This document shows, piece after piece, positions 1-37,297 of a stretch of DNA of 37,297 nucleotides. This DNA comes from Thermomicrobiaceae bacterium (lineage in GTDB: Bacteria; Chloroflexota; Chloroflexia; Thermomicrobiales; Thermomicrobiaceae). Within the stretch, counting starts at the first letter, position 1; each line of letters opens with the position of its first letter. The notes beneath the pieces were generated by a model. It made no database searches, was not told the DNA's origin, and was given only the letters and a program-made list of their open reading frames with translations. The position numbers and the translations under genes are program-made. The stretch is taken from positions 1 to 37,297 of the forward strand of contig SLMJ01000183.1 in NCBI GenBank assembly GCA_007133615.1, written 5' to 3'.

Positions 1-78
1 GACACGATCATTCCACTACTGGAGGAGAAGCGCCCGGACCGTATGGTTGCCTGTCACCTGTACTCGGAGGAGCAATGA
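1..78 (+). CDS. Peptide ABC transporter ATP-binding protein, C-terminal end (OppD/DppD type, partial)
   Basis: Reading frame 1 is open from the first base and stops with TGA at 76-78. Its last 25 residues include 'RMVACHLY', which resembles the usual C-terminal end of OppD/DppD ATPases ('...RxVACHL'). The stop overlaps the ATG of the next ATPase by 4 nt (ATGA), the usual arrangement of the two ATPases of one oligopeptide importer. Most of the gene, including the Walker motifs, lies upstream of the window, so the assignment rests on the tail and on the neighbour. Confidence 0.75.
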   Translation, partial: DTIIPLLEEKRPDRMVACHLYSEEQ

Positions 79-1118
79 CGGCGATTCTGGAAGCGCGAAA
101 CATTTCCAAGCAGTTTGGCGGCGGATTGTTTCAACCTCCGCCGTTACAGGCGCTCAGCCAATTCTCGATGCGGATCGAGACCGACCCGCCTTCAATTACC
201 GCCGTCGTCGGAGAAAGCGGGAGCGGGAAGACGACGCTGGCGCAAATCCTTCTAGGGGTTCTGCCACCGAGCACAGGCGATCTTCTGTATTACGGCAATC
301 CCGTCGCCGAACTTTCCAAGAATGAACACTGGCGGTTTCTCCGTGATGTTCAGATGATCCTTCAGGATCCATATGAGTCCTACAATCCCTTTTATCGGGT
401 TGATCACATCCTCCGGGTGGGCGTGCGGCGATTCGGCATTGCCAACAACAGAGCGGAGGAGCAGAAGGTCATTGAAGAAGCGCTGGAAGCGGTGGGGCTC
501 CGTCCGGAGGAAACGCTCGGACGTTACCCGCACCAGCTCAGTGGGGGCCAGCGTCAGCGCGTAATGGTTGCCCGGGCTCTGGCAGTCAGGCCGAAGGTGA
601 TCATCGCCGATGAGCCGGTCTCTATGGTGGACGCCTCGCTTCGCGCGACGATCCTCGATAGCTTGCAGACCCTGACCCGTGACTACGGTGTCTCGGTGAT
701 TTACATCACCCATGACCTGACAACGGCCTATCAGATCGGTGACAACGTCCTGGTGATGTATCGGGGAATCGTGGCGGAAGCGGGCGATGCGGAACTCGTT
801 GTTCCCGATCCGATCCATCCCTACACCCAGCTACTCGTCGGCTCGATCCCGCGCCCAGATCCCCGGAAGCCCTGGCTTGAAGAACAGCAACCATCCGAAA
901 TCGGTCGCAATGCAGATCCCAACAAGGGCTGCAAGTTTGCCGACCGGTGTCCACACGCCATGGAAATCTGCCTGGAAGAGCAGCCGCCGTCATATCAGGT
1001 GGACGCGCACCGGGTTGCGGCATGCTACCTGTACCGGGATTCAGCGCAGACCGAGGCAACGGACTTCAGCGATGTGTTTGTTGAGCCAAAGGTCAAGCAG
1101 GCGTCTGAGGCGGTATAG
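75..1118 (+). CDS. Peptide/nickel-type ABC transporter ATP-binding protein (OppF/DppF type)
   Basis: This is a 347-aa cytoplasmic ATPase expected to power an oligopeptide-type importer. Walker A is GESGSGKTT at residues 46-54. A Q-loop 'ILQDPYESYNP' follows, then the signature LSGGQRQR, Walker B 'VIIADEP' and the switch His in 'YITHDL'. The C-terminal oligo_HPN extension carries the Cys-rich pattern CKFADRCPHAMEIC plus a late Cys, typical of OppF/DppF. It is translationally coupled to the preceding D-type ATPase. The membrane and binding subunits must lie upstream of the window or be the ABC genes at 14154-18167, which lack ATPases. The substrate is not visible from the sequence. Confidence 0.93.
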   Translation: MTAILEARNISKQFGGGLFQPPPLQALSQFSMRIETDPPSITAVVGESGSGKTTLAQILLGVLPPSTGDLLYYGNPVAELSKNEHWRFLRDVQMILQDPYESYNPFYRVDHILRVGVRRFGIANNRAEEQKVIEEALEAVGLRPEETLGRYPHQLSGGQRQRVMVARALAVRPKVIIADEPVSMVDASLRATILDSLQTLTRDYGVSVIYITHDLTTAYQIGDNVLVMYRGIVAEAGDAELVVPDPIHPYTQLLVGSIPRPDPRKPWLEEQQPSEIGRNADPNKGCKFADRCPHAMEICLEEQPPSYQVDAHRVAACYLYRDSAQTEATDFSDVFVEPKVKQASEAV

Positions 1119-1176
1119 CCGGGGAGTTCGTCGCGTCCATTTCCCGAAATAGACAGGGAAGGAAGAGGGAGACCTC

Positions 1177-2100
1177 ATGAGCACCGACCAGATGCGCGGT
1201 GTCTATGTCATTCTGTGTACGCCGTTTGATGACTCGGGCAAGATCGAGGAGACGGATCTCCGGCGACTCGTGCGATTCTGCGTCGATGCCGGCGTGCATG
1301 GAATCGTCACTACGGCAAATGCTTCGGAGTTCTGGACGCTCTCTGACGACGAGCGGAACTGGATCGTTCGGACCGTTGTCGAAGAGGTTAATGGTCGGAT
1401 TCCGGTTGTCGCCGGGGTGACGTCTGGAAGTGCCTGGACCTCTTCCATGCTGGCCCGGGAAGTCGAAAACGCCGGCGCGGATGCATTGATGTCAATGCCG
1501 CCGATGACCGGCTCGGTACCGCTTTCCGTGGCGTACTCCTTCTATGAGATGCTCTCACGGGCGACCGAGTTGCCGATCTTCGTTCAGAACCATGAACCTC
1601 CGATGGGGACGAAGATGCCGCCAGATTTCGTCGTGAAGCTGGTGAATGAGCTTGAGCAAGTGGACTACGTCAAGGAAGAGACGTATCCGCCTGGCCGGCC
1701 GCTCGGCACTGAAGTGAAGCATGGGGGTACCGCGCTAAAGGGCGTGATGGGCGGGATCGGCGCCCGGTACATCTTCGATGAGTATCGGCGCGGGGCATGC
1801 GGGACGATGCCGGCCTGCCCCTGGTCTGACGTTCACGTTCAGATCTGGAATGCGCTTGAAGCCGGTGACGAAGACACCGCTCGGGCGATCCATAGCGCAC
1901 TTCTCCCGATCATGAACTCCGAAAACATGCTCGGAGTTCCACTCTACAAACACGTCATGGTGCGCCGCGGACTCATCAGCAGCGACTATGTGCGGAGCTC
2001 GTTCGGAAATCCGCTTGATGATATGGATCGGAAAGAACTTGATCGAATGCTGGATGAAGTTGAGCCGTACCTGACACTCGCGTCACCTGCACGAGACTGA
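1177..2100 (+). CDS. Dihydrodipicolinate synthase/N-acetylneuraminate lyase family protein, divergent active site
   Basis: This 307-aa protein is a class I aldolase TIM barrel. The Schiff-base lysine is visible as K166 in 'YVKEE'. Two hallmarks of true DapA are missing. The Tyr of the 'YNxP' strand is replaced (FVQNHEPP, Q137-N138), and the Thr-Thr pair before EFxTL is replaced by Asn-Ala (N48-A49). It is therefore unlikely to make lysine precursors. The family also includes keto-acid aldolases and dehydratases of sugar-acid and hydroxyproline breakdown. The start has a strong site (GGAAGAGGGAG) just upstream. It lies 58 nt after an ABC ATPase and 28 nt before a D-threonine-aldolase-like gene, suggesting one catabolic operon. 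Confidence 0.85.
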   Translation: MSTDQMRGVYVILCTPFDDSGKIEETDLRRLVRFCVDAGVHGIVTTANASEFWTLSDDERNWIVRTVVEEVNGRIPVVAGVTSGSAWTSSMLAREVENAGADALMSMPPMTGSVPLSVAYSFYEMLSRATELPIFVQNHEPPMGTKMPPDFVVKLVNELEQVDYVKEETYPPGRPLGTEVKHGGTALKGVMGGIGARYIFDEYRRGACGTMPACPWSDVHVQIWNALEAGDEDTARAIHSALLPIMNSENMLGVPLYKHVMVRRGLISSDYVRSSFGNPLDDMDRKELDRMLDEVEPYLTLASPARD

Positions 2101-2128
2101 TCATCGGTAATCGTGATCTGGAGGAACT

Positions 2129-3172
2129 ATGAAGCTGGCGGAACTCGATACGCCGGCCGTTATCTGTGACCTCGATCTTATCGAACACAATCTGCGTCAA
2201 ATGGCCGCGCGTTGCCAGGAGATCGGAATACCGTTCCTGGCGCACACCAAAGCACACAAGATTCCCGAACTTGCCCACTGGCAGTTGCGATCGGGCGCTA
2301 CGTCGATCATCTGTCAGAAGATCGGCGAAGCGGAGGAGATGGTTGCTGCCGGGATCAGTGACTTGCTGATTCCGTATAACATCGTGGGAGACGTCAAACT
2401 CGAGCGGCTCGCCAGATTGGCCAGACGAGCCAGCATTACGGTGGCGGTCGATTCCGAGGCGACGGCTCGCGGCATATCGAACGTCGCGTCAGCGCAGGAC
2501 GTCAGCATCGATGTTCTCATCGAAGTCGACACTGGTGCTGCCCGCTGCGGTGTCCAGTCCCCATCGGAAGCAGTGCAGGTAGCAAGGGCAGTTGATGAAG
2601 CACCCGGGATACGGTTCGCAGGCGTCATGACCTATCCCAGCCAGATCGAGTCCGGACCGATTCTGGATGCGGTCGTGTCCGAGCTGCGCGGCGCTGGATT
2701 GCCTCCAGAGCGAATAAGCGGCGGTGGCACCGGGCACGAACAGGTGTCGAAGGACATCGGCTGCACCGAAACCCGCAGCGGATCGTACATCTGGGAAGGG
2801 ATGACACGGATCAAGAGCAGCGAGGATCTCAGCGCGGATCGCTGTCCATTGCGCGTTCTCTGCACGGTGATTAGCGTGCCGGTGCCGGGCCGAGTCATCG
2901 TGGACGGCGGTATGAAGACCTTCGCAAGCTACCCTCCGGTGCCCTACGGCGAGTGTGTCGAGCATCCAGGCGTGCGGTTCAGCAAGATGTCAGTGGAACA
3001 CGGAATCCTCGATGCGTCCGACTCCTCCCATAACTTCACGGTTGGCGAACGCCTCAGCATGATCCCGTTGCATCAGGAAATGTGTCTTAACCTGCACGAT
3101 TATCTCTACGGCTATCGCGGGGATGAGGTAGAAGTCGTCTGGAGCGTGGCGGGGCGGGGAAAGGTGGCCTGA
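2129..3172 (+). CDS. DSD1-family PLP enzyme (D-threonine aldolase / D-serine dehydratase-like)
   Basis: This 347-aa protein has an alanine-racemase-type N-terminal barrel followed by the D-serine-dehydratase-like C-terminal domain. The PLP lysine is K41 in 'AHTKAHK', matching the family motif 'RPHxKTHK' except that the leading Arg-Pro is Leu-Ala. The C-terminal metal pair is H315 and C319 in 'PLHQEMC', as in D-threonine aldolases, which need a divalent metal. The expected reaction is retro-aldol cleavage or dehydration of a D-beta-hydroxy amino acid. A GGAGGA ribosome site precedes the ATG. It sits 28 nt behind the DHDPS-family gene. Which D-amino acid is used cannot be read from the sequence. 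Confidence 0.85.
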   Translation: MKLAELDTPAVICDLDLIEHNLRQMAARCQEIGIPFLAHTKAHKIPELAHWQLRSGATSIICQKIGEAEEMVAAGISDLLIPYNIVGDVKLERLARLARRASITVAVDSEATARGISNVASAQDVSIDVLIEVDTGAARCGVQSPSEAVQVARAVDEAPGIRFAGVMTYPSQIESGPILDAVVSELRGAGLPPERISGGGTGHEQVSKDIGCTETRSGSYIWEGMTRIKSSEDLSADRCPLRVLCTVISVPVPGRVIVDGGMKTFASYPPVPYGECVEHPGVRFSKMSVEHGILDASDSSHNFTVGERLSMIPLHQEMCLNLHDYLYGYRGDEVEVVWSVAGRGKVA

Positions 3173-3195
3173 ACGCCCTCAACGGTTCTCGCTGA

Positions 3196-3234
3196 CATGG
3201 CACACTTGAATATGTGAAGAAGGAGTGTGCCGTG
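3196..3234 (+). promoter_or_regulatory. Hairpin occluding the queC start codon
   Basis: Bases 3196-3205 (CATGGCACAC) pair with 3225-3234 (GTGTGCCGTG) over 10 bp with one T-G wobble. The right arm contains the queC GTG start (3232-3234), and the 19-nt loop holds the Shine-Dalgarno AAGGAG (3220-3225, last G paired). A shorter competing pairing, CACA 3201-3204 with TGTG 3213-3216, would leave the start free. This looks like a translational control element at the head of the preQ1 operon. No known riboswitch class was recognised. Confidence 0.5.
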
Positions 3235-3945
3235 GACCGTCAACGAACGCGTGCTGTCGTTTTGCTCAGTGGAGGACTTGATTCGGCTACCTGCCTGGCG
3301 ATTGCCCAGGACCAGGGATTTGAGCCGTATGCGCTCTCCTTTCGTTACGGGCAGCGACACGAGTTTGAGCTGCAAGCTGCCGAGCGAGTTGCCGGCCAGA
3401 TCGGCGCAGCAGAGCACCTGGTCATGAACATCGAGCTCGACCGCATCGGCGGATCAGCCCTCACGAGCGACAGTGATGTCCCGAAGCACGACAACGCGGG
3501 TGAAATCGGCGACGGAATTCCGTCGACGTACGTACCGGCCCGGAACACGGTGTTCCTTTCGTTCGCCCTCGCCTGGGCAGAGGTGCTGGGTGCGAGTGAC
3601 ATCTTCATTGGCGTCAACGTAGTTGATTACAGCGGCTATCCGGACTGTCGGCCCGAGTACATTGCTGCCTATGAGCGTATGGCGAATCTCGCGACCCGAG
3701 CTGGCGTCGAGGGCGAGCAGCATCTGACGATTCACGCTCCACTCAGCGAAATGTCCAAAGGCGAGATTATCCAGCGCGGGATTGAACTTGGTGTCGATTA
3801 CGGCCTGACCCACACATGCTACGACCCGCAGCCCGACGGTCGACCATGTGAACGCTGCGATGCCTGCCATCTGCGTGCTCGCGGTTTCGACGAGGCCGGG
3901 ATCCCGGATCCGCTTCTGGCTGGCAAGGCAAGATCTGGTGACTGA
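3232..3945 (+). CDS. queC: 7-cyano-7-deazaguanine (preQ0) synthase QueC
   Basis: QueC converts 7-carboxy-7-deazaguanine to preQ0 with ATP and ammonia. The 237-aa protein has the PP-loop SGGLDS at residues 13-18, the family 'YVPARNT' segment, and four zinc-binding cysteines near the C-terminus (C196, C206, C209, C212). I chose GTG 3232 because AAGGAG lies 6 nt upstream. An in-frame GTG at 3214 would sit before that site. It heads a five-gene operon and overlaps queE by 8 nt. Its start codon lies in a hairpin (3196-3234). Confidence 0.95.
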
Positions 3946-4639
3946 CCGCAGTAAGACCTTCCCGATTATCGAGATATTTGGCCCGGTCATTCAGGGCGAA
4001 GGCGCTATGATCGGACACCAGACGCACTTTGTTCGCCTGGGCGGCTGCGACTACCGTTGCGCCTGGTGCGACACGATGTACGCGGTCATACCTGAAGAAG
4101 TGCGTTCTAACAGCGTCCCGATGACGGCCCGCGAGATCGTTGAACGCTTGCAGGAGCTGAATCCAGACACTCCCTGGGTAACCCTGTCAGGAGGGAATCC
4201 GGCGCTGCATCATCTTGATACATTGATCGATATGTTGACAGAAGCCGGGTTCAAAGCCGCGGTTGAAACACAGGGCTCGATCTATCGCCCATGGCTGGAA
4301 CGATGTTCGCTGGTGACGGTTTCCCCGAAGCCCCCGAGTTCAGGGATGAATCAGGATCTTTCAACGCTGACCCGATTTCTGGATCTGCCGGGGATCAATC
4401 TCAAAGTCGTGGTGTTCGACGAAGCAGATTTGGCTTTTGCCCGTGATGTGCATGCGCGGTATCCGGAGGTTCCGTTCTATCTGCAGATTGGCAATGATCT
4501 GGAACGTGATGATCGAGACTCCCTGCTTGAGAAGCTTGACTGGCTGAGCAGCAAGGCATTGAACGATCCGGTTCTCAGTCAGGCGATCGTGCTGCCGCAA
4601 TTGCACGTACTTCTCTACGGGAATCGGAGAGGCGTTTAG
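3938..4639 (+). CDS. queE: 7-carboxy-7-deazaguanine synthase QueE (radical SAM)
   Basis: QueE is a radical SAM enzyme that contracts 6-carboxytetrahydropterin to 7-carboxy-7-deazaguanine. The 233-aa protein starts '[16 protein letters not shown]', the usual QueE opening. The [4Fe-4S] cysteines are C37, C41 and C44 in C-x3-C-x2-C (CDYRCAWC), followed by the SAM-binding 'LSGGNP'. The GTG at 3938 overlaps the queC stop by 8 nt. An upstream in-frame ATG at 3848 lies deep inside queC and adds 30 unrelated residues, so it was not used. Confidence 0.94.
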
Positions 4640-4765
4640 ACCGCATGGATCGGTAGAATGGCGCCCACCGTGTCGCCCAGGCCGGCGAGCCGAAATAGTT
4701 TCCGGGGGCAGACGGATCTGCCCGATCTACCAGACGCGCATGATTCTGAGAACTGGTACAAACTC

Positions 4766-5128
4766 ATGGAGATATACAAGGAATTCACATTTGAGGCGGC
4801 GCACCGGCTGCCGAACCTTCCGGACGAGCACAAGTGCGCCCGCTTGCATGGGCATTCGTTCCGGGTGGAGATCCACATCACGGGTAATCCAGATCCGAGG
4901 ACCGGCTGGATCATGGACTTCGGCGACATCAAAGCGGCCTTCAAGCCGCTCTACGACCGGCTGGACCACTACTATCTCAACGAGATCGAAGGCCTTGAGA
5001 ATCCAACCAGCGAAAATCTGGCGCGCTGGATCTGGGTACGACTCAAGCCGGATCTACCCGAACTGAGCCAGGTTGTGGTCAAGGAAACCTGCACCTCCGG
5101 CTGCGTCTATCGCGGAGAGCTGGATTAG
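4766..5128 (+). CDS. queD: 6-carboxy-5,6,7,8-tetrahydropterin synthase QueD
   Basis: QueD turns dihydroneopterin triphosphate into 6-carboxytetrahydropterin. The 120-aa protein opens '[16 protein letters not shown]' as in the family. Zinc ligands are H13, H28 and H30, the catalytic Cys is C24 (KCARLHGH), and 'PTSENLA' and 'KETCTSG' are conserved substrate-site segments. The frame stays open upstream to an ATG at 4658. The extra 36 residues are not QueD-like and neither start has a strong ribosome site, so the family-length start was chosen. The 126-nt gap after queE could hold an internal promoter (TAGAAT at 4654-4659), but no good -35 was seen. Confidence 0.92.
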
Positions 5129-5949
5129 TGGAAGACGTACAGGGTCGCCCGGACGACCGGAACCTGCCAATTCAACGCGTCGGGGTCACCAATCTCCGCT
5201 ACCCGATCGTAGTGCTTGATCGTGCCCGATCTCGTCAGGAGACTGTCGCGAGCTTCACCCTCTCGGTGAACTTGCCGCATCAGTTCAAAGGTACGCACAT
5301 GAGCCGGTTCATCGAGGTGCTGGATGAACACCGCGGCGAGGTCACGATGGACACAGTCCCGGTTATTCTTTCGGATCTAAGACAACGGCTGGATGCCGAG
5401 AGCGCCCGGGTCGAGGTCGAGTTCCCGTACTTCCTGGAACGCTCTGCCCCGGAGACCGGAGCAACCGCGTTGATGGATTATCGCTGCGCGTTTATAGGTG
5501 AGGTGAACGGGGAGGACAGTGATTTCATCTTGCGGACCGAGGTGCCGGTGACGAGTCTGTGTCCGTGTAGCCGGGAGATCAGCGATTACGGGGCGCACAA
5601 TCAGCGCGGATACGTGACGGTGGATCTTCGGACCGGGCGTGATGATGCTGGTGAGGATCAGATGGTCTGGATCGAAGAGGTCGTTGATCTGGTCGAACGG
5701 TGTGCGTCCTCGCCGGTCTATCCACTGCTGAAGCGGCCGGACGAGCGAGCCGTTACCATGCGCGCCTATGACAATCCGGTATTCGTGGAAGATCTTGTGC
5801 GATCAGTAGCCGTGGCATTGCAGGAGGATTGGCGCGTCGTCTGGTTCCGGGTTAATGCACTGAATCAGGAAAGCATCCACAATCACGATGCGTTTGCGGA
5901 GATTGAGTGGACTCGCCCGCCGGGATTGACGGAAAGTGAACGGGGATGA
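5128..5949 (+). CDS. folE2: GTP cyclohydrolase FolE2 (type IB)
   Basis: FolE2 converts GTP to dihydroneopterin triphosphate, the first step shared by folate and queuosine synthesis. The 273-aa protein has the family signatures 'LPHQFKGTHMSRF' (residues 49-61) and 'TSLCPCSREISDYGAHNQRG' (142-161) with the active-site cysteine C145 or C147. The GTG start shares one base with the queD stop (TAGTG). It provides the QueD substrate within the same operon. FolE2 enzymes can use metals other than zinc, unlike FolE1, and no FolE1 gene is seen in the window. Confidence 0.95.
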   Translation: MEDVQGRPDDRNLPIQRVGVTNLRYPIVVLDRARSRQETVASFTLSVNLPHQFKGTHMSRFIEVLDEHRGEVTMDTVPVILSDLRQRLDAESARVEVEFPYFLERSAPETGATALMDYRCAFIGEVNGEDSDFILRTEVPVTSLCPCSREISDYGAHNQRGYVTVDLRTGRDDAGEDQMVWIEEVVDLVERCASSPVYPLLKRPDERAVTMRAYDNPVFVEDLVRSVAVALQEDWRVVWFRVNALNQESIHNHDAFAEIEWTRPPGLTESERG

Positions 5950-6326
5950 CGGAGAGCAAGTACCTCGGACGCACAGGTGCAGAATTCGACGGCCTTGACA
6001 CGTTTTCAGTGGCTGAGGGTGTTCAGGATGTCAGCATGACATCTGACGAGGTGACCGCGCTGTGTCCGATCACTGGTCACCCGGATCAGTACCGTGTGGA
6101 GATTCAGTATCACCCGAATGAACTGGCACTCGAATCGAAGTCGCTGAAACTGTACTTTCAGACATTCCGGAACGAGGGTATTTTCTGCGAGAGTTTTGCT
6201 GCACGGATCGCGAACGATGTTCAGACTGCGATCCGGGCCCGTCGCGTGGATGTCTGGGTAACTCAGAAACCGCGCGGTGGAATCTCGATTGTCGCCCACG
6301 CCAGCGCGGGAACTGAAATCGGCTGA
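5946..6326 (+). CDS. queF: NADPH-dependent 7-cyano-7-deazaguanine reductase QueF (type I)
   Basis: QueF reduces the nitrile of preQ0 to the amine preQ1. The 126-aa length fits the short, type I form. The thioimide-forming cysteine is C40 in 'TALCPITG', the catalytic Asp is D47 seven residues later, and the QueF motif ESKSLKLY is at 63-70. ATG overlaps the folE2 stop by 4 nt (ATGA). With queC, queE, queD and folE2 this completes GTP to preQ1. The tRNA-inserting steps (tgt, queA, queG/queH) are not in the window. Confidence 0.96.
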   Translation: MTESKYLGRTGAEFDGLDTFSVAEGVQDVSMTSDEVTALCPITGHPDQYRVEIQYHPNELALESKSLKLYFQTFRNEGIFCESFAARIANDVQTAIRARRVDVWVTQKPRGGISIVAHASAGTEIG

Positions 6327-6430
6327 CGACGTTTCCGGCCGTCAACACCACATTGGTTTTCAATCCGCGCCATCCCTCTGGTGACATGGAGAATTCGATT
6401 GGGGTAACTGGCATAAAACTTGCATTTACC

Positions 6431-6452
6431 CTACCGATAGTTAGGTTGGTAG
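6431..6452. promoter_or_regulatory. Inverted repeat upstream of the MMPL exporter, possible operator
   Basis: CTACC (6431-6435) and GGTAG (6448-6452) form an interrupted palindrome with a 12-nt spacer, 60 nt before the exporter start. It overlaps a weak promoter-like pair, TTGCAT (6420-6425) and TAGGTT (6442-6447). This position would suit a repressor. No regulator gene adjoins it, and the arms are short enough to arise by chance. Confidence 0.25.
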
Positions 6453-6511
6453 CCGCGGTCGAACAACTCGGCTCTACCAATGCGCTTCGCAAGGGCAGGA
6501 GTAAGCGTTAA

Positions 6512-8641
6512 ATGTCTTCGAATCAAAACCCGGACCGGCTTGCATCTGGTGGTGGAATCCAGGCCAGGCTGGCCGGGATTCCAGCCGGTCGCTGGTCAAA
6601 GTGGATTATCGTCGCCCTCTGGATCGTCATCCTCGGCTTGTTGACGCCGTACGCCACGCAGTTGGGGGACGTTGAGACCAATGACGGCTCAACATTTCTT
6701 CCTGCGAACGCTGAATCAGTTGAGGTCAACGAGCTACTCGAGCAGTTCGACAACGGAGATACCGTACCCGCGGTAATCGTCTATGAGCGCGAAGGCGGAC
6801 TCTCGGAATCAGACTTCGAGGCGATTGAGGATGATCGCCAGCGCGTTGCCGATGAGTTCGGTGACGAACTCGTTGGTGACATCAACGAATCTGAATCGGG
6901 TGAAGCGGCGATATTCAATGTTGAAGTCAGCGGTAACTTCGATCGCATTGAAGAGCAGATTCCCGAGATTCGTGACCTGGTTCAGGGCGCGGATGATCTG
7001 AACTCGTTTGTTAGCGGGCAGGCTGGTTTCTCCTACGATGCGATTCAGGTTTTCGGTGGCATCAACACGACGTTGCTGATTGCCAGCGCGATCGTCGTGA
7101 CAGTCTTGCTACTGGTGATCTATCGCAGTCCGTTTGTCTGGATCGTGCCACTGCTCGTTGTCGGTTTCGCGAACCAGACCGCCTCAGCGATTATCTACGG
7201 TATGGTGACCCAACTCGGGCTGACCGCGAGCGGACAGAACACGGGTATCCTGGCAATTCTGATCTTCGGTGTTGGCACCGACTATGCCCTGCTGATCATC
7301 GCCCGCTACCGCGAAGAGTTGCGTAACTTTGCAGACGATCACGTGGCAATGGCGCAGGCGCTCCGGCGGGCCGGTCCGGCGATTCTGGCTTCCGGTGGAA
7401 CCACGATCATCGGTCTGCTCTGTCTCATGCTCGCTGATCTGAACTCGACAGCAGGCCTCGGACCGATTGGTGCTGCCGGCATCTTCAGTGCGTTCATCGC
7501 AATGCTAACGCTCCTTCCCGCGATTCTTGTCATTACTGGCCGACGTATCTTCTGGCCCTTCATTCCGCGGTACGGAGAGGTTGTCGAGGAGAGTCGCGAG
7601 AGCATCTGGAACCGAATCGGACGAGCAATCAGCATCCGGCCACGACCGATCTGGGCGGGTGCCACAGTTGCGTTGCTGGTGATGCTCGCCGGGATGTTGA
7701 CGCTTGGCGACGACCTGACGCAGGAAGAGTCGTTCCGCGACAATCCGGAGTCCCTCCAGGGACAACAGGTCATCGCCGGTCAGTTCTCGGCCGGCAGCAG
7801 TAATCCGACAATCATTATCGCCGATGAGAGCGAATCTGAAGACGTCCAGGCGGTTGTCGGCAATACCGAAGGCGTTGACACCGTTTTTCCGAACCAGCAA
7901 TCAGGCGATCTGGCTTCGTTCAGTGTGATTCTCTCGGCGGCTCCGGAGAGCGATGAGGCCTTTGCGACGATCGAGCGATTGCGGAGCAATCTCGACGAGG
8001 TTCCCGAAGCAAACGCGCTGGTTGGTGGACCGGATGCAACAGAACTGGACATCGCGAACGCCAACAGTCGGGACAGACTCGTCGTCACGCCGGTGGTTCT
8101 CGGCGTAGTGTTCGTGATTCTCGTCGTCCTGGTGCGTGGTCTTGTTGCACCACTCCTGATGGTTGGCACGACGATTATTTCGTTCCATGCAGCGTTGGGC
8201 GTTGTCGCCCTCTTCTTCACGCAGGTACTTGGATATAGCGGGATAACTGACTACGTCATTCTGTTATCGTTCGTCTTCCTCATAACGCTCGGGATCGACT
8301 ACAATATCTTCCTTGTCAGCCGGATCCGGGAGGAAACCCGCAGGTTCGACACTGCGACTGCAACCAGGCGTGGACTTACCGCGACCGGAGGTGTGATTAC
8401 CTCTGCTGGCGTCGTCCTTGGCGCGACGTTCCTGGTTGTCGGGGTGTTGCCGCTCGTGGAGCTGCTGCAGCTGGGGATCATCGTGGCGTTCGGCGTGCTC
8501 CTCGAGACGACGATTGTGCGATCCGTTGTCCTGCCTGCGTTCTTCATGGATCTGGGAGACCGCGTCTGGTGGCCGGGTCGCTCGCTTGCTAACGAGGGTG
8601 AAGCGGTAGATTCTCAGGAGCCGGGCAAGGTCAAGATCTAG
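6512..8641 (+). CDS. MMPL/RND family transporter
   Basis: This 709-aa inner-membrane protein has the MmpL/YdfJ layout. There is one N-terminal membrane helix (about 31-48), a large acidic extracytoplasmic loop (about 50-185), five helices to about 345, a second helix-loop half (from about 375), and five more helices to about 690. The proton-relay motif occurs in both halves as GTDYALL (D257-Y258) and GIDYNIF (D596-Y597). Such proteins export lipids or amphiphilic compounds with the proton gradient, and the cargo here is unknown. It appears monocistronic, ending before a strong hairpin. A possible operator lies upstream at 6431-6452. Confidence 0.9.
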   Translation: MSSNQNPDRLASGGGIQARLAGIPAGRWSKWIIVALWIVILGLLTPYATQLGDVETNDGSTFLPANAESVEVNELLEQFDNGDTVPAVIVYEREGGLSESDFEAIEDDRQRVADEFGDELVGDINESESGEAAIFNVEVSGNFDRIEEQIPEIRDLVQGADDLNSFVSGQAGFSYDAIQVFGGINTTLLIASAIVVTVLLLVIYRSPFVWIVPLLVVGFANQTASAIIYGMVTQLGLTASGQNTGILAILIFGVGTDYALLIIARYREELRNFADDHVAMAQALRRAGPAILASGGTTIIGLLCLMLADLNSTAGLGPIGAAGIFSAFIAMLTLLPAILVITGRRIFWPFIPRYGEVVEESRESIWNRIGRAISIRPRPIWAGATVALLVMLAGMLTLGDDLTQEESFRDNPESLQGQQVIAGQFSAGSSNPTIIIADESESEDVQAVVGNTEGVDTVFPNQQSGDLASFSVILSAAPESDEAFATIERLRSNLDEVPEANALVGGPDATELDIANANSRDRLVVTPVVLGVVFVILVVLVRGLVAPLLMVGTTIISFHAALGVVALFFTQVLGYSGITDYVILLSFVFLITLGIDYNIFLVSRIREETRRFDTATATRRGLTATGGVITSAGVVLGATFLVVGVLPLVELLQLGIIVAFGVLLETTIVRSVVLPAFFMDLGDRVWWPGRSLANEGEAVDSQEPGKVKI

Positions 8642-8646
8642 GGGTT

Positions 8647-8674
8647 CCCCCTTCCCTGTTAGCCGGGAAGGGGG
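8647..8674. terminator. Hairpin terminator between convergent genes
   Basis: CCCCCTTCCC (8647-8656) and GGGAAGGGGG (8665-8674) form a perfect 10-bp stem with an 8-nt loop. It starts 5 nt after the MMPL exporter stop and ends 12 nt before the stop of the convergent oxidoreductase. There is no T tract on either side, so it may act as a structural block or mRNA 3' end for both genes. Confidence 0.65.
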
Positions 8675-8686
8675 CCAATTGCCTGG

Positions 8687-9538
8687 CTAGCCTGAGATTT
8701 TCGGGACTACCTCTTCCGCCAGACGGCTTGCGATTTTCTCCGGGTACGGTGGTTTGAGATTCAGGATAATGTGCGTGCAGCCGGCATCGACGAACTGCTG
8801 GACCTGATCGATCGTAGACTGGAGATCGTCATAGTCGACCATCACCTGGATCGAGTTTTCGATTTCGGATGGGTCTCGGCCGACTTCGGCGCAATGCTGG
8901 CGCAGGACACCGAGCTTGTGGTTGAAGGTCTCGACATCGCGGCCGTTGAAGTTCCAGACGTCGGCATACTTCGCCACGATGCGTAGCGTAATCTTCTCGC
9001 CGCTGCCGCCGATGACGAATGGAGGATGAGGTTTCTGAATCGGCTTCGGTTCGTTGCGGGCGTCTTTGAGCTGATAGTGCTTGCCATCAAAGTCCGTGAG
9101 GTGCTGGGTAAACAGGCGCTTCCAGATCTCGCAGGCTTCCTCGAACCGGCGAAGACGCTTGCCGGGAGAGTCAAGCGGAATACCCATACTATGATGCTCG
9201 TACTCGTTCCAGCCTGCGCCGATTCCGAAGTCCATGCGACCGTTGGACACGACGTCGACCGTTGTCGCGATTTTTGCCAGGACGGCTGGATGCCGATAGG
9301 TGTTACCGGTCACCATCAACCCGAGCCGAATCCGTTCTGTCTCGGCGGCCAGCGTACCGAGTAGTGTCCAGCCATCCATACACGGGCCGTCGAGGTCCCC
9401 CTGTATCGGTGCGAAGTGATCGAACAGCCAGGCGTGTTCGAAGGCTTCGATTCCGTCGGCTTCTTTCCAGACCCGGAGCATGTCCGTGTACTCCGCGTGA
9501 TGCTGGGCGGTTTTCACTCCGAAGCGAAGTTTGGCCAT
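8687..9538 (-). CDS. LLM class F420-dependent oxidoreductase (luciferase-like)
   Basis: This 283-aa protein has the bacterial luciferase-like TIM barrel. It contains 'RIRLGLMVTGNTYRHPAVLAKIATTVDVVSNGRMDFGIGAGWNEYEH' as short conserved blocks such as 'RIRLGLMV' and 'GIGAGWNE', typical of coenzyme F420-dependent members. The C-terminal 'PPFVIGGSGEK' segment also fits. The start was set at ATG 9538, which has AAGGAC upstream. An in-frame extension to 9634 adds 32 unrelated residues. It is divergent from a deacetylase gene (143-nt gap), and TATAAC on the minus strand (9572-9577) could be its -10 box. Substrate unknown; use of FMN instead of F420 cannot be excluded. Confidence 0.85.
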   Translation of the reverse strand: MAKLRFGVKTAQHHAEYTDMLRVWKEADGIEAFEHAWLFDHFAPIQGDLDGPCMDGWTLLGTLAAETERIRLGLMVTGNTYRHPAVLAKIATTVDVVSNGRMDFGIGAGWNEYEHHSMGIPLDSPGKRLRRFEEACEIWKRLFTQHLTDFDGKHYQLKDARNEPKPIQKPHPPFVIGGSGEKITLRIVAKYADVWNFNGRDVETFNHKLGVLRQHCAEVGRDPSEIENSIQVMVDYDDLQSTIDQVQQFVDAGCTHIILNLKPPYPEKIASRLAEEVVPKISG

Positions 9539-9681
9539 GGAACGTCCTTTCTCAGATTGTTGCTGGCGCCGGTTATAGATCGCGCCAGGTCGAACGGCGA
9601 AAGCACACTGTAGCATGTTATTCGAAACCGACATATCAACCAGAACGCGATCGGTTCAATCGCCGGAAAGACAGGAGAGCA

Positions 9682-10530
9682 ATGACAACGGGAAGATGGC
9701 CAGACGGACATTCCGCGGCAGTCAGCATTACGATGGACAATATGGGCGAGGCTGCCGAGCTGTACCGTGGTGCCTGGCCCGCAGACAAGACCGTCGGGTT
9801 GCACGACTCCGTTACCAGTGTGCTTCCTGGAATGCTGAAAACGCTGGAGGAAACCGGAGTCCTCGCTACGTACTTCATCGAGGGCTGGAACACCACAACC
9901 TATCCGCAGGCGATGCAGGCAGTGCGGCATAGCGGACATGAAGTGGCCTTCCACGGCTGGCAACACGAACCGTGGGGCACCCTGGACCCCGGTACGGAGA
10001 AAGAGTTGATCGACCGCTCGCTCAACGGCTTCTCCCGTCTTTCCCTGCAAATCTGGGGATTTCGCCCTCCCGGTGGCGTACTGACCGAGAGCTCCCCCAC
10101 GATGCTCAGAGACGCGGGTATACGGTATTGCTCTCCTGCCGGGTCCGATGCAGCGATTCGAGATGATCTGGTCTATCTGCCGTTTGCCTGGCAGGGAATC
10201 GATGCTTACTCCTATTCGGACAACTTTGCTGGATTGCGTGAGCAGAAAGGCGATGATCCAGCTGCGATCGCTCCAGCCGCGTTTGCGGACCGAGTGCAGC
10301 AGCATCTTGATGAGGTGATCGATCGCGGCGGATACACTGCGCTGCTGTTTCATCCGTTTCTGACCATTGACGAGGATCGAACGAGCGCGATGCGGGAGAT
10401 CATCGAGCGCGTGGTCAACGACGACCGGATCTGGTGTGAGCGCTGTTTCGAGGTATCCGAGTGGGTGAGATCGAACCCGGAGCATTTCGGAACTGACCCC
10501 GGGTTTGATCTCACGAGCTGGTCTCGCTGA
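9682..10530 (+). CDS. Polysaccharide deacetylase (NodB-homology) family protein, altered motif 1
   Basis: This 282-aa protein has the NodB fold and no evident signal peptide, so it is probably cytoplasmic. Motif 1, usually TFDDG, reads TMDNM (D19-N20), so the second metal-binding Asp is Asn. Motif 2 is H91-x3-H95 (HGWQH), motif 3 is 'FRPPGG', and the late His is in 'LLFHPF'. This pattern recalls the PuuE-like or amidohydrolase-type branch more than chitin deacetylases. The start at 9682 follows AGGAGAG. The frame is open upstream to 9262, but that part overlaps the divergent gene. Substrate unknown. Confidence 0.8.
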   Translation: MTTGRWPDGHSAAVSITMDNMGEAAELYRGAWPADKTVGLHDSVTSVLPGMLKTLEETGVLATYFIEGWNTTTYPQAMQAVRHSGHEVAFHGWQHEPWGTLDPGTEKELIDRSLNGFSRLSLQIWGFRPPGGVLTESSPTMLRDAGIRYCSPAGSDAAIRDDLVYLPFAWQGIDAYSYSDNFAGLREQKGDDPAAIAPAAFADRVQQHLDEVIDRGGYTALLFHPFLTIDEDRTSAMREIIERVVNDDRIWCERCFEVSEWVRSNPEHFGTDPGFDLTSWSR

Positions 10531-10584
10531 AGTGGACCAAAATGGCGACGGCGGAACCACGAGATTGTGGTCCCGCCCGACAGG

Positions 10585-11910
10585 TCAGTTTGCGGTTATC
10601 CGAAAGACCCCGCCACCTTCTTCGAAGTCCAGCACGTAGATCTCACCTGCATGGTCAACTCCGAAGGCATTGATCATCAGATCGGTCTCGATAAGGATCT
10701 CTTTGACCCATTCCCCGTCGTCTTCGACCATGCCCCAGATGTTTCCGCTGCACCAGTCGCCGAAGAAGTAAATGCCCTCAAGTGCCGGATGGGACGCACC
10801 GTGGTAGGTGTACCCACCGATGATCGCGCAGCCCTGGTCTGGATTGTCATACGTGACTGCAGGCATCTCCAGGCCTTCCTTATCGCACTCTTCGGCTTCC
10901 CAGCACTCGTCACCCTCCAGAATCGGCCAGCCGTAGTTCTCGCCACCCTGGCTGTCGGCTGGCTGAACGTAGACAGATTCCACTGCCCACTGCCCGACAT
11001 CGACCATGTACATATCGCCGGTCACCGGGTCGAAGGAGAACCGCCATGGATTGCGGAGGCCGTAGGCCCAGATCTCATCAAGACCGTCGTCGCTGCCGAC
11101 AAACGGATTGTCCTCCGGAATCGCGTAGGGATCGCCACCATCGACATCGATCCGGAGAATCGAACCCAGCATAGTGTTTGGATTCTGAGAATTCTCGTGT
11201 GGATCTCCCGGATCTTCGCCGTCCCCCAGACCGATGTACATATAGCCATCCGGGCCGAACTTGACGTTCCCTCCGTTGTGGCTGTAGTGCGGTTGCTCGA
11301 CTTCAAGAATCGGGGTTTCCGTTCCTGGATCCCCGAACTGGCCATCCTCAGAGATCTGGAAACGCGAGACCATCGTGTCTTCATCGCCGTAGGTGATGTA
11401 ATACACGTAGAAATAGCCATTTTCCGCGAAGTTCGGGTGTAGTGCCATGCTCAGGAGGCCTTGCTCGACCATCTCGTGTTCAACCTGTTCGCGGAGATCG
11501 AGAAACGGCTCTTCTCGGAGTTCGCCATCTTCTATAACGTGAATCGTTCCGATTCGGGAGACCACGAACAGGCGATCAGTGCCATCGGTCGCCGGCACGA
11601 GGTCGGTCGGCTGGATCAGTCCTTCGGTGAGCAGTTCGAGATCCAGATCTAATTCGCTCAGGGCATCGGCTTCTACCGGCTCGACGTCGGTGCCGGCATC
11701 GTCCGGTTCGGTGGCCGTGTCAGTATCGGGATCGGCATCCATCTCAGTGTCGTCGGGTTCGACGGTCTCGACCTGGGAATCGTCGGTGTCGTCAGTGATG
11801 TCGTCTGTCACGTCGTCGTCGCCGTTACAGGCGGCGAACACGAGTGCCGCCAGCACGACACTCAGCAATATGAGAAAACGTGTCGATCGGAATCGTGAAT
11901 CGGGGTGCAT
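10585..11910 (-). CDS. PQQ-dependent sugar dehydrogenase-like lipoprotein (glucose/sorbosone dehydrogenase family)
   Basis: This is a 441-aa secreted beta-propeller. The N-terminal signal peptide ends in FAAC with lipid Cys C28. An Asp/Glu/Thr-rich linker (about 29-80) separates the membrane anchor from the propeller. Family blocks include 'PTDLV', 'GLLSMALHPNF', 'HNGGNVKFGPDGYMYIGLGDG', 'GSILRIDVDG', 'GLRNPWRFSFDP' and 'GENYGWP'. Such enzymes oxidise aldoses outside the membrane using PQQ. No PQQ synthesis gene is visible here. The start was set at ATG 11910 with AAGGAG 7 nt upstream; a GTG 6 nt earlier is possible. It is monocistronic on the minus strand, 54 nt from a convergent deacetylase. 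Confidence 0.88.
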   Translation of the reverse strand: MHPDSRFRSTRFLILLSVVLAALVFAACNGDDDVTDDITDDTDDSQVETVEPDDTEMDADPDTDTATEPDDAGTDVEPVEADALSELDLDLELLTEGLIQPTDLVPATDGTDRLFVVSRIGTIHVIEDGELREEPFLDLREQVEHEMVEQGLLSMALHPNFAENGYFYVYYITYGDEDTMVSRFQISEDGQFGDPGTETPILEVEQPHYSHNGGNVKFGPDGYMYIGLGDGEDPGDPHENSQNPNTMLGSILRIDVDGGDPYAIPEDNPFVGSDDGLDEIWAYGLRNPWRFSFDPVTGDMYMVDVGQWAVESVYVQPADSQGGENYGWPILEGDECWEAEECDKEGLEMPAVTYDNPDQGCAIIGGYTYHGASHPALEGIYFFGDWCSGNIWGMVEDDGEWVKEILIETDLMINAFGVDHAGEIYVLDFEEGGGVFRITAN

Positions 11911-12087
11911 AAACACTCCTTGAAAACGCTACAAACGCAGTCGTGCCTGTCCAGGTCGCTCTCCAGTGATGGGAGCTGCCGAGGGACAAGGGAACACAAT
12001 TGATACCCGGAGTGCAATAGCGGCAGGGTTGAGCAGGGACCTCACAGGTGGACGGGTGAGGAAGGCCTGGGGTAAACTCAGGTAGTT

Positions 12088-12104
12088 GCACGAGCAACTC
12101 GTGC
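12088..12104. promoter_or_regulatory. Perfect inverted repeat just upstream of tRNA-Thr
   Basis: GCACGAG (12088-12094) and CTCGTGC (12098-12104) are perfect 7-bp arms around a 3-nt loop, 12 nt before the tRNA. It could be a processing signal in the precursor or an operator. No convincing -35/-10 pair was found for the tRNA; TAAACT at 12073-12078 is the nearest -10-like match. Confidence 0.3.
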
Positions 12105-12116
12105 GTCGTCCATGCT

Positions 12117-12192
12117 GCCGATGTAGCTCAGTAGGCAGAGCAGCTGTTTCGTAAACAGCAGGTCGCCGGTTCGAGTCCGGCCATCGGCTCCA
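12117..12192 (+). tRNA. tRNA-Thr(CGT)
   Basis: The cloverleaf is complete. The acceptor GCCGATG pairs with CATCGGC, the D stem is GCTC/GAGC, and the anticodon stem is GCTGT/ACAGC around loop TTCGTAA with anticodon CGT at 12150-12152 (codon ACG). The T arm is GCCGG/CCGGC around TTCGAGT. Discriminator T12189 is followed by an encoded CCA (12190-12192). A strong terminator follows 11 nt later, so it is a single-gene unit. Confidence 0.95.
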
Positions 12193-12203
12193 CAACATTA
12201 GAG

Positions 12204-12241
12204 AACCCCGCCAGGAATGACTCCCGGCGGGGTTTCCTTTT
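12204..12241 (+). terminator. Rho-independent terminator of tRNA-Thr
   Basis: AACCCCGCC (12204-12212) pairs perfectly with GGCGGGGTT (12226-12234), a 9-bp GC-rich stem, followed by TCCTTTT. It also lies just past the stop of the convergent LCP gene (12257), where the A-rich left flank gives little T tract on the minus strand. Confidence 0.85.
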
Positions 12242-12256
12242 GCATTGAAATGCGCG

Positions 12257-13396
12257 TTAGCAGTGACGATCGTCCAGCAGATCGGTCCCGTCACTCTCCA
12301 GGTAGTGCCCGGGGTCGGCGAATACGTGATGGACGGTTTCCCGAATCGCCGAGTAGTTCGGGAGTCGGTGACCGGCGCTTGATGTGCCGGCCTCGAATCT
12401 CGGCGGATTGAGCCCGATGCTGATGATCCGGTCTGAACTGATGTCGTCTCGCAACATGACCATGTCCGGGAGTTGCTCGAGCGGAACATTCGTGACGACG
12501 TTGTCCCGGATGGCTTCGACCAGGTCCGGGAACACTCGAAGCAGCGTTGGCAGATCTGCCTGGTCAATTGCTGACGCGACGATACAACGCTGGCGCTCCA
12601 TCCGATCGTAATCCGATGACCCGCTCCGTGAACGCGCGTATGCTATGGCGTGACCGCCATCCAGCGTCTGTTCGCCCGGCTGAATGTTGAATTCCTGCCA
12701 ACCGACCTCTTCATCCGGGTGAAGAAGCCGCACGTGTACCGGCTGCCGGACGTTCACCTCCACTCCACCCACGGCATCCACGACTCGAACGAAGCCCTGC
12801 ATGTTGACCATCGCGTAGTAATCGATCGGGATATCGAGTAACTCGCTCATTGCGCCGGCGAGAATGTGCATCCCGGGGTCGAGTGCTTCCGGAAAGAGGT
12901 CTGGATTGTTCTCGCCGATGCGATACAGCCAGTTGATCTGACCAGAGTAGGTATCGTATCCGAGAACGCTGGAGATGTGATCGGGTAGCGGAATGTCGCC
13001 GTAGCTTCGTGGTATCCCGAATAGCGCGACTGTGCCGGTTTCGAGATCAACGGACACCACGATCATCACATCCGTCCGGGAGCCATCGTGGTAGAAGCCG
13101 GGGTCGGTTCCAGCCAGAAGGACGTTCAACCGACCGCGTTCGATCCAGTCTGCGCCGGCAAACGCTGGCTCCGCAGTTGGCGTTGGGGTGGGTTCCGGCT
13201 CCGGCGTTGCAGTCGGGGTCGCTTCTGGTTCGGGAGTCGGGGTGTTTTCCGGCTCAGTCTCCACTTGTTCGGTTGGAGTGGGCGCTGCCGCGGCGTCGCC
13301 ATCATCCCGGGGCCGTTCGGACGGTTCAATGGTGCAGCCGGAAACCAGAATCACCAGCAACAGGCTGACGAGCGGAATCAGCGGTGAAGAGCGCAC
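12257..13396 (-). CDS. LytR-CpsA-Psr (LCP) family lipoprotein
   Basis: LCP proteins attach polymers such as teichoic acids or polysaccharides to peptidoglycan outside the membrane. The 379-aa form predicted here starts at GTG 13396, with GGAAGG 5 nt upstream, and gives a compact lipoprotein signal ending LVSGC (C21). A Pro/Thr/Glu-rich linker (about 35-78) leads to the LCP domain with 'LLAGTD' (D98), 'SRTDVMIVVSVD' (R107, D109), 'GIPRS' (R130) and later 'YARSRSG...DYDRMERQ', the conserved pyrophosphate-binding arginines. Longer in-frame starts (ATG 13456, GTG 13693) would bury the signal peptide. In an organism that may have atypical walls, the ligated polymer is an open question. Confidence 0.9.
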   Translation of the reverse strand: MRSSPLIPLVSLLLVILVSGCTIEPSERPRDDGDAAAAPTPTEQVETEPENTPTPEPEATPTATPEPEPTPTPTAEPAFAGADWIERGRLNVLLAGTDPGFYHDGSRTDVMIVVSVDLETGTVALFGIPRSYGDIPLPDHISSVLGYDTYSGQINWLYRIGENNPDLFPEALDPGMHILAGAMSELLDIPIDYYAMVNMQGFVRVVDAVGGVEVNVRQPVHVRLLHPDEEVGWQEFNIQPGEQTLDGGHAIAYARSRSGSSDYDRMERQRCIVASAIDQADLPTLLRVFPDLVEAIRDNVVTNVPLEQLPDMVMLRDDISSDRIISIGLNPPRFEAGTSSAGHRLPNYSAIRETVHHVFADPGHYLESDGTDLLDDRHC

Positions 13397-14153
13397 GTTC
13401 GCCTTCCTCTCCGATGCAATTGACTGATGCAGGACGAGTTGTTGTGCCGCGTCCATATCTCGGTTAGCGTCTGATAAGTTCGTGATGCGCCGTCGAGCGA
13501 GGTCTAGTGCACGGCCCGAGCAGAGCTGCGGACGCCGTACCCGTATCCAAACAACTGAAATGTCGGTGATCTGGAACCATGATAACAGACGAAACTTGAT
13601 CGCCACGTTAGGGAGTGCAAACCGTCGGGCCTCGAATAACGGAAACATGGCCAGGAAACAATGTTGCGGTTTGCGAATGGGTGCGCCTTGCACGCGCCGG
13701 GGAAGAAAGTTGACTCAGGTCGATTGGTTTCGGCTACACTTTTTTGCCGGGGAATCCAATGATCTGAATAGTTCTCATCAAAGTATTGCCTAATTTCACC
13801 AAATTCCTTGAGAACGCTCCGGTCGAATTCAAAAACCTGGCTTTGCGCATGCGGACACTGCGCGCGGCATATCTTGTCATTCTCCGCAATCATCTATACA
13901 ATGCGACCGATTACTTGCGGATCAGGCGGAATACGATTACGCAATGGTGAGAGGGGGCACCGCGAGTTCCAGACTGTGTGAATTCTTGAAGACGGACCTT
14001 GATTCTGGCGTGATGTGAGACACCGATCTGAGGAACAGCCGGGTGGTGGGAGTTGTTCTTATTGGGATCGGCACAGTTGCGCCGCTTCAGCAGTCAGCAA
14101 TAACTGCTGGGATTTCATATCAACCGTGTGGTGGAGAGGAGCTATTGCCTGCT
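13397..14153. other. 757-nt gene-free region upstream of the ABC importer
   Basis: No convincing gene was found. The middle part (about 13735-13960) is visibly richer in A/T than its surroundings. It contains one good promoter facing the ABC importer (13874-13902), leaving about 245 nt of leader before the binding-protein start. Minus-strand sequence next to 13396 carries the ribosome site of the LCP gene (13402-13410). A 129-codon minus-strand frame at 13504-13893 lacks a ribosome site and any recognisable family. Confidence 0.6.
13874..13902 (+). promoter_or_regulatory. Sigma70-type promoter for the peptide ABC importer
   Basis: TTGTCA (13874-13879) and TACAAT (13897-13902) match consensus at 5 of 6 positions each and are 17 bp apart. 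It points toward the binding-protein gene at 14154, with a predicted leader of about 245 nt. Confidence 0.6.
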
Positions 14154-16013
14154 ATGTCTGATAAGGGGAACGGTGCCGGCAGGTACCTGAACGAGGACGT
14201 ACTCGGTATGTCAATGACCCGTCGGTCGATCCTGCGCAAAGGTGCGGCTCTGGGTGTAAGCCTCCCTGTCGCGGCTTCGATTCTCGCCGCGTGCGAAGTC
14301 GATGATGACGACGAGGTCGTAGACGACACCGACGATGACGAACCGGCTGTCGAGACCGATGACGATGATGAGGTCGCCGAAGAGCCGGACGACGACGATG
14401 ATGAAGAGCCGGTTGAAGAAGACGACACCGATGTCGAAGTAGACGATGACCACGAGAGCATTTTCGGCGATGACTACGAAACCCCACAGAATCAGGGCGG
14501 GCAGATCATCGAGGGCGCCTTCTCTGATGCTGAAACGATGAGCGGCATTATGACGCAGGACACGGCGTCTTCCCGCATCATTTCCATGATTACGAAGTCG
14601 CTGATTATCGCTCATCCGAGTACGACTGAACCCGAACCGGAACTTGCCGAGTCGTGGGACATCACCGATGATGGTCTGGAGTACACCTTTAACCTGCGTG
14701 AGGATGTCACCTGGCACGACGGCGAGCAATTGACCGCCGAGGATGTCGTCTTCACGTTCGAGACCCACCTTGATCCGGATACCGGCTCGCCACGAACTGC
14801 TCAGCTCTCCGCCCGGATCGATACGATCGAGGCGCTGGATGACTACACCGTGCAGTTCACGCTGAATATGCCGGCTGCACCATTCCTGCTGCAGGATATG
14901 GTCAACTACATTGTTCCGGAACATATTCTGGGAGATGTTGCCCCGGCTGATCACGCGTCTCACCCATATTCGACTGGTGAGCAGGGTGTGACGATTGGGT
15001 GCGGTCCATTCCAGTTTGAGGAATGGGTATCAGGCGATCACGTCACGCTGGTCAAGTACGAGGATTACTATCGCGGCGAACCGAACATCGACCGATGGAT
15101 CCGTCGCATCGTTCCGGACCAGACCGTGCTGGCACAGCAGATCGGCACCGGTGAAGTTGACTATGGGGCTGTTCAGGAATCTGATTACGAGAACCTCGAT
15201 CAGCAGGAAGATATCGACGTCACGGTGTTCGATACGTTCAACTTCACCTTCTACGCATATCAGCTGAACCCAGAGCGCAGCGAGTTGTTCCAGGAGCCGG
15301 AAGTTCGTCAGGCACTGGTCTACGGTCTTGATCGGCAGGCCATGGTCGAAGCAATTCGATTTGGATTCGGCGAGGTCGCTCGCGGCAGCATGCCTGTCGC
15401 GTCCTGGGCATATGACCCGGATGCGCTGGACCGTGACTATGAATTCGATCCAGATCGGGCTCGGGAGATGCTCGATGAGGCCGGCTGGGTTGAAGGCGAC
15501 GACGGAATTCGCGAACGAAACGGCGAGCGGTTCTCCTTCGAGATCTACACTAACGCTGGCAACGAGATTCGCGAACAGTACATCGCCATCATGCAGGAGC
15601 AGTGGCGAGAGATCGGTGTTGAGTGCATTCCGCAGACCGAAGAATGGAGTGCGTTCCTCGATCGCATCACCGGAACGCGTGACTTCGACATGTTCCTGGT
15701 TGGCTTCTCCTGGTCTGTTGACCCGCATCAGGAAGCGATGTGGCATACGGATTCCGCCGAAGGCGGGTTCAATATGAATGAATACAGCAATCCGGAGGTC
15801 GATGACCTGCTTGCCCAGGGGCTGGAAACCACGGATCAGGATGAACGGCGCGAGATTTACACCGAGATGCAGAACATCCTGCTCGAGGACGTTCCCAGTG
15901 TGATTCTCGACTTCCCACAGGGAATCTATGGGGTAAACCAGCGCTGCCATAACGTCTTCCCCAACGACGTCGCGTTCACTGTGAACGCGCACGAGTGGTG
16001 GGTTGACGAATAG
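14154..16013 (+). CDS. ABC transporter substrate-binding protein, family 5 (peptide type), Tat lipoprotein
   Basis: This 619-aa extracellular binding protein carries a Tat-type lipoprotein signal: 'MTRRSILRKGAALG' then 'SILAAC' with lipid Cys C47. A very acidic spacer (about 48-105) is almost entirely Asp, Glu and Val. The SBP_bac_5 domain follows, with 'LAESWDITDDGLEYTFNLREDVTWHDGEQLTAEDVVFTFE' recognisable in short blocks such as 'WHDGEQLTAEDV'. It delivers peptides or other solutes to the two permeases downstream. The start is uncertain: ATG 14154 follows GGAGAGGAG by 12 nt and gives an n-region like that of the Tat protein at 28589; ATG 14208 or 14214 is also possible. Confidence 0.9.
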   Translation: MSDKGNGAGRYLNEDVLGMSMTRRSILRKGAALGVSLPVAASILAACEVDDDDEVVDDTDDDEPAVETDDDDEVAEEPDDDDDEEPVEEDDTDVEVDDDHESIFGDDYETPQNQGGQIIEGAFSDAETMSGIMTQDTASSRIISMITKSLIIAHPSTTEPEPELAESWDITDDGLEYTFNLREDVTWHDGEQLTAEDVVFTFETHLDPDTGSPRTAQLSARIDTIEALDDYTVQFTLNMPAAPFLLQDMVNYIVPEHILGDVAPADHASHPYSTGEQGVTIGCGPFQFEEWVSGDHVTLVKYEDYYRGEPNIDRWIRRIVPDQTVLAQQIGTGEVDYGAVQESDYENLDQQEDIDVTVFDTFNFTFYAYQLNPERSELFQEPEVRQALVYGLDRQAMVEAIRFGFGEVARGSMPVASWAYDPDALDRDYEFDPDRAREMLDEAGWVEGDDGIRERNGERFSFEIYTNAGNEIREQYIAIMQEQWREIGVECIPQTEEWSAFLDRITGTRDFDMFLVGFSWSVDPHQEAMWHTDSAEGGFNMNEYSNPEVDDLLAQGLETTDQDERREIYTEMQNILLEDVPSVILDFPQGIYGVNQRCHNVFPNDVAFTVNAHEWWVDE

Positions 16014-16037
16014 GCGAGCGAATGCTCGAACCTTGAC

Positions 16038-16071
16038 GTGTGGCCGGGGTGGAGCGTCCACCCCGGCACAC
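16038..16071 (+). terminator. Strong intra-operon hairpin after the binding-protein gene
   Basis: GTGTG plus CCGGGGTGGA (16038-16053, one bulged G) pairs with TCCACCCCGG plus CACAC (16057-16071), giving a 15-bp stem with a GCG loop. It lies 24 nt after the binding-protein stop and 143 nt before the first permease, with no T tract. Such hairpins often protect the upstream mRNA or let only part of transcription through, so that the binding protein is made in excess. Confidence 0.6.
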
Positions 16072-16214
16072 TACGCAAGTAGTCGGGACGTGCCAGAACT
16101 CCTGTATCGGGTGCGTCAGGACGCTGACCTGTATTCAATTGCCGGGGGACCATTATGCTGATCAACCTCTCCCTCTACCGGTGTCGTCATCGCACCACCT
16201 GGAGGACTCCGTAA

Positions 16215-17183
16215 ATGGGTCGTTTTGTCGCGCGGCGTCTTCTGCAAACGATCCCGCTAGTCATCGGAATTACGATCATTACGTTCGCCCTTGCGAACCT
16301 CGTACCCGGGAGTCCAGTTGCCGGACTCGAGCTCGACCCGAGCGTCAGTCCCGAGGACACGGAGCGCATCAGAGCGAACCTGGGGCTTGATGAACCCCTT
16401 CACGTCCGTTACTTCGTCTGGATCTCGAACGTCGCCCAGGGCGATTTCGGACTTTCTCTGAGAACACACCGGCCTGTGCTGGACGTCATTCTCGAACGCC
16501 TTCCGAATACCCTGCTGCTCACCGGAACGTCACTGGTACTGGCGTTAGCCTTTTCGATACCAGTTGGTGTCTACGCAGCCCTCAAGCGGAACTCTATCTT
16601 TGATCAGTTTGCGACTATGGGTGCAGTTGCCGGGGTTGCAGTGCCAAACTTCTGGCTCGGATTGATGATGATCCTGCTGTTCTCGGTCATGTTCCGGGAA
16701 TGGGGCTTACCTGCGTTACCGTCCGGCGGAACACATACGATCGGCACGGGTGGTGATCTGATGGATCGCCTCACTCACCTGCTCATGCCATCGATCGTGC
16801 TTGCGTTCTCGGCAACGGCGGCCTGGACGCGGTACATCCGGTCGCAGATGATCGAAGTGCTCCGGCAGGACTACATGCGTTCTGCGCAAGCGAAGGGTTT
16901 GAAGGATTACATCGTCACGTTCCGACACGGGTTGCGGAACGCGCTGTTGCCGCTTGTGACATTGATGGCACTCGAGATTCCGACACTGTTCGGTGGGGCG
17001 GTTGTTGTCGAGACGATATTCAGCTGGCCTGGTATCGGACGGCTGATCATCACGGCGGCGTCGCAACGCGATTACACCGTAATCATGGGAACGGTGGTTA
17101 TTGTCTCGTTCCTGGTCATCCTTGCGAACCTGATCGCGGATGTGATGTACGCGGTGCTGGATCCGCGAATCCGGTATGACTGA
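16215..17183 (+). CDS. ABC transporter permease (DppB/OppB type)
   Basis: This 322-aa inner-membrane protein has about six helices and opens 'MGRFVARRLLQTIPLVIGITIITF', a usual DppB N-terminus. It contains the 'RYFVWISNVAQGDFGLSL' region in short blocks and the ATPase-contact EAA loop 'DYMRSAQAKGL' near residue 221. A GGAGGA site precedes the ATG. It partners the C-type permease 36 nt downstream and the binding protein upstream. The ATPases are missing from this operon. Confidence 0.94.
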   Translation: MGRFVARRLLQTIPLVIGITIITFALANLVPGSPVAGLELDPSVSPEDTERIRANLGLDEPLHVRYFVWISNVAQGDFGLSLRTHRPVLDVILERLPNTLLLTGTSLVLALAFSIPVGVYAALKRNSIFDQFATMGAVAGVAVPNFWLGLMMILLFSVMFREWGLPALPSGGTHTIGTGGDLMDRLTHLLMPSIVLAFSATAAWTRYIRSQMIEVLRQDYMRSAQAKGLKDYIVTFRHGLRNALLPLVTLMALEIPTLFGGAVVVETIFSWPGIGRLIITAASQRDYTVIMGTVVIVSFLVILANLIADVMYAVLDPRIRYD

Positions 17184-17219
17184 GCCCGATTGCAGCAGTG
17201 AGGTACAGGGAAACCGCTA

Positions 17220-18167
17220 ATGGCTGACATCAAACAACAGGAATCAAGTCAGAATGCCGGCCGTGCGGGCGTCGCTGGTGCCGGGCTGAGTGCGGTCGAA
17301 CGAACCAAACCGCGGACCTACCTGCGCCAGTCCTGGGATCGATTCAAGCGCAACAAGATCTCACTCGCCGCTCTGGCTGTCACCATTCTGATTCTGATGT
17401 TTTCGTTTGGCGCGCCGCTTGTCTCGACGTTTATCACCGGGAAGGGCTACCAGGAACAATCACTGCTCAACCAGCTCGAACCTCCGTTTTCCGACGGGTT
17501 CATTCTCGGAGCAGATAACCTGGGCCGCGATGTCCTGACGCGACTGGCGTACGGTGGTCGCGTTTCGATGATGGTCGCCTTGATAGCAATGGGCGGTGCG
17601 CTGGCAATCGGAGGAACACTGGGAGCCATCTCCGGCTACTACGGACGCTGGGTCGACTCGGTGATCATGCGCTTTGTCGATATCATGATCGCGATCCCCG
17701 GGATCTTCCTGCTGATCTTTATCGGTTCTATGTTCACCCTGTCACCGATCGGCCTGGCAATCGTCATCGCGATTGTCGGCTGGGTCGGCCTTGCGCGTCT
17801 GATTCGCGCTGAAGTGCTTTCACTTCGCCAGCGGGACTACGTTGAAGCGGCGAAGGTGGTGGGAGCGTCAGATTCCCGGGTGATCTTCCGGCACATCTTT
17901 CCGAACGTCCTTCCGCTGGTGATTGTCTGGGCAACACTGGTTGTTCCGGTGTTGATCATTACGGAGGCATCGCTCTCGTTCCTCGGCTATGGTGTTCAGA
18001 CACCGATCCCCTCCTGGGGCAATATGCTGCAGCAGGCGCAGCGCTTCTTCACCCATCAGTGGACGCTGGCGTTTATCCCGGGCGCGATGATCTATATCAC
18101 CGTGCTAGCGATCAACCTGCTGGGCAACGGTCTCCGTGACGCGCTGGACCCGAGGATTTCAGACTGA
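17220..18167 (+). CDS. ABC transporter permease (DppC/OppC type)
   Basis: This 315-aa membrane protein has a cytoplasmic N-terminal segment of about 50 residues, the OppC_N-type 'RFKRNKISLAAL' start of the first helix, 'GADNLGRDVLTRLAYG' (the DppC hallmark 'GTDxxGRDxxSR') and the EAA loop 'DYVEAAKVVGASD'. It is the last gene of the unit, followed by a 13-bp terminator hairpin. No ATP-binding gene follows, so the importer must share ATPases from elsewhere, possibly from an operon such as the one at 1-1118. Confidence 0.94.
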   Translation: MADIKQQESSQNAGRAGVAGAGLSAVERTKPRTYLRQSWDRFKRNKISLAALAVTILILMFSFGAPLVSTFITGKGYQEQSLLNQLEPPFSDGFILGADNLGRDVLTRLAYGGRVSMMVALIAMGGALAIGGTLGAISGYYGRWVDSVIMRFVDIMIAIPGIFLLIFIGSMFTLSPIGLAIVIAIVGWVGLARLIRAEVLSLRQRDYVEAAKVVGASDSRVIFRHIFPNVLPLVIVWATLVVPVLIITEASLSFLGYGVQTPIPSWGNMLQQAQRFFTHQWTLAFIPGAMIYITVLAINLLGNGLRDALDPRISD

Positions 18168-18191
18168 CGAACAGCTTTGGGGAAGGGTAGG

Positions 18192-18224
18192 ACACTGGCC
18201 GGCGTCTCAGGCGCCGGCCAGTGT
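18192..18224. terminator. Terminator between the ABC importer and the convergent lactonase
   Basis: ACACTGGCCGGCG (18192-18204) and CGCCGGCCAGTGT (18212-18224) form a perfect 13-bp stem with a 7-nt loop, followed on the plus strand by TCGTCTCGGTTGTTTG. It lies between convergent stops and can serve both strands. Confidence 0.8.
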
Positions 18225-18248
18225 TCGTCTCGGTTGTTTGAGAACTGC

Positions 18249-19172
18249 TCAAACGATTGGGTAGTGAAGCAAGCCGCGGAACTCCGTCTCAGCGCGCAGC
18301 AGGTGCCCGGTGCCGGTCGTGACATAAAGCGTAGATAGATCTGGACCTCCCCAGGAGCAGTTCGTCGGACGGTCGACTGGTACAGGATGCGTCTGCAGGA
18401 CTCGCCCGTTCGGAGCGAAGACGTAGATCATGGGACCGGGGCCGCTCTGCTCCCAACCCGCACAGGCGATGATGTTTCCATGCACGTCGTGAACCATGCC
18501 GTCTATGCCACGATGCGGGCCGAAGTCGAGCAGCACGACATATTCACCAACGGAACCTTCTTCGTTGATCGGGTACGCACGAAGTTCGCGTTTGCGATCC
18601 GCACCGTAATCGCTCTGAGCAACGTAGAGCGTGTTCTGATCTGGCGAGATGAGCAGTCCGTTCGGTCGCGTGGTATCAAATGTGACCCGATGCAGATGCC
18701 AGCTTCCATCAGGAGTCGGATCAGCCCGAAAAACGGATTCGTGATCGAGTTCCATCGTGTGACGATCGTCCGAATACCGTGGATCTGTAAACCAGATCCG
18801 GCCCCATGCGTCGATCGCCAGATCGTTCGGACTGTTGAGGCGATTCCCTTCGTAGTGATCCACGATGACGACTGCCGAAGCCCCGGGATCGTACCGGACG
18901 ATTCGGCGACCATCGTCGTCCTTGCCACCTTCGCAGGCGAACAGTTGCCCACCTTGATCCAGTATCATGCCGTTTGCAAGGTTGGTGTCTTCCCGGAACA
19001 CGGTGCATTCGCCGGTTTCCGGAGCATACCGATGGATCCTGCTGGCAGCGATCTCGGTGAAGAGAAGTCCGCTGCCATCCCATGCTGGCCCCTCGATCAA
19101 GTTGGGGAAGCGTGCAAGCTCCTCGAACTGCCACTCATATCCGGCGATTGCACCGGTGTTCGGCGTCGACAT
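18249..19172 (-). CDS. SMP-30/gluconolactonase family lactonase
   Basis: This 307-aa cytoplasmic six-bladed propeller has metal-ligand positions of the SMP-30/LRE family: E27 in 'EGPAWDG', N116 in 'SPNDLAID', N171 in 'RPNGLL' and D224 in 'GIDGM'. It should hydrolyse a sugar lactone to the aldonic or aldaric acid. The start at ATG 19172 has AAGGAG upstream; a 29-residue in-frame extension was discarded. It is divergent from a uronate-dehydrogenase-like gene whose product would be an aldarolactone, a fitting substrate. Confidence 0.88.
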   Translation of the reverse strand: MSTPNTGAIAGYEWQFEELARFPNLIEGPAWDGSGLLFTEIAASRIHRYAPETGECTVFREDTNLANGMILDQGGQLFACEGGKDDDGRRIVRYDPGASAVVIVDHYEGNRLNSPNDLAIDAWGRIWFTDPRYSDDRHTMELDHESVFRADPTPDGSWHLHRVTFDTTRPNGLLISPDQNTLYVAQSDYGADRKRELRAYPINEEGSVGEYVVLLDFGPHRGIDGMVHDVHGNIIACAGWEQSGPGPMIYVFAPNGRVLQTHPVPVDRPTNCSWGGPDLSTLYVTTGTGHLLRAETEFRGLLHYPIV

Positions 19173-19265
19173 TCCAGGCTCCTTTTCTTTTGTTCGGCAC
19201 ACGTGCTCACTGTATGACATAATTGACGCGCTGTCATCGGGGACTGGACGAATCGGCACGAAAGC

Positions 19266-19292
19266 GTCACAATAAGACAGTATGTCGGTGAC
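19266..19292. promoter_or_regulatory. Nested inverted repeats between lactonase and dehydrogenase, possible operator
   Basis: GTCAC (19266-19270) and GTGAC (19288-19292) enclose GACA-gta-TGTC (19276-19286), two nearly concentric palindromes. The outer right arm overlaps the -35 box of the dehydrogenase promoter (19288-19293). A divergent intergenic position and overlap with a promoter suit a repressor site. No regulator gene is adjacent. Confidence 0.35.
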
Positions 19293-19317
19293 ACAATTCC
19301 GATCGGATGCCTATAGT
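19288..19317 (+). promoter_or_regulatory. Sigma70-type promoter of the uronate dehydrogenase-like gene
   Basis: GTGACA (19288-19293) and TATAGT (19312-19317) each match consensus at 5 of 6 positions with an 18-bp spacer. Predicted transcription start is near 19324, giving a leader of about 36 nt to ATG 19360. The promoter lies downstream of the in-frame ATG 19282, which supports the shorter protein. Confidence 0.6.
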
Positions 19318-19359
19318 CGTGTGACTTGCTGGCGCAGGTATGGGGAAGGGATAAACCGT

Positions 19360-20160
19360 ATGGCTGACGGGGGTGACGGCCGCAAACGGGTGCTTGTTAC
19401 CGGAGCATCTGGTGTTATTGGCCGGGCTGTTCAGGAATTCCTTTCCGACCGGTACGAGCTACACGCGCTGACACGCTCGCCGGCCGACTTTCCCAGTCAA
19501 GTTGCCGACATTACCGACCTTGACGCCATTCAGCCAGCGTTCACGGGCATGGATGCCGTGGTTCACCTCGCGGCTTCCTCATCAGTCGAGTCTCCGTGGG
19601 ACGACGTTCTGCCAAACAATCTGATCGGGACCTATAACGTATATGAGGCGGCACGCCGTGCTGGTGTGGATACGGTTGTCTTCGCGTCGTCGAATCATGC
19701 AATCGGCGTGTACGAGATCGAAGGCGCCCCGGACCTCTACGAACTTGACGATCCCCGTGTCTACGATCACACGGTCGACATCCGGCCGGATTCGCTTTAC
19801 GGAATGTCGAAGGCGTACGGAGAGGCGCTGGGCCGGTATTACGTAGATATGCATGGTTTGCGCGTGTTCTGTCTCAGGATCGGATCGGTTCGAGCCTCTG
19901 ATGATCCGCGCGACCCGAAACTCGCGGATGCATCGCCGCCTCTTCTGAACCTCGAAACGGCAGAACAGCGATTCAAGCGGATGCGTGGTACCTGGTTGAG
20001 TCGCCGGGATTGCTGCGAGCTGATTGCGCGCTGCCTTGATAACGAGGACCTCAACTGGGCGGTGGTGTACGGTATTTCCGACAACCCGCGACAGTTCTGG
20101 GATATTTCGCATGCGAAACGGATTCTCGGCTACGCGCCGCAGGACAGCGCGCCGGAGTAG
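19360..20160 (+). CDS. NAD-dependent epimerase/dehydratase family protein, uronate dehydrogenase-like
   Basis: This 266-aa extended SDR has the nucleotide motif GASGVIG (15-21) and catalytic Y147-x3-K151 (YGMSK). It shares uronate dehydrogenase features known from the Agrobacterium/Pseudomonas enzymes: 'VFASSNHAIG' (108-117), 'RPDSLYG' before the active site, 'RIGS', a 'TWLS..D' segment and a C-terminal 'DISHAK' block. It carries about 30 residues of insertion around 180-215 relative to what I recall of that family. The likely reaction is oxidation of a hexuronate to an aldarolactone with NAD+. The start follows a GGGGAAGGGA site and lies downstream of the promoter. The divergent neighbour is a lactonase. 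Confidence 0.78.
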   Translation: MADGGDGRKRVLVTGASGVIGRAVQEFLSDRYELHALTRSPADFPSQVADITDLDAIQPAFTGMDAVVHLAASSSVESPWDDVLPNNLIGTYNVYEAARRAGVDTVVFASSNHAIGVYEIEGAPDLYELDDPRVYDHTVDIRPDSLYGMSKAYGEALGRYYVDMHGLRVFCLRIGSVRASDDPRDPKLADASPPLLNLETAEQRFKRMRGTWLSRRDCCELIARCLDNEDLNWAVVYGISDNPRQFWDISHAKRILGYAPQDSAPE

Positions 20161-20175
20161 CGGCTAAACAGCCGC
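20160..20175. terminator. Short hairpin at the end of the uronate dehydrogenase-like gene
   Basis: GCGGCT (20160-20165) and AGCCGC (20170-20175) form a 6-bp stem with an AAAC loop directly at the stop codon. No T tract follows, so termination is only suggested. Confidence 0.35.
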
Positions 20176-20337
20176 CGGGATTGCTCCGGCAGATATGCGC
20201 TGAAGTGACGATGCGTCATGTTTTCCAGGCACAGAGGGGAAAGCGGTGACAGGGAGAGACGTCGGACGCTTGACTTCCATGCAATCGTCCGTTCCAGCAA
20301 GTCACCATAATGTCTTACAGTCAGGGGGAATACGTCT

Positions 20338-21612
20338 ATGGTGCTGCGGCTGCTCTTTGCAGCGGTCATCAGTTTGACAGGATTGTATGGCGTCCCGGTC
20401 GAGCACTTTCCAAGCGAAACCTTCTCACAGGAAGACGAAGCGGACCCAGTGGAGCAGGAGGGCCCGCACGATCTCGTCTATTTCCCGGATACCGGGCAGC
20501 ACCTGGGTGGCGAGTTGTTCGAGTTCTGGCTCGAATACGGCGGTCTTCCGGTGTTCGGCTTTCCGGTAACTGAGAAGATCGATCAGGGCGATCACTCGGC
20601 CCAGTACTTCGAGCGTGCCGTTCTGGAGTTTTATCCCGACGAGGACCCGGAATGGCAGGTGCAACTCCGCAGGCTCGGCGATGAAGCGACCTCACCGTCT
20701 CTGAAACGGAACGGCGCATTTGCACCGAGCGACGATCAGCGCACGCTGCGTTATTTCCCGGAGACATCACAGGTACTCTCGAGCAGGTTCTACGGGCACT
20801 GGCGTTCGCACGGTGGCGAACGCATCTTCGGTTATCCAATCAGCTCTGAGTTTGAGGCAAACGGCAAAACCTTTCAGTATTTCGAGCGTGCCGTCTTTCA
20901 ATACCACCCCGAGAGTGACGCCGACTGGCGAGTTCTCCAACCGCATCTGGGCGCAGAAGCGGCGGCATATGAGGGCGTTGACATGTCCCCGAAACCGCGC
21001 TTGCCCGGCGTGCCAGACTTTGATCCGGAACTGTTTGGGCGGGGAGGAGATGGTCCGGCCGAACGTGTTATCTATATGACGTTCGATGATGGTCCGCATC
21101 CCACGTGGACCCCACAGGTACTCGATATTCTCGACGACTACGGCGCTCGGGGAACGTTCTTCGTCCTCGGACGGTATGCAGACATGCACCCGGAACTCAT
21201 CGAGCAGATCTCCGATCAAGGGCATGCCCTGGCTAATCACACCTACGATCACTCGTCGATGAAAGGGATGTCACGCGATCAGTTCGAGTGGCAGATCCGG
21301 GAGACGGAACGTGCTGTCGGGCCTGAAATAGTGCCATGCATGCGCCCGCCTTATGGGGCGATGGACAGCAACACGAAGCCCTGGTCGGAAGAGCTGGGGT
21401 ATGAGGTTATCCTCTGGGATGTTGACCCGAACGACTGGCAACGGCCAGGATCCGATGTAATTGCCGACCGCATTCTCCGTGACGTTGGCCCGGGCGATGT
21501 TGTTCTCTTACATGACGGCGGCGATGATCGGCAGCAATCTGTGGACGCGCTGGAGGTCGTCATGAAGGAACTTGACCAGAAGGGCTACCGGTTCGAAGCG
21601 ATGTGTCAGTAG
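20338..21612 (+). CDS. Secreted polysaccharide deacetylase with two N-terminal Chloroflexota-type surface repeats
   Basis: This 424-aa protein starts with a hydrophobic segment (2-20) that looks like a signal or anchor. Two repeats of about 75 residues follow (about 47-125 and 135-213), each with 'YFP[DE]T', 'F[GW]', 'GGxxxFG[FY]P[VI]', 'QYFERAV' and 'YHP/YPD', probably a wall- or glycan-binding module. The NodB domain (about 240-424) has an intact metal site: TFDDG, H-T-Y-D-H, RPPYG, 'WDVDPNDW' and 'LLHDG'. It should remove acetyl groups from a cell-surface glycan. A GGGGGAAT site precedes the ATG. The next gene starts 21 nt later. Confidence 0.9.
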   Translation: MVLRLLFAAVISLTGLYGVPVEHFPSETFSQEDEADPVEQEGPHDLVYFPDTGQHLGGELFEFWLEYGGLPVFGFPVTEKIDQGDHSAQYFERAVLEFYPDEDPEWQVQLRRLGDEATSPSLKRNGAFAPSDDQRTLRYFPETSQVLSSRFYGHWRSHGGERIFGYPISSEFEANGKTFQYFERAVFQYHPESDADWRVLQPHLGAEAAAYEGVDMSPKPRLPGVPDFDPELFGRGGDGPAERVIYMTFDDGPHPTWTPQVLDILDDYGARGTFFVLGRYADMHPELIEQISDQGHALANHTYDHSSMKGMSRDQFEWQIRETERAVGPEIVPCMRPPYGAMDSNTKPWSEELGYEVILWDVDPNDWQRPGSDVIADRILRDVGPGDVVLLHDGGDDRQQSVDALEVVMKELDQKGYRFEAMCQ

Positions 21613-21633
21613 ACGGAGAGACCGGAACCGCAG

Positions 21634-22011
21634 GTGATCAGTGAACTGTCGTCCAGTATTCGATCTATCTGTCTTAGCTTTCCCGAGGCGCGGGTAGAGC
21701 CGGTTGAAGGCGAAGGCCATCTGATCTTCAAAGTTCGTAAGCGGACCTTTGCCTACTTCCTGGTTGATCATCATGGAGATGGTGAAATCGCGGTATCCTG
21801 CAAGGTCGAGCCTGGACATAATCTGACACTTGCAGAGGGAGATCCGGCGACCTATTTTCTGCCGAAATATCTGCATCATCGCGGGTGGGTGAGCGCCAGA
21901 GTCGATCAGCGCTCTACCGATTGGGATGAGATCGAGGGTTTGATCGACCTGAGCTACCGGTTAGTCGCACCGCGCTCGTTGGTGCGCCAGATCGATGAGC
22001 CGTCCAAATAA
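21634..22011 (+). CDS. MmcQ/YjbR family protein
   Basis: This 125-aa cytoplasmic protein fits the YjbR/MmcQ family: an early 'CLSFPEARVE' (family 'LPGAxE'), a central 'FKVRKRTFAYF' ('FKVxGKxFA'), 'PATYFLPKYLHHRGWVSARVD' near 72-92 as short blocks ('KYLHHRGWV'), and a final helical pair 'LIDLSYRLVAPRSL'. The fold resembles a DNA-binding winged structure, but function is not known for most members. It begins with GTG 21 nt after the deacetylase and may be cotranscribed with it. Confidence 0.82.
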   Translation: MISELSSSIRSICLSFPEARVEPVEGEGHLIFKVRKRTFAYFLVDHHGDGEIAVSCKVEPGHNLTLAEGDPATYFLPKYLHHRGWVSARVDQRSTDWDEIEGLIDLSYRLVAPRSLVRQIDEPSK

Positions 22012-22129
22012 TTGTTCGGTCGAAAACTGCAACCGCATCTGGTGCAATTCGTCCTGACAGTAGTGTCCGCGAATCCGTCGCGGTTTACATCAACACTGAC
22101 AATCCTGACACACGAACGGGGCGGATAAC

Positions 22130-22774
22130 GTGACTGACAAATGGAAACGCGACCCTGCGTTTGACTACGATCGGTTCATAACGACCGGACCAGAGGCGAT
22201 CGACCGGGAGATCGAGCAGATCCAGCAAAAGCGTGGATATTTTGAGCGATTGCTGGCGCGGTTCACTTCGCCGAAGAGCCAATCTCGAAAAGATGATGAG
22301 GCCCAGGCGCCGTGCTACGCAGAGCAGGCGCTTCCGGGATCGGATTTCACTCGACAGAAGCTCGTCAACGCAGACTTTCGGAATGCCGATCTGAAGCAGT
22401 CCGTGTTCACCGGAGCCTTGCTACACGGTGCAATGTTCTGTGACGCAGATTTGCGAGAAGCGAACCTGGCTGAGGCCGTTCTCACCGGTGCCGATCTCCG
22501 TGGGGCAAACCTTTCCGGGGCAAATCTGATCGGCGCTGACTTCTCCGGAGCGGATCTCCGCGGAGCGAATCTCCAGGGTTCGTATCTCTGGGGAGCCGAT
22601 TTTCACGATACCGATCTACTGGATGCGCTGCTTGATGGCGCCTATGCCGGTGGATCGATATTCAGCCATGCCCGGAATCTGACGCTGGAGCAATTCCGAT
22701 CCACGATTCACGATGAAACTGGCGCATACCGCCTATCGATGCTTCCGGACCAACCGAAAAAGCACGATCCATAG
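22130..22774 (+). CDS. Pentapeptide-repeat protein
   Basis: This 214-aa protein has a charged helical N-terminus (1-60), then about 20 A(D/N)LxG pentapeptide repeats between about 68 and 168 (for example 'ADLRGANLSGANLIGADFSGADL'-type units), and a 45-residue non-repeat tail. Repeats of this kind fold into a right-handed square helix; some mimic DNA and protect gyrase, most have unknown roles. The GTG start follows GGGGCGGA. No gyrase or resistance gene is adjacent, so a protective role is not supported by context. Confidence 0.88.
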   Translation: MTDKWKRDPAFDYDRFITTGPEAIDREIEQIQQKRGYFERLLARFTSPKSQSRKDDEAQAPCYAEQALPGSDFTRQKLVNADFRNADLKQSVFTGALLHGAMFCDADLREANLAEAVLTGADLRGANLSGANLIGADFSGADLRGANLQGSYLWGADFHDTDLLDALLDGAYAGGSIFSHARNLTLEQFRSTIHDETGAYRLSMLPDQPKKHDP

Positions 22775-22857
22775 GCTTGACACCGCGGGTTCGTCGGTAC
22801 AGGCTGATTCTCCGAATTGCGGCTATCAGCCATGTTGATCGAAAACCGAGGTGACAA

Positions 22858-23190
22858 ATGCCTGTTGCGCGTGTCCGGACCATCAAGTATCAGACTGGTC
22901 ACGACGAGGAAATCGTTGGGCTGTACGAAGACGAGATCATCCCGGCTGCCGCTGAGCAGCCGGGATTGCTTCAGTATCTGCTGTTCAATGATCCGGAAAC
23001 CGGCAAAGTGCTCTCGATCACGATCTGGGAGAGCGAAGATGTGGTTCCGCCGGGAGATCCTCCGCATTACGTGGAAGGACTGGCGCGCCGGTTGGGAGAA
23101 CTTCGCGATCCCGCAGCCGGAACTCCGCCCCAGGAGGTCTTCGACGTGGCGGTTGATCGCAAGATTGAGAAGCCTCACGGCGACCGATAA
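22858..23190 (+). CDS. Small ABM-like (dimeric alpha/beta barrel) protein
   Basis: This 110-aa cytoplasmic protein has a layout like antibiotic-biosynthesis-monooxygenase domains: a first strand 'VARVRTIKYQ', a helix through 'LYEDEIIPAAAEQPG', 'LLQYLLFNDPETGKVLSITIWES', where 'ITIWES' matches the family's 'xxxWES', and a final strand 'VFDVAVD'. These domains act as small oxygenases, isomerases or stress proteins. The start has GAGGTGA 4 nt upstream. A perfect TTGACA at 22777-22782 precedes it but lacks a matching -10. Confidence 0.6.
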   Translation: MPVARVRTIKYQTGHDEEIVGLYEDEIIPAAAEQPGLLQYLLFNDPETGKVLSITIWESEDVVPPGDPPHYVEGLARRLGELRDPAAGTPPQEVFDVAVDRKIEKPHGDR

Positions 23191-23321
23191 GCGCTGAACG
23201 CCCTCGGGTGCGTTAGAATTGTCGCAGGGACGGAGCAGGAGAATATCAGTGAGGATCCCGGGCGGAGTGTTGCGCTTCGCCAGACTGGTGTCCCTGCGAT
23301 TACAGCGGGAGGGAGCGGCGA

Positions 23322-23696
23322 ATGACGGAGTATACCTACCGTGACTTTCTTCGAACCGTCATTTCCCCATCTGCGATCTCGGTGCTGGAACGGATGTATC
23401 CGACCATTTCCGAGCTGTATGCCCTGGACGAACTGCTGGAAGTGCCGCTTCCAATGGAAGATCACTCGATCCACCGTGAGCGTTTTCTGGAGCGACTCAG
23501 GCGGATCGTGAAGATGCTCCCTCCACATATCAGTCCCATGCCGAACGAGGTCTTTTGCGCCATCGAGTTCATGGTGCATGAGATCAATGGCGAGCCGATC
23601 CTGCTCGGTCAGGCTATTCTCCGGCTCGAGTATCTGGGCGACGAGATCAAGGCCGATCCGCTCCTGCACTCGCTGGTGACGGGCAAGGCGAACTGA
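23322..23696 (+). CDS. Hypothetical protein, 124 aa
   Basis: I do not recognise this protein. It is a soluble, mostly helical 124-aa sequence without membrane segments, rich in Glu, Leu and Met, with 'MYPTISELYALDELLEVPLP' and 'AILRLEYLGDEIKADPLLHSL' as its most ordered-looking parts (residues 27-46 and 100-120). It has a good ribosome site (GGGAGGGAGCGG) and codon use like its neighbours, so it is probably real. It ends 5 nt from the stop of the convergent RNase Z gene. Confidence 0.65.
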   Translation: MTEYTYRDFLRTVISPSAISVLERMYPTISELYALDELLEVPLPMEDHSIHRERFLERLRRIVKMLPPHISPMPNEVFCAIEFMVHEINGEPILLGQAILRLEYLGDEIKADPLLHSLVTGKAN

Positions 23697-23701
23697 TTCC
23701 G

Positions 23702-24643
23702 TCAGGAGTCGTCAGACCTCTCTGATTCGTTCTCTTCATCTGGAAACGGAATGGTGAGCGTTTCGTGGGCAACGCCGATCTTGGTGTTCGGGAAGATTCG
23801 TTGCGCCGTTGGCAGGTGTTCATACGGATCTTGCAAGGCCGGGCTGAAATGAGTCAGCCAGAGTTGTTTGACACGACCGCGCCTCGCGATCTCCGCCGCC
23901 TCCGGGAAAACCATGTGGCCGCGCTCGTCGGCCCGGTCTCGCTCTTCTTCCGTCCCGTACATCCCTTCGCACACCAGCAGATCGCTCCCTCGGACGAATC
24001 TGGGTAATTCCGGGGTTGGGCGTGTGTCCGTCACCATTGAGACTTTGATGCCTGGTCTGGGTGGGCCCAGCACCTCGTCGGCCCTGATAGTCGTTCCGTT
24101 GACGTCGACATCCTCGCCGGCTTTGAGGGTTCTCCAGTGCTCTACAGGGATGTCCCGCGATTCAGCGACCTCCCGCTGGAACTCCCGTGACCGGTTCAGG
24201 CTGAAGCTGTAGGCCAGGCACGGCACCTGGTGAGACACTTCCAGAGCCTGCATGTTCATTCCGCCAGGCAACGTCACGCAGTCGTTGTTGAACAGTTCAA
24301 CGACATGCACGTCGAACGGCAACCGGGGAACGATGTAACGCAGTGCCTCCACCATCGGTTCGGTTCCCCACGGCCCGTAGATCGTGACTGGATCGGTTCG
24401 CATGCTGTGGGCAATTGTGTAGAGAATTCCGGGAAGCCCTGCCGTGTGATCGGCGTGGCGGTGGGTGAGGATGATGGCGTCCGTCTGGTTGAAGCTCCAT
24501 CCGCTCATCTTCCAGGAAATCTGCGTGCCTTCGCCGCAATCGATCAGAAATGTATGTCCACCCGATCGAAGCAGCAGTGCCGAAAGCCATCGATCGGGCA
24601 TCGGCATCATTCCACCGGTCCCCAGTAGACAGACGTCGAGCAT
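23702..24643 (-). CDS. rnz: Ribonuclease Z (metallo-beta-lactamase fold)
   Basis: RNase Z trims tRNA 3' ends. The 313-aa protein carries the metal motif HRHADH at 61-66 and further ligands in 'VSHQVPC', 'TDTRPT' and 'LTHFSP', with 'FLIDCGEGTQ' before the first motif as in RNase Z. The start was set at ATG 24643 ('MLDVCLLGTGG'), matching the family start, rather than 24715. The tRNA genes at the end of the window include one without an encoded CCA (tRNA-Arg), the type that needs such trimming. A paralogous beta-lactamase-fold hydrolase is less likely. Confidence 0.88.
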   Translation of the reverse strand: MLDVCLLGTGGMMPMPDRWLSALLLRSGGHTFLIDCGEGTQISWKMSGWSFNQTDAIILTHRHADHTAGLPGILYTIAHSMRTDPVTIYGPWGTEPMVEALRYIVPRLPFDVHVVELFNNDCVTLPGGMNMQALEVSHQVPCLAYSFSLNRSREFQREVAESRDIPVEHWRTLKAGEDVDVNGTTIRADEVLGPPRPGIKVSMVTDTRPTPELPRFVRGSDLLVCEGMYGTEEERDRADERGHMVFPEAAEIARRGRVKQLWLTHFSPALQDPYEHLPTAQRIFPNTKIGVAHETLTIPFPDEENESERSDDS

Positions 24644-24750
24644 GATTCTGTGGAGCCTGCTTTCCCTGTTTCTTCCGACCTGCTCAACCAGATGCGAGCG
24701 TTCCGTCCGCATCATACTTCACTCGTGACCCGATGTGGTCCGGATGATGG

Positions 24751-24759
24751 TGCTATCAT
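24751..24759 (+). promoter_or_regulatory. Extended -10 promoter element upstream of the GGT-family gene
   Basis: TGC-TATCAT (24751-24759) matches an extended -10 box (TGnTATAAT, one mismatch). It lies 39 nt before ATG 24798 in the divergent gap with RNase Z. No good -35 is visible, as expected for extended -10 promoters. Confidence 0.45.
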
Positions 24760-24797
24760 CGTGCGGGCGACCTTCCGGCGAATGAAAGGGACACAGA

Positions 24798-26399
24798 ATG
24801 GCGATTGGACGACCGGCGACAATGGCGCTGAACGGCATGGTTTCAACTCCGCACTACCTTGCAAGCCAGGCCGGCTGGCGAGTACTTCGGGAAGGCGGAA
24901 ATGCGGTGGACGCAGCGATCGCCGCAAATGCCGTGCTCAACGTTGTGATGCCGGACAACTGCTCGCTCGGTGGCGATGCATTTTTCATGATCTGGGATCC
25001 GTCAAAGAAAGAAGTTGTTGGACTCAATGGCAGCGGTGGTGCTCCAGAAGGAGTGACGGCGGATGCCGTGCGTTCCGCCGGTCATGACGCGATGCCCGAG
25101 CGTGGTCCCTGGACGATCACGGTACCCGGCGCTGTGGAAGCGTGGGGTAAGGCGCTGGAGCAGTATGGCTCCCGGGATCTGGATTATCTGCTGATTGACG
25201 CTATTCGCTACGCCGCTGAAGGGTTCCCGGTAACGAACAGCCTGCATGACGCGATCAACACGAATCGCTCGATGCTCTCCGCTGATCCCTCGGCAGCGAA
25301 GCAGTTCCTGCCTGGTGGAAATGTCCCTGCACCCGGCTCGATCCTTCGCCAACCCGGGCTCGCGGCCTCGTTCCGGGAAATCGCTCGAGGTGGACCCGAC
25401 GCCTTCTATTCAGGGAAGATCGCCACACGCATGATTCGGAGTCTGAACAAAGCAGGCTCTCCGATAGCGCTCGATGATCTCTCGCGGCAGTCGTCCGACT
25501 GGGTTGCGCCGATCTCGTCAGACTATCGAGGCTATACGGTTTACGAGATGCCGCCGAACACGCAGGGTCTGACCGCGCTGCAGATGCTGAACATAGCGCA
25601 AGGGTGGGATCCCGCAACACTGCCGGATGCCTCGGCTGAACAGATCCATCACTTCGTTGAAGCGAAGAAACTGGCGTTTGTAGATCGAGATCGCTATGTC
25701 GCCGATCCACGGTTCGTCGAAGTGCCGGTAGAGAAGCTGATCTCCAGCGAGTATGCGGACCAGTTGAGGGGGCAAATCTCGCCAACCGAAGCGTGGGTGG
25801 ACGCCAGCACGACTGCCGGTGCCGGCGATACGATCTATCTCTGCGCGTTCGATCGAGACGGTATGGCGGTTTCGCTTATCCAGTCGCTGTTCAGAGGGTT
25901 TGGTAGCGGGATCGTAGCCGGGGAAACCGGAATTGTCATGCAGAACCGCGGTGCGTCGTTCTCACTGGATGAGGAAGCTGCGAACAGTCTCCAGCCAGCC
26001 AAGCGACCGATGCATACGCTGATTCCGGGAATGATCTTCGATGGTCCGCTGCCGTGGTCGGTGTTTGGCTGCATGGGCGGCCATGGTCAGGCGCAAACGC
26101 ACTTGCAACTGGTGACCCGGATGATTGATCATGGCATGAATCCCCAGGAAGCAATCGAGGCGCCGCGATGGGTGGCCGGTCCCGATACGGCGGAGGATCC
26201 GGTTAATCTCCTGAAACTCGAGCCGGAGTTTGGTGAAGACGTTGCGGACGATCTGCGATCTCGCGGCCACGAGATCCGATGGACACCGTCACTTTCGTCC
26301 GCAATGGGCCATGCCCAGGCGATCCGGGTTAACTGGGAGCATGGTGTGCTGATCGGTGGGGCCGACCCGAGGGCAAATGGCTATGCGCTCGGCTGGTAA
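24798..26399 (+). CDS. Gamma-glutamyltransferase family protein
   Basis: This 533-aa Ntn-hydrolase precursor would cleave itself before the catalytic Thr. T345 in 'GDTIYLCAFDRDG' aligns with the first Thr of the family 'TTHxSVVDxxG', so the nucleophile is kept while the following residues differ from classical GGT. Other blocks fit: 'GGNAVDAAIAANAVLNVV' (33-50), 'LGGDAFF', 'PGAVEAW', 'AFVDRDRYVADP' and 'ANGYALGW' at the end. No signal peptide is evident, so it may be cytoplasmic and act on a different gamma-glutamyl or amide compound. AAAGGGA precedes the ATG. It abuts the convergent DUF3090 stop with no gap. Confidence 0.88.
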   Translation: MAIGRPATMALNGMVSTPHYLASQAGWRVLREGGNAVDAAIAANAVLNVVMPDNCSLGGDAFFMIWDPSKKEVVGLNGSGGAPEGVTADAVRSAGHDAMPERGPWTITVPGAVEAWGKALEQYGSRDLDYLLIDAIRYAAEGFPVTNSLHDAINTNRSMLSADPSAAKQFLPGGNVPAPGSILRQPGLAASFREIARGGPDAFYSGKIATRMIRSLNKAGSPIALDDLSRQSSDWVAPISSDYRGYTVYEMPPNTQGLTALQMLNIAQGWDPATLPDASAEQIHHFVEAKKLAFVDRDRYVADPRFVEVPVEKLISSEYADQLRGQISPTEAWVDASTTAGAGDTIYLCAFDRDGMAVSLIQSLFRGFGSGIVAGETGIVMQNRGASFSLDEEAANSLQPAKRPMHTLIPGMIFDGPLPWSVFGCMGGHGQAQTHLQLVTRMIDHGMNPQEAIEAPRWVAGPDTAEDPVNLLKLEPEFGEDVADDLRSRGHEIRWTPSLSSAMGHAQAIRVNWEHGVLIGGADPRANGYALGW

Positions 26400-26945
26400 C
26401 TAGAGCGGCTCGGATTCGATGCTCGGATCCCACGGCAAGTGGCCGTTGCTGTGCGGACAGACGTGCCCTTCAGGGCCGATCACCTCACCGCAGCGTGGGC
26501 AGCGCGGTCGTCCGGCGGCAACAACTTCGGCGATCTCTTCAGCGAGGCCCTTTGAGGCTTCCAGAGTCGAGCGACCGGTGAAGATGGGGTCGGCGTCGTT
26601 TTCTTGTTCGATATCGTGCGCAAAGAAGGCGACAACGCGGACATCTTCGTCGTACCCGATCGCCATTTTGCCGACCTGATACTCCGGCGCGGTTGGATCG
26701 ACATCCATCAGAGGGGAGAGGCGACGGGACTCGAGATCGTCTGTGTTCACGCCGGTAGTCTGGAGTTGCTCGAGCAACTGTTCGATCGCAAGGCCGAGGG
26801 CCTGCAGCTGCTCTTTTTCCATCCAGAGTGAGATCACATCTCCTGGCACGCCAGCGATCAAACGGAAGCGCCGCTGGCCTGGCTCACCGATCGCTTCGGC
26901 GGCAAGAATCTCGAGCTGATTGTATTCGTGTTGCTCGAATACCAC
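26400..26945 (-). CDS. DUF3090 family protein
   Basis: This 181-aa protein matches DUF3090 in length and ending. The N-terminal part (to about 140) includes 'ISLWMEKEQLQALGLAIEQLL' and 'MAIGYDEDVRVV'. The C-terminus has a zinc-ribbon-like 'CPRCGEVIGPEGHVCPHSNGH' with two CxxC/CxH pairs. In Actinobacteria the family often neighbours a histidine-phosphatase-like gene; here it stands alone. GTG 26945 has AAGGAG 9 nt upstream, and TATAGT on the minus strand (26991-26996) may be its -10 box. Function unknown. Confidence 0.85.
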   Translation of the reverse strand: MVFEQHEYNQLEILAAEAIGEPGQRRFRLIAGVPGDVISLWMEKEQLQALGLAIEQLLEQLQTTGVNTDDLESRRLSPLMDVDPTAPEYQVGKMAIGYDEDVRVVAFFAHDIEQENDADPIFTGRSTLEASKGLAEEIAEVVAAGRPRCPRCGEVIGPEGHVCPHSNGHLPWDPSIESEPL

Positions 26946-27162
26946 GGATTTTCACTCCTTCAGTTCGCGTCGCGCCGCTGTTGGGAGCATACTATACGCT
27001 GCCGGATGGTGGCAGACGGTACCGTGCGACATCGACGCGATGTGGCAGGTTGGCTACCATTCAGAAACTCGTTCGTTCTGGTAACCGGGGGATTCGTCCC
27101 GTATCACGTTTGCAGGGCCGCACGTGGCCCAAGGGCAACCCTGAAGGGAAGACTGCTGCAGT

Positions 27163-28473
27163 ATGGACAATCGCGTATTAATCGGAGTTGCCGGCCTGTT
27201 TGCCGTTGTTGTGGTCGTCGCGCTCGTCTTTGCCCTCAGTAACGGCGATGATGACGAAAACGATGTGGCCGAAGAACCAACCCCGACCGAAGATGTCGCG
27301 GACGTTCCAGGTGAGGACGACGCGGTACCTACCGAGGATGACGACGCCGAGCCTGAACCGGTCGACGATGCTGATGATCAGCAGGACGAGATCGCCGAAG
27401 AAGTTCCCGAAGACGAGATTCAGTTGCCAGAAGGGGAACCCGAGCGGCCACAGAGCGATCAGATGGCTTATGGCTTCAATATCGCGTGGCGTGCGGATGA
27501 GGACGGCGGTCAATTCAACGAATACACCCGGCAGGCAGTCGATACTGCCGGATTCAACTGGGTGAAGTTTCAGGTGCACTGGAGCGAAATTCAGCGCGAG
27601 CCAGACTGGTGGGATCCTGCGCCGGTTGACCGGATGATGGAGATCTACGAAGGCACTGATACGCGCATCATGATTTCGGTCGTTGGTGCTCCGGACTGGG
27701 CCCGGGACCCGGAAGGTGAACAGCTGTTGGCCGATTTCGAGCCATTCGTCGGCTTCATGTCATTCATGGCTGATCGATATCGTGGCCGGGTCGACGCCTG
27801 GGAGATCTGGAACGAACAGAACATGGCCCACGAAATGCACGGCACCGTGCGGGTCAGTGACTATGCGTATCTACTGGAAGCCGGCTATCGCGGTGTAAAG
27901 GATGCTGATCCCGATGCACTGGTTGTCTTCGGTGGACTGACGCCAACTGGCATCAACGATCCCGAGGTCGCGGTAAACGACGTAGAGTACCTTGAAGCGT
28001 TTTACCTGTACGGCGATGGTCACTATGCTCAGTTCTTTGACATCATGGGTATGCACCTGAATGCAACCAACAACCCGCCAGACACTACATATCCTGAGAA
28101 CCCTGGTCCTGGTGAGTGGTCTGATCACAACAGCTTCTACTTCCTGCGGGGGCAGGATCTCCGGCAGGTTATGTCTGAATTTGGGGATGATCGAGAGGTC
28201 TGGGTGACCGAGTTCGGCTGGACTACTGAGAACCAGGCTGGGGGCTACGAGTACGGCGCCGACAACACCGAAGAAGATCAGGCGAACTATCTGGTGGGTG
28301 CGTTCGATGTCGCCCGGGAACAGATGCCCTGGATCTCTGGCATGTTTGTCTGGAATCTGAACTTCACAACGCTCGTAACTCCGGAAGACGAGAAGTACCC
28401 CTGGTCGGTTCTCAACAACAACTGGAGCCCGAGACCGGCTTATAACGCTTTGCAGGAGATGCCCAAGCCGTAG
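27163..28473 (+). CDS. Membrane-anchored glycoside-hydrolase-like TIM barrel with acidic linker (copy 1)
   Basis: This 436-aa surface protein has a single N-terminal membrane helix (about 5-26, no lipobox Cys), an Asp/Glu/Pro-rich linker (about 28-98) and a clan GH-A-like barrel (about 100-436). The acid/base Glu is E218 in 'EIWNEQN' and the nucleophile E350 in 'WVTEFGW', a pattern seen in GH39/GH5-type enzymes. It should cleave a glycan outside the cell; the substrate is not readable. It is followed by a near-identical-domain paralog at 28589 and separated from it by a hairpin. No strong ribosome site precedes the ATG (GAAGGGAAG is 14 nt away). Confidence 0.85.
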   Translation: MDNRVLIGVAGLFAVVVVVALVFALSNGDDDENDVAEEPTPTEDVADVPGEDDAVPTEDDDAEPEPVDDADDQQDEIAEEVPEDEIQLPEGEPERPQSDQMAYGFNIAWRADEDGGQFNEYTRQAVDTAGFNWVKFQVHWSEIQREPDWWDPAPVDRMMEIYEGTDTRIMISVVGAPDWARDPEGEQLLADFEPFVGFMSFMADRYRGRVDAWEIWNEQNMAHEMHGTVRVSDYAYLLEAGYRGVKDADPDALVVFGGLTPTGINDPEVAVNDVEYLEAFYLYGDGHYAQFFDIMGMHLNATNNPPDTTYPENPGPGEWSDHNSFYFLRGQDLRQVMSEFGDDREVWVTEFGWTTENQAGGYEYGADNTEEDQANYLVGAFDVAREQMPWISGMFVWNLNFTTLVTPEDEKYPWSVLNNNWSPRPAYNALQEMPKP

Positions 28474-28502
28474 TTCGATTTCTTGTGTGTAAGACAGATC
28501 TG

Positions 28503-28526
28503 GCGCCCGTCAAATTCGACGGGCGC
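28503..28526 (+). terminator. Hairpin between the two glycosidase-like paralogs
   Basis: GCGCCCGTC (28503-28511) and GACGGGCGC (28518-28526) form a perfect 9-bp stem with a 6-nt loop, 29 nt after the first stop. No T tract follows. A second repeat, CCGATT (28538-28543) with AATCGG (28555-28560), lies just before the second gene. Confidence 0.55.
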
Positions 28527-28588
28527 ACGTGTGTAGCCCGATTCCATTGATGTAAATCGGATCGCAACTGTAAAGGCAGGAATCACGG

Positions 28589-29983
28589 ATGACATCTCGC
28601 CACTTCGACTTTTCCTTCGTACAACCACTTCTGGACGCCGACGCCCGGCTTACCCGCCGTCAGGTGCTCCAGCGAGGCGCTATGCTGGGCATCTCGATTC
28701 CAGCCGTTGCCGGACTACTCGCGGCATGTGGCGGGGATGACGACGAGGAAGAACTCGAGGAGCTCGGCGAACCAACGCCGGAGGAGCTGGTTCAAGACGA
28801 AACCGACGACGAACCGGATGACGGACCGGAGCCGACCGCTGAAATCGAGGACGACGACAGCGAGCCCGAAGAATCTGACGAACCGGAAGAAGATGATGAA
28901 CCGGATGAAGTCGTCGAGACTGACGAGCCGCAACTGCCCGACGGTGAACCTGAGCGCCCACAGAGTGACCAGTTGGCGTACGGGTTCAACATCGCATGGC
29001 GGGGAGACGAGGACGGGGATCAATTCAACGAGTGGACCCGTCAGGCGCTGGATACCGCGGGGTTCAACTGGATACGGTTTCAGACCCACTGGAGTGAGAT
29101 CCAGCGCGAGCCTGACTGGATGGATCCGCTGCCGCTTGATCGAATGATCGACGGTTACGAAGGAACGGATATCCGGATTCTCGTCTCGGTTGTTGGGGTG
29201 CCGGACTGGGCACGTCATCCGGATGATATCCAGTTGCTCGAGAACTGGGAATCATTCGGTGATTTCATGGCGTTTCTGGCGGATCGATACCGCGGGCGTG
29301 TCCATGCCTGGGAGATCTGGAACGAGCAGAACATGGCGCACGAGATGCATGGCACTGTTCGGATCAGCGATTACGCCTATCTGCTCTCCGCAGGATTCCA
29401 GGGTGTTAAGGATGGCGACCCGGACGCGCTAGTCGTCTTCGGTGGACTAACGCCGACTGGCGTCAACGATCCGGCGATTGCGGTCAACGATGTCGATTAC
29501 CTGCAGGAGTTCTACACCTTCGAGGAAGGTGCATACCGGGAGTTCTTCGACATCATGGGAGCGCACCTGAACGCCACCAACAATCCGCCGGACACGAGTT
29601 ACCCGGACAATCCCGGCCCTGGTGAGTGGTCCGACCACTCGAGCTTCTACTTCCTGCGCGGGGTGGATCTACGCGCCGTCATGGACGAGTTCGGTGATGA
29701 GCGTCCGATGTGGGTAACCGAGTTCGGCTGGACAACCGAGAACCAGGCTGAGGGGTATGAGTACGGGGCGGACGTCACCGAAGAAGATCAGGCGAACTAT
29801 CTGGTCGGTTCGTTCGACGTGGCTCGCGAACAGATGCCCTGGATCACCGGCATGTTCGTCTGGAATCTGAACTTCACCACGATTACCCCGCCGGAAGATG
29901 AAAAGTACCCGTGGTCCGTCCTGAATGCAGACTGGTCGCCGCGGCCGGCGTACACAGCGCTGCAGCAAATGCCGAAGCCTTGA
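28589..29983 (+). CDS. Tat-lipoprotein glycoside-hydrolase-like TIM barrel with acidic linker (copy 2)
   Basis: This 464-aa paralog of the preceding gene shares the barrel from 'GEPERPQSDQ' to 'ALQ(E/Q)MPKP' with few changes, but is attached differently. A Tat signal 'LTRRQVLQRGAMLG' (21-34) ends in 'LLAAC' with lipid Cys C47. The acidic linker spans about 50-118. Catalytic residues are E246 (EIWNEQN) and E378 (WVTEFGW). Export by Tat implies folding before export. The gene ends one base before the stop of the convergent AIR-synthase-like gene. It probably hydrolyses a surface or environmental glycan. Confidence 0.87.
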   Translation: MTSRHFDFSFVQPLLDADARLTRRQVLQRGAMLGISIPAVAGLLAACGGDDDEEELEELGEPTPEELVQDETDDEPDDGPEPTAEIEDDDSEPEESDEPEEDDEPDEVVETDEPQLPDGEPERPQSDQLAYGFNIAWRGDEDGDQFNEWTRQALDTAGFNWIRFQTHWSEIQREPDWMDPLPLDRMIDGYEGTDIRILVSVVGVPDWARHPDDIQLLENWESFGDFMAFLADRYRGRVHAWEIWNEQNMAHEMHGTVRISDYAYLLSAGFQGVKDGDPDALVVFGGLTPTGVNDPAIAVNDVDYLQEFYTFEEGAYREFFDIMGAHLNATNNPPDTSYPDNPGPGEWSDHSSFYFLRGVDLRAVMDEFGDERPMWVTEFGWTTENQAEGYEYGADVTEEDQANYLVGSFDVAREQMPWITGMFVWNLNFTTITPPEDEKYPWSVLNADWSPRPAYTALQQMPKP

Positions 29984-29984
29984 T

Positions 29985-31004
29985 TTACTGATCAGCGAAG
30001 TATCTGGCAATCTCGTCAACGGCGAACTCCGGAATCTTCCCCGGTACGCCGTTGACGATCAGGGTTCGCTCGGACGGATTGTCGGTCAGCCTGCCGATCT
30101 GGTGAGCTGGAATGCCGGATTCTGAGAACGACTCCAGCGCAGGCTGGACTGACTGCTGGTCGACGACCGCGAGCAACGCGCCCGATGCGATCAACCCCCA
30201 CGGATGAATTCCCAGCTCGCTGGTGATCGCGCTTGTCTCAGCATGTATGAAAACGGAACTCTGATCGATCTGGATGCCGTAGCCTGTTGCATCCGCGATT
30301 TCTCGCAACCCAGTTCCCAATCCGCCTTCGGTTGGATCATGCATTGCTCGGACATCCACGTCACGGTTGCTGGTCAATCTCTGAGCGTAGGAAACCACGC
30401 TGATCCCCGGATCGCGTGCGAACGTCCGTGCCCGGTCGAGCATGTCAGGATCGATCGTTTCCCGGAGGGTGTCCTCAGCATCTGTGGCGAGAATTGCCGT
30501 ACCTTCGACCGCGATCCCGCCGATCATCAGCACAGCGTCCCCGGGACGGGCTCGAGTCGGGTCAACCAGACGTTGCTCGTCGGTTACGCCGATCATCTGC
30601 CCAACGAGTATCGGACGATCCAGCCCTTCGGTGATCTCGGTATGTCCACCGATCAGGGTACAGCCAAGGCCGGCAGTTGCATCCCGAATGCTTGAAAACA
30701 GAGTAGACACGAGTTCAGGCGTGGTGTCGTTCTCAGGTAGCAAGGCGGTGACGAGCAGCCACTTCGGGGCGGCACCCATACAGGCGATGTCGTTGGCATT
30801 GATGTTCACCAGATACCAGCCGGCATCGTCAGTCGGGAATGTAATCGGGTCCGTTTTAAAGATCAGAACCTGTTCGCCTACCCGGACTGCGGCAGCGTCT
30901 CTGCCGATTCCGGGGCCAACTAGCACATCAGGATCGTGGGGAAGATCCTGCAGCATCGCATGAAGCAGATCATGTGGCAATTTGCCCACTGGAAGCGATC
31001 CCAT
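29985..31004 (-). CDS. AIR-synthase/HypE-fold protein
   Basis: This 339-aa cytoplasmic protein has the PurM/HypE/SelD/ThiL fold: a glycine-rich 'GPGIGRDAAAV' near 30-40, 'TDPITFPTD' (metal/ATP Asp), 'VNINANDIACMGAAP' (family 'xxxNDIAxMGAxP'), 'LIGGHTEIT' and 'AMHDPTEGGLGTGL' in the second domain. It lacks the C-terminal Pro-Arg-Ile-Cys tail of HypE, ending in YFADQ, so it is not a true hydrogenase maturase. Members bind ATP and make phosphorylated intermediates. Its ATG shares one base with the stop of the upstream phosphofructokinase gene (TGATG), and AAGGAG precedes it. Substrate unknown. Confidence 0.82.
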   Translation of the reverse strand: MGSLPVGKLPHDLLHAMLQDLPHDPDVLVGPGIGRDAAAVRVGEQVLIFKTDPITFPTDDAGWYLVNINANDIACMGAAPKWLLVTALLPENDTTPELVSTLFSSIRDATAGLGCTLIGGHTEITEGLDRPILVGQMIGVTDEQRLVDPTRARPGDAVLMIGGIAVEGTAILATDAEDTLRETIDPDMLDRARTFARDPGISVVSYAQRLTSNRDVDVRAMHDPTEGGLGTGLREIADATGYGIQIDQSSVFIHAETSAITSELGIHPWGLIASGALLAVVDQQSVQPALESFSESGIPAHQIGRLTDNPSERTLIVNGVPGKIPEFAVDEIARYFADQ

Positions 31005-32140
31005 CAGCTCTCCTTGCCGTGGGCATGCCAGGGTTCGCCGACGCATACGTCCATGACGCGCGCGCTTCGGATCAACGGGTGGCTGATTGGAACGTGCCGT
31101 GGACCTCTTGTCGCAACCACGAGCGGAACCGATGTCATATCGGTACTGGACTGACCCATCGGATCCCGACTAATCGACACCATCCGGTTTGTCTCTCCTT
31201 CGGCGAGGAGATCCACTGCGTAGGTGCCCATCATTGTTCCGAGGGCTCGATCGCGTGCCGTAGGTTCACCGCCTCGTTGCAAGTGGCCGAGCACAACTGA
31301 TCGGACTTCCTGCTCCAACTGTTGGGACAGCTCGTGTTCCAGCCATGATCCGATTCCGCCGAAGCGCTTCTGATACCACTCATCGCCAATCGTCTCGTAG
31401 ATCGCACGGCCGTCGACAGGTTGGGCACCCTCGGCGATGGCGATGATCGTGAAGTAACTTCCGAGCCGGGCACGCCGCTCGATTTTGTCTTTGATGCTGT
31501 CCATGTGGAATGGCAGTTCGGGGATGAGAATAATGTCTGCGCCGCCAGCAACGCCGGCGTAGAGCGTGATCCACCCGGCGGTTCGGCCCATCAGCTCGAC
31601 GATCATCACACGGTGATGGCTTTCCGCCGTCGTGTGGAGCTTATCGATCGCTTCGGTAGCCGTGGTAACCGCGGTATCGAAACCGAACGTCACTTTCGTT
31701 CCACGCACGTCGTTGTCAATCGTCTTGGGTATCCCGATGACCTGAACGCCCTTGCGGGAGAGTTCGTTGGAAATGGACATGGTGCCGTCGCCACCGATTA
31801 CGACCACTGCGTCGATTTCGAGGTCCTGGAACCGTTGAATCACGTCATCGGAGTGGTCGCGTGGGGCGTCCTCACCGGCACTCGTGTTCTGAAAGGAGAA
31901 CGGGTTGCACCGGTTGCTTGCCCCCAGAATTGTCCCGCCTCGGGGCAGGATCCCTCGTACTGATGAGAGGTTTAGCTCCTCGAACTCGCCGGTGATGCAG
32001 CCCTCGAAGCCGTTGCGGAACCCGATCACGCTCCAGCCGTGGTCGAGGATCGCGGACTTCGTGACCGCCCGGATGACGGCGTTGAGACCTGGCGCGTCAC
32101 CACCGCCGGTCAGTATTCCGATCCTGCGTATTTCGCTCAT
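31004..32140 (-). CDS. pfkA: 6-phosphofructokinase
   Basis: This 378-aa PfkA-family enzyme phosphorylates fructose 6-phosphate in glycolysis. It has 'TGGGDAPGLNAVI' (11-23), the donor site GGDGT with G119 in the position that is Gly in ATP-using and Asp in PPi-using enzymes, and 'PKTIDND' with K139 and catalytic D142. Gly plus Lys is the group III combination known from ATP-dependent actinobacterial enzymes, so ATP use is expected. 'MGRTAGW' and 'LGHLQRGG' are also conserved. The start at 32140 follows GGGGGAAG. It is translationally coupled to the AIR-synthase-fold gene. Confidence 0.94.
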   Translation of the reverse strand: MSEIRRIGILTGGGDAPGLNAVIRAVTKSAILDHGWSVIGFRNGFEGCITGEFEELNLSSVRGILPRGGTILGASNRCNPFSFQNTSAGEDAPRDHSDDVIQRFQDLEIDAVVVIGGDGTMSISNELSRKGVQVIGIPKTIDNDVRGTKVTFGFDTAVTTATEAIDKLHTTAESHHRVMIVELMGRTAGWITLYAGVAGGADIILIPELPFHMDSIKDKIERRARLGSYFTIIAIAEGAQPVDGRAIYETIGDEWYQKRFGGIGSWLEHELSQQLEQEVRSVVLGHLQRGGEPTARDRALGTMMGTYAVDLLAEGETNRMVSISRDPMGQSSTDMTSVPLVVATRGPRHVPISHPLIRSARVMDVCVGEPWHAHGKES

Positions 32141-32215
32141 CCACTTCCCCCTCGCGCGGCTCAAATTCACAGATAAAGGTCACGCCTGTCGGCGGCGTCG
32201 ATTCATGTTTATGGC

Positions 32216-32224
32216 TGCTATAAT
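32216..32224 (+). promoter_or_regulatory. Extended -10 promoter for proS
   Basis: TGC-TATAAT (32216-32224) is a perfect extended -10 element. The -35 region (around 32196-32201) is poor, which is tolerated with an extended -10. It points at proS and predicts a leader of about 205 nt. Confidence 0.6.
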
Positions 32225-32230
32225 CCGCAC

Positions 32231-32435
32231 GACGACGGAACGATCCGTGGTCATGCGGATCTTGCTGGCACTCGTTCCCCATTCTACATGGGAATATTGT
32301 CGGCACATCGACTCTGCAAAGCCAGAAAAGGCGGACACGTAGTGTCGGTGCCGCCGAGCTGATGTGGAAGCCTTAAACGCGGTTGGGCGTCGGTAAGAAA
32401 CGCGCAAACGAACAACCTGACGGAGGTGGCAGGCT
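32231..32435 (+). promoter_or_regulatory. Structured 5' leader of proS
   Basis: The leader contains a nested hairpin, GGAAC-GATCCG (32237-32247) with CGGATC (32256-32261) and GTTCC (32274-32278). A competing hairpin, TTCCCCAT (32275-32282) with ATGGGAA (32288-32294), uses the same bases. Further down, GGCG-GACAC pairs with GTGTC-...-CGCC around 32331-32358, and ACCT (32415-32418) can mask the AGGT of the ribosome site (32424-32427). Two mutually exclusive helices suggest regulation. T-box hallmarks were not found. Confidence 0.35.
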
Positions 32436-33887
32436 ATGGTTTCGGATCGCGGCTACGTTGAAGAACTGGCCGATGTTGAGGACGATTTCGATCGCTGGTA
32501 CGTCGAAGTTGTCCGTAAGGCCGAAATGGCTGATGATTCGCCAGTTCGCGGAACCCGGATTATTCGTCCGTACGGGTTTGCCCTCTGGGAGAACATCCAG
32601 CGCCAGCTCGATGACCGGATCAAGGCGACCGGCGTTGAGAATGCCTACTTCCCGCTCTTCATTCCCAAGAGCATGCTGGAACGGGAAGCGGAGCACGTTG
32701 AAGGCTTCGCACCAGAGGTTGCCTGGGTTACCCATGGTGGCAACAAGAAGCTCGAAGAACCGTGGGCCGTGCGCCCGACATCCGAAGCAATCATCTGCCC
32801 GATCTATTCCCGCTGGGTTCAGTCCTATCGCGATCTTCCGATTCTGATCAATCAGTGGTCCAACGTCGTCCGCTGGGAAGAGCGGCCACGTGCGTTTCTG
32901 CGCACGGTTGAGTTCCTCTGGCAGGAAGGGCACACCGCGCATTCCTCTCTCGACGAAGCCGAGGAGCGGACGCTACAGATGCTCGAAGTCTATCGCGATC
33001 TTTGCGAGACCGAACTTGCCATTCCGGTCGTACCGGGGCTCAAGAGTGATTCAGAGAAATTCGCCGGAGCGCTCCGGACCTACACGATCGAAGCGATGAT
33101 GGGCGGCAAGCACTGGGCGCTGCAATCGGCGACCTCCCACAATCTCGGAGATCACTTCGGTCGGGTCTTCGACATCGAGTTTCTGGATAAGCAGGGGGAA
33201 CGACATTTCGCATTCAACACGAGCTGGGGACTGAGCACGCGAATCGTTGGTGCAGTCATCATGGTTCACGGCGACGAGCGCGGTCTGAAAATGCCGCCGC
33301 GTGTTGCTCCGACCCAGGCCGTTATCGTGCCGATCTGGCGGAAAGACAACGAGCGTGCGGATGTCGAGGCAGCCGTTGAGCGTGTCAGAAGCTCTCTCGG
33401 AACCGATCTGCGCGTGAAGGTTGATCTGCGGGACGACAAGACCCCGGGCTGGAAGTTCAACGACTGGGAGCTCAAGGGTGTACCGGTTCGGATCGAGCTC
33501 GGTCCACGGGATATTCAGAACGAGCAGGTAATGGTTGTTCGTCGGGACACCGGTGAGAAGCAGGCAGTGCCAATGGCAGAACTCCCGGGTGTGCTGCCAA
33601 CCCTGCTCGATGAAATCCAGGCGAACATGTATGAGAGCGCCCGGAAGATGCTCGAAGAGAAGTCCGAACGCGTCACCGATTACGCTCGCCTCAAGGAACG
33701 CGCTGCGGGTAACGAAGGGTTCTCCTACGTGTACTGGTGCGGCAGTGAGGAGTGCGAGGACAAGGTCAAAGCGGAGACACACGCGACGATTCGCTGTATT
33801 CCGTTGGAGCAGCCGGGTGAGAGTGGTCCATGCATTGTCTGTGGAACCACAAGCGATACAGAAGTTATATTCGCTCGAGCGTACTAG
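32436..33887 (+). CDS. proS: Prolyl-tRNA synthetase, archaeal/eukaryotic type (ProS type 3)
   Basis: ProS charges tRNA-Pro with proline. The 483-aa length without the bacterial editing insertion, the C-terminal zinc-like domain (a CGSEEC pair and a CIVC pair near 437-472) and a terminal Tyr (ARAY) mark the archaeal-type enzyme. Class II motifs are present: 'RPTSE', motif 2 'VRWEERPRAFLRTVEFLWQEGHTAH' in short blocks, and motif 3 around 'HGDERGLKMPPRVAPTQ'. A GGAGG site is 9 nt from the ATG. It has its own promoter and a structured leader. Confidence 0.96.
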   Translation: MVSDRGYVEELADVEDDFDRWYVEVVRKAEMADDSPVRGTRIIRPYGFALWENIQRQLDDRIKATGVENAYFPLFIPKSMLEREAEHVEGFAPEVAWVTHGGNKKLEEPWAVRPTSEAIICPIYSRWVQSYRDLPILINQWSNVVRWEERPRAFLRTVEFLWQEGHTAHSSLDEAEERTLQMLEVYRDLCETELAIPVVPGLKSDSEKFAGALRTYTIEAMMGGKHWALQSATSHNLGDHFGRVFDIEFLDKQGERHFAFNTSWGLSTRIVGAVIMVHGDERGLKMPPRVAPTQAVIVPIWRKDNERADVEAAVERVRSSLGTDLRVKVDLRDDKTPGWKFNDWELKGVPVRIELGPRDIQNEQVMVVRRDTGEKQAVPMAELPGVLPTLLDEIQANMYESARKMLEEKSERVTDYARLKERAAGNEGFSYVYWCGSEECEDKVKAETHATIRCIPLEQPGESGPCIVCGTTSDTEVIFARAY

Positions 33888-33896
33888 CGCAGTGCT

Positions 33897-34517
33897 GTGA
33901 CACAGGATCAGCGCCGGATCTTTGTCTATAAGCCACCGGAGGGCGATCATCGCCCTGAGCCCGACCCGGACGAGGGAACGGATCGGTTTCAGACTGTGGA
34001 CGATGGCCAGGACCTCGGTGTCTGGCTGTTCGGGCCGGTCGGGGCTGTCCTGGTCTGGCTTGCTACCCTGCTGATTACCGTTCCGGTGGCCGGGGTTGCG
34101 CTTCTGATACTGCCCGAGCAGTACGGGGTTCTCCTGGCCGGACTTGGTACCTGGCTGGTGCTCGGCCTCATCATTATCCACTGGTGGATTCCACCCGCTC
34201 ATCAGGAGCTGCGCCACTCAGAGGGCATTGCCATAGCTGGATGGCATGTTCTGGCAACCGCCGGGACAAGCGCAGTGTTTGCCTGGATCCTCCTGTTTCC
34301 CGACGGCAGACGACCGGTGTTCACGATGGAAGATGTTCTGCCGCTTGTGGTTATCTGCGGGATCCTTCTGGTAATGTTCTCCACCGTGTTCACGCTCCTC
34401 CGGGGTCATCTGCCCGGACGTGGCCTGAGATACGCATGGACGGTTCTCTGTATGCTGGCGGTCTGGATGTCACTCTGGCTTGTCGCTGCGCACGGCGGGC
34501 TTATTCAGGCCGGATAG
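33897..34517 (+). CDS. Hypothetical membrane protein, about five helices
   Basis: I do not recognise this 206-aa protein. A charged cytoplasmic N-terminus (1-42) is followed by about five hydrophobic helices (roughly 46-72, 78-96, 113-131, 145-166 and 180-200). It starts with GTG 9 nt after proS, so it is likely cotranscribed with it. No motif suggests a function. Confidence 0.7.
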   Translation: MTQDQRRIFVYKPPEGDHRPEPDPDEGTDRFQTVDDGQDLGVWLFGPVGAVLVWLATLLITVPVAGVALLILPEQYGVLLAGLGTWLVLGLIIIHWWIPPAHQELRHSEGIAIAGWHVLATAGTSAVFAWILLFPDGRRPVFTMEDVLPLVVICGILLVMFSTVFTLLRGHLPGRGLRYAWTVLCMLAVWMSLWLVAAHGGLIQAG

Positions 34518-34645
34518 CGTTTTCCTGTCAGAATCGAAAAAACGGAGTGGTACGACGATTGCGTTAGCCTCGCTCGGCCGATGCACGGTGTGACGGCCGG
34601 CAGGGTAACGATGTCAGGGCCAATAAGTACGAGGAGCTCAATCAC

Positions 34646-34840
34646 GTGATCTTTCTTACGGTCTTTATTCTTTCATTCATCTCAGCCGACTTTCTGATCA
34701 CTGGATCCGTAACAAATACCTGGATCGGAATTGCAATACTCACTGGAGTCGTCACAGCGGGAGTGCGACAGATGGTATTCTCCCTTTTCGGGCGACGGTC
34801 GCGGCACGGCGAACCGAAACACGATTTGAGGCAATCGTGA
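34646..34840 (+). CDS. Small membrane protein, 64 aa
   Basis: This 64-aa protein has two hydrophobic stretches (about 2-20 and 24-42) and a basic tail (RRSRHGEPKH). The GTG start has GAGGAG 9 nt upstream. The stop TGA overlaps the ATG of the next small membrane gene (TGATG). Family not recognised. Confidence 0.6.
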   Translation: MIFLTVFILSFISADFLITGSVTNTWIGIAILTGVVTAGVRQMVFSLFGRRSRHGEPKHDLRQS

Positions 34841-35028
34841 TGAACTGGAAAGCCAATCTCATATTCGTCGCAGTGTTCTTGCTGGTGTTTGCTGCATTCA
34901 GCTGGTGGGACCAGGGCTCGATTGCCTGGCCAATGATGATCGGCGGCGCGGTAGGTGCAGCAGTCGGCTTGCTGGTCGCGTCGTTCCTGAAGCGTCGGAG
35001 ACAACAACAACCTCAGGATCGTTTGTAG
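34840..35028 (+). CDS. Small membrane protein, 62 aa
   Basis: This 62-aa protein has two membrane helices (about 5-22 and 29-49), a Trp-rich turn between them and a basic, Gln-rich tail (LKRRRQQQPQ). ATG 34840 uses the last base of the preceding stop, so both small proteins are probably made together. GTG 34837 is a possible alternative start. Function unknown. Confidence 0.6.
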   Translation: MNWKANLIFVAVFLLVFAAFSWWDQGSIAWPMMIGGAVGAAVGLLVASFLKRRRQQQPQDRL

Positions 35029-35172
35029 GACCGCTCCCTGGTTCACGAAGGGTGAATCTGAACAAAGGCGATATCTCCTCCGAAAGCGCAAGATGTGCTA
35101 GTGTGTCGGGAGACACGCACGACAATATGCGCTTGGTCGAGCCTTATACGTTCGGCCCGAGAGGAGCTCAGA

Positions 35173-36297
35173 ATGGCGGGATCACACCACATCTCCGTCG
35201 ACGCCTACGCTGCACTTTGGGAACAGGCAGAACGCGGTCATAACCGCTGGCATGAAGCGATTCCGCCGATTGCGGAAGTTGAACCAGGCGATACTGTGAG
35301 TATCGAGACACTGGACGCGATTGACGGCCAGCTAACCCCCCGCAGCGATCACTCTGATGTCGCATCAGTTGATCTCGGACGAGTTCATCCGCTGACTGGC
35401 CCAATCTACATCAAAGGCGCTGAACCAGGTGATTTGCTTGAGATCAAGTTGCTGGATGTTGAGGCTGATCCCTGGGAGAACTGGGGATTCACCGCTGAAG
35501 TTCCGAACTTCGGTTTCCTCCGAGATCTCTTCCCCGATCCGTTTCTGGTTCACTGGCAACTACTCGATGACTACTACGCTGAGTCCGACCAGATTCCGGG
35601 TGTCCGGGTACCCTATAGTCCGTTCGCCGGCATCATGGGACTGGCGCCATCCCGCGAGTTGCGTGAGACGACCATCAGCCGGGAGCAGGATCTGATTGAT
35701 CGAGGCGGAATGTGCATGCCGCCAGATGCTGCCGGAGCAATACCGGGCGGTGACATTGCCACCGAAGCGCTTCGCACCATTCCACCCCGTGAGACCGGCG
35801 GCAACACCGATATCAAGCAGCTTACTCCCGGCTCCAGCCTCTATCTTCCGGTCCATCAGTCAGGCGGGCTCTTCTCGACGGGTGATGTTCATTACGCACA
35901 GGGAGACTGCGAAGCCTGCGGAACAGCGATTGAGATGCGCTCAGTGGTTCATGTTCGGTTCAAAGTCCACAAGGGGCTTGCAGAAAGCCGGAACATCCGG
36001 TTCCCGCAGTTCTCACATGACAATTACTTCGCAAGTACCGAGATGGCGGTGCCTCGACGGTTCTACGCGACGACCGGGATGCCGATTCACCCGGATGGCC
36101 GAAATGAGGCCGAAGATCTTTCGCTGGCTGCCCGAAACGCGCTGATTTCGATGATCGACTATCTGGAGCACCGCGGCTATTCCCGGCAGCAGGCCTATGC
36201 GATCTGCAGCGTTGCGGTTGATCTCAAAGTCAGCCAGGTCGTTGACGCGCCGAACTTCATCGTCTCGGCGGTGCTGCCGCTGGATATCTTTGTATAG
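35173..36297 (+). CDS. Acetamidase/formamidase family protein
   Basis: This 374-aa protein matches the FmdA/AmdA family, which hydrolyses short amides to ammonia and the acid. Family blocks include 'HPLTGPIYIKGAEPGDLLEI' (near 75-94, in short blocks), 'PFAGIMGLAP', 'TGGNTDIKQL' and 'GDVHYAQGDCEACGTAIE' around 242-259, where classical enzymes have 'QGDGExxGxAIE'. The start at 35173 has GAGAGGAG upstream; a 26-residue in-frame extension was discarded. It is the last gene before a strong bidirectional hairpin. No urea or nitrogen-transport gene adjoins it. Confidence 0.9.
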   Translation: MAGSHHISVDAYAALWEQAERGHNRWHEAIPPIAEVEPGDTVSIETLDAIDGQLTPRSDHSDVASVDLGRVHPLTGPIYIKGAEPGDLLEIKLLDVEADPWENWGFTAEVPNFGFLRDLFPDPFLVHWQLLDDYYAESDQIPGVRVPYSPFAGIMGLAPSRELRETTISREQDLIDRGGMCMPPDAAGAIPGGDIATEALRTIPPRETGGNTDIKQLTPGSSLYLPVHQSGGLFSTGDVHYAQGDCEACGTAIEMRSVVHVRFKVHKGLAESRNIRFPQFSHDNYFASTEMAVPRRFYATTGMPIHPDGRNEAEDLSLAARNALISMIDYLEHRGYSRQQAYAICSVAVDLKVSQVVDAPNFIVSAVLPLDIFV

Positions 36298-36330
36298 CTC
36301 CAGAAGCTGCAACCTGTTTTCGGGAACAGA

Positions 36331-36360
36331 AAACCGGTGGCTCGAATGAGTCACCGGTTT
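36331..36360. terminator. Bidirectional terminator hairpin between the amidase and the tRNA genes
   Basis: AAACCGGTGGCTC (36331-36343) pairs with GAGTCACCGGTTT (36348-36360), a 13-bp stem with one G-T pair and a GAAT loop. The plus strand ends in TTTC, and the minus strand in TTTTCTGTT, so it can stop both the amidase and the tRNA-Ser transcripts. Confidence 0.8.
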
Positions 36361-36374
36361 CGCATCAAGCGTTC

Positions 36375-36465
36375 TGGCGGAAGGGGAGGGATTCGAACCC
36401 TCGAGGGCTATTAACCCTACGCGATTTCCAATCGCGCGCACTAGGCCAGACTATGCGACCCTTCC
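36375..36465 (-). tRNA. tRNA-Ser(GGA)
   Basis: On the minus strand GGAAGGG pairs with CCCTTCC, followed by discriminator G and encoded CCA (36375-36377). The anticodon stem CGCGA/TCGCG encloses TTGGAAA, anticodon GGA (codons TCC/TCT). A long variable arm (AGGGTTAATAGCCCT), identical to that of the neighbouring tRNA-Ser, is the class II hallmark. Confidence 0.95.
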
Positions 36466-36495
36466 TGGATTGTGGACGGCCTCGGTGGGACCGTG

Positions 36496-36584
36496 TGGCG
36501 GAGAGGGTGGGATTCGAACCCACGAGGGCTATTAACCCTACCGCTTTTCGAGAGCGGCACCTTAAACCACTCGGACACCTCTCC
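36496..36584 (-). tRNA. tRNA-Ser(CGA)
   Basis: On the minus strand GGAGAGG pairs with CCTCTCC, discriminator G, encoded CCA (36496-36498). The anticodon stem CCGCT/AGCGG encloses CTCGAAA, anticodon CGA (codon TCG). The long variable arm is as in the adjacent tRNA-Ser(GGA), with which it shares a 30-nt spacer and probably a transcript. Confidence 0.95.
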
Positions 36585-36607
36585 GCAGAAAATTGTGGCA
36601 GCCAGCC

Positions 36608-36640
36608 AACAAAAATGCAAGGCGATGGACGCCTTGCATT
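36608..36640 (-). terminator. Rho-independent terminator of tRNA-Arg
   Basis: AATGCAAGGCG (36614-36624) and CGCCTTGCATT (36630-36640) form a perfect 11-bp stem with a 5-nt loop. Read on the minus strand it is followed by a TTTTTGTT tract, so it should end the tRNA-Arg transcript before the two tRNA-Ser genes. Confidence 0.88.
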
Positions 36641-36651
36641 CCCGTACTCTG

Positions 36652-36724
36652 TACGCCCGGCAGGACTCGAACCTGCGACCTTTTGGTCCGCAACCAAACG
36701 CTCTATCCACTGAGCTACGGGCGC
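36652..36724 (-). tRNA. tRNA-Arg(GCG)
   Basis: On the minus strand GCGCCCG pairs with CGGGCGT (one G-T pair), discriminator A, no encoded CCA. The anticodon stem TTTGG/CCAAA encloses TTGCGGA, anticodon GCG (codon CGC). The D stem GCTC/GAGC and T arm GCAGG/CCTGC are intact. Most bacteria read CGN with an ACG anticodon edited to inosine, so GCG is notable. Confidence 0.92.
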
Positions 36725-36763
36725 ATATGTATCGAACGATTCCATGTGAATCGAACACCTGAA

Positions 36764-36792
36764 ACAATACCACAGTGCGGTATCACCTTCAA
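36764..36792 (-). promoter_or_regulatory. Promoter of tRNA-Arg
   Basis: On the minus strand TTGAAG (complement of 36787-36792) and TATTGT (complement of 36764-36769) are 17 bp apart, with predicted transcription start about 33 nt before the tRNA. Confidence 0.5.
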
Positions 36793-36797
36793 TGCCG

Positions 36798-36813
36798 GAT
36801 TGGCCCGCCAATC
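36798..36813. repeat. Perfect inverted repeat upstream of the tRNA-Arg promoter
   Basis: GATTGGC and GCCAATC (7-bp arms, 2-nt centre) lie 5 bp upstream of the -35 box of the tRNA-Arg promoter. It could be a regulator or architectural-protein site. The surrounding stretch 36725-36950 holds no gene that I can see. Confidence 0.35.
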
Positions 36814-36950
36814 GTATTAGATTCATAGCGAATGCTGATGTAGGCTTGATTACATCTCGCGTCACCGTTCAGTGGCACGATTGTTACCCGACAGGCCATG
36901 ATCGAGAGACAGGCAGAACGCATTACCGTTTAGAGAGATGCAACCTGGTT

Positions 36951-37297
36951 ATGAGTGCTTCGCGAAGTCGATCCCGAAAAGATGAGAACAGCTGGCTTAG
37001 CGGGCGGATCCTCTGGATTGTCGGAGGCATCCTCGCGCTGATCATTCTTGCGCCGATTCTTATTGGTTTCTTTGATGATAACGGTACTCCGGAAGTTCTT
37101 CAGGGCCATGTGGAGGAGATGCCGGATGAAGGTCGGGATCATGTTCCCGACGGCACCGAAGTTGAATATGAATCCGATCCGCCGACATCAGGGCCGCATT
37201 ACGCCAGGTGGGCAAACGCCGGTATTCACAATCAGGATCCGCCACCGGATGAGTTGCTGGTCCACAATCTCGAGCACGGGCACGTCGTGATCTACTA
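36951..37297 (+). CDS. DUF3105 family membrane protein, truncated by the window end
   Basis: The frame from ATG 36951 is open to the end of the window (115 codons). A cytoplasmic N-terminus with Arg/Ser (1-20) leads to a membrane helix (about 21-40). The extracytoplasmic part then shows DUF3105 marks: 'EGRDHV', 'VEYESDPPTSGPHYARW' (67-83) and 'LLVHNLEHGHVVIY' (101-114). Conserved His residues of this family suggest metal binding. The rest of the domain lies outside the window. Function is not established. Confidence 0.88.
   Translation, partial: MSASRSRSRKDENSWLSGRILWIVGGILALIILAPILIGFFDDNGTPEVLQGHVEEMPDEGRDHVPDGTEVEYESDPPTSGPHYARWANAGIHNQDPPPDELLVHNLEHGHVVIY

What the first reader, a model, noticed from the sequence alone, without database searches (positions are those of the whole stretch)
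27163..29983. Tandem duplicated glycosidase-like genes with swapped anchors
Seen: both barrels share nearly all active-site blocks (EIWNEQN, WVTEFGW), but copy 1 has a plain membrane helix and copy 2 a Tat signal with lipid Cys. The acidic linkers differ in sequence. Inference: duplication followed by replacement of the export and anchor region, sending the same activity through Sec and Tat routes.
Basis: partly seen in the sequence, partly recalled or inferred. Interest (0 to 1): 0.5.

Follow-up and report, generated by a model that had tools for sequence, protein, structure and literature searches.

The report
Duplicated surface glycosidase, re-anchored two ways
A soda-lake-type bacterium carries two side-by-side copies of a PslG-like sugar-cutting enzyme; a close relative still has one copy with what looks like the older lipid anchor, and it seems that one copy later lost that anchor while the other gained a different export signal.

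Summary
Two tandem ORFs encode barrels 80% identical (281/353), copy 1 with a Cys-free membrane helix, copy 2 with a Tat leader plus lipobox. The barrel models confidently and matches PslG (GH39) best; the catalytic glutamates are invariant in 56 of 56 aligned sequences. The tandem occurs in 4 of 5 genomes of the genus. The fifth, which branches first, has one copy at the same locus, with a Sec-type lipobox on a leader homologous to copy 1's. In 20 of 20 orthologues outside the genus a Cys follows the leader (19 fit the lipobox pattern). So the likely ancestor was a Sec lipoprotein. Copy 1 kept that leader but lost the Cys; copy 2 gained a 25-residue Tat/lipobox leader of the kind used by family-5 solute-binding proteins. 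The acidic linkers are a genus trait, also seen in solute-binding proteins. Not settled: whether the single-copy relative predates the duplication or lost copy 2; topology of copy 1; substrate. Ordinary enzyme, unusually readable retargeting history.

The parts
27163..28473 (+). copy 1: PslG-like glycosidase with N-terminal hydrophobic anchor, 436 aa
27175..27240 (+). copy 1 hydrophobic leader/helix (V5-S26), Cys-free; homologous to the lipobox leader of the single-copy relative
27241..27468 (+). copy 1 acidic linker
27469..28470 (+). copy 1 catalytic barrel
27814..27816 (+). copy 1 Glu218, putative acid/base (WNE)
   Evidence: invariant in 56 of 56 aligned sequences; aligned with PslG WNE
28210..28212 (+). 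copy 1 Glu350, putative nucleophile (TEFGW)
   Evidence: invariant in 56 of 56 aligned sequences; aligned with PslG TEWGW
28503..28526 (+). GC-rich hairpin between the copies (9-bp perfect stem, 6-nt loop), possible terminator of copy 1 but without a T run
   Evidence: whole intergenic z -2.07; 7 of 200 shuffles fold as well; not listed by the terminator scan; similar inverted repeats seen by eye in G010, G012, G013
28589..29983 (+). copy 2: PslG-like glycosidase, Tat-type lipoprotein, 464 aa
28655..28729 (+). copy 2 Tat/lipobox leader core RR...AAC (25 residues), solute-binding-protein type
28730..28978 (+). copy 2 acidic linker
28979..29980 (+). copy 2 catalytic barrel, modelled (with the last linker part) at mean pLDDT 93.2
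29324..29326 (+). copy 2 Glu246, putative acid/base
29720..29722 (+). copy 2 Glu378, putative nucleophile
26400..26945 (-). DUF3090 gene, conserved left neighbour
29985..31046 (-). AIR-synthase-like gene, conserved right neighbour, convergent
14043..16013 (+). family-5 solute-binding protein carrying the same leader class as copy 2 (example of the donor class, not shown to be the donor)

Best explanation
A single-copy PslG-like (clan GH-A) glycosidase, exported by Sec and held on the outer face of the membrane by an N-terminal lipid, was duplicated in tandem in a lineage of Thermomicrobiales-type Chloroflexota known from soda lakes. Copy 1 kept the old leader but lost the lipobox Cys; its hydrophobic stretch, now more hydrophobic than in the single-copy relative, probably stays uncleaved and holds the enzyme in the membrane. 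Copy 2 lost the old leader and most of the old linker and acquired a Tat leader with lipobox of the type used by family-5 solute-binding proteins, so it is probably folded in the cytosol, exported by Tat and then lipidated. Both barrels keep the catalytic pair and most likely act as retaining beta-glycosidases on a cell-envelope or biofilm polysaccharide. Shown: duplication, conserved locus, leader similarities, catalytic residues, fold match. Inferred: order of events, export routes, membrane topology, activity, substrate.
For: Barrel tree: copies 1 and 2 are two clades (100/99 and 100/96), each with the same 4 species; the G011 single copy is their sister (91/77). In a 7-protein tree G011 is sister to the other 4 genus members (99/99); 6 of the 7 single-gene trees agree. 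In G011 the AIRS-like gene follows the single glycosidase directly, and no second close copy was found in that assembly. Tandem in 4 of 5 genus genomes; in G010 by an exact 61-bp overlap of contig ends. In 20 of 20 orthologues outside the genus a Cys follows the leader; 19 fit the lipobox pattern and the script called the twentieth (L045) 'none', Pro being at -2. Copy-2 leaders score 43.8-56.5 bits on a profile of 14 own-genome leaders; 0 of 100,000 full shuffles reach them. 12 of 13 leader-bearing proteins scanned are SBP_bac_5. The leader class occurs in outgroup solute-binding proteins. TatC, Lgt and LspA genes are present. Model pLDDT 93.2; PslG best hit, Z 29.9 over 308 residues at 2.8 A.
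Against: The barrel data alone do not reject G011 grouping with copy 1 (AU p 0.204) or with copy 2 (p 0.222). The ProRS tree puts G011 beside G000 with low support (42/83). G011 is 70% complete with 5% contamination, and its two contigs overlap at 95%, not 100%. The 14 profile leaders came from the best hits to copy 2 itself, so that sample leans towards copy 2; in solute-binding proteins chosen without regard to the leader, 5 of 7 genus leaders and 3 of 9 outside ones are 25 residues long, the others 24. With only the h-region shuffled, 0, 13 and 75 of 100,000 reach the score for the three leaders. No donor gene was found by DNA search; the only other hit was 66 bases at E 8e-4 within the linker. 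Copy 1 has possible SPase I sites (AL-S/N here, AL-A/G in G012 and G013), so release is not excluded. Pfam GH39 matches neither window protein.
Confidence: 0.7

Rival explanations
1. The duplication is older than the G011 split and G011 lost copy 2; Cys loss in copy 1 followed the split. The leader history is the same, only the date changes.
For: AU test does not reject G011 + copy 1 as a clade (p 0.204); the G011 leader resembles copy 1.
Against: Best barrel tree puts G011 outside both copies (91/77); at 11 fixed copy-1/copy-2 differences G011 matches copy 2 at 6, copy 1 at 4, neither at 1; needs an extra loss.
Confidence: 0.2
2. Copy 1 is not membrane-anchored: signal peptidase I cleaves it after the hydrophobic stretch and the enzyme is released.
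For: Small residues at -3/-1 near the end of the helix (ALS|NG; ALA|GNG in G012 and G013) (sequence). In a haloarchaeon, Cys-to-Ser mutants of Sec substrates with putative lipoboxes appear processed, perhaps by SPase I (PMC2945643, passages).
Against: 22-23 residue uncharged run, mean Kyte-Doolittle 2.93-3.10 in 4 of 4 copy-1 leaders, higher than G011's 2.55, more like a stop-transfer helix; no cleavage predictor was run.
Confidence: 0.25
3. Copy 2's Tat-like leader arose step by step from the old Sec lipobox leader, without capture from a solute-binding protein.
For: A separate Sec-to-Tat-like change seems to have happened in genus g5 (RR(T/R)FL leaders in L041, L044, L045). The G012/G013 copy-2 leader scores least (43.8 bits).
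Against: Those g5 leaders run 15-17 residues from RR to C; copy 2's is 25, as in the 14 own-genome leaders profiled, with the same P-containing core, and the linker was replaced with it.
Confidence: 0.12
4. The two copies now cut different polysaccharides and the anchor difference is incidental.
For: 11 fixed differences, e.g. 99 D/H and 214 M/A, near conserved W96 and H215.
Against: None at invariant or nearly invariant columns; catalytic residues identical.
Confidence: 0.2

Closest known systems
PslG, endo-beta-glucosidase of Pseudomonas aeruginosa (CAZy GH39)
   Same: Best sequence, profile and fold match; the Glu pair aligns (WNE, TE-GW). PslG is a retaining endo-beta-glucosidase with nucleophile Glu276 and acid-base Glu165 (PMC11912335, passages) and sits mainly at the inner membrane (PMC9075953, passages).
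   Different: About 20% identity; here the gene sits beside DUF3090, AIRS-like, PFK and ProRS genes, not in a polysaccharide cluster; tandem, with acidic linkers and two export types; the aligned part of PslG ends at residue 361.
Bacteroides cellulosilyticus WH2 GH39 (5jvk)
   Same: Next fold match after the PslG entries, Z 29.0.
   Different: 22% identity, larger protein, gut symbiont.
Family-5 solute-binding proteins (SBP_bac_5) of the same genome
   Same: Leader class and acidic linker of copy 2.
   Different: Mature domain is a transporter binding protein.
Retargeting of duplicates by change of N-terminal signal (general phenomenon, recalled)
   Same: Paralogues sent to different places by leader change.
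   Different: Here a single-copy relative keeps the probable ancestral lipid anchor, and two separate events are visible, Cys loss and leader capture.

Membership tests
Clan GH-A retaining glycosidase | (beta/alpha)8 barrel, acid/base Glu after strand 4 (NE), nucleophile Glu at strand 7 (definition recalled) | tested here: met
   Model has eight strands; W133-N134-E135 follows strand 129-132, E267 lies in strand 263-268; 56 of 56 aligned sequences conserve them
GH39 / PslG subgroup | Closest solved relatives are GH39 enzymes by sequence and fold | tested here: met
   PslG E 1.3e-32 (profile); the top 4 rows of both fold lists are PslG entries and the GH39 enzyme 5jvk
GH39 / PslG subgroup | Match to Pfam GH39 (PF01229) | tested here: not met
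   Neither window protein matches at E <= 0.01; 6 of 56 aligned sequences match weakly, best E 1.3e-4. Filed as PslG-like, not as a formal GH39 member; no CAZy models on hand
GH39 / PslG subgroup | Retaining hydrolysis of a beta-glycan | not testable with these tools
   needs an assay
Tat lipoprotein (copy 2) | RR motif, moderate h-region, lipobox Cys | tested here: met
   TRRQVLQ...LLAAC, mean KD 1.68; by pattern only
Tat lipoprotein (copy 2) | Export needs TatC; Cys lipidated | not testable with these tools
   TatC, Lgt, LspA genes present
Sec lipoprotein (copy 1) | Lipobox Cys | tested here: not met
   No Cys in the protein; no alternative start
Sec lipoprotein (single-copy relative G011) | Lipobox Cys after hydrophobic leader | tested here: met
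   ...VILALGSC by pattern

The most novel reading that the evidence does not exclude
In this haloalkaline-lake genus the duplication split one surface glycosidase into two pools: a protein-anchored Sec pool and a pre-folded, Tat-exported, lipid-anchored pool targeted like the abundant solute-binding proteins, so that cutting outside at high pH is coupled to uptake. The genus would then give a natural before/after pair (G011 against the rest) for how export routes are exchanged.
Probability: 0.2. Interest if true: 0.5.

Novelty: new variant of a known kind. Interest (0 to 1): 0.4.

Why it matters
It gives a polarised example of how a surface enzyme changes export route and anchor: a relative with the probable ancestral state, two derived states side by side, and a plausible donor class for the new leader. 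That makes testable whether leader exchange changes where the enzyme works, and why some extremophiles route so many lipoproteins through Tat.

Tried and rejected
Alternative start giving copy 1 a lipobox: rejected. Replacement of copy 1's anchor: rejected, leader homologous to G011's. Acidic linkers as part of the swap: rejected, they are a genus trait. D+E is 0.40-0.53 in 9 of 9 genus copies; of the 20 outside orthologues one search gave values for 16: 15 at 0.00-0.13 and L038 at 0.24 (L045 printed 'no'; L026, L042 and L043 were not printed). Solute-binding proteins show the same contrast: 0.58-0.68 in 7 genus proteins, 0.04-0.18 in 9 of G016 and G017 (30 loci given, 25 rows printed, 7 without an RR..C leader, and I set aside L233 and L248, whose pattern match is not a leader). 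A DNA-level donor for copy 2's leader: none found in the own genome. Dating by dS: useless, mostly saturated. NCBIfam: no match. Pfam on the C242 paralogue: no match. Promoter and terminator scan: no more sites than shuffles, and the intergenic hairpin not among them. My Tat pattern labelled 6 of 20 outside orthologues Tat; I keep L041 and L044 and add L045, which the script called 'none', and set aside L030, L031, L035 and L037 by eye because RR is misplaced or runs straight into a strongly hydrophobic stretch.

Rows dropped before a count: L018 from the leader profile (different length; no Pfam match; 14 of 15 used, these 15 being the loci fetched of 40 leader-only places). From the tree: L023, L024 (same loci as L051 and L052), L064 (5' cut), L085 (short), and L004, L005, L050 (remote). 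L073, L078 and L080 have unreliable N-termini. The 56-row alignment holds the two copies and 54 of 64 usable relatives. Papers: searches gave listings and one search found 0; none listed is about this locus by title, and the searches were narrow.

Full report
What is there. The stretch holds two + strand ORFs, 27163-28473 (436 aa) and 28589-29983 (464 aa), 115 bp apart. From DE(I/P)QLP onward they are 281/353 identical without a gap. Upstream of that point the leaders and linkers differ. Copy 1 begins MDNRVLIGVAGLFAVVVVVALVFALS, with no Cys in the whole protein and an in-frame stop at the seventh codon upstream. Copy 2 has LTRRQVLQRGAMLGISIPAVAGLLAAC with its only Cys at residue 47.

What the barrel is. 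Pfam gives nothing for copy 1 and a GH5 match below the curated cut-off for copy 2; NCBIfam gives nothing. By sequence the best solved relative is PslG (3.1e-10 for copy 1; 1.3e-32 with the profile of 56 sequences). The model of copy 2's barrel (353 residues, mean pLDDT 93.2) matches PslG best (Foldseek E 1.6e-18; Z 29.9, 308 residues, 2.8 A), then the GH39 enzyme 5jvk (Z 29.0). GH1 enzymes follow at Z 26-27, so the shared barrel accounts for much of the score. Glu135 and Glu267 (model numbering) are invariant in 56 of 56 aligned sequences, the two copies and 54 of 64 relatives, and align with PslG's WNE and TE-GW. PslG's acid-base and nucleophile are Glu165 and Glu276, and it is a retaining endo-beta-glucosidase (PMC11912335, passages). 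Pfam GH39 matches neither window protein, so I call them PslG-like.

Where it occurs. In the order, 32 of 61 genomes have a match at E <= 1e-20. The own genome holds five such barrels: the two copies, one on C242 with an extra N-terminal region, and two remote ones. CSSed bins belong to a study of Cock Soda Lake, pH 9.9 and 55 g/L salt in the brine (PMC6704655, passages). The window's own source is not named.

Locus. In the genus 5 of 5 genomes have DUF3090 on the left and the AIRS-like gene on the right. Of the 20 outside orthologues 16 have the AIRS-like gene within the 1.5 kb fetched and 8 have DUF3090 (some loci are cut by contig ends). It is an old position. The tandem is on one contig in G000, G012 and G013, and in G010 follows from an exact 61-bp overlap of contig ends. 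In G011 the single gene is followed directly by the end of the AIRS-like gene, and no second close copy was found in that 70%-complete assembly; its contigs overlap there at 95% over 185 bases.

History. In the barrel tree (66 rows) copy 1 (100/99) and copy 2 (100/96) are clades with the same four species each, and G011 is their sister at 91/77, short of the star. The AU test does not reject the alternatives (p 0.204 and 0.222). Seven concatenated proteins put G011 first in the genus (99/99); 6 of 7 single-gene trees agree, ProRS does not. At 11 fixed differences G011 matches copy 2 at 6, copy 1 at 4 and neither at 1. Most likely the duplication came after G011 split; loss of copy 2 in G011 is possible. 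Either way, on this species tree, the loss of Cys in copy 1 came after that split and before the other four diverged.

Leaders. In the 20 orthologues outside the genus a Cys follows the leader in all 20, and 19 fit the lipobox pattern. G011's leader ends VILALGSC and shares 14-15 of the first 26 residues with the three copy-1 leaders compared (2, 2 and 0 of 100,000 shuffles). The four copy-1 leaders lack the Cys and are more hydrophobic (2.93-3.10 against 2.55). Copy 2's leader runs exactly 25 residues from RR to C, as in 14 of 15 own-genome leaders read. These 15 were fetched as best hits to copy 2 itself (of 40 places that match its N-terminal part only), so the sample leans towards copy 2. 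A profile of the 14 scores the copy-2 leaders 43.8-56.5 bits (their own scores, each included in the profile, are 53.6-76.6); full shuffles never reach that in 100,000, and h-region-only shuffles reach it 0, 13 and 75 times. Of 13 of these leader-bearing proteins scanned, 12 are SBP_bac_5 and the exception, L018, has a different leader length; L013 and L014, cut by contig ends, were not scanned. In solute-binding proteins picked without regard to the leader, 5 of 7 genus leaders and 3 of 9 outside ones (L224, L225, L250) are of the 25-residue kind, the others have 24. So the class is older than the duplication. No particular donor was found.

Linkers. D+E is 0.40-0.53 in 9 of 9 genus copies; in the 16 of 20 outside orthologues measured it is 0.00-0.13 in 15 and 0.24 in one. 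Solute-binding proteins show the same contrast, 0.58-0.68 in 7 genus proteins and 0.04-0.18 in 9 outside ones. The acidity is a genus trait, plausibly linked to the haloalkaline habitat (inference).

How it likely works. TatC, Lgt and LspA are encoded. Copy 2 is then probably folded inside, exported by Tat and lipidated. Copy 1 probably stays as a membrane-anchored protein: most bacterial Cys-to-Ser lipoprotein mutants stay tethered by the uncleaved signal, though some are cleaved by SPase I (PMC2945643, passages). PslG is also found mainly at the inner membrane (PMC9075953, passages). The substrate is unknown; a cell-envelope or biofilm polysaccharide is my best guess. Purifying selection acts on both copies: in the one unsaturated within-genus comparison, G012 with G013, dN/dS is 0.025 for copy 1 and 0.046 for copy 2. 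The hairpin at 28503-28526 may end copy 1's transcript, but it lacks a T run, the scan does not list it, and the whole intergenic stretch folds only moderately better than shuffles (z -2.07).

Verdict. It is an ordinary enzyme family with an unusually readable history of export retargeting. Listings showed no paper that by its title describes this locus; the searches were narrow.

Noticed in passing
window 28503-28526; G010, G012, G013 intergenic: GC-rich hairpin between the two copies, seen by eye in all four tandems with differing stem letters, no T run; may separate the transcripts.
   Followed up: partly
L041, L044, L045 (genus g5): Orthologues with RR(T/R)FL Tat-like short lipobox leaders, a clade at 100/100 among Sec-type relatives: an apparent second, independent Sec-to-Tat change.
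   Followed up: partly
L003 and orthologues (about 590 aa): Paralogue with the same barrel after about 230 residues of GGL-x-FGYPIT-type repeats; L003 has no Pfam match at 0.01; looks LGFP-like by eye (recalled).
   Followed up: no
L214-L217, L219: The one Cpn60 found per genus genome is only 56-67% identical to the window genome's, while RpoB is 92-96%.
   Followed up: no
own genome, 40 places: Forty places match copy 2 only in its leader and linker; 12 of 13 scanned are family-5 solute-binding proteins with highly acidic linkers.
   Followed up: partly
window 22130-22774: Pentapeptide-repeat protein.
   Followed up: no
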